From a virus, in IMG/VR virus record IMGVR_UViG_3300025477_000008, positions 1-40,883 of that record: DNA of 40,883 bases. The stretch is one strand, 5' to 3'. This document shows, in pieces, positions 1 through 40,883 of the stretch. A program made the translations under genes and the position numbers. Positions within the stretch are counted from its first letter, which is position 1; each line of letters begins with the position of its first letter. Below the pieces are notes generated by a model. It saw only the letters and a list, made by a program, of their open reading frames with translations, had not been told where the DNA came from and searched no databases.

Positions 1-150
1 GAGTTCGTCTCGGTCCCCAAGGACTGGAGCGACGAGGAGATAAAGTCCGAGCTGGAGGAATGGTGCTCTCAGTTCGGCTGCTGGCACATGAGCGAGAGCA
101 TGATGAGGTACGGGTGGAACGACAAGAAGGATTTTGGGAACAGAAAGTAG
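1..150 (+). CDS. C-terminal end of an unrecognised protein (partial)
   Basis: An open frame enters from the left edge in frame 1 and ends at TAG (148-150), giving 49 residues. It is acidic and aromatic (WSDEEIKSELEEW near the start, then QFGCWHMSES) and ends DFGNRK. No family is recognised. The next small gene begins five bases after the stop in the same direction, suggesting an operon. The start and most of the protein lie outside the window, so function cannot be inferred. Confidence 0.55.
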   Translation, partial: EFVSVPKDWSDEEIKSELEEWCSQFGCWHMSESMMRYGWNDKKDFGNRK

Positions 151-155
151 GCCAG

Positions 156-338
156 ATGCTCTGCCGGAACTGCGTCGAGATGCTTGCCGGACGCCAGCCG
201 AACGCCCCTCCCCCGAGACCGCAGGGGATGCCGACCGAACGGTGCGAGAGGTGCTTCAACCGGGTAGGGACATTGAAAGTTGTTGAAAATAAAGCACTTA
301 GCCCAAAAGCCACCTTTGCTGTCTCAAGCCCGCGCTGA
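156..338 (+). CDS. Small zinc-ribbon-like protein
   Basis: A 60-residue product beginning MLCRNCVEML with two CxxC pairs: CRNC near the N-terminus and CERC near residue 35. This spacing is what a treble-clef or zinc-ribbon fold uses to hold one zinc. The ATG at 156 is chosen because it directly follows the stop of the previous gene; the frame is open back to 60 but that part overlaps the upstream gene. The final residues overlap the 3' end of the convergent gene at 298-1221 by 41 bases. Small zinc ribbons are abundant across this window. Function unknown; the Cys pairs are the main support for a real gene. Confidence 0.5.
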   Translation: MLCRNCVEMLAGRQPNAPPPRPQGMPTERCERCFNRVGTLKVVENKALSPKATFAVSSPR

Positions 339-1221
339 ACGGCCTGTTGGCCGTGATGAGCGGTGCCCACTCCGCGAACTCCGCCTTGTAGCTCTCGCCC
401 AGCGACAAATACAATGACGACTTGTTGATGTCCAGGCTGACGCCGTTCAGGCTGTAGCTGAACTCGTCCGCCGCCCACCTCGCCCCCTCGGCGCTCAGGC
501 ACGACGCCGCCGCCCCCACCGCCGCGCACTTCCCCCAGTCGGCGGGCACGGAATCCAGGGTGTAGCTGGTCAGGTTCTTGGGGTTCCAGGTGTTCAGCTT
601 GGCTATCGCTATGTCCAGCATCCTCAGTATGGTGGGGTCGAGCCATATGTACCCCACCCGGCTGGTGTAGCCCGCCACGACCTTGCCCGGCGTGGGCGGC
701 CTGAAATGGTAGTTCCTGTCCGGGTTGGTGTCGCTCAGCAGCTCCCTCACGTACATGATGGCGGGGGCGTACTTGTTCGTGGTGGCGGGGCGGGGGGCGA
801 TTATCGCCGAGGCCGCCTCGAACGAGGCGCTCGCCGGGTCCACGGTCTGCACGACGAAGTCCTCGTACACCCGGCTCTCCGGCTGCCCGTGGTATTGCAC
901 GAGGTACCATACCAGGCGGAACACGCCCTTCCAGATCGTGGGCACGGTCAGGTTCACGAAGTAGGCTCCCTGCGAGCTCCGCGCGGGGACCAGCTTGGGC
1001 TGGGTCACGAGGGCGAGGCTGGTGTCCGTGGCGGCCGCCATGTGGGTCGGCTGCTCCAGGTCGAAGTCGTAGGCCCGCTGGCCGAACGTCGGCACCCTGT
1101 CCGAGACCTGGAATATGGTGTAGGCTATGATGGCGGGGTCTATCAGCGCCCCGTTCGAGTCCCTCACCAGGATGCTGAGGTCGCCCGGCCCGAGGGCTTT
1201 CCCCTGAGTTACGGTCTGCAT
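298..1221 (-). CDS. Virion-associated-like protein of unknown function (possible neck or tail-completion protein)
   Basis: 307 residues, read leftward against the surrounding structural genes. The N-terminal half (MQTVTQGKALGPGDLSILV, later IWKGVFRLVWYLVQY) is beta-rich, as in an Ig-like or connector fold. The C-terminal half is helical, with a segment around WLDPTILRMLDIAIAKLNTW and a tail motif EFSYSLNGVSLDIN. The composition and lack of low-complexity sequence mark a genuine folded protein. Similar two-part proteins occur near head-tail joining genes of myoviruses, but this is a resemblance only. ATG 1221 follows a purine-rich AGGGGAGAGAGA ribosome site. Its reverse orientation beside the sheath operon is unusual. 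Confidence 0.6.
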   Translation of the reverse strand: MQTVTQGKALGPGDLSILVRDSNGALIDPAIIAYTIFQVSDRVPTFGQRAYDFDLEQPTHMAAATDTSLALVTQPKLVPARSSQGAYFVNLTVPTIWKGVFRLVWYLVQYHGQPESRVYEDFVVQTVDPASASFEAASAIIAPRPATTNKYAPAIMYVRELLSDTNPDRNYHFRPPTPGKVVAGYTSRVGYIWLDPTILRMLDIAIAKLNTWNPKNLTSYTLDSVPADWGKCAAVGAAASCLSAEGARWAADEFSYSLNGVSLDINKSSLYLSLGESYKAEFAEWAPLITANRPFSAGLRQQRWLLG

Positions 1222-1268
1222 TCTCTCTCCCCTGCCTAAGGAAACGGATAGTCCTTTGGCAAGCCGGT

Positions 1269-1304
1269 CCCGAAAATTAACTATGCCCCATATTCTATAG
1301 CGGG
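1269..1304 (+). promoter_or_regulatory. Candidate rightward promoter before the FmdB-like and sheath genes
   Basis: TATTCT at 1291-1296 is preceded by CCCGAAAATTAAC and followed by ATAGCGGGG. This resembles the repeated leftward promoters of 29536-36135, which have CCCTAGAAATTT upstream and TATACTATAGGCGGG around the -10, but the CCC..GAAAA block sits about three bases closer here. It lies about 60 bases before ATG 1359, between two divergent genes. A relation to the leftward family is an inference. Confidence 0.3.
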
Positions 1305-1358
1305 GTAACCCCTGCGGCGGAAGGCGTTTCCCGCCCTGGCGGCGGGACGAGAGGCACC

Positions 1359-1748
1359 ATGAAAAGCTACGACTTCAAGTGTTCCAAGTGCGGGATAGAC
1401 CTGGAGGTGCGCATGCCGATGGCGACCGCGACCTTCGGGGACCGGCCCTGCCCGGCGAAATGCGGCGGGAGGTGCACCTACCAAGTGTCGGGCGCTCCCG
1501 CAGTCGGCACGGCCAACATGACGAACCCATCCTTCGACGTGGTGGTGGGGAAGGACGCGGAGAAGAGGTGGGAGGGTATCCACGACAGGCAGAAGGCCCG
1601 GGAAAGGGTCCGCCGGGAACTCTACGGAGACCAGAAGGTGGTCAGGGCGCTCCGGGCGACCGGGACGGGAAAATCCGACTACGAGCCCATCGAGGGAGCG
1701 TCCGTACGTGCCGTGGAAATCCCCGATTTTGCGCAGGAGAAGGCTTGA
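1359..1748 (+). CDS. FmdB-type zinc-ribbon protein
   Basis: 129 residues starting MKSYDFKCSKCGIDLEVR, followed by a second cysteine group CPAKCGGRC at about residues 31-39. This is the layout of the FmdB/CxxC_CxxC_SSSS regulatory zinc-ribbon family (YxFxCxxCG then a second Cys pair). The remaining 90 residues are charged and mostly helical. In phages such proteins sit near structural genes and are of unknown role; zinc binding is the only safe prediction. ATG 1359 follows GACGAGAGG at good spacing. A 110-base gap with a strong AAGGAG site then leads into the sheath gene. Confidence 0.7.
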   Translation: MKSYDFKCSKCGIDLEVRMPMATATFGDRPCPAKCGGRCTYQVSGAPAVGTANMTNPSFDVVVGKDAEKRWEGIHDRQKARERVRRELYGDQKVVRALRATGTGKSDYEPIEGASVRAVEIPDFAQEKA

Positions 1749-1858
1749 ATGCATAGGCATAGCGGAAGAAAACAGACTTTCGCTTCTATTTGGTGAAAGC
1801 AGGGTTTTAGCAGGAGCCCGTTCGGCGGCTTGATAGTCGAAACTTAAGGAGAAACGTC

Positions 1859-4800
1859 ATGGCACTATTCGGATCGTATGCCCCGCCTGGAGTCTACACG
1901 AGCGTCGTCATCAGCGGAGGGGGGCAGCCCCTCTTCGGCAGCGCCCGCATCCCCGTCATCATCGGGGAAGGGCAGGAGTTCTTCGCCCAGGACAACGTCG
2001 AGCTACATCGCGGCTCCTCGCCCGTGGCGGACGACCAGGTCGTGAACGAGAACATCTCCGACCAGGTGAAGTCCATCACCAACCAGTTCAAGGCCACCTA
2101 CTTCCCCGTGGTCACGGGGGACGGGTCCGGCACGGTGACGGACGACTCGTCCAAGGTGCAGGTCGTGGTGGAGGGGATACCCGCCACCGTCATCTCCCTT
2201 GACGGGGAGACGGGGGCCTTCACCACGCAGGAGCTCGTCACGCCCGGCCAGAACGTCGAGATCACCTACTACTTCAAGAGGACCGACACGCTCGTCCCCA
2301 ACGAGGACCTGTCGGCACAGGTCCCGGCCTTCTCGTCCCTCAAGGTATGGGACTCGACCCATGCCGTCAGCACCATCCTCGGCACCACCCTGCCGGGGGC
2401 CGTGGGCAACGAGATCACCCTGGCCCTGACGGACGACTACCTGAACTCGCCCCCGGGGACCGGCGTGTCCGACGCCCTGGCCGTGAGCGGGGCGGGGACC
2501 GACTCCATCTCCATTGACATCCGCAAGACCGACGGCAGCGTCCGGGACATCGAGGACCTCTACAGCCTCGTCCAGGCCGGGATACCGACCCTGGATGCGG
2601 GCTACCTGACGGCGACCGTCCCGGCCCCCGTCACCACCTCCCCGCCCACCGCCTTCCCGCTCAGCACCATGACGGCGACGCACTTCTCGGGCGGCGCGGG
2701 CCCGAACAGCAACATGGTCTTCAAGGTCAAGCACGTCCCCATCGTGGACGGCAGCAACGGGGGCGTCGTCACCACCGACCCGACCAAGGTCGCCGTGCTC
2801 GTCAATGGGGCAAGTGCCAAGGTCCGGGCGGTCGACGGCGTCCACGGGCTGGTGACTTTGCTCAACCCGGTGACGTACGGCTCCACGCTTGCCGCCACCT
2901 ACTACACCAACACCTACCAGAACACCTACGACCTGCTGCCGGCCAGCAACGTGGCCAGCATCACGGAAGTCGGGCTGGGGCCGGACCGCAGCGACTTCAT
3001 CGAGGACACCGACTTCGTCCTCGGCACCGACGCCAACGGCAACGGGACGATCAACTGGGGGGCCAGCACCACCACGGAGGTCGGCACCTCCACGACCGGC
3101 TACACCCCGTTCGGCCCGGCGCAGATCACCACCGCGCTGGTGGACGAGAAGGTCTACCTCCGCCCGTGCCACGGCTCGGTCAACGGCAGCAACCTGGCCT
3201 TCGTCCTTCCGGACGTGCCGGTCGACGGCAGCGGGCTGTCCCGCCCGACCGACGACCCCAGCAGGATCGCCGTGTACGTCGGGGCCGACCCGGTGTCGGC
3301 CCTCACCGCAGGGGCGGTAAGGGTCGTCTCCCTCTCGGGGAGCACGGGGGCGTTCTCCCTGTACGTCCCGCCGACGGCGGGGCAGGGCGTGTACGCCACC
3401 TACTGGCGCAACACCCTGAACGACCACAGCTACACCGTGGCGGTCAAGAGCCCCGGCATCCCGGGGCAGGGCACCTATTCCATCAAGGACGAGATCGGGC
3501 GCGTCCTGCCCGTGGCGACCAACGGGACCAACATAGTCACCGACACCAACTTCAACACCACCGGCATCGTATGGCCGAGCGCCTTCTCCGACCTCTGGGC
3601 CGAGCCCGGGTCGATTGACGAGGTCGTGACGCTGGCCTTCCAGGACGACGGCCTGTCCAACATCAGCATCCCCGCCACGCAGGCGACGCTGACCGCCCAG
3701 GGGATCGTCTTCACGGCATCGTCCCCCGGGGCGGCCGGGAATTCCGTCCAGGTCGCCTTCGACACCACGGGAAGCGGGGCACCCCTCGTCAACGGGAGCA
3801 AGGTGACGATAAGGGGGTCCATCACCCAGGCCGCCGCGGCGGCGCAGTTCCCCGTGACCGTGTCGGGAATCAGCATACTCGCATCGCTCGCGCCCGGCAA
3901 CACGGGATCCGTCCTGGTGCAGACGGCCGCCCCCCTGAACCTGTCGGACGGGCAGGACGCCGTCACCGAGCCGTACGCCGACCGCTACCTGGTCACGTCC
4001 TCGGCGGCCCCCAAGGGCTCCGCGGGCACGGGGTACCTCGGGCAGACCTACATCGACGCCAGCACGGCGCTCAAGTTCACCATCGTCGACCCGCAGGAGG
4101 CGCTCGGCTACGGCTACACCACGCTTCCCTCCCCGCAGTACGCCTTCCGTCCGGGGGACACGCTGACCTTCGTCATCAGCAGCGAGGCCGTCCGCCACAC
4201 CGGGTCGGCATACTTCCCCTACGGCAACGCGGAGCCGAACAACCTCGTCGCCATCCCGGGCCTCACGACCAAGGTGGCCACGAACTTCGGGGCCAACGTC
4301 GGGGACACCGCCATAATCGACACCTTCAACAAGTCGGGGAACGAGCCGCTGGTGGGTGAGTTCTACTACGTGTCGTTCACGGTCGCCAAGGCCGCCTCCG
4401 ACATGACCATCAAGCTCTACGACACACCGGAGGACGCCTACGCCGTCTACGGGCAGCCCAGCACGGTCAACCGGGTGTCCCTGGGAATCCAGCTCCTCAC
4501 GCAGAACGGGGCCCAGCAGTTCGGGGTCATCCAGGTGCCGAAGCAGGCCGGGTTCAACACGGCCTCGGACGCGGACTTCATCTCCGCCATACAAAGCCTT
4601 GCCGTGGCGCTGCCGGGAAGCACGCAGAAGGCGGCCGTCGTCGTGCCCCTGAGCACGAGCACGTCGGTCCATCAGTTCCTCAGCAGGTTCCTCATCACGC
4701 AGGCGGGCGTCAGGAACAAGGGCGAGGCCATCGGCTTCGTGGGGTACAGCCTCTACACCGACGCCAGCACGGCGCGTGCCAACGCCCGGGCAGTCAAGAA

Positions 4801-5407
4801 CGCCCGCATGATCGCCATCGGGATGCCCGCCGCGGCGGTGGTGCTCACCGACTCCCAGACCGGGGTCGGCATCGAGTACTCCGTGTCGGGCGAGTTCATG
4901 GCGGCGGCGCTGGCGGGCCTCAACCTCAACCCGTCGAACGACGTGGCCACGACGCTGACCGAACAATCCCTCGTCGGGTTCTCCAGGCTGCTCGTCCAGT
5001 ACGACGACACGACCATGAACCTGATGGCGGCCGACGGCCTGGTCTGCCTGACCAACAACAACGGGGCGCTCTTCGTCCGGCACTACAAGAGCACGGACCC
5101 GAGCAACCCCATCACGTCCGAGCCGACCTGCACGACGGTCACGGACTACGTCTGCCAGTTGTTCAGGGCCGACCTCAAGCAGTTCATCGGGCGCAAGCTG
5201 GTGGACGGGCTGACCACGGACATCAGCGTCGTCTGCTACTCCCGGCTGAACTCGCTCATCAACAACCAGATCATCTCCGGGTACAAGGCCCTGAACGTGG
5301 TCGAGGACCCGGACGACCCGACCACGGTGGACGTCACGGTGACGTTCAAGCCCATGTTCTCGTTGCTCTACATCAGCGTGACCTTCACGGTCACGACGAG
5401 CCTGTAA
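1859..5407 (+). CDS. Contractile tail sheath protein, unusually large
   Basis: 1182 residues. The N-terminus (MALFGSYAPPGVYTSVVIS) has the PGVY-type opening of myovirus sheath proteins. The last ~330 residues fit the conserved sheath core: AIGFVGYSLYTDAS, MAAALAGLNLNPSNDVA, LVCLTNNNGALFVRH, DYVCQLFRADLKQFIGRK and a final beta segment, as in subunits polymerising around the tail tube. Known sheaths are mostly 350-700 residues; the excess here lies in the middle, including three related beta repeats (about residues 81-150, 286-365, 431-534), probably displayed outside the sheath. ATG 1859 follows AACTTAAGGAGAAACGTC, a near-ideal ribosome site. A 13-bp hairpin follows the stop. The antisense frame is also long but is a GC-skew shadow. 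Confidence 0.88.
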   Translation: MALFGSYAPPGVYTSVVISGGGQPLFGSARIPVIIGEGQEFFAQDNVELHRGSSPVADDQVVNENISDQVKSITNQFKATYFPVVTGDGSGTVTDDSSKVQVVVEGIPATVISLDGETGAFTTQELVTPGQNVEITYYFKRTDTLVPNEDLSAQVPAFSSLKVWDSTHAVSTILGTTLPGAVGNEITLALTDDYLNSPPGTGVSDALAVSGAGTDSISIDIRKTDGSVRDIEDLYSLVQAGIPTLDAGYLTATVPAPVTTSPPTAFPLSTMTATHFSGGAGPNSNMVFKVKHVPIVDGSNGGVVTTDPTKVAVLVNGASAKVRAVDGVHGLVTLLNPVTYGSTLAATYYTNTYQNTYDLLPASNVASITEVGLGPDRSDFIEDTDFVLGTDANGNGTINWGASTTTEVGTSTTGYTPFGPAQITTALVDEKVYLRPCHGSVNGSNLAFVLPDVPVDGSGLSRPTDDPSRIAVYVGADPVSALTAGAVRVVSLSGSTGAFSLYVPPTAGQGVYATYWRNTLNDHSYTVAVKSPGIPGQGTYSIKDEIGRVLPVATNGTNIVTDTNFNTTGIVWPSAFSDLWAEPGSIDEVVTLAFQDDGLSNISIPATQATLTAQGIVFTASSPGAAGNSVQVAFDTTGSGAPLVNGSKVTIRGSITQAAAAAQFPVTVSGISILASLAPGNTGSVLVQTAAPLNLSDGQDAVTEPYADRYLVTSSAAPKGSAGTGYLGQTYIDASTALKFTIVDPQEALGYGYTTLPSPQYAFRPGDTLTFVISSEAVRHTGSAYFPYGNAEPNNLVAIPGLTTKVATNFGANVGDTAIIDTFNKSGNEPLVGEFYYVSFTVAKAASDMTIKLYDTPEDAYAVYGQPSTVNRVSLGIQLLTQNGAQQFGVIQVPKQAGFNTASDADFISAIQSLAVALPGSTQKAAVVVPLSTSTSVHQFLSRFLITQAGVRNKGEAIGFVGYSLYTDASTARANARAVKNARMIAIGMPAAAVVLTDSQTGVGIEYSVSGEFMAAALAGLNLNPSNDVATTLTEQSLVGFSRLLVQYDDTTMNLMAADGLVCLTNNNGALFVRHYKSTDPSNPITSEPTCTTVTDYVCQLFRADLKQFIGRKLVDGLTTDISVVCYSRLNSLINNQIISGYKALNVVEDPDDPTTVDVTVTFKPMFSLLYISVTFTVTTSL
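2099..3460 (+). repeat. Three dispersed Ig-like repeat units inside the sheath gene
   Basis: Three segments of the sheath protein share one pattern: a strand ending in V.DGSG or similar, T-D-D/P-S/T-K/R, a strand V.V.V.G..A.V, then V/S-L/V-D/S-G..G.F/V-T/S-L, a P-rich turn, G....TYY and N-T/L-x-N. They lie near 2099-2308, 2714-2953 and 3150-3460. The protein pattern is clear by eye; DNA identity is low, so the duplication is old. They are probably surface-exposed beta sandwiches. Confidence 0.65.
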
Positions 5408-5413
5408 GGAAAA

Positions 5414-5445
5414 GAGGGGGAAAAGGCACCTACCTTTTCCCCCTC
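5414..5445 (+). terminator. Perfect 13-bp hairpin after the sheath gene
   Basis: GAGGGGGAAAAGG, a six-base loop CACCTA, then CCTTTTCCCCCTC form a perfect inverted repeat starting six bases after the sheath stop. No uridine run follows, so it is not a classical intrinsic terminator. A partial attenuator, an RNA processing site or a 3'-end stabiliser for the abundant sheath message is more likely. The next gene begins only 15 bases further on. Confidence 0.6.
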
Positions 5446-5459
5446 GAAAAGGTGAGGGA

Positions 5460-5906
5460 ATGCAAGTGAATCCTGTAGTTACACAGGCCAGCGGGGTCAT
5501 CATGATAAGCCTCCAGGCCCTGTTCGTGGGAGACCCGGCCGATGCCTCGGACAAGGCCAAGATCGCCGGGCTGGGTGACCCGCAGATTTCCCTCGTGGGG
5601 AACGGGACCTTCACCGACCCGTCCAACCCGTCCTTCACCTTCACCTTCCCGTCCAACCAGGACTACGTCGGGATAACGACGGAAATGTCGGGGAGCCAAG
5701 TGAGGTTCATGCTGGCCCTCCCGCAGCCACCCCCCGGGAATCCGAACCAGCCCGCGCCGACGCAGGGGCCGCTCGACTGCATAACGCCGAACCCGAGCCA
5801 GGCGGCGATAGTGTGGTACAACGCCATGATCTCGGCGATCAGGGCCGCCATGACGGCGCTAAGGAACCAGTCGTTGGTCCCGGTCCTGTCTCCGGCGACC
5901 ATTTAG
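5460..5906 (+). CDS. Structural-cluster protein of unknown function
   Basis: 148 residues between the sheath and a large modular protein. It is beta-rich at the N-terminus, with a Pro/Gln/Asn-rich linker (LPQPPPGNPNQPAPTQGP, residues ~87-104) and a C-terminal helix (IVWYNAMISAIRAAMTALRN). There are no cysteines and no signal or membrane segment. Its place directly after the sheath suggests a tail component, but no family is recognised. ATG 5460 has AAGGTGAGGG upstream. The stop is nine bases before the next ATG, with GGAGAGAAGG between, so the two are probably co-translated. Confidence 0.6.
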   Translation: MQVNPVVTQASGVIMISLQALFVGDPADASDKAKIAGLGDPQISLVGNGTFTDPSNPSFTFTFPSNQDYVGITTEMSGSQVRFMLALPQPPPGNPNQPAPTQGPLDCITPNPSQAAIVWYNAMISAIRAAMTALRNQSLVPVLSPATI

Positions 5907-5915
5907 GAGAGAAGG

Positions 5916-7766
5916 ATGAAATCCAACCTGATAGCCCGTCGCAAGAAGGCAAAGCTGCTGGTCAGCCTCGACACGCTCAGGCAGGCCGTCCAGGAAGCCT
6001 ACAAGCTGGAGCCCATCCTCCAGTCGACCAACGACGCCCGTTTGGAGCAGCTCCATGCCGCCACCGCATGGCTTTCCGACATCCTTGCACTGGGCACGGA
6101 CGCGGAAAGGTCCCTGGACGACGCCGCAAGCCCCCGGTATGCCCAGACCGCCAAGAAATACGTGAACTGGATCGGCCAGCTTGCCGGGCAGTTCCGCACC
6201 ACCGTGAAGCAGACGGAAATGCCGCCCAAGGCCCCGCAGGCCGTGGCGGCGTCCTCCGGCAGCGACCCGTGGGTCACCGACAGGGACAAGGAAGACAAAG
6301 CCAAGGCCCCGGAGAAGGCGGAAGTCCCTCGCTTGGCGACGAAAAAGACTGCGCAGCCCGCAGCACCGGGCGCAGCCCCTGCAGCGACGCCGCCTCCCCC
6401 TCCTCCTCCAGTGCCAGCAGCCGGGCCCGACGGATCGGTGGACGTCCACCAGATGTCCAGCGATGCGCTCAGCAAGGTAGTCAAGGCCCTGGCCGACGTG
6501 GAACTCAACGACAAGGCCGCCCTGGCGCTCGTCGAGCAGGCCGCCAAGGAGCTCAAGGGACGCCCCGTGGAGGCCGCCCCCGAGCCCGCCCCGAAGGCCG
6601 CCGCGATCGGCGCGGTCCCGGGCAAGAAGGTCACGCACGTCGTATACGACGCCTCTCCGAACGGCTACACGGTGTTCATCATGGCGGGGGGAGAGATAGT
6701 CGACGAGTACAACGCCGGGAACCACCCGCAGGATTCCATGGCCTCTCTGCCGTCCAACGACCCCACGGCGGTGCCCTTCGAGGGAATCCTTGAGGCCGCC
6801 AGGCGGACGGCGGAGGAGATGGCCGAGGAGCACGGCGTGCCGGGCCAAGTCTCGCGGGACGAGGACATACTCTCGGAGGAGCGCGGGGACGACCCCCTTG
6901 GGGATGATGGGGTGGACAGGAAGGTATTCGGAGGCCTCAACATGGCATCGGCAGAGAAGGAGGCGACCGGGAAGGTCGCCGTGGCCCCCCCGGGGGCGGA
7001 GCACGCCGTGAAGGAGATGAAGAAGGACCCCGACATCGACAACCCGTTCGCGCTTGCATGGTACATGAAGAACAAGGGGGACAAGTTCAAGGGGAGCAGC
7101 TTCAAGGAGGCCCAGGCGGCGATGCGCAAGGAGCTTGCCGACCATTACCTCAAGCTCGCCACCGGCCAGGGCGGTTCCTGGTTCGTCCACAACGAGGACA
7201 CCCTGAAGGTCAAGGAGGACGGCGGCAGGACGCCCGAGATCGCCGAGGCGCACGGGCTGGAGGACGAGGGCCCGGCGAAGCTGGACCGCCCCGCCACGGA
7301 GCTGCCCTCCAAGTTCGCGGCGGACACGATGTACTGCACGAAATGCCACAAGGATGCTCACACGAAGACGTCCAAAGGACTGACCCGCTGCGCCGATTGC
7401 GGGAGCGTCCTGTTCACCAGCCCCGAGGCACAGGGGGGGAACATCTCGGCGACGGGCAAGAACGTCGTCGCCGCCGACGAGGTCAGCGCCTCCAAGGCGC
7501 TCAAGCAGGTGGAGAAGCTGGCCGAGCGGCTCAAGGAAATGTACCTCGACGCCAAGGAAGTGACCGAAGCCAACGACTCCCGGCCCGTCCGGGAGGCGGT
7601 CGAGGCCATCTACCGGGCGTACGACCTGCTCGGGCAGGCCGCCAAGGTCCTGGGCAAGCAGCAGATGCAGGAGCAGGCCGAAGAGGACGCCGTCAAGCAG
7701 AAGGAGAAGGGGAAGAAGAAGAAAGGGTCGCTGCTCGACGACCTGTCGCTCGCGGCGGCGGAGTAA
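5916..7766 (+). CDS. Large modular zinc-ribbon protein of the head/tail cluster
   Basis: 616 residues. Order: basic helical N-domain (1-100); Pro/Ala-rich linker with a run of prolines (~130-170); beta segment with VTHVVYDASPNGYTVFI (~235); helical region with DPDIDNPFALAWYMKNKG (~370); zinc ribbon CTKCHK...CADCG (~475-495); coiled coil ending in a Lys-rich stretch (KEKGKKKKGS). A second strong start lies in frame at 6942: CGGAGG, seven bases, ATGGCA, giving a 274-residue C-terminal form. The peptide WVTDRDKEDKAKAPEKAEVP (~residues 116-135) recurs at the end of the 24478-26388 product. Probably a virion or assembly protein; no precise family known. Confidence 0.65.
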   Translation: MKSNLIARRKKAKLLVSLDTLRQAVQEAYKLEPILQSTNDARLEQLHAATAWLSDILALGTDAERSLDDAASPRYAQTAKKYVNWIGQLAGQFRTTVKQTEMPPKAPQAVAASSGSDPWVTDRDKEDKAKAPEKAEVPRLATKKTAQPAAPGAAPAATPPPPPPPVPAAGPDGSVDVHQMSSDALSKVVKALADVELNDKAALALVEQAAKELKGRPVEAAPEPAPKAAAIGAVPGKKVTHVVYDASPNGYTVFIMAGGEIVDEYNAGNHPQDSMASLPSNDPTAVPFEGILEAARRTAEEMAEEHGVPGQVSRDEDILSEERGDDPLGDDGVDRKVFGGLNMASAEKEATGKVAVAPPGAEHAVKEMKKDPDIDNPFALAWYMKNKGDKFKGSSFKEAQAAMRKELADHYLKLATGQGGSWFVHNEDTLKVKEDGGRTPEIAEAHGLEDEGPAKLDRPATELPSKFAADTMYCTKCHKDAHTKTSKGLTRCADCGSVLFTSPEAQGGNISATGKNVVAADEVSASKALKQVEKLAERLKEMYLDAKEVTEANDSRPVREAVEAIYRAYDLLGQAAKVLGKQQMQEQAEEDAVKQKEKGKKKKGSLLDDLSLAAAE

Positions 7767-7849
7767 CGTAGCGGCGATTGCAAGGAAAGGGACTTTCAGG
7801 GATTTGAGTAGGATGCCGCCCGTATAGGTCGGCTTTCAGGAGGAAGACA

Positions 7850-8542
7850 ATGGCGCAGGGTGGTTACATCTATCAGCAGGGGGCGAGCCCCCAGACGGAA
7901 GCCGTCATCAGCTCCCGCTTCAAGATTTTCACCGACGTCGTGGGCGTCGGGAAGTTCGTGAAGCTGGGCGTGACGTCCTCCTTCCAGATTTCCGAGACGC
8001 GCACGGTCGAGGCCATCCGCGGGCTAGGCTACGGCGATCAGATCGCCGAGCTGGTGCCCGGCGTCACCGAGCCGCTGAGCATCACCATCCAGCGCACGTG
8101 CCTCTACCTGGCCAACATCATGCAGGTGCTGGGCTACAAGGCGGGCGTGAGCGGCGGCGTACGCTCCATCCGCCACCACAGGTGGCCCTTCGACATCAAG
8201 ACCGAGATCGTGTTCAGCCAGCTCGCCTCCGAGGATCCCGCCAACGCGGCCGGGACGGGCGGGGGGACCCCCGACCTTACCAAGGCCGACATCCCGAACG
8301 AGGGCGGCCTCAACAACCTCGGCAACCCGGGCCTGTTCGCCGTGGCCACAGTGTACGAGGGTTGCTGGATCAGCAACTATACGACGGGGTACGCCATCGA
8401 GACCGCCGCCGTGAACGAGAACGTCACCGTGTCGGTGACGGACATCTTCGACGTGTCCGGCACGGTCTACGGCGAGTTCCTGGACAGCGGCATGAACGCT
8501 GGCGACGCCACCGGGCGCAGCCTGCTGTACTCGATTTCGTAG
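7850..8542 (+). CDS. Tail tube-like protein
   Basis: 230 residues, compact and beta-rich with few charges: MAQGGYIYQQGASPQTEAVI, SFQISETRTVEAIRGLGYGD, then a C-terminal strand pair around VSVTDIFDVSGTVYGEF. Size, composition and position two genes after the sheath fit the inner tube subunit of a contractile tail. A strong ribosome site, TTTCAGGAGGAAGAC, precedes ATG 7850, consistent with abundant synthesis. Assignment rests on context and composition rather than a diagnostic motif; another virion beta protein is possible. The convergent gene at 8636 ends 94 bases downstream. Confidence 0.6.
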   Translation: MAQGGYIYQQGASPQTEAVISSRFKIFTDVVGVGKFVKLGVTSSFQISETRTVEAIRGLGYGDQIAELVPGVTEPLSITIQRTCLYLANIMQVLGYKAGVSGGVRSIRHHRWPFDIKTEIVFSQLASEDPANAAGTGGGTPDLTKADIPNEGGLNNLGNPGLFAVATVYEGCWISNYTTGYAIETAAVNENVTVSVTDIFDVSGTVYGEFLDSGMNAGDATGRSLLYSIS

Positions 8543-8600
8543 AGACGGGCCTTTAGTCAAGGACGGGACGGGCACATGGCCCGCATCCTGTTGTGTCGTT

Positions 8601-8640
8601 CCATTCTTAGCCTATTCTGTTGTACCATTTTTAGCTTATT
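8601..8640. repeat. AT-rich tandem 16-mer between convergent genes
   Basis: CCATTCTTAGCCTATT at 8601-8616 is repeated as CCATTTTTAGCTTATT at 8625-8640, a 24-base period with two differences. Both units are followed or preceded by TGTTGT/GTGTCG. The second copy overlaps the stop codon of the leftward gene 8636-9004. The block is visibly AT-rich against GC-rich flanks. It could be a protein-binding site or a trace of the insertion that brought in the leftward gene. Confidence 0.6.
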
Positions 8641-9004
8641 GTGTCGAGGTCATGAGCATCTTGTATCTCTTCGACGGATGCTTGGTGAGGAACCCCGTCC
8701 TCCTCCCCTTCTCGTAGGGAATGCGCTCGTCCTTCCACTGCCCCGCCGTGGGGTCGGCTATACTTCCGTCGTCCCTGGCCAGGAACCAGTGGGTCCATCC
8801 CGGGCCGCTCAGGACCACCAGGACGTATCCCCTTTGCCTTCCCCATATGTGGAACAGGGTTTCGGCGGCAAGATAGCAGTGCCCGAAGGTGAAGTGGTCG
8901 CCCGGCTTCCTTTTCTCCAGCCATTCCGGGCTCATCAGGTCGTCCGACAGGGCTTCCTGGACGGCCCGCATGGCGCTTTTCTTGGTCAGGTCCCGTGTGC
9001 TCAT
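8636..9004 (-). CDS. Small Cys-His-Asp protein, transglutaminase/papain-like candidate
   Basis: 122 residues with three motifs in order: GHCYLAAETLFHIWG (Cys near residue 43), GPGWTHWFLARDDG (His near 72) and SIADPTAGQW (Asp near 84). This Cys...His...Asp order and spacing is that of small papain/transglutaminase-fold proteins found in many phages, usually unannotated. If active it would be a peptidase, amidase or crosslinking enzyme, but no substrate can be deduced. It is transcribed leftward, against the head/tail genes, and diverges from the 9078 gene across 73 bases that hold an inverted repeat CATCGGAT...ATCCGATG. Insertion as an independent unit (moron) is plausible. Confidence 0.65.
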   Translation of the reverse strand: MSTRDLTKKSAMRAVQEALSDDLMSPEWLEKRKPGDHFTFGHCYLAAETLFHIWGRQRGYVLVVLSGPGWTHWFLARDDGSIADPTAGQWKDERIPYEKGRRTGFLTKHPSKRYKMLMTSTQ

Positions 9005-9008
9005 GGGC

Positions 9009-9058
9009 TCATCGGATGCAATACCGGTTTTTCGTCAGAAATCCGTGTCTATCCGATG
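9009..9058. promoter_or_regulatory. Inverted repeat in a divergent intergenic region
   Basis: CATCGGAT near 9009 and ATCCGATG near 9050 are perfect 8-base inverted arms about 34 bases apart, lying between the divergent starts at 9004 (leftward) and 9078 (rightward). It could be an operator or an RNA hairpin in the 9078 leader. No convincing -10/-35 pair was identified for either gene, so the regulatory role is tentative. Confidence 0.35.
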
Positions 9059-9077
9059 CTTTATGTGAAAGGCGAAT

Positions 9078-12000
9078 ATGGCTTCCAGCTCTCTCTTGCT
9101 CAAGAAGTCCGCTTTGCTCCCAGTTCCCGGAATCGGGGAAGGGGTGGGGGGCATCGACCTCGTCACCAAGGAAAACCTCATAGACGACCCGGGGTACGCC
9201 GCTCACCAGCACCATGCCGACCCGGAGTACGACATGCCGTTCGGCCAGAAGGGGACGGAGGTGGAGGGCACCAAGCACGGATCCGCCAAGCACGCCGACT
9301 CCTCCGTCTGCGTCTGCGGGCACATGTGGCACGAGCACTGGGACAAGGGGGACTTCGGCTGCAAGAGCGAAGGACGCGGCTGCGAATGCAAGGGATTCAA
9401 GGCGAAGGCGGCCTCCCGGCCCTCGGAGCCGTCCTACAGGGCGGCCGAGGTCCTTGCCCATTTCGGCAGGATACGGAAGGGGAGCATCCGCAGGACGGCG
9501 CTGGCCCTCGACCGCATGGCTGCCGAGGACGCCAGGGATTTCGCCCATGAGCCCGTCGAGGAGTTTACCAAGAGGGTGACGCCCGTCAGCCCGCTCCTCA
9601 AGGAGCCGGACCCCGAGACCGCCACGTTCTTCAAGGAGAGCGAGGAGGGCACCGAACGGGGCGGGGACGCCCCGCCCAGCGCCGACCCGGACCTGGTTGC
9701 CTACATAAAAAGCAAGGGCATGGACCCTCGCTGGATTCCGGTCGAGCGCCTGCCCGGCAAGCGGATGAAGGACTACCCCATAACCAGGGCGATCCTGGAA
9801 TGGGAGAAGTCGACGGGGAAGCATTTCGGGGACCCCTCCCTGACCGATGCCGAACGGGAAAGGCTGACGAAATGGGGCGGGGGGAAGAAAGAAAAGGTAG
9901 ATACCATTTCTTTCCAGGAAACGGAGGATTGGGGTATCGTTCCCCTGGACGAGGACATCGGCGTCGCCTTCGACAGGGAGGAGCTCAGGGAGGCGATAAG
10001 AGGAGTCCTGGGCACGCTGACCCCTCGCGAGCAGAAAGTCATCGAAAGGCGGTTCAACCTGGACGGAAGGGGCGGGGCCACCCCTGAGGAAATAGGGAAT
10101 GAGTTTGCGGTTAACAGGGAGCGGATACGCCAGATCGAGGCAAAGGCCCTGCGCAAGCTGCGCCATCCCTCCAGGAGCAGGCGCTTGCGCCCGTTCGTCT
10201 CGGCCCTCCTCAAAAAGGCGGAATGGGATAGTAGACAGGCCGCCGAGGCCATAGGAAAGGTGTTCGTCGGCGAGTGGAACGACATCCCGGACGACGTCAT
10301 TGAGGAGGCTGCCAAGATGGCATCCGGCATCTTGGGGACGGCCTACATATTCTTTTCGCCCGAGGGGGCAAGGAACATTCGGTCGCAAAATGCTGGGTGG
10401 TCCGTAGGCAGCAAGTCGGTTCCCCTACAAGAAGGATCTAAACTGGTGGCAATGGTGGGCACCCCAAAGCCCAAGCAGGCCACCACGAAGTCCTACGGCG
10501 CTGGCACTCCCATCGGCGGGACGGCGAACGGCGTGGGGCAGCCCGCGCCCGGCGACCAGCCCACCCACCCCGCTTCGTTCCAGCAGCCCGCCCAGCAGCC
10601 AGCCCAACAGAGTGCCCAGCACCCAGCCGGGCCCGTGCAGCAGGAACAGCAGCAAACGCAGCAGCAAGGGCGGCAGGGGCGGCCCTACCAACGAGGCCAG
10701 TCCCTGTCGGTCGATCCCAATGCCCCGCCTGGCGTTCCGCAGAACGTCGCCGACCAGGACAGCATGGTCAGCGAGATAGTCAGGCAGCTCCAGGAGAAGA
10801 TGTCGGCCCTAGAGTCGAAGGTGGAAATCCACGAGTCACCCGACCTGCTGCCGCCCCGCACCGAGCTCAGGAAGCACCTCGACCCGTCGCTCGTGGACGA
10901 GGAGGACAGGATTCCCATCCCGGTGAGCAAGGGGGCGGGCAGCGCCGAGGAGGACGACGAGGACGACGAGGACGACAGGGGGCCGATACCCGACCTCGGC
11001 ACCCTGTACGGGAGGCCGATAGAAAAGACGGATTTCCCGGCTCCTTCCGGACCGCAGGTGCATTGCCCCGTTTGCTGGCAGAACCAGACGGATTGGACGG
11101 ACGATGAGATTCGGCGGCATGCCCAGAGTTGTGGGAAGGCCTCGGGGCCGTCCGGGGGTGGGGAGCTTAATGACCTCGTGGAGAGGGGCACCCACGACCG
11201 GTGCCAGGAGCCGGGATGCGGGGCGATAATAAGCAAGCTGTATATGAAAGACCACATGCGGACCTTCCATCCCCATGCCGACCCGGCGTCGTACCTGGAC
11301 CTCACCGACGAGGACAGGAGGTTCCTCCAGGAGATGAGGATACGGGGGGCCAAGAAGGCCTCCGACTGGGATCCCATCGGGGCGAAGAAGCAGTACGACG
11401 AGGCATGCAGGCTGTGGGACGAGGGCAGGCAGAACGATGCGACGGAGGCGCTGCGCTCCTCCGTCCGCTCCAACCCCTACCACGGGCCCGCCCACTTCAG
11501 GCTCGGGGTGGCCCTCGCCCATGAGGGGAACGAGGAGGAGGCGCTCGCCGAGCTGGGGCTGGCGCTCAAGGCAAGGCCCAGGAACACGTGGGCCTACCAT
11601 ACCATCGTGGCGGAGATGGACAAGAAGGGCGACCTGGACGGGCTGCCGCAGTCCGTGAGGAAGTTCATCGGGGACAATATGGTCTCCAAGCAGGCGGGAG
11701 GGGGGCCGACCAAGCGCTGCGGGCCCATCATCATCGATCAGAATGGGTGGCTTACCCCGGAAGGCGACTTCGTTCCCGTAGCAGTGGACAAAAGCCACCT
11801 TGAAGAAGGCTTCGAATCGGCGGTCCGGGTCATTTGCACTCCGCCTTTCGTCGCCTTCGACATCCAAGTAGACTCCCCGAGAGTTCGGGAAGTGGTCAAG
11901 GAGGCCTTGCGCAACAACCCAGGGCTGCAAACCGTGGAAATCGAGATTCAGGGGGTCGAGTTCGAGGACAAGCTCAATCCGGAACAAGCCGAGGAACTCC

Positions 12001-12185
12001 TGGACAGCTACCGCTGGAGGCCCGAGTACCGAAAGAAAAGCAAGGTCGCCGTCCAGACCGAGGAAGGGGTCAACGAGGTGTGCCCGAACTGCCATGGCCA
12101 GAAGACCAAGCCCGTCGACGACCCGGAGGTGGAGGGCGGAAACCTAGTGGAATGCCTGACTTGCGGGGCATTCTTCGCCAAGTAG
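9078..12185 (+). CDS. Giant modular protein with RpoD-type sigma region 4, zinc fingers and TPR-like repeats
   Basis: 1035 residues. Order: N-terminal Cys/His cluster ([11 protein letters not shown]...CECKGF, ~75-110); helical segment; sigma-70 region 4 at ~299-373 with [13 protein letters not shown], helix-turn-helix [20 protein letters not shown] and [18 protein letters not shown], nearly the RpoD consensus; Gln/Pro-rich linker (~490-540); acidic stretch; CPVC...H...C finger (~663-685); CQEPGC...H...H finger (~709-731); TPR-like helices (~763-850); a beta segment with [15 protein letters not shown]-terminal CPNC...CLTC ribbon. No sigma region 2 was found. It precedes the protease and scaffold genes, so it is made with virion proteins. 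It could be a virion-delivered transcription factor, or DNA-binding parts reused structurally. ATG 9078 follows GTGAAAGGCG. Confidence 0.8.
9972..10196 (+). other. Sigma-70 region 4 coding segment
   Basis: Encodes residues 299-373 of the 1035-residue protein. The recognition part [20 protein letters not shown] differs from the RpoD consensus mainly at the T-to-N change before RERIRQIE, and is followed by SRSRRLRPF, which also matches the RpoD terminus. In RpoD this domain contacts the -35 element and the beta flap. Here it is internal rather than C-terminal, and more than 650 residues follow it. Confidence 0.85.
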
Positions 12186-12222
12186 GGATCACGGCGGCTA
12201 CGCAAGCTTATATTAGGGAACC

Positions 12223-13125
12223 ATGTCGTTCAAGAAGATAGCCCAGGCCGTGCTTTTCGAGCCTACGATGACTTCCTGCGACTGGGGGAGGATGTGGGGG
12301 GATCGCGCCTTCCGCGGGTGCGCCGTCGACAGGGCGCATCCCTTCTGCAAGACCGCGGCCGACCACACCAAGTACCTGCTCAGCCATTGCACCATTATGA
12401 GCTCGGTGGCCTGCGAGTCCGAGCCCAACGACTACCTGATCCGCCCCGCGTCGGCGCATCTCGTTAACAACAACGACGATGCATGGGAGAATTCCGTCCT
12501 CAAGCTGTCCCACAAGAGCTTCGTGGGGGCATTCAACTTCGTCGAGCACTTCCAGAACAGCAAGTATGCGAAGGGGCACGTCATCGACAGCATCCTCCGC
12601 AAGATACACCTCACCCAGGACCCCCGGGACGACGTTTTCTTCGTCGACATCCTCGTGGCGACGGACCTCTCGCACCACAAGCTTGCCGACGACATAAGGA
12701 GCAGGAAGGTCAAGTACCTGTCGATGGGGTGCGTCACCGACCTCGTCATATGCTCCTTCTGCGGGCAGCACGTCACGGACGCGAGCAGCTACTGCCACCA
12801 CCTCCAGTTCAACAAGGGCACGTTCCTGCCGGACGACGACGGGGTGCCGCGCCGCGTGGCGGAGCTCTGCGGGCACAGGACCCTCCCCGGAGGGGGGGTG
12901 AAGTTCGTGGAGGCCAGCTGGGTGCAGACCCCGGCGTTCCCGGGGGCGATGCAGAGGTCCATAGTGGCGGACGAGTGGCTGGGCCCCGCCACCCGCTTCA
13001 CGAGCAGGGTCGAGGCCTCGGGAAAAGAGGCGTTCTCCAAGGCGGCCTCGGAAAGTGGCGACTATTCAAGTCCTTATTTGGGGGAGCTGTTGCTCTCAAG
13101 TGACGACGGAAGGAACCTAAGGTAA
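12223..13125 (+). CDS. Prohead (head maturation) protease-like protein
   Basis: 300 residues directly before the scaffold-like gene. The likely catalytic pair is His109 (FNFVEHFQNS) and Ser167 (VKYLSMGC), matching the H...(L/G)SMG pattern of herpesvirus-type caudoviral prohead serine proteases. A small Cys/His module (CSFCGQHV...SYCHHL, ~177-195) follows the serine, as in proteases of some large myoviruses. It would cleave scaffold and capsid N-termini inside the prohead. The TAA overlaps the next ATG as TAATG, so scaffold translation is coupled. ATG 12223 follows TTAGGGAACC; TATATTA just upstream could be a -10 box. Confidence 0.72.
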   Translation: MSFKKIAQAVLFEPTMTSCDWGRMWGDRAFRGCAVDRAHPFCKTAADHTKYLLSHCTIMSSVACESEPNDYLIRPASAHLVNNNDDAWENSVLKLSHKSFVGAFNFVEHFQNSKYAKGHVIDSILRKIHLTQDPRDDVFFVDILVATDLSHHKLADDIRSRKVKYLSMGCVTDLVICSFCGQHVTDASSYCHHLQFNKGTFLPDDDGVPRRVAELCGHRTLPGGGVKFVEASWVQTPAFPGAMQRSIVADEWLGPATRFTSRVEASGKEAFSKAASESGDYSSPYLGELLLSSDDGRNLR

Positions 13126-15308
13126 TGGCAAAGCCAAAGGCCGATACGATCATTGCAACCTACAGGCGCAAGCTCGCCGAGCTCGGCGAGCTGGACAACG
13201 AAATCAAGAGCCTGGACATGTCCCTCCCCGAGGGGGAGGGGGAGAAGACGTTCGACTACCTCGCCGAGAAGCGGGGGGAGATCGAGCAGGAAATCCGGGC
13301 CATGAAAGAGAAGGTGGACCTCCTCACCGCGTGGGAGAGGTTCAAGGAGAGCCAGAACTGGTCGGACGAGCTGAAGTCCGAGCTGGACGGACTGGACGAG
13401 GAGATAGGGAACATCGCCACCGGCAAGGGCACGGACCTGGTGGAGGCTGGCGGGAACCTGGTCCCCGAAACGCCGCCCGCGCCTGCGGGAGCCAAGCCAG
13501 ACGTGCCGGAAGCGCCCCCGGCCGAGGGGGAGGGAGTCCCTCCCGAAACCCCCCCGGAAGGGGCATCGCCAAGCGAACCATCGGCGGGGGCCGCGCCCCC
13601 GTCTGAAGCGCCCCCGCCCGCCCCGGCAGGGGCACCGTCCGCCTCCCTAGCGGGGGAGCCGGTGCAGGCCAGCAAGGAAAGCAACTACCAAACTCAAGAT
13701 AAGAAGGGAAATTGTCCGCCCGAAAAGGGGACGAAGCAGAGAGGAAGAGCCATGGCAAATGAAAAGAAGTCTTCGCTGAAGGAAAAGCTCGCCGAGATGA
13801 AGGTCAGCAGGGAGGCGATCACCCGGGAGGCCAAGACCCGCGTCGCCTGCGCCTGGACCATCGCCAAGACGATGCTGCCGGGGGCCCCGCCCGAAACGCA
13901 GCAAACGTTCGCGGCGTCGCTGCTCCAGAACAAGACCTGCGCGCTCAAGGCGGCCCTGCGCCAGACGGCGATCAACGCCCACTACACCAAGGTGGCGGAA
14001 ACGCTCAAGGAGGTCCACAAGGTCGAGATGAACGACCTACTTGAGAAGCCCGAAGTCCTCGCGAAGGAAAAGAGCGCCGTCAAGGCTGAGGTCCGGGGCG
14101 AGGCGAAGAACGCCGCCCCCGCCGAGAAGACGGCCGACGACCGCAAGGACGCCGGACCCCAGACGCCGACCTACAACGACGGTCGCGGATGCGGGGGAGG
14201 GACGCACAGCGAGCCGAAGGAGCTCGACGCCTCCAAGGCCGGGGAGCGCCCCGGGGCCGGGGAACGTCCCGGCGACACCGTGGACCTGTCGGAAGGCAAG
14301 TCCGCCTCCGGGAAGAAGGCGGCGGCATGTGCCGAGTGCAAGCCTGGCAAGCCGTGCCCGAAGTGCTCCAAGGAAGCCAACGCCAAGAAGGCGGACGACC
14401 CCGATGCAGGGCTCCACGGGGAGGATGCCGCCCCGCCAGCAGGTACCGCCCCGCCAACCGAGGCCGCCCCACCGGTCGAAGCGCCGCCGGCCGGCGACGC
14501 AGGCCTTCCCGGGCCCGGGCCGGAAGCCCCCGCCGCCGAGATGGTGACGGAGGAGAAGATCAAGGACCTCGGGGAGAAGGCCGACGAGCTGGCGGACGAA
14601 ATCCACCAGCTTGAGGAAGCCGTCGAGAAGGAAGAAAAAGAAGGCGAGGAGGTCCCCAAGGGCGTCGTCGAGAACGAGGGCGACGAGCTTGAGGCCGGAC
14701 TGCCCGAAGGCGAGGGCCAGGAGCTCAAGCTGGAGGAAATCTTCAACGACGAGGAGATGGGAGAGAAGGCCGCCGCCCTGGCCAACGAAGGCGATCCCGG
14801 GGGGACGGACTTCTTCGCCCCGTCCGCGGCCGCCGAGATGGAGGCCTCGCTGGAGGACGGCGACGGCATGGGCACCATCAGCGACATGTTCAACAGGCAG
14901 GGATCGGACGACGACCCATTGGCCGCCCTGATGACGGTCAAGTCCGCCGCCGAAGTGGCGGGGATCAGCGTCGTTCCCAGCTACACTGGGGAGGCGGCAA
15001 AGCACTTCGAACAGAACGAGGCCCCCAAGGAGACCCGCAATACCTCCAGCGACCACGAGGACGACCTCTGGGCCGAGGTGATACCGGATGGGAAGCCCGA
15101 GGAGCAGGGGGCCAAGCGGACCCCGCAGGACGCGACCAACGAACTGAAGCCCCCGAAGGAGGCTTCCGCCAAGGAGGGGGAGAAGAAGGCCGCCGCACCG
15201 GCAGCGCCCCCGACCCTGAAGAGAATCAAGCCGGTCATCGCCTCCGACAAGGAGCCGCCGCGCATCAACGTGGCCGCGGCCCTGTTCGCCGACGATTTCG
15301 AAGGATAG
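13125..15308 (+). CDS. Scaffold-like coiled-coil protein with probable internal start
   Basis: 727 residues, highly charged. Residues 1-100 form a coiled coil (AELGELDNEIKSLDM), followed by a Pro/Ala/Glu-rich linker (~108-185). At residue 210 (ATG 13752) a second N-terminus appears, MANEKKSSLKEKLAEMKVS, preceded by GAGAGGAAGAGCC, giving a 518-residue form. Then come a helical domain with cysteines, a small CAECKPGKPCPKC cluster (~403-415), long acidic coiled coils (~470-560) and a conserved-looking end RINVAAALFADDFEG. Position between protease and decoration/capsid genes plus composition indicate an internal scaffold, perhaps nested as in lambda C/Nu3. The linker may instead mark fusion of two genes. 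Confidence 0.68.
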   Translation: MAKPKADTIIATYRRKLAELGELDNEIKSLDMSLPEGEGEKTFDYLAEKRGEIEQEIRAMKEKVDLLTAWERFKESQNWSDELKSELDGLDEEIGNIATGKGTDLVEAGGNLVPETPPAPAGAKPDVPEAPPAEGEGVPPETPPEGASPSEPSAGAAPPSEAPPPAPAGAPSASLAGEPVQASKESNYQTQDKKGNCPPEKGTKQRGRAMANEKKSSLKEKLAEMKVSREAITREAKTRVACAWTIAKTMLPGAPPETQQTFAASLLQNKTCALKAALRQTAINAHYTKVAETLKEVHKVEMNDLLEKPEVLAKEKSAVKAEVRGEAKNAAPAEKTADDRKDAGPQTPTYNDGRGCGGGTHSEPKELDASKAGERPGAGERPGDTVDLSEGKSASGKKAAACAECKPGKPCPKCSKEANAKKADDPDAGLHGEDAAPPAGTAPPTEAAPPVEAPPAGDAGLPGPGPEAPAAEMVTEEKIKDLGEKADELADEIHQLEEAVEKEEKEGEEVPKGVVENEGDELEAGLPEGEGQELKLEEIFNDEEMGEKAAALANEGDPGGTDFFAPSAAAEMEASLEDGDGMGTISDMFNRQGSDDDPLAALMTVKSAAEVAGISVVPSYTGEAAKHFEQNEAPKETRNTSSDHEDDLWAEVIPDGKPEEQGAKRTPQDATNELKPPKEASAKEGEKKAAAPAAPPTLKRIKPVIASDKEPPRINVAAALFADDFEG
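13752..15308 (+). CDS. Putative internal in-frame product of the scaffold-like gene
   Basis: In-frame ATG at 13752 with AGAGGAAGAG upstream; the product would start MANEKKSSLKEKLAEM. The ~30 residues just before it (EKGTKQRGRA and similar) read like translated leader rather than folded protein. The start resembles an internal start of the 24478-26388 gene (MAKKSSREALREKVAEM). Nested scaffold products are known in other phages; here initiation is inferred from the signal alone. Confidence 0.45.
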   Translation: MANEKKSSLKEKLAEMKVSREAITREAKTRVACAWTIAKTMLPGAPPETQQTFAASLLQNKTCALKAALRQTAINAHYTKVAETLKEVHKVEMNDLLEKPEVLAKEKSAVKAEVRGEAKNAAPAEKTADDRKDAGPQTPTYNDGRGCGGGTHSEPKELDASKAGERPGAGERPGDTVDLSEGKSASGKKAAACAECKPGKPCPKCSKEANAKKADDPDAGLHGEDAAPPAGTAPPTEAAPPVEAPPAGDAGLPGPGPEAPAAEMVTEEKIKDLGEKADELADEIHQLEEAVEKEEKEGEEVPKGVVENEGDELEAGLPEGEGQELKLEEIFNDEEMGEKAAALANEGDPGGTDFFAPSAAAEMEASLEDGDGMGTISDMFNRQGSDDDPLAALMTVKSAAEVAGISVVPSYTGEAAKHFEQNEAPKETRNTSSDHEDDLWAEVIPDGKPEEQGAKRTPQDATNELKPPKEASAKEGEKKAAAPAAPPTLKRIKPVIASDKEPPRINVAAALFADDFEG

Positions 15309-15578
15309 CGTACGCTTCGCGAGCGTGCCTTAATTCCCTTCCGGGAGCCGCAAGGGTCCCGGAGGGGATACGCTTTTATGGCGTCGCGAGGACCCGTCCA
15401 GCCGCCGTTCCAGGCGTCTTTCCTCGGCAAAATGCCCCCCGCATCCCCTGGCCACAAGGTTTTTCGACTACGGACTCCATATACTGAATGGGTGCCGAGG
15501 CTAAAGTCCCGCCGTCCCTCCATGGACTGAGGACTGGCCAAGGCACAATCCAACCATTCCTGAAATTGGAGATGTCCA
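15309..15578 (+). promoter_or_regulatory. 270-base leader before capsid genes, with a candidate promoter
   Basis: No convincing gene is seen here. The stretch holds a small ACGCT..AGCGT hairpin, the hairpin at 15335-15368, and TATACT at 15480-15485 preceded at 17 bases by AGGTTT, a possible -10 with a poor -35. Just before ATG 15579 a local repeat occurs: CCTGAAATTGGAGATGTCC, then CCTTGAAATTGG around the start. The arrangement suggests separate, strong expression of the decoration and capsid genes. Confidence 0.4.
15335..15368 (+). terminator. Hairpin downstream of the scaffold-like gene
   Basis: CCCTTCCGGGA, loop GCCGCAAGGG, then TCCCGGAGGGG form an 11-bp stem with one G-T wobble. CTTTTAT follows a few bases later. 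It lies 26 bases after the stop, within a 270-base non-coding stretch, and probably reduces transcription between the scaffold-like and capsid genes. Confidence 0.55.
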
Positions 15579-16136
15579 ATGTCCTTGAAATTGGTATATT
15601 ACGGACAAAACGACAGCGTCAACTGCGTGCCGGACGTAACCTTGACCGGCGACCCGGGGACCGACCAGGCCACGCTCACCGCGGCCGGGTACCTGGGGGG
15701 CAAAATCATGACAATCGGAGCACCTGGAGACAGGGGCAACGATGCCTATGGTGAGGCTTCCAACACGGAGTCCGTCATCTATCCGTGCGACAGCGAATCC
15801 AAAGCCCCGTTCGCGACGCTGCTCAACGGCCCCGGAGAATTCTCCGGCGCGATCGGCCCCGCAGGGTCGAAGAAGGCCCCCGTCGTCCGTGCCCTGTGGC
15901 AGGGCAACGTCAACAACGAAGCCTACGACACGGGCGCAACCTGGACCGGCTCGCTCGGTGCCTTCCTGTTCTGCGGCGGGACGACCAACACGATCATCGG
16001 GAAGTACACCCTGGTCGCCCGGCTCAACACCAACACCCTAGTTACGGCCATCGAGGCCGGGAAGCTTCCCGTGGGCATTTGCACCCACATTCCGTCAACC
16101 TCCGAGCCCTGGCTCGGCGTAGCCTCTCTGCTGTAG
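15579..16136 (+). CDS. Probable capsid decoration/stabilisation protein
   Basis: 185 residues starting MSLKLVYYGQNDSVNCVPDV, rich in Gly/Thr/Ala with few charges (LTAAGYLGGKIMTIGAPGD, TGATWTGSLGAFLFCGGTT). It lies between the scaffold-like and capsid genes, the usual place of head decoration proteins (lambda gpD position), and has the composition of a small beta-rich outer-capsid protein. No diagnostic motif was recognised, so the call rests on order and composition. A purine-rich TTGGAGATGTCCA precedes the ATG. The end and the next ATG are 59 bases apart, with an AAGGAG site. Confidence 0.55.
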   Translation: MSLKLVYYGQNDSVNCVPDVTLTGDPGTDQATLTAAGYLGGKIMTIGAPGDRGNDAYGEASNTESVIYPCDSESKAPFATLLNGPGEFSGAIGPAGSKKAPVVRALWQGNVNNEAYDTGATWTGSLGAFLFCGGTTNTIIGKYTLVARLNTNTLVTAIEAGKLPVGICTHIPSTSEPWLGVASLL

Positions 16137-16195
16137 AGGAAAAGGAATCCTCCTTCGGGGGGACCACCTGAAAGGAAAGTTCAAGGAGAATCACC

Positions 16196-17197
16196 ATGGC
16201 AAACCTCAGCCGCACACAGCAGCAGACCGCTATGATCGGTCAGTTGCTGAAGACCGCAGGAGGCCGCCAGAAGCTGGCCGCCTCGCTCGGACCGTCTCTC
16301 CGCAGGCGGCGTGACTACATGAGCATCGCACGCAAGGCGCTCATGGTCGAAACGCTGCCGGACGGCGCTCTGCCCATCTACGACAAGGAATTCGACACCG
16401 CGGCCCAGACCGTGGGCTCCACCCCCGGTGGGTCCTTCGTCGAAGCCTTCGTCGTGGGCGAGGAGGGCGGGGATATCGTCAGGGTCACCAAGCCCAAGAG
16501 GGTCACGGTGCCCACTTTCGAAATCGTTTCCAACCCGATGATCCCGATCTCCCAGATCAAGGAGCGTCGGTTCGATTTGGTCGCCCGTGCCCTTAACCTG
16601 GCGAAGGCCGAGGTTGGGGCCGCCGAGGACGGCTACGTGTTCGGCTTGTTCGACGCCGTAGCAGCCTCCGCGAACACGGCAGTGGCCGCGGACAACCAAG
16701 CGAGGAGTGGAAGCGGCACGTTCGACCCCATCTACAACGGCGACATCGCCATCAACGCCCCCATCGACCTCAACTCGATGGCGGACGGCTTCGGGCAGGT
16801 GCAACGGCACGACCTCTCGGTCGCGTTCTGCTTCTTCAACCCGAGGGACTACGTCGACCTGCTCAAATGGACCCAGCAGAATATTGACAGGGAAACCCAG
16901 CGCAAACTGCTCAAAACAGGAGTGATGGGCTATCTGTGGGGGGCCACGCTCCTCCAGTCCCGTAAGGTCGGTTACGGCTGCGTGTACATCCTGGCGGACG
17001 CCGAGTTCCTGGGCGTCATCCCGGAGCGCATCCCGCTGACCGTCATGTCCGCCGACCGTCCCGACCTGCGCCAGATCGGCTTCTCGATCTTCGAGAACCT
17101 CGGCTTCCTGGTCTTCAACCCGTCAGGCGTCCAGCGCCTGACCATCAACGGCAGGTACGAAGCGTTCGTCGCCAACCAGAACGTCGGCGAGAACTAG
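16196..17197 (+). CDS. Major capsid protein (HK97-fold)
   Basis: 333 residues. N-terminal helix (TQQQTAMIGQLLKTAGG), RRRRDYMSIARKALMVETLP, E-loop-like DKEFDTAAQTVGSTPGG, then FEIVSNPMIPISQIKERRFD (P-domain entry), a long helix NLAKAEVGAAEDGYVFGLFD, and a C-terminal strand region with VMSADRPDLRQIGFSIFENLGF. This order (N-arm, E-loop, spine helix, A-domain) fits HK97-fold capsid proteins of large myoviruses. It has a strong AAGGAGAATCACC ribosome site, follows decoration, scaffold and protease genes, and is followed by a textbook terminator, as expected for the most abundant virion protein. Cleavage of the basic N-terminus by the protease is possible. Confidence 0.75.
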   Translation: MANLSRTQQQTAMIGQLLKTAGGRQKLAASLGPSLRRRRDYMSIARKALMVETLPDGALPIYDKEFDTAAQTVGSTPGGSFVEAFVVGEEGGDIVRVTKPKRVTVPTFEIVSNPMIPISQIKERRFDLVARALNLAKAEVGAAEDGYVFGLFDAVAASANTAVAADNQARSGSGTFDPIYNGDIAINAPIDLNSMADGFGQVQRHDLSVAFCFFNPRDYVDLLKWTQQNIDRETQRKLLKTGVMGYLWGATLLQSRKVGYGCVYILADAEFLGVIPERIPLTVMSADRPDLRQIGFSIFENLGFLVFNPSGVQRLTINGRYEAFVANQNVGEN

Positions 17198-17220
17198 AAC
17201 TAGCCGCTTGGCAAGCCTCA

Positions 17221-17256
17221 ATGCGAGGGCCCTCCTTGGGCCCTCGCATTTCTTTG
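17221..17256 (+). terminator. Strong intrinsic terminator after the capsid gene
   Basis: ATGCGAGGGCCC, loop TCCTT, GGGCCCTCGCAT is a perfect 12-bp GC-rich stem, followed by TTCTTT. It starts 24 bases after the capsid stop and ends the head-gene transcript. Its position between convergent genes suits both directions, though the T-tract favours rightward termination. Confidence 0.88.
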
Positions 17257-17307
17257 TCTGCATGGGCAGGCATGTCCGCATAGGCCCTTTCGGCCTTTTT
17301 TCCCCAC

Positions 17308-17381
17308 TTATCCGGACATTTGGCCCGATAAATGGCCTGATAGGCCGACATGTAACTTTTCGTTACGGTTATCCGGACATT
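17308..17381. repeat. Direct repeat TTATCCGGACATT flanking a palindromic segment
   Basis: TTATCCGGACATT occurs at 17308-17320 and again at 17369-17381. Between them are the short inverted repeats TGGCC/GGCC and GTAAC-TTTTC-GTTAC. The 13-base copies are identical. The region separates the capsid terminator from the 3' end of the leftward methyltransferase gene. It may be a binding site or a scar of methyltransferase insertion; no gene is supported here. Confidence 0.6.
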
Positions 17382-17389
17382 CGCCGGTC

Positions 17390-17956
17390 CTACCTGAGGT
17401 TGCCCTTCCTGCTGAAAAGCAGGTAGTCCGCGTGGTTCCTCCGCAGGGAGTTGTTGGACACCCATCGTCCGCTGATGCGCTTCTGCGCCCGTCCCACTAT
17501 GAGCCACTCGAACGGCTCCCCGCATACCGAGATGGCCCACAGGGGCATCCATTGCGGCTTGTGGTTGTGGACGAACCCCTGGCACTTCACCAGCAGGAAT
17601 GCCTTCGTGACGCGCCAGCACTCTTTGGTCCCGGCGATGAAGCGCTCCTTCATCTCCGCGTCGTTCCGTCCCATCGTGCTGAAACGGGCATCCTCGGCGG
17701 TCCCCACGTCCGGGTGGAACGGTGGGTCGAAGACCACCGTCGGTATGCTTCCGTCCGCGAACGGCAGGCGCAGGAAGTCGGCCACGAAGTCCTTGGCCCG
17801 CAAGGGGTTTATGTCCCCTCCCAGCACCCTGCGGGAGCTGCCCTTCCAGAATGTCCCGTTGCCGTAGGTGACGTCCACGACGGGGGAGGGGGCCCCGACC
17901 AGGTCGAGCAGGCCGCCCACGGCGTCCCCGGACGTCCCGACCATGAAGCTGTTCAT
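17390..17956 (-). CDS. Class I SAM-dependent DNA methyltransferase-like protein
   Basis: 188 residues from the chosen start. SAM-binding motif I is VVDVTYGNGTF (residues ~26-36), an acidic ribose-binding strand GGDINP follows (~46-51), then ADFLRLPFADGS and catalytic motif IV VVFDPPFHP (~74-82). DPPF is typical of N6-adenine or N4-cytosine DNA methyltransferases. The C-terminal RRNHADYLLFSRKG is also family-like. No restriction gene is adjacent, so it probably modifies phage DNA or acts alone. ATG 17956, following TTTGGGGGC, is preferred because the longer reading starting at 18025 would nearly reach the divergent gene at 18028. An AATACC...GGTATT inverted repeat lies just upstream. Confidence 0.75.
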   Translation of the reverse strand: MNSFMVGTSGDAVGGLLDLVGAPSPVVDVTYGNGTFWKGSSRRVLGGDINPLRAKDFVADFLRLPFADGSIPTVVFDPPFHPDVGTAEDARFSTMGRNDAEMKERFIAGTKECWRVTKAFLLVKCQGFVHNHKPQWMPLWAISVCGEPFEWLIVGRAQKRISGRWVSNNSLRRNHADYLLFSRKGNLR

Positions 17957-18027
17957 GCCCCCAAATACCGCAATTTCGGGTATTAGCAGTCGTCGGGCAC
18001 TATCCCGTCCTTCTATGGGGGGCAAGA

Positions 18028-18507
18028 GTGAAATCCTACTTCGTCAACACGACCGTCAATTTCGAGAAGTCCAAGTTCTACGTCCGGCCCGGCGACCTGC
18101 TGTCGTACGACGCCCAGCACGGGAACTCCCTCGCCGTCTACCGCAACGGGCAGCTCCTCAAGGTGCTCAAGCAGGATCCCCTGGCCGTCGAGGCGTTCGT
18201 GAAGAGCGGGTTCATCGTGGAGGTCAGGGCCCCGCAGCCCGAGAAGGCGAAGGACGTCCCCGAACGGACCCTCCATCTCCCTTCCTACGTGGGGGTGGTC
18301 CCCCAGCCTCCCGTGGCGGCAAGGGACGAGAAGCCCCCCGCCGACCTTCCCGCCAAGGAGCCCCCCAAGGAAGGCAAGAAGCGGAAGAAGGAAGAGGAGC
18401 CGAGGCAGGCCAGGATAGACGATCCCGTCCGTTCCCCCAAGGGGCCGCCCTCCCAGTCCTCCGGACGAGCCGATGAACCGGAACAAAGCCATCTAGCCGA
18501 CTCCTAA
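18028..18507 (+). CDS. Small protein with beta N-domain and charged tail, unknown
   Basis: 159 residues. Residues 1-70 look folded (YFVNTTVNFEKSKFYVRPGD, then LAVYRNGQLLKVLKQD); the rest is Pro/Lys/Glu-rich and disordered (EGKKRKKEEEPRQA). It opens the rightward block downstream of the capsid genes and its TAA lies 12 bases before the ATG of the ADP-ribosyltransferase-like gene. It may be a minor virion protein. ATG 18028 follows GGGGGGCAAGAG. No family recognised. Confidence 0.55.
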   Translation: MKSYFVNTTVNFEKSKFYVRPGDLLSYDAQHGNSLAVYRNGQLLKVLKQDPLAVEAFVKSGFIVEVRAPQPEKAKDVPERTLHLPSYVGVVPQPPVAARDEKPPADLPAKEPPKEGKKRKKEEEPRQARIDDPVRSPKGPPSQSSGRADEPEQSHLADS

Positions 18508-18519
18508 TTGAGGGAGTCT

Positions 18520-20286
18520 ATGGCCTTTTCCCGCCCGCCGACAGTCATGTACCACGGCACTTCCGTACGTTCCTGGGAGCGGCATATCCCCGAAGGCACC
18601 TTGTTCCTTACCTCCAATTCCGAGGAGGCCCTTTATTTTGCGCTCGAAACCGCAAGGCATGACGAACACGAAGGGCGGAAGCCCGAGCCCATCGTGCTCG
18701 AAATCAAGTTTTCCGACCTAAGGGCCGGATCGGTCACACTCGAACCCGACTGGCTGGCCTACAACGAGACCGAGGAATCCCCCGACAATCCGACATGGGA
18801 AGACACCCTGAGCAAGTTTGGCACGTTTGCCATAAGCGGGAACGTCGAGGAATTGAAGGAGAAATTCAGGGTCGTAGAAAGGCCGGACTTTCGTAAGATG
18901 GGCTCCAGGATATGGGTCACCATACCGGTCCTGGTCCTCCGCCCGCCCTACACCAAGGTGGCGATCAGCCTCCCCGAGCTCATCCGGCAAACCAACGCGT
19001 TCTCGGTCAAGCGGCGGGCGGGATGCAATCCCACCCTCAAGAAGTCCCGGCCCAAGGACCTTTATTTGGAGTACAAGGTCGTCTGTCATGAGAACTACAG
19101 CGACCCCGCCGGGCACGACGTGCAGGTGCAGTTCGACCTCTCGCAGGTCGAGAAGACCCAGGACGCCAAGCGCCTCGACGTCCGGTGCTCGTGCAGTTGC
19201 CCCGCCTTCCTCTACTGGGGGGCGCAGTGGAACCTCCACCAGCGGGACGGGCTCCAGGGGCAGCCGCGCCCCCTCCTCCAGGCCCCGACGCAGAGGCTGG
19301 ATCTGCGGAACAACTTCGTCATCTGTAAGCACGTCAAGGCGGTGTTCGAGCGCATCCTGCCGGCCGTGCAACACAACATCGTCAACATCGTCAGGGAGCG
19401 CGAGGTGCGCCAGCAGAGGGAGCGCATGGAGCAGAAGCCCCCGACCGAGAAGGGCAAGCGCCTGAAGGAGAGGCAGGAGGAGCTCTGGAGGAAGAAGCAG
19501 ATAGAGAAGATCGTCAGGACCAAGGACGAGGAGAAGCAGAAGGCGATGATCGACGAGCTGGTCGAGAGGGAGGGCAAGCGCCTCCAGGAGGAGGAGGCCC
19601 CCCCTGTCCCGCCAGCCCCGGCCCCCGCGCCCCCTCCGGCGACCCCCGCACCCGCGCCTGCGCCCCCGGCAGCCGGGCCGGAGGAGGCAAAGGTCATCAA
19701 GAGGGACGAGCCCGCCACGGCAAGGCCTCCCGCCCCCCCTCCGGCACCCGCCGCACCGGCCCAGCCGAGCCTGCGCGACCTGGTCAGGCGGGAGGAAAGG
19801 AAGCTGCAGAAGGGCAAGAAGCCAGGATACCGCTACGTCTGCCCCTACGACGGGTTCAGGACGAACCTCCCCTGGAAGTTCAAGGAGCACCAGGAGGCCC
19901 ACGCCCCCCGAAAGGCGTCCTCCCGGGCCCCGGCAGGGGTCGGGGCACGGGAAAGGCTCAAGAATAGGCGTACGAGCTTGGAGGCGTCGCTGGTAGGCAT
20001 CGTGGGGGCCTCCTCGTCGGGGAAGGACGCCATGGGCACCCCGCAGGAGGTCGCCGACCTCATGGAGCGCCGCTCGTTCCAGGAAGAGGCCAGGCACGAC
20101 GACTATGCCATCTATTCCCGGCACGACGGGAAGATTTCCCTCACGGTGAGGTTCGAGGGCGGGAAGGTGAGGGACTCCACCCTGACGCTGATGTCGGGGG
20201 AGCGGGGCGAGGACCGCAAGGAGAGCGCCACCACCGAGGAAGGATTCGAGGGGGTCTGGCACGCCGCCCAGGCCTACGGGGACTAA
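18520..20286 (+). CDS. ADP-ribosyltransferase-like protein with SWIM zinc finger
   Basis: 588 residues. N-domain: PPTVMYHGTSVRSWERHIPE with His12, then LFLTSNSEEALYFALET with Tyr39, the H...Y pair of PARP/KptA/DarT-like ADP-ribosyltransferase folds; the third catalytic position (usually Glu/Gln) is not obvious. A SWIM finger follows, Cys225-x-Cys227 (CSCSCPAF) and Cys269-x-His271 (ICKHV), with YWGAQWNL between. Then come Lys/Glu coiled coil, Pro/Ala linkers, a CPYDGF...H...H finger-like piece lacking its second Cys (~441-460), and a C-terminal domain from residue ~505. ATG 20032 with GGGAAGGACGCC upstream could give an 84-residue product. ATG 18520 (GAGGGAG) is preferred to TTG 18508. Possibly a virion-injected host-modifying enzyme. 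Confidence 0.65.
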   Translation: MAFSRPPTVMYHGTSVRSWERHIPEGTLFLTSNSEEALYFALETARHDEHEGRKPEPIVLEIKFSDLRAGSVTLEPDWLAYNETEESPDNPTWEDTLSKFGTFAISGNVEELKEKFRVVERPDFRKMGSRIWVTIPVLVLRPPYTKVAISLPELIRQTNAFSVKRRAGCNPTLKKSRPKDLYLEYKVVCHENYSDPAGHDVQVQFDLSQVEKTQDAKRLDVRCSCSCPAFLYWGAQWNLHQRDGLQGQPRPLLQAPTQRLDLRNNFVICKHVKAVFERILPAVQHNIVNIVREREVRQQRERMEQKPPTEKGKRLKERQEELWRKKQIEKIVRTKDEEKQKAMIDELVEREGKRLQEEEAPPVPPAPAPAPPPATPAPAPAPPAAGPEEAKVIKRDEPATARPPAPPPAPAAPAQPSLRDLVRREERKLQKGKKPGYRYVCPYDGFRTNLPWKFKEHQEAHAPRKASSRAPAGVGARERLKNRRTSLEASLVGIVGASSSGKDAMGTPQEVADLMERRSFQEEARHDDYAIYSRHDGKISLTVRFEGGKVRDSTLTLMSGERGEDRKESATTEEGFEGVWHAAQAYGD

Positions 20287-20290
20287 GTAG

Positions 20291-20581
20291 ATGATAACCG
20301 TGCAGACCAACGGGCCGTACCCCAACCGCATACAGCTCCTCCTGGGGGACTGGGTGGGCCCGCTCGTCCGCCCCACGAGCCCGCCTGAGGCGTTCGACCC
20401 GTCCGTGGACCTGGAGGTGTACGTGGACGGGCTCCCCGTCCCCGTCTCCGCCTGGTTCTTCGACAGGATAAACAACCGGTACCTCCTGTTCACGGACAGG
20501 CCGATAAACCTCCGGGGGGTAATCCAGGTCATCCACCACATGCCGGACCCGCCGTTCCAGTATGGCGTGGCGATAGGGTAG
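20291..20581 (+). CDS. Small structural-type protein
   Basis: 96 residues, beta-rich and Pro-rich (MITVQTNGPYPNRIQLLLGD, LEVYVDGLPVPVSAWFFDR, YLLFTDRPINLRGVIQVIHH). No Cys cluster, signal or membrane helix. It starts two bases after the previous stop region and ends seven bases before the fibre-like gene, so the three are a tight operon. Possibly a connector or fibre-attachment protein; no family recognised. Confidence 0.6.
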   Translation: MITVQTNGPYPNRIQLLLGDWVGPLVRPTSPPEAFDPSVDLEVYVDGLPVPVSAWFFDRINNRYLLFTDRPINLRGVIQVIHHMPDPPFQYGVAIG

Positions 20582-20588
20582 GGGGGAT

Positions 20589-22664
20589 ATGCTGGCATCC
20601 ATCGTACAACAGGCATACTACAGGCTCGGAGTTCCCGACACTTCCTCGTCCGGCGTCGTGATGGGGGCGGGCAACTTCACCTTTACGACCTCGGGCTCCG
20701 TCGCCTACGTGCCCGGCCAATGGGTGCGGATGAGCCTTGCCGCCGACTCCAGCATCTACATGGACGGCATCGTGACGGCCTACTCCGCGGGAAGCCTTTC
20801 GATCAGCGTCCCCAACTATCCCATCGTCGCCGTCGACGTGGGGGCCAAGACCTTCACCATAACGGGCGACTGCGTCGACTATCTCGCCTCCGTCAACGCC
20901 TATGCACAGGGCGGCGAGGCCTTCACCATCGACGGCGGCCCGAACCATGGATACCAAGTCGCGAAATCGGCGGCATTTTCGGGCGGCCAGACCATCGTAA
21001 CAGTAGGCAACACCCCAGGCAGCGGGTTGAGCGGCGGGGTAATCCAGACCTTTAGCGGCAGCGGGATTCAGACCGGATGGAACATCCTCACCCTGACCGC
21101 CACGCTGAACCTGCCCTCCGCCCCCACGCCGGGCAACGACCTGCTGCTCATCGTCGAGGGCAGGTATGCGGGCGACGGAAGCGGCGGGTTGCCGCTCTAT
21201 GGCTACACGACCCTCACCGGCCTCCAGGCGTCGATGCCCCCGTTCAGCAACGTCAAATCCTTCACCACCGACACCCCGACGGGGGCCTGGTTCGGCAGGC
21301 GCACCGTGCAGCCGGGGGACGGGGCCGCCTACACGGTCTCGATCCGCAACACGGGGGAGGAGCCCGAGGTCCAGACCACCCACATCCTGATCCTGGAGAT
21401 AGCGAACGTCGTCGCGGCCTCGGCCCAAGTGCTGTACGAGCTGGGAAGCTACGGCTCGACGGACGCCTCCGGGGCGAGCCAGGGCACCAGCGACGTCCGG
21501 ATCGTCTGCGCCCTGACGGGCGACGGCGCTACGATTGTCCTCTCCGGGACCGGGTACTCGCCCCTGCGGTACGTCTACGACAGGGCCGTGCCCGGCTCCT
21601 TCCTGTGCAGCGTCGGGATCGCCCACGCCACCGATGGGCAGGCCCCCTTCACGATGACCTTCGGGGACGCCCCGGTCCACGGGGGGGAGAACACGCAGAC
21701 GGGCTATCAGGCGTGGATAGCGGAATACCTCGCCAAGACCCCCACGACCACGACGGTCGGCACCAGCCAAACCCCGTCCCTAGACGGGCACAGCGTCACC
21801 CTCACCGTGACGGTCGCCGGTAGCGGCGGCCCCCCCACCGGGACGGTGACGCTGACCGACAGCCTCGGCAGCATCGCGCCGCAGACCCTCAGCCTCGTGG
21901 GCGGGGTCGCAACCTACAGCACGAGCGCCCTGTCCATCGGCATCCATACCATGGGCGCGGCCTACAACGGCGACGGCGCGTTCGCCACAAGCTCGGGAAA
22001 CGTGGTGCAGGAAGTGGACAGCCTGTACCCCACGTTCCTTGCCATAAGCAGCGACTACAACCCCCAGTTCTTCGGGGACGAGGTCACCCTCACCTTTGCC
22101 GTCACGTCGTCGTCCGGCGTGCCGGCCGGCACCGTGGACGTTTCCGACAGCATAATGGGGGACCTCGGGCCGTTCCCCCTGATCGACGGCGTCGTCGCGC
22201 TCGTCATGGACATGGCGCACCCCTGGGCGGTGGACAGCCACCTCTTCGCCGCCGTCTATGGCGGGGACGGCACCCATGCCGGAAGCAGTTCCGGCCTCGT
22301 GCAGCTCATCCTTACGGCGAGCGGGCTCTTCCCGCTGGACCTGCCGGGCTTTGCGGTCATGGCGTCCTACGACGAGGAGGGCGACGTAAACCTCCCTCCA
22401 TGGGCGAGCTTCTCCGCCGTCCCCTCCATGGCCAGCCCGCTCCAGCCGGTGTACGTCCTCTGGACCAGCGTCAACGTGGCCAAGGTCCGCATATCCGGCA
22501 CGAACGGCATCGACACCCTGGATACGGGCAACCTTTTCACCACGGGGTCCGGGACCTACGAGGTGGCGTCCGGCTTCCACGACACGATAACCCTGAATTG
22601 CGCCGCCTACGACTCGTCGGGGAACGCCGTGGCCACGCAAAGCCTGCAAGTGACGGTGGCATAG
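20589..22664 (+). CDS. Fibre/adhesin-like protein with two bacterial Ig-like domains
   Basis: 691 residues, Gly/Ser/Thr-rich, without Cys clusters. N-terminal ~150 residues are beta-structured (QQAYYRLGVPDTSSSG). The middle (~165-385) resembles a carbohydrate-binding or jelly-roll domain. Two tandem Ig-like domains of the Big_3/5 type follow: TPTTTTVGTSQTPS...VTLTVTV...PTGTVTLTDS...YNGDGAF (~385-475) and a diverged copy with GDEVTLTFAV...PAGTVDVSDS...YGGDGTH (~480-575). A last beta domain has VNVAKVRISGTNG. Such domains decorate phage heads and tails and bind cell-surface glycans weakly. ATG 20589 follows GTAGGGGGG. Confidence 0.7.
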   Translation: MLASIVQQAYYRLGVPDTSSSGVVMGAGNFTFTTSGSVAYVPGQWVRMSLAADSSIYMDGIVTAYSAGSLSISVPNYPIVAVDVGAKTFTITGDCVDYLASVNAYAQGGEAFTIDGGPNHGYQVAKSAAFSGGQTIVTVGNTPGSGLSGGVIQTFSGSGIQTGWNILTLTATLNLPSAPTPGNDLLLIVEGRYAGDGSGGLPLYGYTTLTGLQASMPPFSNVKSFTTDTPTGAWFGRRTVQPGDGAAYTVSIRNTGEEPEVQTTHILILEIANVVAASAQVLYELGSYGSTDASGASQGTSDVRIVCALTGDGATIVLSGTGYSPLRYVYDRAVPGSFLCSVGIAHATDGQAPFTMTFGDAPVHGGENTQTGYQAWIAEYLAKTPTTTTVGTSQTPSLDGHSVTLTVTVAGSGGPPTGTVTLTDSLGSIAPQTLSLVGGVATYSTSALSIGIHTMGAAYNGDGAFATSSGNVVQEVDSLYPTFLAISSDYNPQFFGDEVTLTFAVTSSSGVPAGTVDVSDSIMGDLGPFPLIDGVVALVMDMAHPWAVDSHLFAAVYGGDGTHAGSSSGLVQLILTASGLFPLDLPGFAVMASYDEEGDVNLPPWASFSAVPSMASPLQPVYVLWTSVNVAKVRISGTNGIDTLDTGNLFTTGSGTYEVASGFHDTITLNCAAYDSSGNAVATQSLQVTVA

Positions 22665-22757
22665 GGTGGAAACCAGTCTACGGCATCCCTTTATAGGGCA
22701 AGACTGCCCGTGCTGCGCAGGCCCGCGAGGCCCCGGCAGCCGAAACAGGAGAGCAAA

Positions 22758-22979
22758 ATGTCCAAGAAGATAGCAAAGGTCGACGCGGAGGCGATGAACT
22801 CCCTCTACGGGTCGGAGCTGGCCAAGGTCGGGGTCAAGCTGGCGACCGACAAGGAAGGCCCCAAGGATCCCCAGGCGTTCGAGGATCACAGCGACTACCT
22901 GTCGACCATGGAGGCCGTCCTGAGCGAGTCCAAGAACGTCGGGGGCTCCCACGACCCCAACGACAAAGTCAAGGACTAG
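22758..22979 (+). CDS. Small acidic protein, unknown
   Basis: 73 residues beginning MSKKIAKVDAEAMNSLYGSE and ending GGSHDPNDKVKD. ATG 22758 is chosen for its strong CAGGAGAG site; the upstream open frame is leader. It lies 15 bases before the next gene, in the same direction. The 93-base leader holds CTTTATAGGG, a weak possible -10. No family recognised. Confidence 0.6.
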   Translation: MSKKIAKVDAEAMNSLYGSELAKVGVKLATDKEGPKDPQAFEDHSDYLSTMEAVLSESKNVGGSHDPNDKVKD

Positions 22980-22994
22980 CTGGCGAGGGCCCAC

Positions 22995-24476
22995 ATGGTT
23001 TCCCGCAAGACGGCGGAATCCCGCCTCATCGTCCCCGGGCGCATCGTCGGATCGACCGACGGCCGGGTGTTCCTCGTCCTGTCCAGCGTCGCCACGAAGG
23101 ACGGGCTGAGCTTCAAGCTCGCGGATTTGGACGGCGGGCCGGTCGACGCCACGGGGTTCGATCCCGTGCCGCCCCAGTTCGTCCGCCTGGCGTCCATGCT
23201 CCGCCTCGGGTTCGACAGGAACATAGACGAATATGTGAAGACATACATACGCGAGGCGGGCCTGCCCGTCGACGACAAGATGAACTGGGCGAGCTTCATC
23301 TATACGACCCTGAGGTCGAAGGCGGGGACGTTCAACGAGGACATCATAGACGACGCCATCCGGGAGATCGTCATCAGGGTGCTGGGGAGCCGGAAGTTCC
23401 TCAGTCCGTCCAAGTTCAAGCACGTCCTGGAAAATTTCGCCGCCTCCCCAGAGCATCCCGGCTTCGACAAGCTCCCGCTCGTCAAGCAGGTCACCCAGGT
23501 CCTCAAGAGCCACTTCAACAGCAGGGGCAGCGAGATGAGGCGGGTCGTCAGGTACCTGGAGGACAGGGGGAAGCCCTCCGATGAGCTCTCCCAGAGCAAT
23601 TTCCTGACCGTCACTCCGGAAGACGGCCCATCTCCCATCGAGACTTCCGAGCATGCCACCGGCACCCGGGACTTCGAGCAGGCCGAGGAGGCCGTGGAGA
23701 TGGGGGACTACACCGGACGCTCCAAGAACGTGACCATCGGAAGGTTCGCCAACGGGTTCAGGGAATGGCTCCTCAAGAGGGAACGCCTCCCGGTCGTAAG
23801 GCAGACCATGCGCCTCCTCAGCATCCTGCACGAGGGGACCCAGGCGCACGGGATGGTTCCCAAGCTGGACGACATCGAAAGGAGATGGACGTACCTCCAG
23901 AACAGGGACGACAGCAGCAAGAACCGCCTTGCCGTCGACAAGCCGAGGCTGGTCACGGAACGGGGCCAAGTGCTGGACGACGCCCAGAAGGCGCTGGTGA
24001 AGCGCTACAGGGACGAGGCCACCCGCAATGGCCTCAACGCCAAGGAACTGGGCATAATCAACGGGCTTGGCAGGGTCATTGAGCTTCCTTCCATGAAGGA
24101 GCTTCTGTTCGGCCTGCCCATCGTAATGGAGACGTACGTCAGGACGCATTTTCACGGGCAGGAGAGCGTCCTTCCCCTCCTCGTCCGCACCCTGGTGAAA
24201 ATCGGCGAGGAGAAGCGGCAGAAAAAGCTGGAGGAATCCGGGAGGGACCGGGCGGAGAGGGCAAAGGTGAAGGAGGAGGGCGCGGAAGCTCCTCCCGTCC
24301 CGCCTTCCGAACCCAAGACCTCCGCCCAGAAAGGGCGGTGGGTGCCGCCCAAGTGCCGCGGCTGCGGCGGCGGCGAGGACCTCAAGGCGTGCCCCGAGTG
24401 CAAGGGGAACTTCTGCATGCTCTGCATGCGGGACCACCACGCCAACAACCCGGGCCACGACGGGGTGGGGAGATAG
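22995..24476 (+). CDS. Helical protein with C-terminal zinc-binding domain
   Basis: 493 residues. A beta N-domain (RLIVPGRIVGSTDGRVFLVL) leads into a long helical region (EYVKTYIREAGLPVDDKMNW, NEDIIDDAIREIVIRVL). A variable linker follows at ~205-235, then a second helical region rich in Arg/Lys. It ends in a Cys/His module CRGCGGG...CPECKGNFCMLC..DHH (~455-485), resembling B-box or double-ribbon folds. The first helical part recalls sigma region 2 in spacing, but lacks the aromatic -10-binding signature. It probably interacts with nucleic acid or protein inside the virion or assembly complex. The stop (TAG) is immediately followed by the next ATG. Confidence 0.6.
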   Translation: MVSRKTAESRLIVPGRIVGSTDGRVFLVLSSVATKDGLSFKLADLDGGPVDATGFDPVPPQFVRLASMLRLGFDRNIDEYVKTYIREAGLPVDDKMNWASFIYTTLRSKAGTFNEDIIDDAIREIVIRVLGSRKFLSPSKFKHVLENFAASPEHPGFDKLPLVKQVTQVLKSHFNSRGSEMRRVVRYLEDRGKPSDELSQSNFLTVTPEDGPSPIETSEHATGTRDFEQAEEAVEMGDYTGRSKNVTIGRFANGFREWLLKRERLPVVRQTMRLLSILHEGTQAHGMVPKLDDIERRWTYLQNRDDSSKNRLAVDKPRLVTERGQVLDDAQKALVKRYRDEATRNGLNAKELGIINGLGRVIELPSMKELLFGLPIVMETYVRTHFHGQESVLPLLVRTLVKIGEEKRQKKLEESGRDRAERAKVKEEGAEAPPVPPSEPKTSAQKGRWVPPKCRGCGGGEDLKACPECKGNFCMLCMRDHHANNPGHDGVGR

Positions 24477-24477
24477 C

Positions 24478-26388
24478 ATGCCGATCCTGGACATGATGGT
24501 CTCCCGCACCGAGTCGTTCACGTCCTTCACCCCGGAAAGCAGGAGGGGCCGGGAGTGGCTCGCCGACATGTTCGGCCTGGACGAATGGAGGCGCGAGAAC
24601 GGGGGCTCGGAGCTGGTCAAGGCGGAATACACCGACCGAGTCATCGAGGCGATGCGCGAATATGGCCTGACCGTCGCCACGCAGGAGGAGCTGACGACCC
24701 CGGGATGGGCGAAGGAGCACGGGATCACGCACGAGGAGCCCGGTGGGCGGCCCATTGAGGTAGAGGATCAGGGTATTACTCCAGAGGAGGAACTGGAGAT
24801 GATCAGGAAGGGAATCGTGGCCCCGCCCGGAAAGAGGGCGGCGACCCCGCCCCCGGCAGGGCGGTCGCTGTACCCCGAGGGCGATCCAGCGGCCGACGTC
24901 AAGGCCGACCCGTGGGGCATGCTCAGCGAGGTCACGAGCCAGCCCGACGACGACGACGACGAGCCGGGAAGCACGCCGAAAAGGCCGCTGAGGCACACGA
25001 TAGAGCCGGAGATACCAGGGGGGCCATACCACATGACGGGAGCGGAGAAGAAGGCATCCACGGGCCATAACTGCGAGTTCGTGGAGTGGCAGCCCGGGCA
25101 ATGGTATTACGTCCTCGAAGACTATGGCTCCTCCAAGGATGCGTGGGACTGGAGGGAGAACGCCAGGGCATACGGGCCATTCGGTTCCGAGGGGGAGGCA
25201 CACCGGCATCTGGCCGACAACCATCCGAACCCCGGGGGAAGCTCCACCGTCCGCTACAGCCCCGAGCTCGGAAAGGACAAGGTCCTGCAAGAATTGATGT
25301 CCAAGGCCGGGAAGGGCGGCACCAACTTCGTATCCTGGGCATCCAAGAAGGCCAAGGACGCCTACTGCGACGCCTGCGACCGCCCGGAGTCCCAGTGCGT
25401 ATGCAGCCCGTGCCATTGCGACCTGACCAGGACGGCATCCGCAAGGAACAAGCGGGCCACAAGCACCACCTCGCCCGCCTTCACCGAGGCGCTCTGGGAG
25501 GCCAAGACGCAGGCGAGGAAGCTGAACCGCACCGTGGGAGTATTCGAGACGCCGGAGGGGTTCTATGCCAGGGAGGTGAACCTCCGGTCAGACCCGATTG
25601 GCAACATGCTGGCCGTCGCCTATCCCTCGGGCAGGGTCATAAGCCAGGACACGCTGAAGACGGGCGGCGGAAAACCAAGGCCAGCGAATACCAAACCCAT
25701 AGTAGGAGCCGCAAAGGCGGCGGAGGACAACATGGCAAAGAAATCGTCGAGGGAAGCGCTCAGGGAGAAGGTCGCCGAGATGGCCAAGGAAAGAAGGGCC
25801 CGCGAGTACGGCCGGATGAGGGAGGTGGCGGCAAAGGAGCCGAAGAAGGTGGCGGACGCCATCGGGGAGCTTTCCCAGTCCCTCCAGGTCATGGGGAGTT
25901 CCCTGTCCTATCTGAGGGAGAACCTGGACCTTGCGGTGCCCAGGTCCGCCTCACTGAGGGAGCGCATCGCCTCTCGGAAGAAGTACGCCGCCGAGTTCCG
26001 ACGCCTCGCCGAAGAGGACCCGGAGAAGATAGCGGGTGCCATCGTCGAGCTCTACCGCTCGCTGGACGAGATAGCGGCCGGCGTGGAGAACCTGGCGAGC
26101 AACCTGGGGGTCGAGCTGCCGGAGCCCGGAGAGGACGAGGGCCTCCCAGAGGAGGGGGCCGGGACGGAAGGCGGGGCCGCAGAGGAGCCCGAGTACCAGA
26201 AAAAGGAAGGGGAGGATGGACACGAGGGCACCGCAGGCGACGACGGCAATGAAATAAAGGAAATCATCGGCAAGGAAGCCACCGGATCGGCGGGCTTCGT
26301 GACCGACCGCGACCAGAAGGCCGAGCCCAAAGGGGTGGAAAAGGCGGAGATTCCCCAGTCCCAGGGCGAGGCCGCCATCAAGGCCTAG
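24478..26388 (+). CDS. Modular zinc/coiled-coil protein with internal start and tandem repeat
   Basis: 636 residues. Order: helical N-domain; WYYVLEDYGSSKDAWDW...YGPFGSEGEAH..L..NHPNPGG segment (~208-260), a small domain often seen as a separate phage protein; Cys cluster CDACDRPESQCVCSPCHC (~297-314); beta segment with VGVFETPEGFYAREV; then MAKKSSREALREKVAEM at residue 419 (ATG 25732) preceded by GCGGAGGACAAC, an excellent internal ribosome site. Two tandem helical repeats follow (~428-489 and 493-550), then an acidic tail ending VTDRDQKAEPKGVEKAEIP...GEAAIKA. The tail peptide resembles residues 116-135 of the 5916 product. Part of this 3' end is duplicated at 27336-27370. Confidence 0.65.
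   Translation: MPILDMMVSRTESFTSFTPESRRGREWLADMFGLDEWRRENGGSELVKAEYTDRVIEAMREYGLTVATQEELTTPGWAKEHGITHEEPGGRPIEVEDQGITPEEELEMIRKGIVAPPGKRAATPPPAGRSLYPEGDPAADVKADPWGMLSEVTSQPDDDDDEPGSTPKRPLRHTIEPEIPGGPYHMTGAEKKASTGHNCEFVEWQPGQWYYVLEDYGSSKDAWDWRENARAYGPFGSEGEAHRHLADNHPNPGGSSTVRYSPELGKDKVLQELMSKAGKGGTNFVSWASKKAKDAYCDACDRPESQCVCSPCHCDLTRTASARNKRATSTTSPAFTEALWEAKTQARKLNRTVGVFETPEGFYAREVNLRSDPIGNMLAVAYPSGRVISQDTLKTGGGKPRPANTKPIVGAAKAAEDNMAKKSSREALREKVAEMAKERRAREYGRMREVAAKEPKKVADAIGELSQSLQVMGSSLSYLRENLDLAVPRSASLRERIASRKKYAAEFRRLAEEDPEKIAGAIVELYRSLDEIAAGVENLASNLGVELPEPGEDEGLPEEGAGTEGGAAEEPEYQKKEGEDGHEGTAGDDGNEIKEIIGKEATGSAGFVTDRDQKAEPKGVEKAEIPQSQGEAAIKA
25732..26388 (+). CDS. Putative internal in-frame product with tandem helical repeats
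   Basis: In-frame ATG 25732 follows GGAGGACAAC, stronger than the signal at the parent start (GGGGAGATAGC). The 218-residue product would hold the two helical repeats and the acidic tail only. Internal translation is inferred from sequence signals; a gene fusion that kept the old ribosome site is an equally good origin. Confidence 0.5.
   Translation: MAKKSSREALREKVAEMAKERRAREYGRMREVAAKEPKKVADAIGELSQSLQVMGSSLSYLRENLDLAVPRSASLRERIASRKKYAAEFRRLAEEDPEKIAGAIVELYRSLDEIAAGVENLASNLGVELPEPGEDEGLPEEGAGTEGGAAEEPEYQKKEGEDGHEGTAGDDGNEIKEIIGKEATGSAGFVTDRDQKAEPKGVEKAEIPQSQGEAAIKA
25759..26127 (+). repeat. Tandem duplicated helical module in the 24478-26388 protein
   Basis: Unit 1 runs from LREKVAEMAKERRA to NLDLAVP and unit 2 from LRERIASRKKYAAE to NLGVELP. 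The cores VAAKEPKKVADAIGELSQSL and LAEEDPEKIAGAIVELYRSL align without gaps, and the continuation LRENLDLAVP / LASNLGVELP extends the match. DNA identity is lower, so this is an old duplication. Confidence 0.75.
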
Positions 26389-26403
26389 TACGGAAACGAG
26401 GCT

Positions 26404-26715
26404 CTATTTGAGTCCGTCCTCGACCCGGGAAAGAAGCAGTCTTTTGTATTTGTTGCAGAGGTGCGTGGTGATGAAAGTGCCTCCGACCTTGATGTAGTCC
26501 TCTGGTGCCGAAGGCCATGTTTGTTGAAATTCCTCAAGGCTGGAGAAGATTCCGGTGACCTTGCCCGCCAAGTTGAGCAGCCCGCCCGGTTTCTTTTCGT
26601 CAAGCTTCCTTAGCTCAGTTTCCCAAGCCCTGGTATAGGGTGCGCCACGGGCTTCGGTCTCTTCGGCCTTCCGTTCCTCGCGTGCTTTCGGTTCTTCGTT
26701 TTCGACGAACGTCAT
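26404..26715 (-). CDS. Small leftward protein, possibly N-terminally incomplete
   Basis: 103 residues from ATG 26715 (MTFVENEEPKAREERKAEE ... LLLSRVEDGLK), charged and helical with a GGLLNLAGKVTGIFSSL segment. In the same frame, plausible protein continues upstream to 26820 (LKNPSEWVVYTPDASDS, PCFAYSWDAYM) with no ATG, GTG or TTG before the preceding TAA. Either an unusual start such as ATC is used, or the 5' end was lost. It lies in a block of lower GC than its neighbours, leftward, behind gene 26821-27270. No family recognised. Confidence 0.5.
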   Translation of the reverse strand: MTFVENEEPKAREERKAEETEARGAPYTRAWETELRKLDEKKPGGLLNLAGKVTGIFSSLEEFQQTWPSAPEDYIKVGGTFITTHLCNKYKRLLLSRVEDGLK

Positions 26716-26820
26716 GTAGGCGTCCCACGAGTAAGCGAAGCATGGGGTCGAGTCCGAAGCATCGGGCGTGTATACAACCCACTCGGAGGGATTCTTGAGG
26801 ATTTCAAGGATGGGATAAGT

Positions 26821-27270
26821 TTATGATTTTGCGGTATTTATGAATTCTACTACTTCAGGATCATGAGAAACCGATTCTATGAAGGCGATCATGCACAGAT
26901 CGCAGTAGAGGACGGGCACTGGGTCCACACATGGGCGAGCAAGCTTGGCGGGCCTGCCGCAAACCGTGCCATCGGCCCTGACGTTCTTGCACCAGCCCCC
27001 GTAAGCATAGAATGCATACTCGTAGCCACGGTAATGCTTTTCTACATATTCGTAGAGAAGGCGGCCTCGTTCGGTATGTTCTTCGCAGAAGAAAGCATAG
27101 CCATCGGGGGAACAAGCAATGCTCGTTGGCTCTTTACCGCATCCGCAGCGAGCCGCAGAATGGAAGCACCCAGCGCACAGTGGGGCCGGGGGGTTGCTTC
27201 GACACATATGTGGGATGGAATAGGCGGGCGTTCCTCCACAGAGGACACAGACAATCGGTTGTTTGATCAT
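26821..27270 (-). CDS. Cysteine-rich zinc-binding protein, unknown
   Basis: 149 residues with many paired Cys/His: CVLCGG (N-terminus), CAGCFHSAARCGCGK (~34-48), FFCEEHTE (~60-67), CKNVRADGTVCGRPAKLARPC (~93-113) and YCDLCM (~121). The layout suggests two or three zinc sites, one recalling CxxC...GxxCGxxA modules of small phage proteins. Base composition is lower in GC than the surrounding virion genes. TATACT lies just upstream on the leftward strand (about 27286-27291). With 26404-26715 it forms a leftward pair inserted between rightward genes. Confidence 0.6.
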   Translation of the reverse strand: MIKQPIVCVLCGGTPAYSIPHMCRSNPPAPLCAGCFHSAARCGCGKEPTSIACSPDGYAFFCEEHTERGRLLYEYVEKHYRGYEYAFYAYGGWCKNVRADGTVCGRPAKLARPCVDPVPVLYCDLCMIAFIESVSHDPEVVEFINTAKS

Positions 27271-27335
27271 TTTTGATTTCCGGTAGTAGTATACCCAATG
27301 TTGAGGAAAAAATGGAAGGTTTTAATAATGCTCAT

Positions 27336-27370
27336 GGGCTTCGTGACCGACCGGGGCGAGGCCGCCATCA
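27336..27370 (+). repeat. Scrambled partial copy of the 3' end of gene 24478-26388
   Basis: GGGCTTCGTGACCGACCG (27336-27353) is identical to 26292-26309, and the next 17 bases GGGCGAGGCCGCCATCA (27354-27370) are identical to 26364-26380. In the gene these blocks are separated by 54 bases; here they are fused. A short frame from ATG 27328 would read MLMGFVTDRGEAAIRTS. The copy marks the right edge of the leftward insert 26389-27335 and suggests recombination created that boundary. Confidence 0.75.
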
Positions 27371-27456
27371 GGACATCATAGCCGATCCGCCCGGCCCCCT
27401 TGCAACCCCACGGGGCCGGGCACCATCAAACCACCGAGATTGCACGGAGGCAACCC

Positions 27457-28179
27457 ATGAAGAGATTCGTAGCTGTACTGACGGCGCTGCTCGTTTCCGC
27501 CGTTCCCCTGCCCGCCCAGCGCAACGCTGGGCGAGGCTCGTCTGCGCCCGCTTCCGCCCCGCGTTCGTCGGGCACCCACTATTCGTCCGGGGGGCGTTCC
27601 GCCCCCGCCCCGTCCCGCAATTACGCCCCCTCCCGTAATTATGCCCCGCCCCGCAACTATGCCCGGCTCGGCGGCCAGGCCCGCGGCATTTCCCCGGCCC
27701 GCTACGCCGCCCGGTTCGGCCCGGCGCACCCATTCCGCCCCTGGCATGGCGTCCGTCCCGGCCCATGGGGGCACGGATGGGGGCATGGCTGGGGACATCC
27801 GTGGTTCTGGTACGGCGGGCTCTACTGGGGGTTCGCCTTCTGGCCCTACGAGGTCGGGCCTTACTTCTGGGGATATGACGACCCAATCTACATCGTGGTG
27901 GAGGACGGGAACTACTACGCCTGCGATACGCTGCATCCCGACCAGAAGGTGGGCGTCGCGCCCGGGCAGGGCGAGGGCACCGGCTGGGTCAGGATAGAGG
28001 ACAAGGCATACGGCGACCCCGTCTACATCGACGGGGGGCTGGCCGGGCAGACCGGGGACCTGAAGGAGTTCAGGCTGCCCGCCGGGCCGCATACCATAGA
28101 GGTCAAGGGAAAGAGGTACCTCGGGGAGGACGTCACGGTCGTCGCCGACCACGTGCTCGTGGTCGAGGTGCCGGACTAG
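27457..28179 (+). CDS. Secreted Gly/Tyr/Trp-rich protein with PEGA-like domain
   Basis: 240 residues. A clear signal peptide (MKRFVAVLTALLVSAVPLPA, likely cut after PAQ) precedes a Ser/Arg/Asn/Tyr low-complexity region (SRNYAPSRNYAPPRNYA), a Gly/His/Trp stretch (WGHGWGHGWGHPWFWYGGLY) and a C-terminal beta domain: DPVYIDGGLAGQTGDLKEF, LPAGPHTIEVKGKRYL. This matches the PEGA pattern of cell-surface beta domains. Similar secreted proteins are common in Acidobacteriota and some other Gram-negative groups, so this is probably a host-derived moron acting in the envelope after infection. ATG 27457 follows CACGGAGGCAACC. Confidence 0.65.
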   Translation: MKRFVAVLTALLVSAVPLPAQRNAGRGSSAPASAPRSSGTHYSSGGRSAPAPSRNYAPSRNYAPPRNYARLGGQARGISPARYAARFGPAHPFRPWHGVRPGPWGHGWGHGWGHPWFWYGGLYWGFAFWPYEVGPYFWGYDDPIYIVVEDGNYYACDTLHPDQKVGVAPGQGEGTGWVRIEDKAYGDPVYIDGGLAGQTGDLKEFRLPAGPHTIEVKGKRYLGEDVTVVADHVLVVEVPD

Positions 28180-28189
28180 GCATTGAGGC

Positions 28190-28480
28190 CTAGAAGCAAA
28201 GCTTCCCGAACTTCGTGGTGCGGCGCGCTTTCCGCTTCTTCTTCCCGTGGCACTCCCGCTTGGTGAGGGGGCGCATCCAGCCTTCCGGCAGCCATGACGT
28301 GCCGAACCCGAGGTCGTATTCGTAGGTGAGCTTCTCCGGCAATACCAGTTCCCTTACCCCACAAACCTTGTAGAAGTGCCCGCTGTCGACCCGCTTCGGG
28401 GGTAACGTCATGCTTGGGCCGGGCGCGTAGGTCAGTTCCGCCACGACCTGTTTGAGTCCGTACTTTGGCTTCCTCTTCAT
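28190..28480 (-). CDS. Small basic protein, unknown
   Basis: 96 residues starting MKRKPKYGLKQVVAELTYAP and ending in a very basic tail KKKRKARRTTKFGKLCF. ATG 28480 follows TGGAGGAATGCCG; upstream codons are leader. The last gene of the leftward unit headed by the promoter at 29536-29572; it converges with the PEGA protein gene, 10 bases apart. The basic tail suggests nucleic-acid binding, but no family is recognised. Confidence 0.55.
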   Translation of the reverse strand: MKRKPKYGLKQVVAELTYAPGPSMTLPPKRVDSGHFYKVCGVRELVLPEKLTYEYDLGFGTSWLPEGWMRPLTKRECHGKKKRKARRTTKFGKLCF

Positions 28481-28511
28481 CGGCATTCCTCCATTTAAGG
28501 ATTTTTTCCAC

Positions 28512-28877
28512 TTAGTATTCGTCTTCTTCCCTGGGGCACGGATCCTTGTGCTCCTTGCTTCCACAGTTCAGGCATGCGCCTTCCTTCTTTCGCTTTGCCG
28601 TGACCATGCTGTTTTGCGTTGGCTGACGCCTGATTTTCGGCAAAACCACCTCGTACAGGTCGTCGATGTCGTTAAGCTGATGGGAGACTACTACATCGCA
28701 AGGAGATGCGAGCGTCAGGCCAAACCACTCTCGGTGAAACTTACCCAGGCTCCACCCGAAAATCGTGTGGGCGAGGTAAGTCTTCTTGAAGTTGATGATG
28801 GGGTTCTCCGACGTTCCGTCCAGCCTAATGCGCTTTGATTCAATCCTATCCTGCACTAGCTTCTTCTGGAGTCGCAT
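28512..28877 (-). CDS. Protein with C-terminal zinc knuckle-like motif
   Basis: 121 residues. N-terminus MRLQKKLVQDRIESKRIRLD; middle segment IFGWSLGKFHREWFGLTLAS; C-terminus ACLNCGSKEHKDPCPREE, a CxxCx4Hx3C arrangement like a retroviral zinc knuckle (usually CxxCx4Hx4C). ATG 28877 follows AAAAGGAGAGAGCAA and lies inside the end of the upstream gene (32-base overlap), pointing to translational coupling. Base composition is lower in GC than most of the block. Confidence 0.6.
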   Translation of the reverse strand: MRLQKKLVQDRIESKRIRLDGTSENPIINFKKTYLAHTIFGWSLGKFHREWFGLTLASPCDVVVSHQLNDIDDLYEVVLPKIRRQPTQNSMVTAKRKKEGACLNCGSKEHKDPCPREEDEY

Positions 28878-29253
28878 TTGCTCTCTCCTTTTTCTCATCC
28901 CCAGCATCATGTATTGCTCCGAGCCATCCGGTGGTCTGCCCAGCAATCCGAAAGGCTTCTTTTTCTTTCATTTCCTTGATCTCCTGGCGGGTGGCCCGAC
29001 GCTGGCTTCCGAGCGTCGTCCGTACCATCACAGGCTTGTCCTTGCGCCAGTGCTTCACGTTGTTGGCGTAGAACCTCTCCGGCCGGTTGTTGTTCCACGA
29101 GGCAACGACGTAGTCGCTCGCCGGGGGCTCCGCGAGGTGCACCTTGATGATCCTCACCGAGAATACGTCGGTGGACTTCATCATGGTGTGGCCCATCCTG
29201 CGGCGCATCGTCATCCATACCACTTGTTCCGGCTTGAGGTCCTTGATCTTCAT
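28846..29253 (-). CDS. Small protein of the leftward accessory block, unknown
   Basis: 135 residues starting MKIKDLKPEQVVWMTMRRRM. The central part DYVVASWNNNRPERFYANNV, followed by a charged helical end, suggests a small beta domain plus helix. ATG 29253 is preferred over the ATG at 29280 because AAAGGGACG precedes it. It overlaps the next gene by 32 bases. No family recognised. Confidence 0.6.
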   Translation of the reverse strand: MKIKDLKPEQVVWMTMRRRMGHTMMKSTDVFSVRIIKVHLAEPPASDYVVASWNNNRPERFYANNVKHWRKDKPVMVRTTLGSQRRATRQEIKEMKEKEAFRIAGQTTGWLGAIHDAGDEKKERANATPEEASAG

Positions 29254-29281
29254 CGTCCCTTTCCTTTGCCTGCGGCGCACG

Positions 29282-29515
29282 TCAGGACGTGCGCTCGCGA
29301 TGGGTGATTATGACCGTCACGGGGCCCGCCTTGCACTTCCCGTTCTTGTTCCTCGCCGCCCTGGCAGCCATGTAGTTCAGGTCGTCCCGGCTGACCAGGA
29401 CGTCGAACACCAGGAGTTCCTTCCCATCGGGGACCGTCTCGTAGCTGTCGCCCTCGGCTCGCTTCCTGAATTCCCTTACCGCCCGCAATCCCGCGTATAC
29501 CCTCGTCTGTTTCAT
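29282..29515 (-). CDS. Small protein, unknown (first gene after repeated promoter)
   Basis: 77 residues: MKQTRVYAGLRAVREFRKRA, LLVFDVLVSRDDLNYMAARA, PVTVIITHRERTS. It is compact and lacks low-complexity sequence. GGAAAAGGAC precedes ATG 29515, and the -10 of the promoter copy at 29536 is 21 bases upstream, so the 5' leader is very short. First gene of a unit with 28846, 28512 and 28190. Confidence 0.6.
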   Translation of the reverse strand: MKQTRVYAGLRAVREFRKRAEGDSYETVPDGKELLVFDVLVSRDDLNYMAARAARNKNGKCKAGPVTVIITHRERTS

Positions 29516-29535
29516 GTCCTTTTCCTTCCATCATC

Positions 29536-29572
29536 ATTATACATCGGGATACATCAAATTTCTAGGGATTCC
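29536..29572 (-). promoter_or_regulatory. Repeated leftward promoter, copy 5
   Basis: Read leftward: GGAATCCCTAGAAA, 17 bases TTTGATGTATCCCGATG, then TATAAT. The upstream element CCCTAGAAA is shared by all copies. The spacer contains GATGTATC, and GATGTATA recurs 10 bases later over the -10 box. The TAG of the upstream gene 29562-29789 lies inside CCCTAG. The transcript would start about 14 bases before the ribosome site of gene 29282-29515. Confidence 0.8.
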
Positions 29573-29789
29573 TCAGCCCTTCTGGCAGCACCACGGCCCA
29601 TTTCCACACGTACCACAGGAGGCTCCATATCTCGTCCATCAGGGCCTTGGCCTCCTTGTCATAGGTCAGGCACAGCGTGACGGCGCTGTCGATGAGCGCA
29701 AGCGACATTATGAGCGCCATCGCCACCCGCAGCGGCATGCCCATGAGCCACCACGTTTCCTGGACGAGCTTGTCGAGGAAGTCCCGCAT
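29562..29789 (-). CDS. Small membrane protein
   Basis: 75 residues with one long hydrophobic stretch (MGMPLRVAMALIMSLALIDSAVTL, too long for one plain helix, residues ~16-41) and a second aromatic one (IWSLLWYVWKWAVVL, ~54-68). Size and two possible membrane segments resemble a holin or a small inner-membrane effector; no lysis genes are adjacent, so neither can be chosen. Its stop codon lies in promoter copy 5. The start ATG 29789 has AGATGCGGG upstream. Confidence 0.6.
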   Translation of the reverse strand: MRDFLDKLVQETWWLMGMPLRVAMALIMSLALIDSAVTLCLTYDKEAKALMDEIWSLLWYVWKWAVVLPEGLRNP

Positions 29790-29798
29790 CTTCCGTCC

Positions 29799-30020
29799 CT
29801 ATCCGGCGCTGGCTCTCCCCAGGTTTCTGGCGAGCTGGTCGGTCCTGGCCCTGCTGGTCTCCAGTTGCTCCCTCATCCCCGCATGCTTTTTCCCGAGCTC
29901 GTCCGTCCATCCCGGGTAGGCGTCGAAGTCCTCCTTGGTCAAGCATTCCCTGCATGCCATGCCGTGCGTCGTCACGTACTTGTCAACCCCCTGGTGGGGG
30001 CATTCCCCTTCCGTTACCAT
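29799..30020 (-). CDS. Small protein with Cys/His N-terminus
   Basis: 73 residues: MVTEGECPHQGVDKYVTTHG, MACRECLTKEDFD, then a helical end (KKHAGMREQLETSRARTDQL). Cys7, His9, His19, Cys23 and Cys26 could bind one zinc. GGGAGGACGAC precedes ATG 30020. It ends nine bases before the small membrane gene. Function unknown. Confidence 0.6.
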   Translation of the reverse strand: MVTEGECPHQGVDKYVTTHGMACRECLTKEDFDAYPGWTDELGKKHAGMREQLETSRARTDQLARNLGRASAG

Positions 30021-30033
30021 GTCGTCCTCCCGT

Positions 30034-30435
30034 TCAGATTTCCTCTACGACCGTCCTCGTCGTGGATTCCTCCACCCTCACTATGCGCATGCGGCGGGAA
30101 AGCTTCCTGCATCTGGCAATCTCTTTCCTGTTGAGCCGCTTCAGCTCCTGGGGGGATCCCTTCAGGTCGATCCCCCACCACATTCCTTCGTCGTCCATCA
30201 TCTCCAGGGAGAAATGCGTCTTCGTGAGTGCAGGTACGTTCCTGGAGGCCTGCTCCAGGTCGTGCCTGGCCTTGGCGGCGCATAGGAACTTGGCGTTCGC
30301 CTCCCTGTCCGGCCCCGTGCATACGGCGACGAGGGGCATGTCCTTCGGCCCGGCCTTGGCGATGACGACGACCTGGGCCTCGTCGAACCTTTTCCATTCC
30401 CACTTCCCGGACGTGGGCATATCTTTTGCTGCCAT
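30034..30435 (-). CDS. Small protein of the leftward block, unknown
   Basis: 133 residues starting MAAKDMPTSGKWEWKRFDEA. Central strands AQVVVIAKAG and MPLVAVCTGPDREANAKFLC, end MRIVRVEESTTRTVVEEI. ATG 30435 follows CGGGAGGACCACG; the longer upstream frame overlaps the preceding gene in another frame and is rejected. Single Cys residues only, no zinc pattern. Fourth gene of the unit headed at 31804. Confidence 0.6.
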   Translation of the reverse strand: MAAKDMPTSGKWEWKRFDEAQVVVIAKAGPKDMPLVAVCTGPDREANAKFLCAAKARHDLEQASRNVPALTKTHFSLEMMDDEGMWWGIDLKGSPQELKRLNRKEIARCRKLSRRMRIVRVEESTTRTVVEEI

Positions 30436-30455
30436 CGTGGTCCTCCCGGAACTCG

Positions 30456-30800
30456 CTATTCCTTCACTTCCAGCATCCCCCTGCTGATTTGCAGGGCAAT
30501 CACCCATACCAGCCTGTCCGTGAGGCCGTCGCTGCCCGTGGTCAGGGTGAACCCGCGCTGCGCGTTCCCCATGCTGTTGCACCCGGGCTTGGCGACGATC
30601 TTGTAGAAAGCCGCGGGGTAGCGGCACTCGACGATTTCGACCGCGTGACCGTCCGCACCTCCCTTGGGGATTCTCGCCACGACGTAGTCCTTCGCGTGCT
30701 CGAACTCCTTCGGGGGCTTGTAGTGCTTGTCCTTCAGGTCCTGCCCCGCCTTATACGGGGCGCTTTGCCCGAATACTAAGGTGACGTCGATTTCGCTCAT
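30456..30800 (-). CDS. Small protein of the leftward block, unknown
   Basis: 114 residues from MSEIDVTLVFGQSAPYKAGQ. Contains DYVVARIPKGGADGHAVEIV and an end LTDRLVWVIALQISRGMLEV. ATG 30800 follows ACGGAGAAAAAGCC; an alternative ATG at 30821 would overlap the stop of the upstream gene and lacks a ribosome site. No family recognised. Confidence 0.6.
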   Translation of the reverse strand: MSEIDVTLVFGQSAPYKAGQDLKDKHYKPPKEFEHAKDYVVARIPKGGADGHAVEIVECRYPAAFYKIVAKPGCNSMGNAQRGFTLTTGSDGLTDRLVWVIALQISRGMLEVKE

Positions 30801-30817
30801 GGCTTTTTCTCCGTTCG

Positions 30818-31321
30818 TCATATGAATAGCGGCTTTTCTTCCTCGGTGAACTCCAGGCCCGCCTTCTCGGCAATCTCCCGGATCAGGCACAGCTCCACGC
30901 CGCAGTCGGGCACGTCGTTCTCCCTGTGGTGGCGTACGAGGTTGAGCAGGCTCTGCTTGGCGGACTGCCAGCGCTGGGCTGCCCGCCTTTTCTCGTCCTT
31001 CTTTTTCTCCTCTTCCCTGCGTTCCTTTTTCTCCCATGCCACGAACGCCTCATGGGCCTCGGCGACGATCCCTTGCGCCGCCGCCAGCCGCGTCGGGTAC
31101 GCCTCCTCGCGCCACGGGACGGGCTTTCCTTCCTCGACCGCCGACATCCACAGCGCCTTCCATCCGTCCGGGAACTTCTTGAGGTATATTCCGAACACGG
31201 AATGCCCGTCGGGCATGTCGGTGTCCGTCCTGACCAGGGCCTCCCAGTCCACCAGTTGCCTCATGCCGAACTGGGGCTTTTCCACCACGCCGAGCTGGAC
31301 TACCTTTGGGTAGGTTCCCAT
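30818..31321 (-). CDS. Charged helical protein, unknown
   Basis: 167 residues. N-terminal half is mixed (KPQFGMRQLVDWEALVRTD, GIYLKKFPDGWKALWMSAVE); the second half has a Lys/Glu coiled coil (EKKERREEEKKKDEKRRAAQ) and an end CLIREIAEKAGLEFTEEEKP. The start overlaps the stop region of 31323-31784 (two bases apart), with GAGGTG upstream. It may be a host-modulating early protein, but no family is recognised. Confidence 0.6.
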   Translation of the reverse strand: MGTYPKVVQLGVVEKPQFGMRQLVDWEALVRTDTDMPDGHSVFGIYLKKFPDGWKALWMSAVEEGKPVPWREEAYPTRLAAAQGIVAEAHEAFVAWEKKERREEEKKKDEKRRAAQRWQSAKQSLLNLVRHHRENDVPDCGVELCLIREIAEKAGLEFTEEEKPLFI

Positions 31322-31322
31322 G

Positions 31323-31784
31323 CTATTTCACCTCGTTTAGGATGGCTGCCTGCGGGTATTTGGCCCGCACCCTTGCGATGGCTTCGGGCGTCGGGGCAAT
31401 TCTTATCATGCGGTAGTCGGGCTCCACGTCCTTGGGGAGCCGGAAGCATACGTACTTCTTGAGGTCGCGGTTGATCCTCTTTTGGAACGGGGTCCGATCC
31501 ACCAGCTTGCCGAGGACGGTCTCAAGGTTCTGCTTCATCCCGTCCGGCCACAGCTCGGCCCCCGTGGGGTCGGCCTTCGGGTCGAAGACCTCGACCGGCA
31601 GGGTCCCGATGTAGGCCTCCACCGCCGTCCTGTCGGCAGGATTCTTCCAGTAGACGAATGGCGACCCGCCGCAGCCCTCGTCGAGCACGTGCCCCATGTG
31701 CCTGCCATCGGCGTACAGCTCGGCGTTGTAGCCCTGCCCCTCCATCCCTCGGTGCGTGACCAGCTTCTTCAATTCCAGGTTCAT
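31323..31784 (-). CDS. Small protein, first gene behind promoter copy 4
   Basis: 153 residues: MNLELKKLVTHRGMEGQGYN, AELYADGRHMGHVLDEGCGG (a common small-phage-protein pattern with a beta strand and turn), then helical KLVDRTPFQKRINRDLKKYV and a C-terminal PDYRMIRIAPTP. ATG 31784 is 20 bases after the -10 of the promoter at 31804 and follows GGAGGAAACACA. Function unknown. Confidence 0.62.
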   Translation of the reverse strand: MNLELKKLVTHRGMEGQGYNAELYADGRHMGHVLDEGCGGSPFVYWKNPADRTAVEAYIGTLPVEVFDPKADPTGAELWPDGMKQNLETVLGKLVDRTPFQKRINRDLKKYVCFRLPKDVEPDYRMIRIAPTPEAIARVRAKYPQAAILNEVK

Positions 31785-31803
31785 TGTGTTTCCTCCCGCC
31801 TAT

Positions 31804-31840
31804 AGTATACACCGGGCTACACGAAATTCTTAGGGATTAT
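31804..31840 (-). promoter_or_regulatory. Repeated leftward promoter, copy 4
   Basis: Read leftward: ATAATCCCTAAGAA, 17 bases TTTCGTGTAGCCCGGTG, then TATACT followed by ATAGGCGGGAGG. The block from TTTCGTG to GGAGGAAAC is identical to copy 2. The stop codon of gene 31837-32112 lies in its left flank. It heads the unit 31323 to 29562. Confidence 0.8.
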
Positions 31841-32112
31841 TCGTGGACCCGCTGCCGAGCCGCCCTCCGGTACGTCTCGTCGCTGACGTAGGGAAGCTCG
31901 CCGAACCCGCCGAGCGAGTAGCCGATGAGCTGGGCGAACTGCTCCCTGTCCTCGTTGCTGAACGGCATGAGGGCCAGCTCGTTCATCTTGTTCCTGCTGG
32001 TGTCGTACAGGAACTGCACGATCTTGTTCGCCTTGAACCGGACCGTACCCTTCGGCATGGTGACCAGCGGCTGTACTGGATGCTTGGGTTCCTTCTTCTT
32101 GTTTTTCTTCAT
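31837..32112 (-). CDS. Small basic protein, unknown
   Basis: 91 residues with a Lys-rich start (MKKNKKKEPKHPVQP), a strand region VTMPKGTVRFKANKIVQFLY and a helical end (FSNEDREQFAQLIGYSLGGF). The ATG is one base after the TAA of the upstream gene. Its C-terminal codons run into promoter copy 4. May bind nucleic acid through the basic N-terminus; unproven. Confidence 0.58.
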   Translation of the reverse strand: MKKNKKKEPKHPVQPLVTMPKGTVRFKANKIVQFLYDTSRNKMNELALMPFSNEDREQFAQLIGYSLGGFGELPYVSDETYRRAARQRVHE

Positions 32113-32113
32113 C

Positions 32114-32509
32114 TTATGGCTCCTTCTTGCGCTCGGGGATGGGGAAGCGCTCGTTGACTTCCTTCTCCACGTAGTCCCGCATGCGGTTCTTCGCGAACTC
32201 CCTGGGGCCGTACTTCTGGCAGGCCCATTCCATGGCCTGCCGGATCGCCTCCCGCTTGGCCAGGTGGAAGGGCCCCTCCTGGAGGTAGCGGTGGACGGGG
32301 AACGCCTTGCGCCCGTAGTCCAGGAAGTGGGCCTTGGGGTCGGTCACGACCTCCCTGCCGTCCTTGATGCGCGCCACCAGCACGCAGGCGGAGGTGCCGC
32401 CCCTGCCGTAGTCGCCCGCCTTGTAGAGGATGGCTATCCGGTCGCCCCCGGCCGCCTTGCATTGGTCGAAGGTGTTTATGAGCCTCGGTTTGGTCCGTTC
32501 CTCGTCCAT
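32114..32509 (-). CDS. Small protein of the leftward block, unknown
   Basis: 131 residues starting MDEERTKPRLINTFDQCKAA. Contains RIAILYKAGDYGRGGTSACV, a mixed alpha/beta core, and a charged helical end (RDYVEKEVNERFPIPERKKE). ATG 32509 is the first in-frame start after the upstream gene's stop at 32542. No clear ribosome site, so translation may depend on coupling. No family recognised. Confidence 0.58.
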   Translation of the reverse strand: MDEERTKPRLINTFDQCKAAGGDRIAILYKAGDYGRGGTSACVLVARIKDGREVVTDPKAHFLDYGRKAFPVHRYLQEGPFHLAKREAIRQAMEWACQKYGPREFAKNRMRDYVEKEVNERFPIPERKKEP

Positions 32510-32541
32510 TCGTCCATCCTGTCGAAATCCCGCGGCGGGGC

Positions 32542-32817
32542 CTATTCTTCCCCCTCGACGAACCGTCGAAGGGCGTTCATGAGCCATCTGGCCTGTCCCA
32601 CGTCGAGGTGGGCCCCGGCCAGAATTTCCTGGTTCGGCTTGAGGGGGACCGGCTGGTCGTTTTCCATGAGGCAGCCGTCGACGTACACCCTCATGGCCCT
32701 CGGCCCCATGGCGCTGGATCGCACCACCTTCAGCGGCCTCCCGTCCAAATCGTTGATCCTGCCGTAGATGGCGAATCCGCGGGCGGTCCTTTTCAGCCTT
32801 TTCTTCTTTTCCGCCAT
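32542..32817 (-). CDS. Small basic protein, unknown
   Basis: 91 residues: MAEKKKRLKRTARGFAIYGR, then PLKVVRSSAMGPRAMRVYVD and a helical end ARWLMNALRRFVEGEE. The start overlaps the previous stop as TGATG and follows GCGGAGGCCCTCTG. No cysteine pattern besides one Cys. Possibly nucleic-acid binding by charge; function unknown. Confidence 0.6.
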   Translation of the reverse strand: MAEKKKRLKRTARGFAIYGRINDLDGRPLKVVRSSAMGPRAMRVYVDGCLMENDQPVPLKPNQEILAGAHLDVGQARWLMNALRRFVEGEE

Positions 32818-33242
32818 CAGAGGGCCTCCGCATAAATCTGTTGAAGCCGTTTTAGCATAGCGGGGTCGGCAAATTCCTTGATCAGTGAGACGCCATTTTT
32901 TACGGTGTCTCGATGCGTCTGTATGGCGGGAGCGTGTGCAAGGACTAGCTTCTCTCGTGGGATTTCGGCCACGAGTTCCGGATGTCCGAATATGTCAGTC
33001 CTAACAAAGGTGAGTATGTCCCATTCTGCCGAGGCTCCGGTATGCCTGTTCGGCGAGGATGTTCCGCCTTTGACCTCCCTCTTTCTTCCATCCTCCGTCA
33101 GAACATCATACTTGCTTCCGGGAGGCATGAGTTTTCCGTTGCCGTCTATGGCAACCAGGAATTCCGCTACCTTGCCCCTGGCTTGAGGAACGTCCTCACA
33201 GGCCGGGATGACTTTTTTGAGTCTTTCTCGATAGTCCCTCAC
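32817..33242 (-). CDS. PD-(D/E)XK nuclease-like protein candidate
   Basis: 141 residues from GTG 33242 (V/MRDYRERLKKVIPACEDV). The segment SKYDVLTEDGRKREVKGGTS carries Asp followed after nine residues by E-V-K, the D...ExK metal-binding pattern of PD-(D/E)XK nucleases such as small restriction enzymes; FLVAIDGNGKL precedes it and AEWDILTFVRTDIF follows, as a strand of the core. GTG overlaps the upstream TGA (GTGA) and follows GGAGG. GC content is lower than in neighbours, suggesting recent transfer. No methyltransferase is adjacent. It could degrade host DNA or be a homing-type remnant; activity is unproven. Confidence 0.5.
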   Translation of the reverse strand: MRDYRERLKKVIPACEDVPQARGKVAEFLVAIDGNGKLMPPGSKYDVLTEDGRKREVKGGTSSPNRHTGASAEWDILTFVRTDIFGHPELVAEIPREKLVLAHAPAIQTHRDTVKNGVSLIKEFADPAMLKRLQQIYAEAL

Positions 33243-33622
33243 AATGCCTCCGCATCGACGAACGTGGGCTGCGACGGGGCGTCCGTGCCCCCGCTCCACC
33301 CCAGTTTCTGTGCCGCCGCCACGACTCTGGGCCACGACTTGGCGGACTTGGTGCGGGTGGCGGGGTCCCATCCGTGCATCTTCGCCAGGGGGAGTGCCCT
33401 GTGGTCGGTGAAGACCACATCGCCGTTCGTGGCGTCGTACCCGACCCATCCGGTCAGGAACCAGAAGCACTGGTGCTGGCAGAGCCCACTTCCCCGGACG
33501 AACTCCCTGGCGCACCCGCATAGGGCGCAATGGGGACGCCCGATGGAGCGCCTCCCGACCTGCCCCACCGTGTACCTCTGGGACTGGCTCGTCACTGCTC
33601 CGGTGCTGAACGTGGTTTCCAT
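33239..33622 (-). CDS. Small zinc-binding protein, first gene behind promoter copy 3
   Basis: 127 residues from METTFSTGAVTSQSQRYTVG. A Cys-rich stretch CALCGCAREFV...LCQHQC (~32-53) would bind one zinc; the following FWFLTGWVGYDATNGDVVFT is beta-like. ATG 33622 is preferred over ATG 33643, because the latter overlaps the -10 box (TATAATG) of the promoter at 33642. Its stop overlaps the next gene's GTG. Function unknown. Confidence 0.62.
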   Translation of the reverse strand: METTFSTGAVTSQSQRYTVGQVGRRSIGRPHCALCGCAREFVRGSGLCQHQCFWFLTGWVGYDATNGDVVFTDHRALPLAKMHGWDPATRTKSAKSWPRVVAAAQKLGWSGGTDAPSQPTFVDAEAL

Positions 33623-33641
33623 GAATTCCGTCCCCGTATGC

Positions 33642-33678
33642 ATTATACACGAGGATACACGAAATTTCTAGGGATTCT
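33642..33678 (-). promoter_or_regulatory. Repeated leftward promoter, copy 3
   Basis: Read leftward: GAATCCCTAGAAA, 17 bases TTTCGTGTATCCTCGTG, then TATAAT. The spacer holds TCGTGTATCC followed directly by TCGTGTATAA, a perfect 8-base direct repeat at 10-base spacing. The TAG of 33668-34129 is inside CCCTAG. It heads the unit 33239 to 31837. Confidence 0.85.
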
Positions 33679-34129
33679 TCGGGGCATCCCCGCTGGGGAC
33701 GCCGACGCGGATGAAATGCCTCAATCCCAGGTATCGCGGCTCCTCTGTTGCCTCCACCGTATAGCCAGCGGCGGCCAGGGCGGCCACGATTTCGGCGAAC
33801 CGCCTCTGCCATTCCGCATCGTGGTCGCTCCTGAACCAGTCGCCGAACACCCACTCGACGGAGATTCCCTTGACCGCCGAGGTGTCGTTGACCTGGGCGA
33901 GGTAGCCGGGCCTGCCGTAGCGGCGGTCGCTGCGCGACTGCCTCCATATGTTTCTCTTCCCGTATTCCACGACGATCTTGAAGCCCTCGTGGCTGTGGCC
34001 CCACCCGCGGACCCGCCCGGAGGCGTAGTACTTGGTCTGCGGCAGCCCGGCCTTCACCAGGACATTCCTTACCGACAGCGGATGGAGCTTAGGCCCCGGC
34101 CTTCTTGGACTTGTATTCCCTGGAAGCAT
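33668..34129 (-). CDS. Small alpha/beta protein, unknown
   Basis: 153 residues: MLPGNTSPRRPGPKLHPLSV, then RNVLVKAGLPQTKYYASGRV, strand FKIVVEYGKR and a helical part RRFAEIVAALAAAGYTVEAT. ATG 34129 follows AAGAGGGAAC and overlaps the upstream gene by 41 bases; the GTG near 34050 is a second option, since conserved-looking sequence starts around LSVRNVL. It ends (GDAPKNP) in promoter copy 3. No family recognised. Confidence 0.58.
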   Translation of the reverse strand: MLPGNTSPRRPGPKLHPLSVRNVLVKAGLPQTKYYASGRVRGWGHSHEGFKIVVEYGKRNIWRQSRSDRRYGRPGYLAQVNDTSAVKGISVEWVFGDWFRSDHDAEWQRRFAEIVAALAAAGYTVEATEEPRYLGLRHFIRVGVPSGDAPKNP

Positions 34130-34652
34130 GTTCCCTCTTTTCGTACAGGTTGCTTGCGTTGACTTCGTGTTTTTCTCCGGGCTTGTAGGCAGCCCGGTCG
34201 CCCACAGGCTCCACCACCACCACGGTCACGTATTCGTCCGACTTGCTCTCCGCGTCCACCCACGCCCCCTCCGTTTCGCCGAGGGTGCTCAGGAAGTAGC
34301 GTCCCCCCACCTTGACCTTGTCGAGCGGCCCGCGGAACAGTTCGTCCAGGGCCTTCCGGCGCTTGACTTGTTTCTTCACGTCCGCCAGGGTCAGGCGGTT
34401 GACGTACTGGAACTGCCATGCGTCGCCGAGCGGCATGTGGATGAAGGCCAGGGGCTTGGTCGTGAACACCATGTAGGACGCCGCCCCGTCCGCCACGGGG
34501 AACGACACGACCTCGCCCCTGAGGTCTCCCGTGCCGTTGGCAAGGCAGTAGTCCCTCAGCTTCTGGATGAACTCTTTGTCGGCCTTCTGCCAGTTCTCGG
34601 GGTCGAAGTCCGGGACCCTGATTTCCTTGGGTGGTGCGTATACCTTTGCCAT
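34089..34652 (-). CDS. Leftward accessory protein, first gene behind promoter copy 2
   Basis: 187 residues starting MAKVYAPPKEIRVPDFDPEN. It has a beta core (ASYMVFTTKPLAFIHMPLGD, YVTVVVVEPVGD) and a charged helical region KKQVKRRKALDEL. ATG 34652 follows GGGAGGAAACGCAAA; codons upstream belong to the promoter copy at 34674 and are not coding. Ends in a basic tail (ASREYKSKKAGA). Function unknown. Confidence 0.62.
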   Translation of the reverse strand: MAKVYAPPKEIRVPDFDPENWQKADKEFIQKLRDYCLANGTGDLRGEVVSFPVADGAASYMVFTTKPLAFIHMPLGDAWQFQYVNRLTLADVKKQVKRRKALDELFRGPLDKVKVGGRYFLSTLGETEGAWVDAESKSDEYVTVVVVEPVGDRAAYKPGEKHEVNASNLYEKREHASREYKSKKAGA

Positions 34653-34673
34653 TTTGCGTTTCCTCCCGCCTAT

Positions 34674-34710
34674 AGTATACACCGGGCTACACGAAATTTC
34701 CGGGGATTCT
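34674..34710 (-). promoter_or_regulatory. Repeated leftward promoter, copy 2
   Basis: Read leftward: GAATCCCCGGAAA, 17 bases TTTCGTGTAGCCCGGTG, then TATACT and ATAGGCGGGAGGAAAC. It differs from the CCCTAGAAA consensus in two bases. The TGA of gene 34711-34974 touches its left flank. Leader to ATG 34652 is about 15 bases. Confidence 0.8.
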
Positions 34711-34974
34711 TCAGGGTTCCTTGGGGACGGCATCGCCGTGGGAGCTCAGCGAGATGCCGCAGCTCGGACACACGCTCCCTATGGAATGGCATCCCACGTC
34801 CCCCGTCGTCCCGAGGATGGGGTGCATCAGCCCCGGCACGGAGCAGGAGGGGCCATCGGCCTTGAGCGCCCTCAGGCGCTCCTTCCTGGCCTTGGCCTTC
34901 TCCGCAATCTCCTCCATGATCCCGTCTGCGACCTTCTTCACCAAGTTCTCCACGTTGTCCTCCTGCTTAGGCAT
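34711..34974 (-). CDS. Small acidic protein with Cys/His tail
   Basis: 87 residues: MPKQEDNVENLVKKVADGIM, helical EIAEKAKARKERLRALK, then SCSVPGLMHPIL and CHSIGSVCPSCGISLSSHG. The C-terminal Cys/His set may bind zinc. No clear ribosome site precedes ATG 34974; TATCCT lies about 17 bases upstream, so a very short leader is possible. Its own promoter is not certain. Function unknown. Confidence 0.5.
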   Translation of the reverse strand: MPKQEDNVENLVKKVADGIMEEIAEKAKARKERLRALKADGPSCSVPGLMHPILGTTGDVGCHSIGSVCPSCGISLSSHGDAVPKEP

Positions 34975-35040
34975 TCATCGCCGAATGATTAGGATATGAT
35001 CTAAAAAAGCCTCGTGCTTTTGCAACTTGCTGAAAACAGG

Positions 35041-35072
35041 CCCTAGAACTTTGGCACTTGGATTGCATGCAT
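35041..35072 (+). promoter_or_regulatory. Possible degenerate rightward copy of the repeated promoter
   Basis: CCCTAGAACTTTGG at 35041-35054 matches the conserved CCCTAGAAATTTCG block of the leftward promoters. At the expected distance, 35067-35072, only ATGCAT is found, a poor -10. It lies 47 bases before the 29-codon gene at 35088. The upstream element match is clear; promoter activity is doubtful. Confidence 0.3.
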
Positions 35073-35087
35073 GTCTTCGGAGGCCCC

Positions 35088-35177
35088 ATGACAGCCATCC
35101 TCGTCGTCCTCACGTTCGCCGCCTTCCTGCTCGTGGACTACGCCAGGACCCGCCGTGCCAACCCGGGCGGTCGCTAG
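35088..35177 (+). CDS. 29-residue single-pass membrane peptide
   Basis: ATG 35088 follows TTCGGAGGCCCC, a good ribosome site, and opens MTAILVVLTFAAFLLVDYAR followed by TRRANPGGR and TAG. The first 16-17 residues are a textbook hydrophobic helix, with a basic end, so the N-terminus is probably outside. It sits alone on the rightward strand among leftward genes, and its stop lies inside the loop of the hairpin 35164-35189. Tiny toxin-like, regulatory or lysis-related peptides have this form; no role can be assigned. Confidence 0.55.
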   Translation: MTAILVVLTFAAFLLVDYARTRRANPGGR

Positions 35178-35189
35178 CCCGACCGCCCG
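35164..35189. terminator. Bidirectional hairpin between convergent genes
   Basis: CGGGCGGTCG, loop CTAGCC, CGACCGCCCG is a perfect 10-bp GC-rich stem. It contains the stop of the rightward 29-codon gene and, in its right half, the stop of the leftward gene 35174-35779. No T-tract follows on either strand, so efficiency is uncertain, but its position fits a shared terminator. Confidence 0.65.
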
Positions 35190-35779
35190 TCCCTGGCGTC
35201 CTTCGGGTCCTCGACCGGCCGGAGTTCCCTTGGCTTCCAGTCGGCGATGCGCCGTTGCTGCCAGACGATGTAGCGCTCCAGCTCCCTCATCGCGGGCCTG
35301 AGATTGTTTTCGACGTAGTCGGCGTTCATCCTCGTGGCGACCTCCAGCAGGTCCCTCTCGGTGCCGTAGTACGGCAGCCGCTCTTCCTTGCCATCGTGCC
35401 CGACGTACTTCAGGAACGTCGCGTCGCCGTGGGGCAGGCGGACGACCTCCTGCAGGAGCCTTACCCTGCGCCAGGAATACCCTCCCCGGACGCGCGTCTG
35501 CCGGGGTATGTACTCGTGGTACCAGCCCACGGGCTCCGTGGCCGGGCGGAGCAGGGCGTCGATGTCCGCCTCTATGCCCGCCTTGCCCTTCCGGGCGGAC
35601 TCCACGAATCCCTTGATGAGGTCGCAGGACTGCTCGTATGGGAGGGTCGCGGCCCCGACGCAGACGCCCTGGAAGAAGCCCCACTCCACGCTGTACCCGT
35701 GCTTGGAGAGGAGGCCCCCCGGCAGCTTCTGCACCCTGCCGCAGCACTGGCACGACCCGACATGCGTCGCCCTTTCCAT
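35174..35779 (-). CDS. Conserved-type phage protein with CxCCGR zinc motif
   Basis: 201 residues: MERATHVGSCQCCGRVQKLP, GGLLSKHGYSVEWGFFQGVC (Cys/His set CQCC...HGY...C), then helical DLIKGFVESARKGKAGIEAD and a C-terminal region with RDLLEVATRMNADYVENNLR. The CQxCGR...HGY pattern is common in small proteins of phages and plasmids and probably binds zinc. The ATG follows the TAG of the upstream gene with no gap, so the two are translated together from promoter copy 1. Function unknown. Confidence 0.65.
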   Translation of the reverse strand: MERATHVGSCQCCGRVQKLPGGLLSKHGYSVEWGFFQGVCVGAATLPYEQSCDLIKGFVESARKGKAGIEADIDALLRPATEPVGWYHEYIPRQTRVRGGYSWRRVRLLQEVVRLPHGDATFLKYVGHDGKEERLPYYGTERDLLEVATRMNADYVENNLRPAMRELERYIVWQQRRIADWKPRELRPVEDPKDARDGRSG

Positions 35780-36082
35780 CTACCACCACCTACTTCGGTG
35801 TAACTGCCTTCCGCGGATGCCGTCGATGTTCCCGACCAGCTTCTTGCGGTTCGGGACCCCGTATTTCGACTTGATCCGGTAGACGTTCCCGTCCGTCTGG
35901 TCCACCACGAAGGCCCCCGAGTCCCCGTCGTCGAGGCAGACGTACCTCGCCTTCCTGACGAACCGCTTCCGGTAGGAAGGGGAGTCGTAGTCCAGGCCGG
36001 GATAGGATGCCTCGAACTGCCCCCGTCCCTCCTCGTGCCACTGGCCAATGAGCTCTTGCAGCTTTTCGTCGCTGATCTCCAT
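35780..36082 (-). CDS. Small protein, first gene behind promoter copy 1
   Basis: 100 residues from MEISDEKLQELIGQWHEEGR, then DSPSYRKRFVRKARYVCLDD, GAFVVDQTDGNVYRIKSKYG and an end LVGNIDGIRGRQLHRSRWW. The beta segment with a D-G turn looks like a small DUF-type domain. ATG 36082 follows GGCAGGAGGGCGC; the ATG at 36100 lies in the -10 box and is rejected. The product is not recognised. Confidence 0.65.
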   Translation of the reverse strand: MEISDEKLQELIGQWHEEGRGQFEASYPGLDYDSPSYRKRFVRKARYVCLDDGDSGAFVVDQTDGNVYRIKSKYGVPNRKKLVGNIDGIRGRQLHRSRWW

Positions 36083-36098
36083 GCGCCCTCCTGCCTGC

Positions 36099-36135
36099 AT
36101 TATACCTCCGATGGCCCCGTTTTTCCAGGGATTCC
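36099..36135 (-). promoter_or_regulatory. Repeated leftward promoter, copy 1 (most diverged)
   Basis: Read leftward: GGAATCCCTGGAAA, 17 bases AACGGGGCCATCGGAGG, then TATAAT. The upstream block is one base from CCCTAGAAA, the spacing is exact, but the spacer repeat is poorly kept. It heads the unit 35780, 35174 and diverges from the terminase gene, whose start is 28 bases to the right. Confidence 0.7.
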
Positions 36136-36162
36136 GCTATCCCTTTCATTATCAGGAGAACC

Positions 36163-38178
36163 ATGCCAAGGGGAGAGCGATTCAGCAAGCGGGAGTCGGT
36201 GTTCGGGAAGGCGGTCGAGGGCATCATCGAGAGCGCCCCCAAGATCCTCAACGCCATAGACTTCATCGAGTCCCGGCAGGGGCTCAACGTCAAGCTCTTC
36301 CCCGTGCAGCGCCTCCTGACCAAGTGCGTCTTCGGCATCCCCATGGACTACAAGATGGGGATGGTGCCGTTCTACGACGTGTTCCGCGAGAAGCTCATCA
36401 GGACGGTCACGGAGGTCGAGGCCCTCCACATATTCTTCGAGGAGGGCCGCTGCAGCGTGGGCGACTGGAGGGACATCCCCGAGCGGGGGTACAACGAGGC
36501 GTGCATCATCGCCGGCCGGCGGGGAGGAAAATCTCAGTGGGTGTCGGCGACCGCGTCCTACAAGCTCTACTGCCTGCTCAACCACAAGAGCCCCCAGGAC
36601 TACTTCGGGCTGGTCCCCGGCTCCCCCATCGACTTCACCTTCCTGGCCCAGGACGACACGGGGGCGACAAGGCTGTACGACAAGCTGCGCGAGGACGTGA
36701 ACCGCACGCCGTTCTTCAGCCCCTACCTGAAGGCCAGCAGCGGGACCTGGCTGGGCTTCGTCACGGAGTCCGACAGGGGCAAGAGGGACGTGACCCCCAC
36801 GATCAACTGCGAGTCCCTGCCCTGCACCACCAACAGCGTCCGCAGCCCGTCGTCCGTCTTCCTGGCGCTCGACGAGTTCGCCCACTTCCGGTCGGAGAAG
36901 GGCTCGTCCTCGGACGAGGTGTACGCCGCCGCCACGCCCAGCACCCTGAACTTCCACCACGCCGAGCTGCCCAACGGCGAGTGGATAAGCGGCGACCAGA
37001 TGAGGGCGCTGCAGCCGGAGGAATACAGGGAATACCAGGACTCCATGGTCGTCTCCATCTCGACGCCCTGGACGAAGGTCGGCAAGATGTACGACCTCCA
37101 CAAGCTGGCCATGACCAAGGGGAACGCCAGCGGCATCTTCACCCTCAGGGTCAGCACGGCGGAGATGAACCCCTTCGTCCTCCCCAAGGTCCTGCACGGG
37201 GAGTACGAGAAGAACCCCATGACGTTCAAGGCGGAGTACGGGGGGCAGTTCCTCGACTCCTCCGAGAGCTACGTCACGGAGGCGCAGATACGGGCGTGCA
37301 CGGACGTGCAGTACACCGAGGGGGAGATGCCGGTGCCGAGGCCCGAGACCGCCAGGCTCAACCTGACGAGGTTCGTCCCGTCGTGCGTCGGGCGCAACTA
37401 CTTCTGGGGGGTCGACCTCGGCATGATGAAGAACGCCACGGGCGTCGCCATCGGGCACCTGGAGCACCGGGGCGGCAAGAACCCGATAGAGCTGGTCTAC
37501 GACTACATCGACCGCATGATGGTGGGGGAGAGGTTCGACGGGCCGGGCGTCGAGGAGATTCCGGGGGTCGTGAAGTACGTGGGGTACCGGGCGCTCCCCC
37601 TGGAGGACGTCGTGATGTGGCTGCGGGCGCTCAACAGGGTGATGCCGTGCTTCCGCGGGGCGACCGACCAGCACGGCGGCCAGGCGCTCGTCCAGCTCCT
37701 GGAGATCAACCAGATATACAACATCGAGCTGCTCAACCTCACCACCGTCATCAATTCCCAGATGGCGTTCGCCCTCAAGGGCTACATGGACAACCGGAGG
37801 TGCAGGTTCCCGTACGTCCCCAAGTTCATGGACGAGATCCGCCTTGTGGAGGCGGAGTTCGTCGGGAAGTACCAGATCAGGGTGCAGGCCCCGGCCGAGA
37901 AGGGGGCCACGGACGACATGACGGACGCCGTGCAGGAGGTGGCGTACGTCGCCCAGAAGTGGCTCGTGGAGGAGGGGGGGCTCGCCCAGGACCCCGCCGG
38001 GGCCAGCCTCGCCCTCCAGGAGCAGATGTCCAAGCCCGCCGCCCCCCTCCTCTCGCTCGACAGCCTCGCCATGACGGAGATCAAGACGCTGGAGAGGCTG
38101 CACAGGCTGCAGCGGGGGCTGATGATGACCCCCGGCACGGTGGTGGTGAGGGACCCGTTCCGCCGCCGCAGGCGGTGA
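36163..38178 (+). CDS. terL: Terminase large subunit
   Basis: 671 residues. The ATPase has Walker A AGRRGGKS (residues 117-124) and Walker B FLALDEFAHF (Asp237-Glu238); SISTPWTKVGKMY (~303-315) fits the coupling motif. The nuclease domain has WGVDLGMM (Asp418), Asp502 in ATDQHGG and the acidic pair TDDMTD (Asp584-588). It packages DNA through the portal and cuts concatemers. No small terminase is recognised next to it. ATG 36163 follows TCAGGAGAACC. The C-terminus ends in a basic run RRRRR. Long frames on the opposite strand and in frame 3 are shadows. Confidence 0.93.
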   Translation: MPRGERFSKRESVFGKAVEGIIESAPKILNAIDFIESRQGLNVKLFPVQRLLTKCVFGIPMDYKMGMVPFYDVFREKLIRTVTEVEALHIFFEEGRCSVGDWRDIPERGYNEACIIAGRRGGKSQWVSATASYKLYCLLNHKSPQDYFGLVPGSPIDFTFLAQDDTGATRLYDKLREDVNRTPFFSPYLKASSGTWLGFVTESDRGKRDVTPTINCESLPCTTNSVRSPSSVFLALDEFAHFRSEKGSSSDEVYAAATPSTLNFHHAELPNGEWISGDQMRALQPEEYREYQDSMVVSISTPWTKVGKMYDLHKLAMTKGNASGIFTLRVSTAEMNPFVLPKVLHGEYEKNPMTFKAEYGGQFLDSSESYVTEAQIRACTDVQYTEGEMPVPRPETARLNLTRFVPSCVGRNYFWGVDLGMMKNATGVAIGHLEHRGGKNPIELVYDYIDRMMVGERFDGPGVEEIPGVVKYVGYRALPLEDVVMWLRALNRVMPCFRGATDQHGGQALVQLLEINQIYNIELLNLTTVINSQMAFALKGYMDNRRCRFPYVPKFMDEIRLVEAEFVGKYQIRVQAPAEKGATDDMTDAVQEVAYVAQKWLVEEGGLAQDPAGASLALQEQMSKPAAPLLSLDSLAMTEIKTLERLHRLQRGLMMTPGTVVVRDPFRRRRR

Positions 38179-38238
38179 GGGGCAATTTCAGGCTATGAGT
38201 TCCATATATGAGTGCAACTTTCCTTGGAAGGATTGAAC

Positions 38239-38727
38239 ATGATGCTGCCCCTTGCGTTCGCGGACATGCCGGGACCCTTCGAGTTCCTGCTAAAGTGGCT
38301 TCCTACCATAGGATGGCCAGCAGTCATCATAGTTGTCTGGTACCTCAGGGGATTCATCTCCAAGGCCGAGAAGCGGGCGACGGACGCCGAGGCCGCCGTC
38401 ATCCAGGCGGGCAAGGACTACGTTGCCATGGCACGGGCCATCCAGGATTTGTCGAAGAGTGCCAAGGAAGCTGCGGAGAAGGTGGAGTTGCTCAAGCAAA
38501 GCATCGAAAGGCACATCCAGGTGGGGCTCGACATTGCGGCGAATCAAGCGAAGATAGCGAGCCTCCTCAATCGTCTGGAAGAGGTGAGCACCACGCAGTT
38601 CAACATCCTGAAGGACATCGCCGAGAAGAGCGCCGTCGTCGCCACGCAGCAGAACCTCATCACGAACGGGTTTCAGCGAATGGTGGAGCGCCTGATAGAC
38701 ACCATAAAGGACGACGGGAAAGGGTAG
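38239..38727 (+). CDS. Membrane-anchored coiled-coil protein
   Basis: 162 residues. One membrane helix (WLPTIGWPAVIIVVWYL, ~20-36) preceded by a short N-terminal part (MMLPLAFADMPGPFEF), then a long coiled coil (ISKAEKRATDAEAAVIQAG ... LIDTIKDDGKG). ATG 38239 follows TTGGAAGGATTGAAC; the GTG at 38212 is only an upstream extension. Candidates include a holin-like or host-envelope protein, since it follows the terminase gene directly; a second such protein lies at 39481. No family recognised. Confidence 0.65.
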   Translation: MMLPLAFADMPGPFEFLLKWLPTIGWPAVIIVVWYLRGFISKAEKRATDAEAAVIQAGKDYVAMARAIQDLSKSAKEAAEKVELLKQSIERHIQVGLDIAANQAKIASLLNRLEEVSTTQFNILKDIAEKSAVVATQQNLITNGFQRMVERLIDTIKDDGKG

Positions 38728-38735
38728 GGCGAGAC

Positions 38736-38981
38736 GTGAAGGAAACGAGTTCGATGGTAGAAAATGATCCCGATGTAAAGGCATCGGCAAGCACAGACAA
38801 TGGGGCATGCATCGACAAGGCTTGTGACGAGGCCCTGGTGGTCCTGGAGGACTTGTGCTCCAAAGGTTCCCCCCAAGCTGCTCAAGAGCAAGGTGAAGAG
38901 GGGGATAGCAAAGGGCCTGACGAGCATGGTCGAATACTGGAAGGAACAGGGGATTCCATTGCTTTCCCCTCCATAGGATAG
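38736..38981 (+). CDS. Small acidic protein, possibly frameshifted
   Basis: From GTG 38736 (or ATG 38754): MVENDPDVKASASTDNGACI, DKACDEALVVLEDLCSKG, then a low-quality end to TAG 38981. At a run of six C (38869-38874) the frame one base further right reads KLLKSKVKRGIAKGLTSMVE, YWKEQGIPLLSPP and stops at 38974, which looks like a better protein end. Either a +1 slip at CCC-C, a sequencing indel or an overlapping gene is involved. Combined, the product would be about 79 residues: a short acidic helix then a basic helix. Function unknown. Confidence 0.5.
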   Translation: MKETSSMVENDPDVKASASTDNGACIDKACDEALVVLEDLCSKGSPQAAQEQGEEGDSKGPDEHGRILEGTGDSIAFPSIG

Positions 38982-38989
38982 AGGGCAAC

Positions 38990-39433
38990 ATGCAGACTTC
39001 AAACAACGTGATCTTCGACTCGAAGGCGGAATTCTCCGGGAAGTGGCGGGACATCAACAATTTCGCGGCATTGTCCGTCCACATCGTCGGGCTGGAGGCC
39101 GCCTCCGACACCTGGATCGAGGTCTCGAACAACCCCAACGTCCTGCTCAACCAGCCCAGCGACTACGTGTCGGGATACAGCACCCCCATCCTGGTCCCCA
39201 ACGCACCCTCGGGCATCTCGGGGGTGCCGATCACGGGAAACCTGGCCGTCCATGCAAGCTACTCCCCGCCGGTGTCGGGAGACGTCGAGGAAGAGGCGGA
39301 CGTGGCGTTCAGCGCCGATGGGACGCAGGCCGTGTGGAGCCCTTCCTGCCTCGTCTGGAACTACATACGGGTGGTCAAGACGGGAGGGGGGAGCACCGAG
39401 ACCGTTGCCTATTTGTTCGGACAGATTACTTAG
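38990..39433 (+). CDS. Small beta-structured protein, probably virion-exposed
   Basis: 147 residues starting MQTSNNVIFDSKAEFSGKWR, Ser/Val/Asn-rich, with LSVHIVGLEAASDTWIEVSN, a Pro-rich middle and an end LVWNYIRVVKTGGGSTETVA. The strand-turn pattern suggests a jelly-roll or Ig-like single domain, as in small fibre, cap or neck components. It sits between a small acidic gene and a membrane coiled-coil gene. ATG 38990 follows AGAGGGCAAC. Confidence 0.6.
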   Translation: MQTSNNVIFDSKAEFSGKWRDINNFAALSVHIVGLEAASDTWIEVSNNPNVLLNQPSDYVSGYSTPILVPNAPSGISGVPITGNLAVHASYSPPVSGDVEEEADVAFSADGTQAVWSPSCLVWNYIRVVKTGGGSTETVAYLFGQIT

Positions 39434-39480
39434 GCGGCGCAACGACCCGGTCAATCCCAAGTCGAAAGGCAAAAGAACCC

Positions 39481-39996
39481 ATGACCAACGGAAACAACGG
39501 AAGGACGCACGAGCCCGGCCTGCGGGAGGTCACGTCCCAGCTCGACGACCTCCAGGAGCTGATGATGGCGAAGATCGAGGCCGTCGAGAAGGAAATCACG
39601 GGCAACGACAGGCGCTACGAGGAAAGGTTCGAGGCGATGGACGCCAAGACGGGGCTCGCCCTGGCCTCGTCGAAGGATGCCGTCGTCAAGGCGGAGGTCG
39701 CCACGGAGAAGCGCTTCGACTCGGTGAACGAATTCAGGGAAACCCTCCGGGACCAAGCGACGACCCTCCTTCCCCGCGAGGAGGCCGCCGCCCGGTTCAA
39801 GTCGATGGAGGAGAAGGTGGACCAGATCAAGAAGGACGTCGAGGGCTTGCGGGAGTCCCGTTCCGCCGCCAGCGCCTCCGACCTCACCAAGGAGAAGGGG
39901 TCATCGACGAACCTGACGGTGCTGATGATGGTGATCGTAGGCCTTTTCGGCGTCGCCTCGCTGGTGGTAAGCATCATCGCGTTGTTCAGGCGTTGA
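39481..39996 (+). CDS. Coiled-coil protein with C-terminal membrane anchor
   Basis: 171 residues: MTNGNNGRTHEPGLREVTSQ, coiled coil QLDDLQELMMAKIEAVEKEI, a patterned RRYEERFEAMDAKTGLALAS, ATEKRFDSVNEFRETLRDQA, then a second short coil and a C-terminal helix TVLMMVIVGLFGVASLVVSI followed by IALFRR. The RFDSVNEFR/LRDQA pattern recurs in small phage and prophage proteins near fibre and lysis genes; some are called holins, without proof here. ATG 39481 has GAAAGGCAAAAG upstream. Confidence 0.65.
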   Translation: MTNGNNGRTHEPGLREVTSQLDDLQELMMAKIEAVEKEITGNDRRYEERFEAMDAKTGLALASSKDAVVKAEVATEKRFDSVNEFRETLRDQATTLLPREEAAARFKSMEEKVDQIKKDVEGLRESRSAASASDLTKEKGSSTNLTVLMMVIVGLFGVASLVVSIIALFRR

Positions 39997-40068
39997 GGGT
40001 AAGCGTCAAGGCGCATTTGTCTGGGTAAGTTGCCCGGAAAGACAACCCTCCCCGCAGCAAGGGGTAGA

Positions 40069-40883
40069 ATGGGAACCATCCGCATAATCGACCCCTCGTC
40101 CGGCTCCATCGTCACGCTCGACGGCATCGTCGTCACGTGGGTGAAGACGTACAATCCCACCGTCGCCTACAGCCTCGGCCATGCGGTGAGCTACGCCAAC
40201 GGCTCCTGGATTTCCCTGAAAAATGGTAACGTGGGGAATGTTCCCGCGTCCGGCTCGTCCTGGTGGGGACTAATCGCCGAGGGAGCCCAGGGCCCGACCG
40301 GGCCGACTGGCTACACAGGACCTACGGGTTACACCGGCTATACCGGCCCGACCGGTCCAACAGGATATACCGGCCCTACCGGCTATACCGGCCCCATCGG
40401 TCCCACGGGGCCGACGGGTTACACGGGATATACCGGCTATACTGGTCCTGATGGACTCCCAGGCTCCGCCGGACCCACCGGGCCCACAGGCTTCACTGGG
40501 CCAACGGGCTTCGTCGGGTCGCAGGGCGACAAGGGCGGGCTTCGCTACTACTTCGACGCAGGCACCGGCCCTGCGGGCCTGAACAATGCAGGGGAATTGC
40601 GCCTGAACAACTCCTCCCCGGCCTTCGCGACGCACCTCTACATGTACCAGTGGGACGTCGTCCCGAACGACCAGATTTTCTACCTGTTGCAGTGGAACAA
40701 CGGGTATGTGGAGATCGAAGAAAATTCGAACCTGGTCCCCGGCTTCCTGAACTTCCTGGCCACGGGCGTAGTCTACCTCGGGGCTGGCGTCATCGACATA
40801 TCCGTGTCCTACCTGTCGGGCACCCTGCCGTCCCAAAACGACCAGCTTGTCGTGAACTTCAGCCCCCTCGGGCCCGTCGGCCC
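40069..40883 (+). CDS. Collagen-like fibre protein (5' part; runs off the window)
   Basis: At least 271 codons; no stop before the window end. N-terminal ~75 residues form a beta head ([40 protein letters not shown]). About 80 residues of Gly-X-Y repeats follow: [19 protein letters not shown] and similar, dominated by GPTG and GYTG. Then a C-terminal domain starts [17 protein letters not shown]. Collagen-like triplets in phages form rigid trimers in tail fibres or side fibres, usually next to a host-binding head. The repetitive DNA may cause length variation. ATG 40069 has AAGGGGTAGA upstream; no other gene fits the frame. Confidence 0.8.

Follow-up and report, generated by a model that had tools for sequence, protein, structure and literature searches.

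An RpoD-like sigma region 4 in the variable slot of a modular head-cluster protein from a contractile-tailed phage

Phage particles are described as carrying proteins that act on the host's RNA polymerase. The virion-borne polymerase effectors in print include T4 Alt, an ADP-ribosyltransferase (ART) that is injected and acts on RNA polymerase, and the N4 RNA polymerase (PMC5512222). Rac, a GNAT, also acts on RNA polymerase (PMC7824862). The polyvalent proteins of phages and conjugative elements are large and modular; their genes lie next to those for virion components, and packaging into the particle followed by injection is predicted for them. ART and GNAT are among their domains (PMC5512222). 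In bacterial sigma factors, region 4 sits on the polymerase's beta flap and reads the −35 element, and residues R584, E585 and R588 of sigma70 are −35 determinants (PMC2613000). T4 gp33 shows no recognisable resemblance to sigma in its sequence, nor does it read DNA sequence (PMC2988020). For phage P-SS2, the particle proteome described in PMC2784084 held no peptides of the phage's two sigma factors.

We analysed a 40,883-nt stretch of phage DNA, IMG/VR record IMGVR_UViG_3300025477_000008, which we call the window. It matches the first part of a 157-kb contig from the same phage, with 99.98% identity over the stretches compared, 1078-27194. The window's + strand contains a reading frame of 1035 open codons (9078-12185), which we call the carrier gene, and its 1035-aa product P0001. 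Third-position GC in the carrier frame is 0.69 to 0.95 across the 12 counting windows that lie wholly within ORF 9078-12185, and the N-terminus of P0001 is collinear with sister proteins from residue 1 onward (57% with L017 over residues 1-68, and 33% with L049 over residues 1-189). An ORF that overlaps its start, at 8576-9550, was judged spurious; it is Arg/Pro-rich and has no family match.

A first-pass annotation of the letters had matched residues 299-373 of this protein to the C-terminal DNA-binding domain of RpoD, with a Sigma70_r4 profile search named as the check. That search gives a strong match, and the assignment is borne out by three collections: Pfam's Sigma70_r4 matches residues 310-363 (E 1.6e-15, with a score of 56.8 bits where 24.1 is the cut-off), RpoD/SigA chains in the PDB match residues 300-375 (best E 5.5e-20) and phrog_351, 'RNA polymerase sigma factor', matches residues 294-376 (E 1.7e-20). 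The similarity begins earlier than first placed. In a search with the surrounding 121 residues, to which many bacterial RpoD proteins align, it starts at about residues 283-287, in the linker before region 4, and stops at residues 374-376. As judged from these alignments, the captured piece is the end of the linker plus region 4 (residues ~283-375; 9924..10202, + strand), and it stops where RpoD itself stops. Three IMG/VR records contain the carrier gene with the same DNA throughout (0 differences in 3108 nt), which argues against an assembly chimera. With E values of 1e-15 to 1e-20 and three identical copies, we rejected chance or an assembly artefact as the source of the sigma region 4.

We numbered this piece against E. 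coli sigma70 using an ungapped alignment, where the sigma70 position equals the P0001 position plus 237. P0001 is identical to E. coli sigma70 at 15 of the 17 listed residues that we take to be the DNA and flap contacts, the two changes being I565L and T583N. The flap residues F563, L598 and L607 are kept, and the −35 residues likewise. Acidobacteriota provide the best tblastn matches to the RpoD piece among the matches listed. In a tree of 104 rows, the branch leading to P0001 is long (1.49 changes per column) and its base is weakly supported (73/60). Among the RpoD matches fetched, 42 positions are conserved at the 90% level or above, and P0001 keeps 38 of them; the set is biased in that the matches were picked by similarity. 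The conserved positions that have changed are G327N, L336P, V339I and T346N. The three copies of the gene show no variation.

The remainder of P0001 is organised around five anchors on the + strand. Anchor profiles place anchor 1 (consensus DPxYAxxQHHxxP ... KGTExE) at residues 34-70 (9177..9287), anchor 2 at residues 165-188 (9570..9641), anchor 3 (TKSYGTGTPxGGT) at residues 466-485 (10473..10532) and anchor 4 (HExPxxLPPRxDxRxHLD) at residues ~576-632 (10803..10973). Anchor 5 is a C-terminal four-Cys zinc ribbon at residues 1002-1035 (12081..12182), according to both profile and model; pLDDT is 78-93 across the final 35 residues of the AlphaFold model. Comparing the anchors delimits a putative cargo slot between anchors 2 and 3, at residues 189-465 (9642..10472, + strand). 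From sequence comparison, the slot of P0001 reads as a mosaic of three pieces: one that P0001 has in common, among the members compared, with L024 (50%, residues 199-250; 9672..9827, + strand), the RpoD piece, and one resembling L032 (residues ~398-460; 10269..10457, + strand). The likeness to L032 was noted by eye in the slot sequences, and tblastn matches residues 395-645 to L032 at 37%.

Downstream of the slot, TPR-like repeats occupy residues 773-845 (11394..11612, + strand). TPR_16 (E 1.3e-6) and TPR_19 (E 8.3e-5) match there, both under their curated cut-offs, and the AlphaFold model has confident helices over residues ~766-870. The 660 residues after region 4 had been described as containing zinc fingers and TPR-like helices; the TPR-like part and a C-terminal zinc ribbon are found, and a finger near residues 656-685 gives a weak match (E 0.053). 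Across the whole model, 690 of the 1035 residues have a pLDDT below 50. The model is poor over region 4, where P0001 alone fills the alignment, and we do not use it as support for region 4. The phrog matches of P0001 are phrog_351, phrog_36 and, weakly, phrog_5559, with no others.

We now consider the protein's relatives. Loci were collected by a capsid-protein search (80 of 153 kept), a protease search (80 of 118 kept) and a family-alignment search (41 loci), with many overlaps. Dropping repeats, fragments and loci that were too short reduced 161 loci with a protease match to 51 that differ in context and extend 3 kb or more upstream. Of these 51 distinct loci, 40 have a member of the carrier family upstream of the protease, 28 of them within 45 nt of it; in the other 11, the profiles saw no family member. 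We compared 33 of the 40 members, leaving out six apparent near copies (L087, L098, L099, L151, L159 and L166) and the split gene L091. Some near copies remain among the 33, and the number of members should not be taken as a number of lineages. Measured from stop to stop, members are 543 to 2572 residues long. The five anchors are colinear across the family. Anchors 2 and 3 are both seen in 28 of the 33 members, and the slot between them varies there from 6 to 599 residues. Alignment A1 was the source of the anchor profiles, so that its 24 members contain the anchors by construction. TPR models from Pfam match 10 of 24 members.

Several relatives have additional ORFs around the carrier gene. 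Two stand before it (L016 351-1304 and L058 1362-2327), and these we take to be GIY-YIG endonuclease-like from their motif. Three ORFs of 264-269 residues lie between carrier and protease (L010 4228-5037, L016 5002-5796 and L048 687-1496) and are presumably homing-endonuclease-like, as read by eye. An ORF directly before the protease in L039 (4327-5424), a locus where no family member was found, presumably resembles TnpB. At L010 1444-4205, the carrier gene itself is split into two overlapping ORFs.

The contents of the slot differ between sister proteins. A sigma region 4 is present in 1 of the 33 members compared, namely P0001, and in 1 of 24 by Pfam. A 138-residue module that starts with LYHVT occurs in 6 of the 33. 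It is found between anchors 2 and 3 in L139, L150 and L161; in the other three (L153, L165 and L180), one of the anchors is either absent or present twice, and the module's placement in the slot is less sure. A model of this module (pLDDT 76.6, from an alignment of 8 rows) matches ADP-ribosyltransferases in Foldseek (E 6.8e-4) and aligns with Tpt1/KptA at Z 10.2 over 85 residues and 2.4 A, followed by bacterial ART toxins and others. Neither a PDB sequence profile nor Pfam gave an ART match, which appeared in fold searches alone, and we describe the module as having a predicted ADP-ribosyltransferase fold. The slot of L052, which is the same contig as L161, holds a GNAT domain (E 1.8e-5), so that the ART fold and the GNAT occur together in one sister protein. 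No ART module was found in P0001. Apparent second copies of sigma region 4 in L150 and L153 (E ~0.001) fall inside the ART-fold module and were rejected as not sigma. ART-fold and GNAT modules in the same variable part of the sisters are as expected of injected effectors, and they strengthen the first-pass annotation's interpretation that the protein might be packaged and injected.

The carrier gene lies in a cluster of virion genes on the + strand. The phage has a contractile tail, with a tail sheath gene identified by family match at 1859-5407; the sheath product has 1182 residues and the family match is confined to residues 850-1179. The head maturation protease (12223..13125; phrog_18299, E 6.6e-15) begins 37 nt past the carrier's stop codon. 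It is followed by a putative scaffold (13125..15308) and by the major capsid protein (16196..17197; phrog_2522, E 1.9e-41). The carrier gene had been described as lying directly before protease and scaffold genes; its place in the head cluster and the protease are confirmed, and the scaffold is assigned by position and composition alone, as its ORF has no family match in the databases searched and is conserved in relatives. Cleavage by the head protease at the FFKE anchor is not supported, the motif being missing from the capsid protein and seen in 4 of 25 scaffolds inspected out of 61.

Further along the structural cluster, the 592-residue product of 18508-20286 has a YHGTS motif near its start, which by eye we take to be ART-like, together with a sub-cut-off match to a SWIM zinc finger. 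The product of 20589-22664 contains two Big_3_5 Ig-like domains (E 1.5e-21). A tRNA-Gly gene at 20334-20413 lies within the cluster and overlaps ORF 20291-20581. The 157-kb contig holds 26 tRNA genes, mostly in arrays; one group has 9 (L390 11539-12767) and another 16 (L391 14687-19104), and one group has five Leu genes.

A consensus scan for terminators, which found 19 sites over the region against 11.8 expected, places a 13-pair terminator-like hairpin 3′ of the capsid gene (17220..17250, + strand). From 5446 up to that hairpin, the + strand has no other sites than three weak ones of 5 pairs each (9011, 15356 and 16810). Because these sites are few and weak, the carrier is probably co-expressed with the head cluster, as the earlier proposal of late expression would have it. 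A 15-nt element, CTATNCNNTGCTTTA, stands just 5′ of the carrier's start codon (9049..9063, + strand; from a scan of the window and the loci). It has one zero-mismatch copy in the window and one in the 157-kb contig, which was searched in pieces. Exact copies occur in 39 loci of the phage group, in 7 distinct contexts, always before the carrier's start codon; the exact form is absent from more distant members. A conserved, gene-specific upstream element means that the carrier's timing may differ from that of its neighbours. The RNA fold at the carrier's start codon is no better than those of shuffled sequences, and a sigma-70 promoter scan found 2 sites against 1.2 expected.

An isolated region 4 raises the question of a partner. 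No region 2 was found in P0001 or in the 157-kb contig, which may be incomplete, and the first-pass annotation's statement that the protein has none therefore holds. Among the 23 records searched for region 2, the 157-kb contig included, 21 gave none, and the 16 records searched for RNA polymerase subunits and for gp55, the window phage included, gave 0 of either; these records may be incomplete. PF04545 and phrog_351 each match the 157-kb contig once, at the RpoD piece. PF04545 exceeds its cut-off in 4 of 91 distinct records (50 and 45 searched, four of them twice), with sub-cut-off matches at E up to 0.01 in other records. Two of the four are the window phage; in the other two, G010 and G004, the matches are in separate ORFs (210 and 266 aa) in which region 2 is present as well. 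G010 (L193/L198) and G004 (L194/L199) are two large relatives with sigma-like ORFs that have regions 2 and 4.

With a probability of roughly 40%, we read P0001 as a modular effector carrier in a prohead-core position, whose slot contains a captured RpoD C-terminus that would engage the host's polymerase. The anchors and the C-terminal zinc ribbon would form the carrier, and the stretch between anchors 2 and 3 its cargo slot. In the window's lineage, the slot would have gained the C-terminal ~90-95 residues of a bacterial RpoD by in-frame fusion. The carrier would be synthesised alongside the head genes, loaded into the prohead core and ejected together with the phage DNA. Inside the cell, region 4 would dock on the beta flap of the host polymerase and read −35 elements, and it would either compete with the host sigma's region 4 or draw polymerase onto phage DNA ahead of phage gene expression. 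We infer packaging, ejection, polymerase binding and the direction of the effect. The wider proposal is tentative and falls short of even odds: that this phage group packs a protein with swappable cargo, and that one lineage delivers an RpoD region 4 by which the host's polymerase is captured or re-aimed before phage genes are read.

We favour the effector-carrier reading because region 4 is intact, because the family stands upstream of the protease and the sisters carry ART-fold and GNAT modules, and because no phage RNA polymerase, gp55 or region 2 was found in the window phage. Several observations count against it. No known capsid-targeting or cleavage signal was found in the carrier, which weighs against packaging, and a region 4 that stands alone, with no region 2, should have weak binding to both flap and DNA. 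The model is poor over region 4, 11 of the 51 loci have no member, and the carrier's timing may be separate. The sigma factors of P-SS2, with no peptides in its virion proteome, also count against delivery.

Alternatively, P0001 may not be packaged and may act inside the infected cell as a late co-activator. It would be a counterpart of gp33 that can read DNA, bound to the flap and to −35-like sites of the phage, with a region 2 partner that escaped recognition. We consider this unlikely, though it fares best among the rivals. It would fit a carrier gene that sits among head genes; T4 has a split sigma made of gp55 and the flap-binding gp33 (PMC2988020), and jumbo phages have minimal sigma factors with one HTH (PMC7824862). 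However, the partner it calls for was seen neither as region 2 nor as gp55 in the 157-kb contig (which may be incomplete), a general late factor is improbable when sister carriers have no sigma (1 of 33 has one), and the carrier's length and other modules are left unexplained. Quite unlikely, in our view, is a role as a binder internal to the head, where region 4 would retain DNA, or else host polymerase, inside the particle without any part in promoter choice. The core position and the intact DNA-reading helix agree with such a role, but sister carriers with the same anchors manage without region 4, and holding DNA needs no sequence-specific contacts.

We regard as improbable a third alternative, that region 4 is a sponge for region 4-targeting proteins of the host or of rival phages, such as AsiA- or Rsd-type anti-sigma factors, and would thereby shield transcription. 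The region 4 surface as a whole is kept, at 38 of 42 positions, in agreement with a sponge; its DNA-reading residues are kept too, though a sponge does not require them. Least probable of all is a functionless piece of rpoD captured as a passenger in a tolerant variable region, for while the module was seen in a single phage, four positions at least 90% conserved have changed (G327N, L336P, V339I, T346N) and the copies do not vary, free decay along a branch of 1.49 should have erased most of the 38 of 42 positions that are kept, unless the divergence is that of an unsampled donor.

If the effector carrier is delivered as proposed, a part of a sigma factor would be carried in the virion, and a region 4 would be used without region 2 while keeping the −35 recognition that the flap-binding mimic gp33 lacks. 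The sigma cargo points to host RNA polymerase as a target. A comparison of slot contents across sister phages, which include an ART fold, GNAT, zinc modules and sigma region 4, would yield an inventory of effectors that may serve this large group of uncultured phages as infection begins.

The carrier can be compared with known systems at three levels. By gene position, it has a place that matches those of the T4 core genes 67 and 68, which precede protease gene 21; by sequence, the T4 proteins gp67 and gp68 match phrog_1064 and phrog_1049, whereas P0001 matches neither. By the sigma piece, P0001 is like bacterial RpoD/SigA in its region 4 sequence, linker end and contact residues, but the piece has been excised, lies internally in a phage protein and comes without regions 1-3. 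Like gp33, which binds the beta flap at the place of sigma region 4, P0001 is predicted to do so; gp33 has no sigma sequence, while P0001 keeps the RpoD sequence and its −35 helix. The one-HTH sigma factors of jumbo phages are, like P0001, region 4-like without region 2, but are described as separate proteins (PMC7824862), whereas that of P0001 is a module within a large head-cluster protein.

By cargo, the likeness to T4 Alt lies in the ART fold of the sister carriers and in the proposed action of a head-delivered protein on polymerase; Alt is an enzyme, whereas the cargo of P0001 is a predicted binding domain in a protein whose packaging we infer. Like the polyvalent proteins, P0001 mixes domains in one polypeptide (sigma region 4, TPR-like repeats, zinc ribbon) and is encoded in a virion-gene neighbourhood, directly before the protease and near the capsid gene. 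It differs in two respects. Polyvalent proteins have peptidase and LPD markers, and no zincin peptidase, LPD or other polyvalent marker is among the 24 Pfam families listed for 24 carrier members at E 0.01; they have no sigma domain, the word 'sigma' occurring 0 times in the main text of PMC5512222, and P0001 has a region 4. Neither a virion-borne sigma factor nor a sigma in polyvalent proteins was recognised in the open-access literature that we searched. The first-pass annotation had called a virion-borne sigma-4 protein a new way to redirect polymerase; virion-borne polymerase effectors and modular injected proteins are already in print, and what appears to be new, within that literature, is a sigma region 4 as the cargo of a modular head-cluster protein. 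Within this family of modular head-cluster proteins, P0001 is the version with a sigma piece, and sister versions carry ART-fold and GNAT modules.
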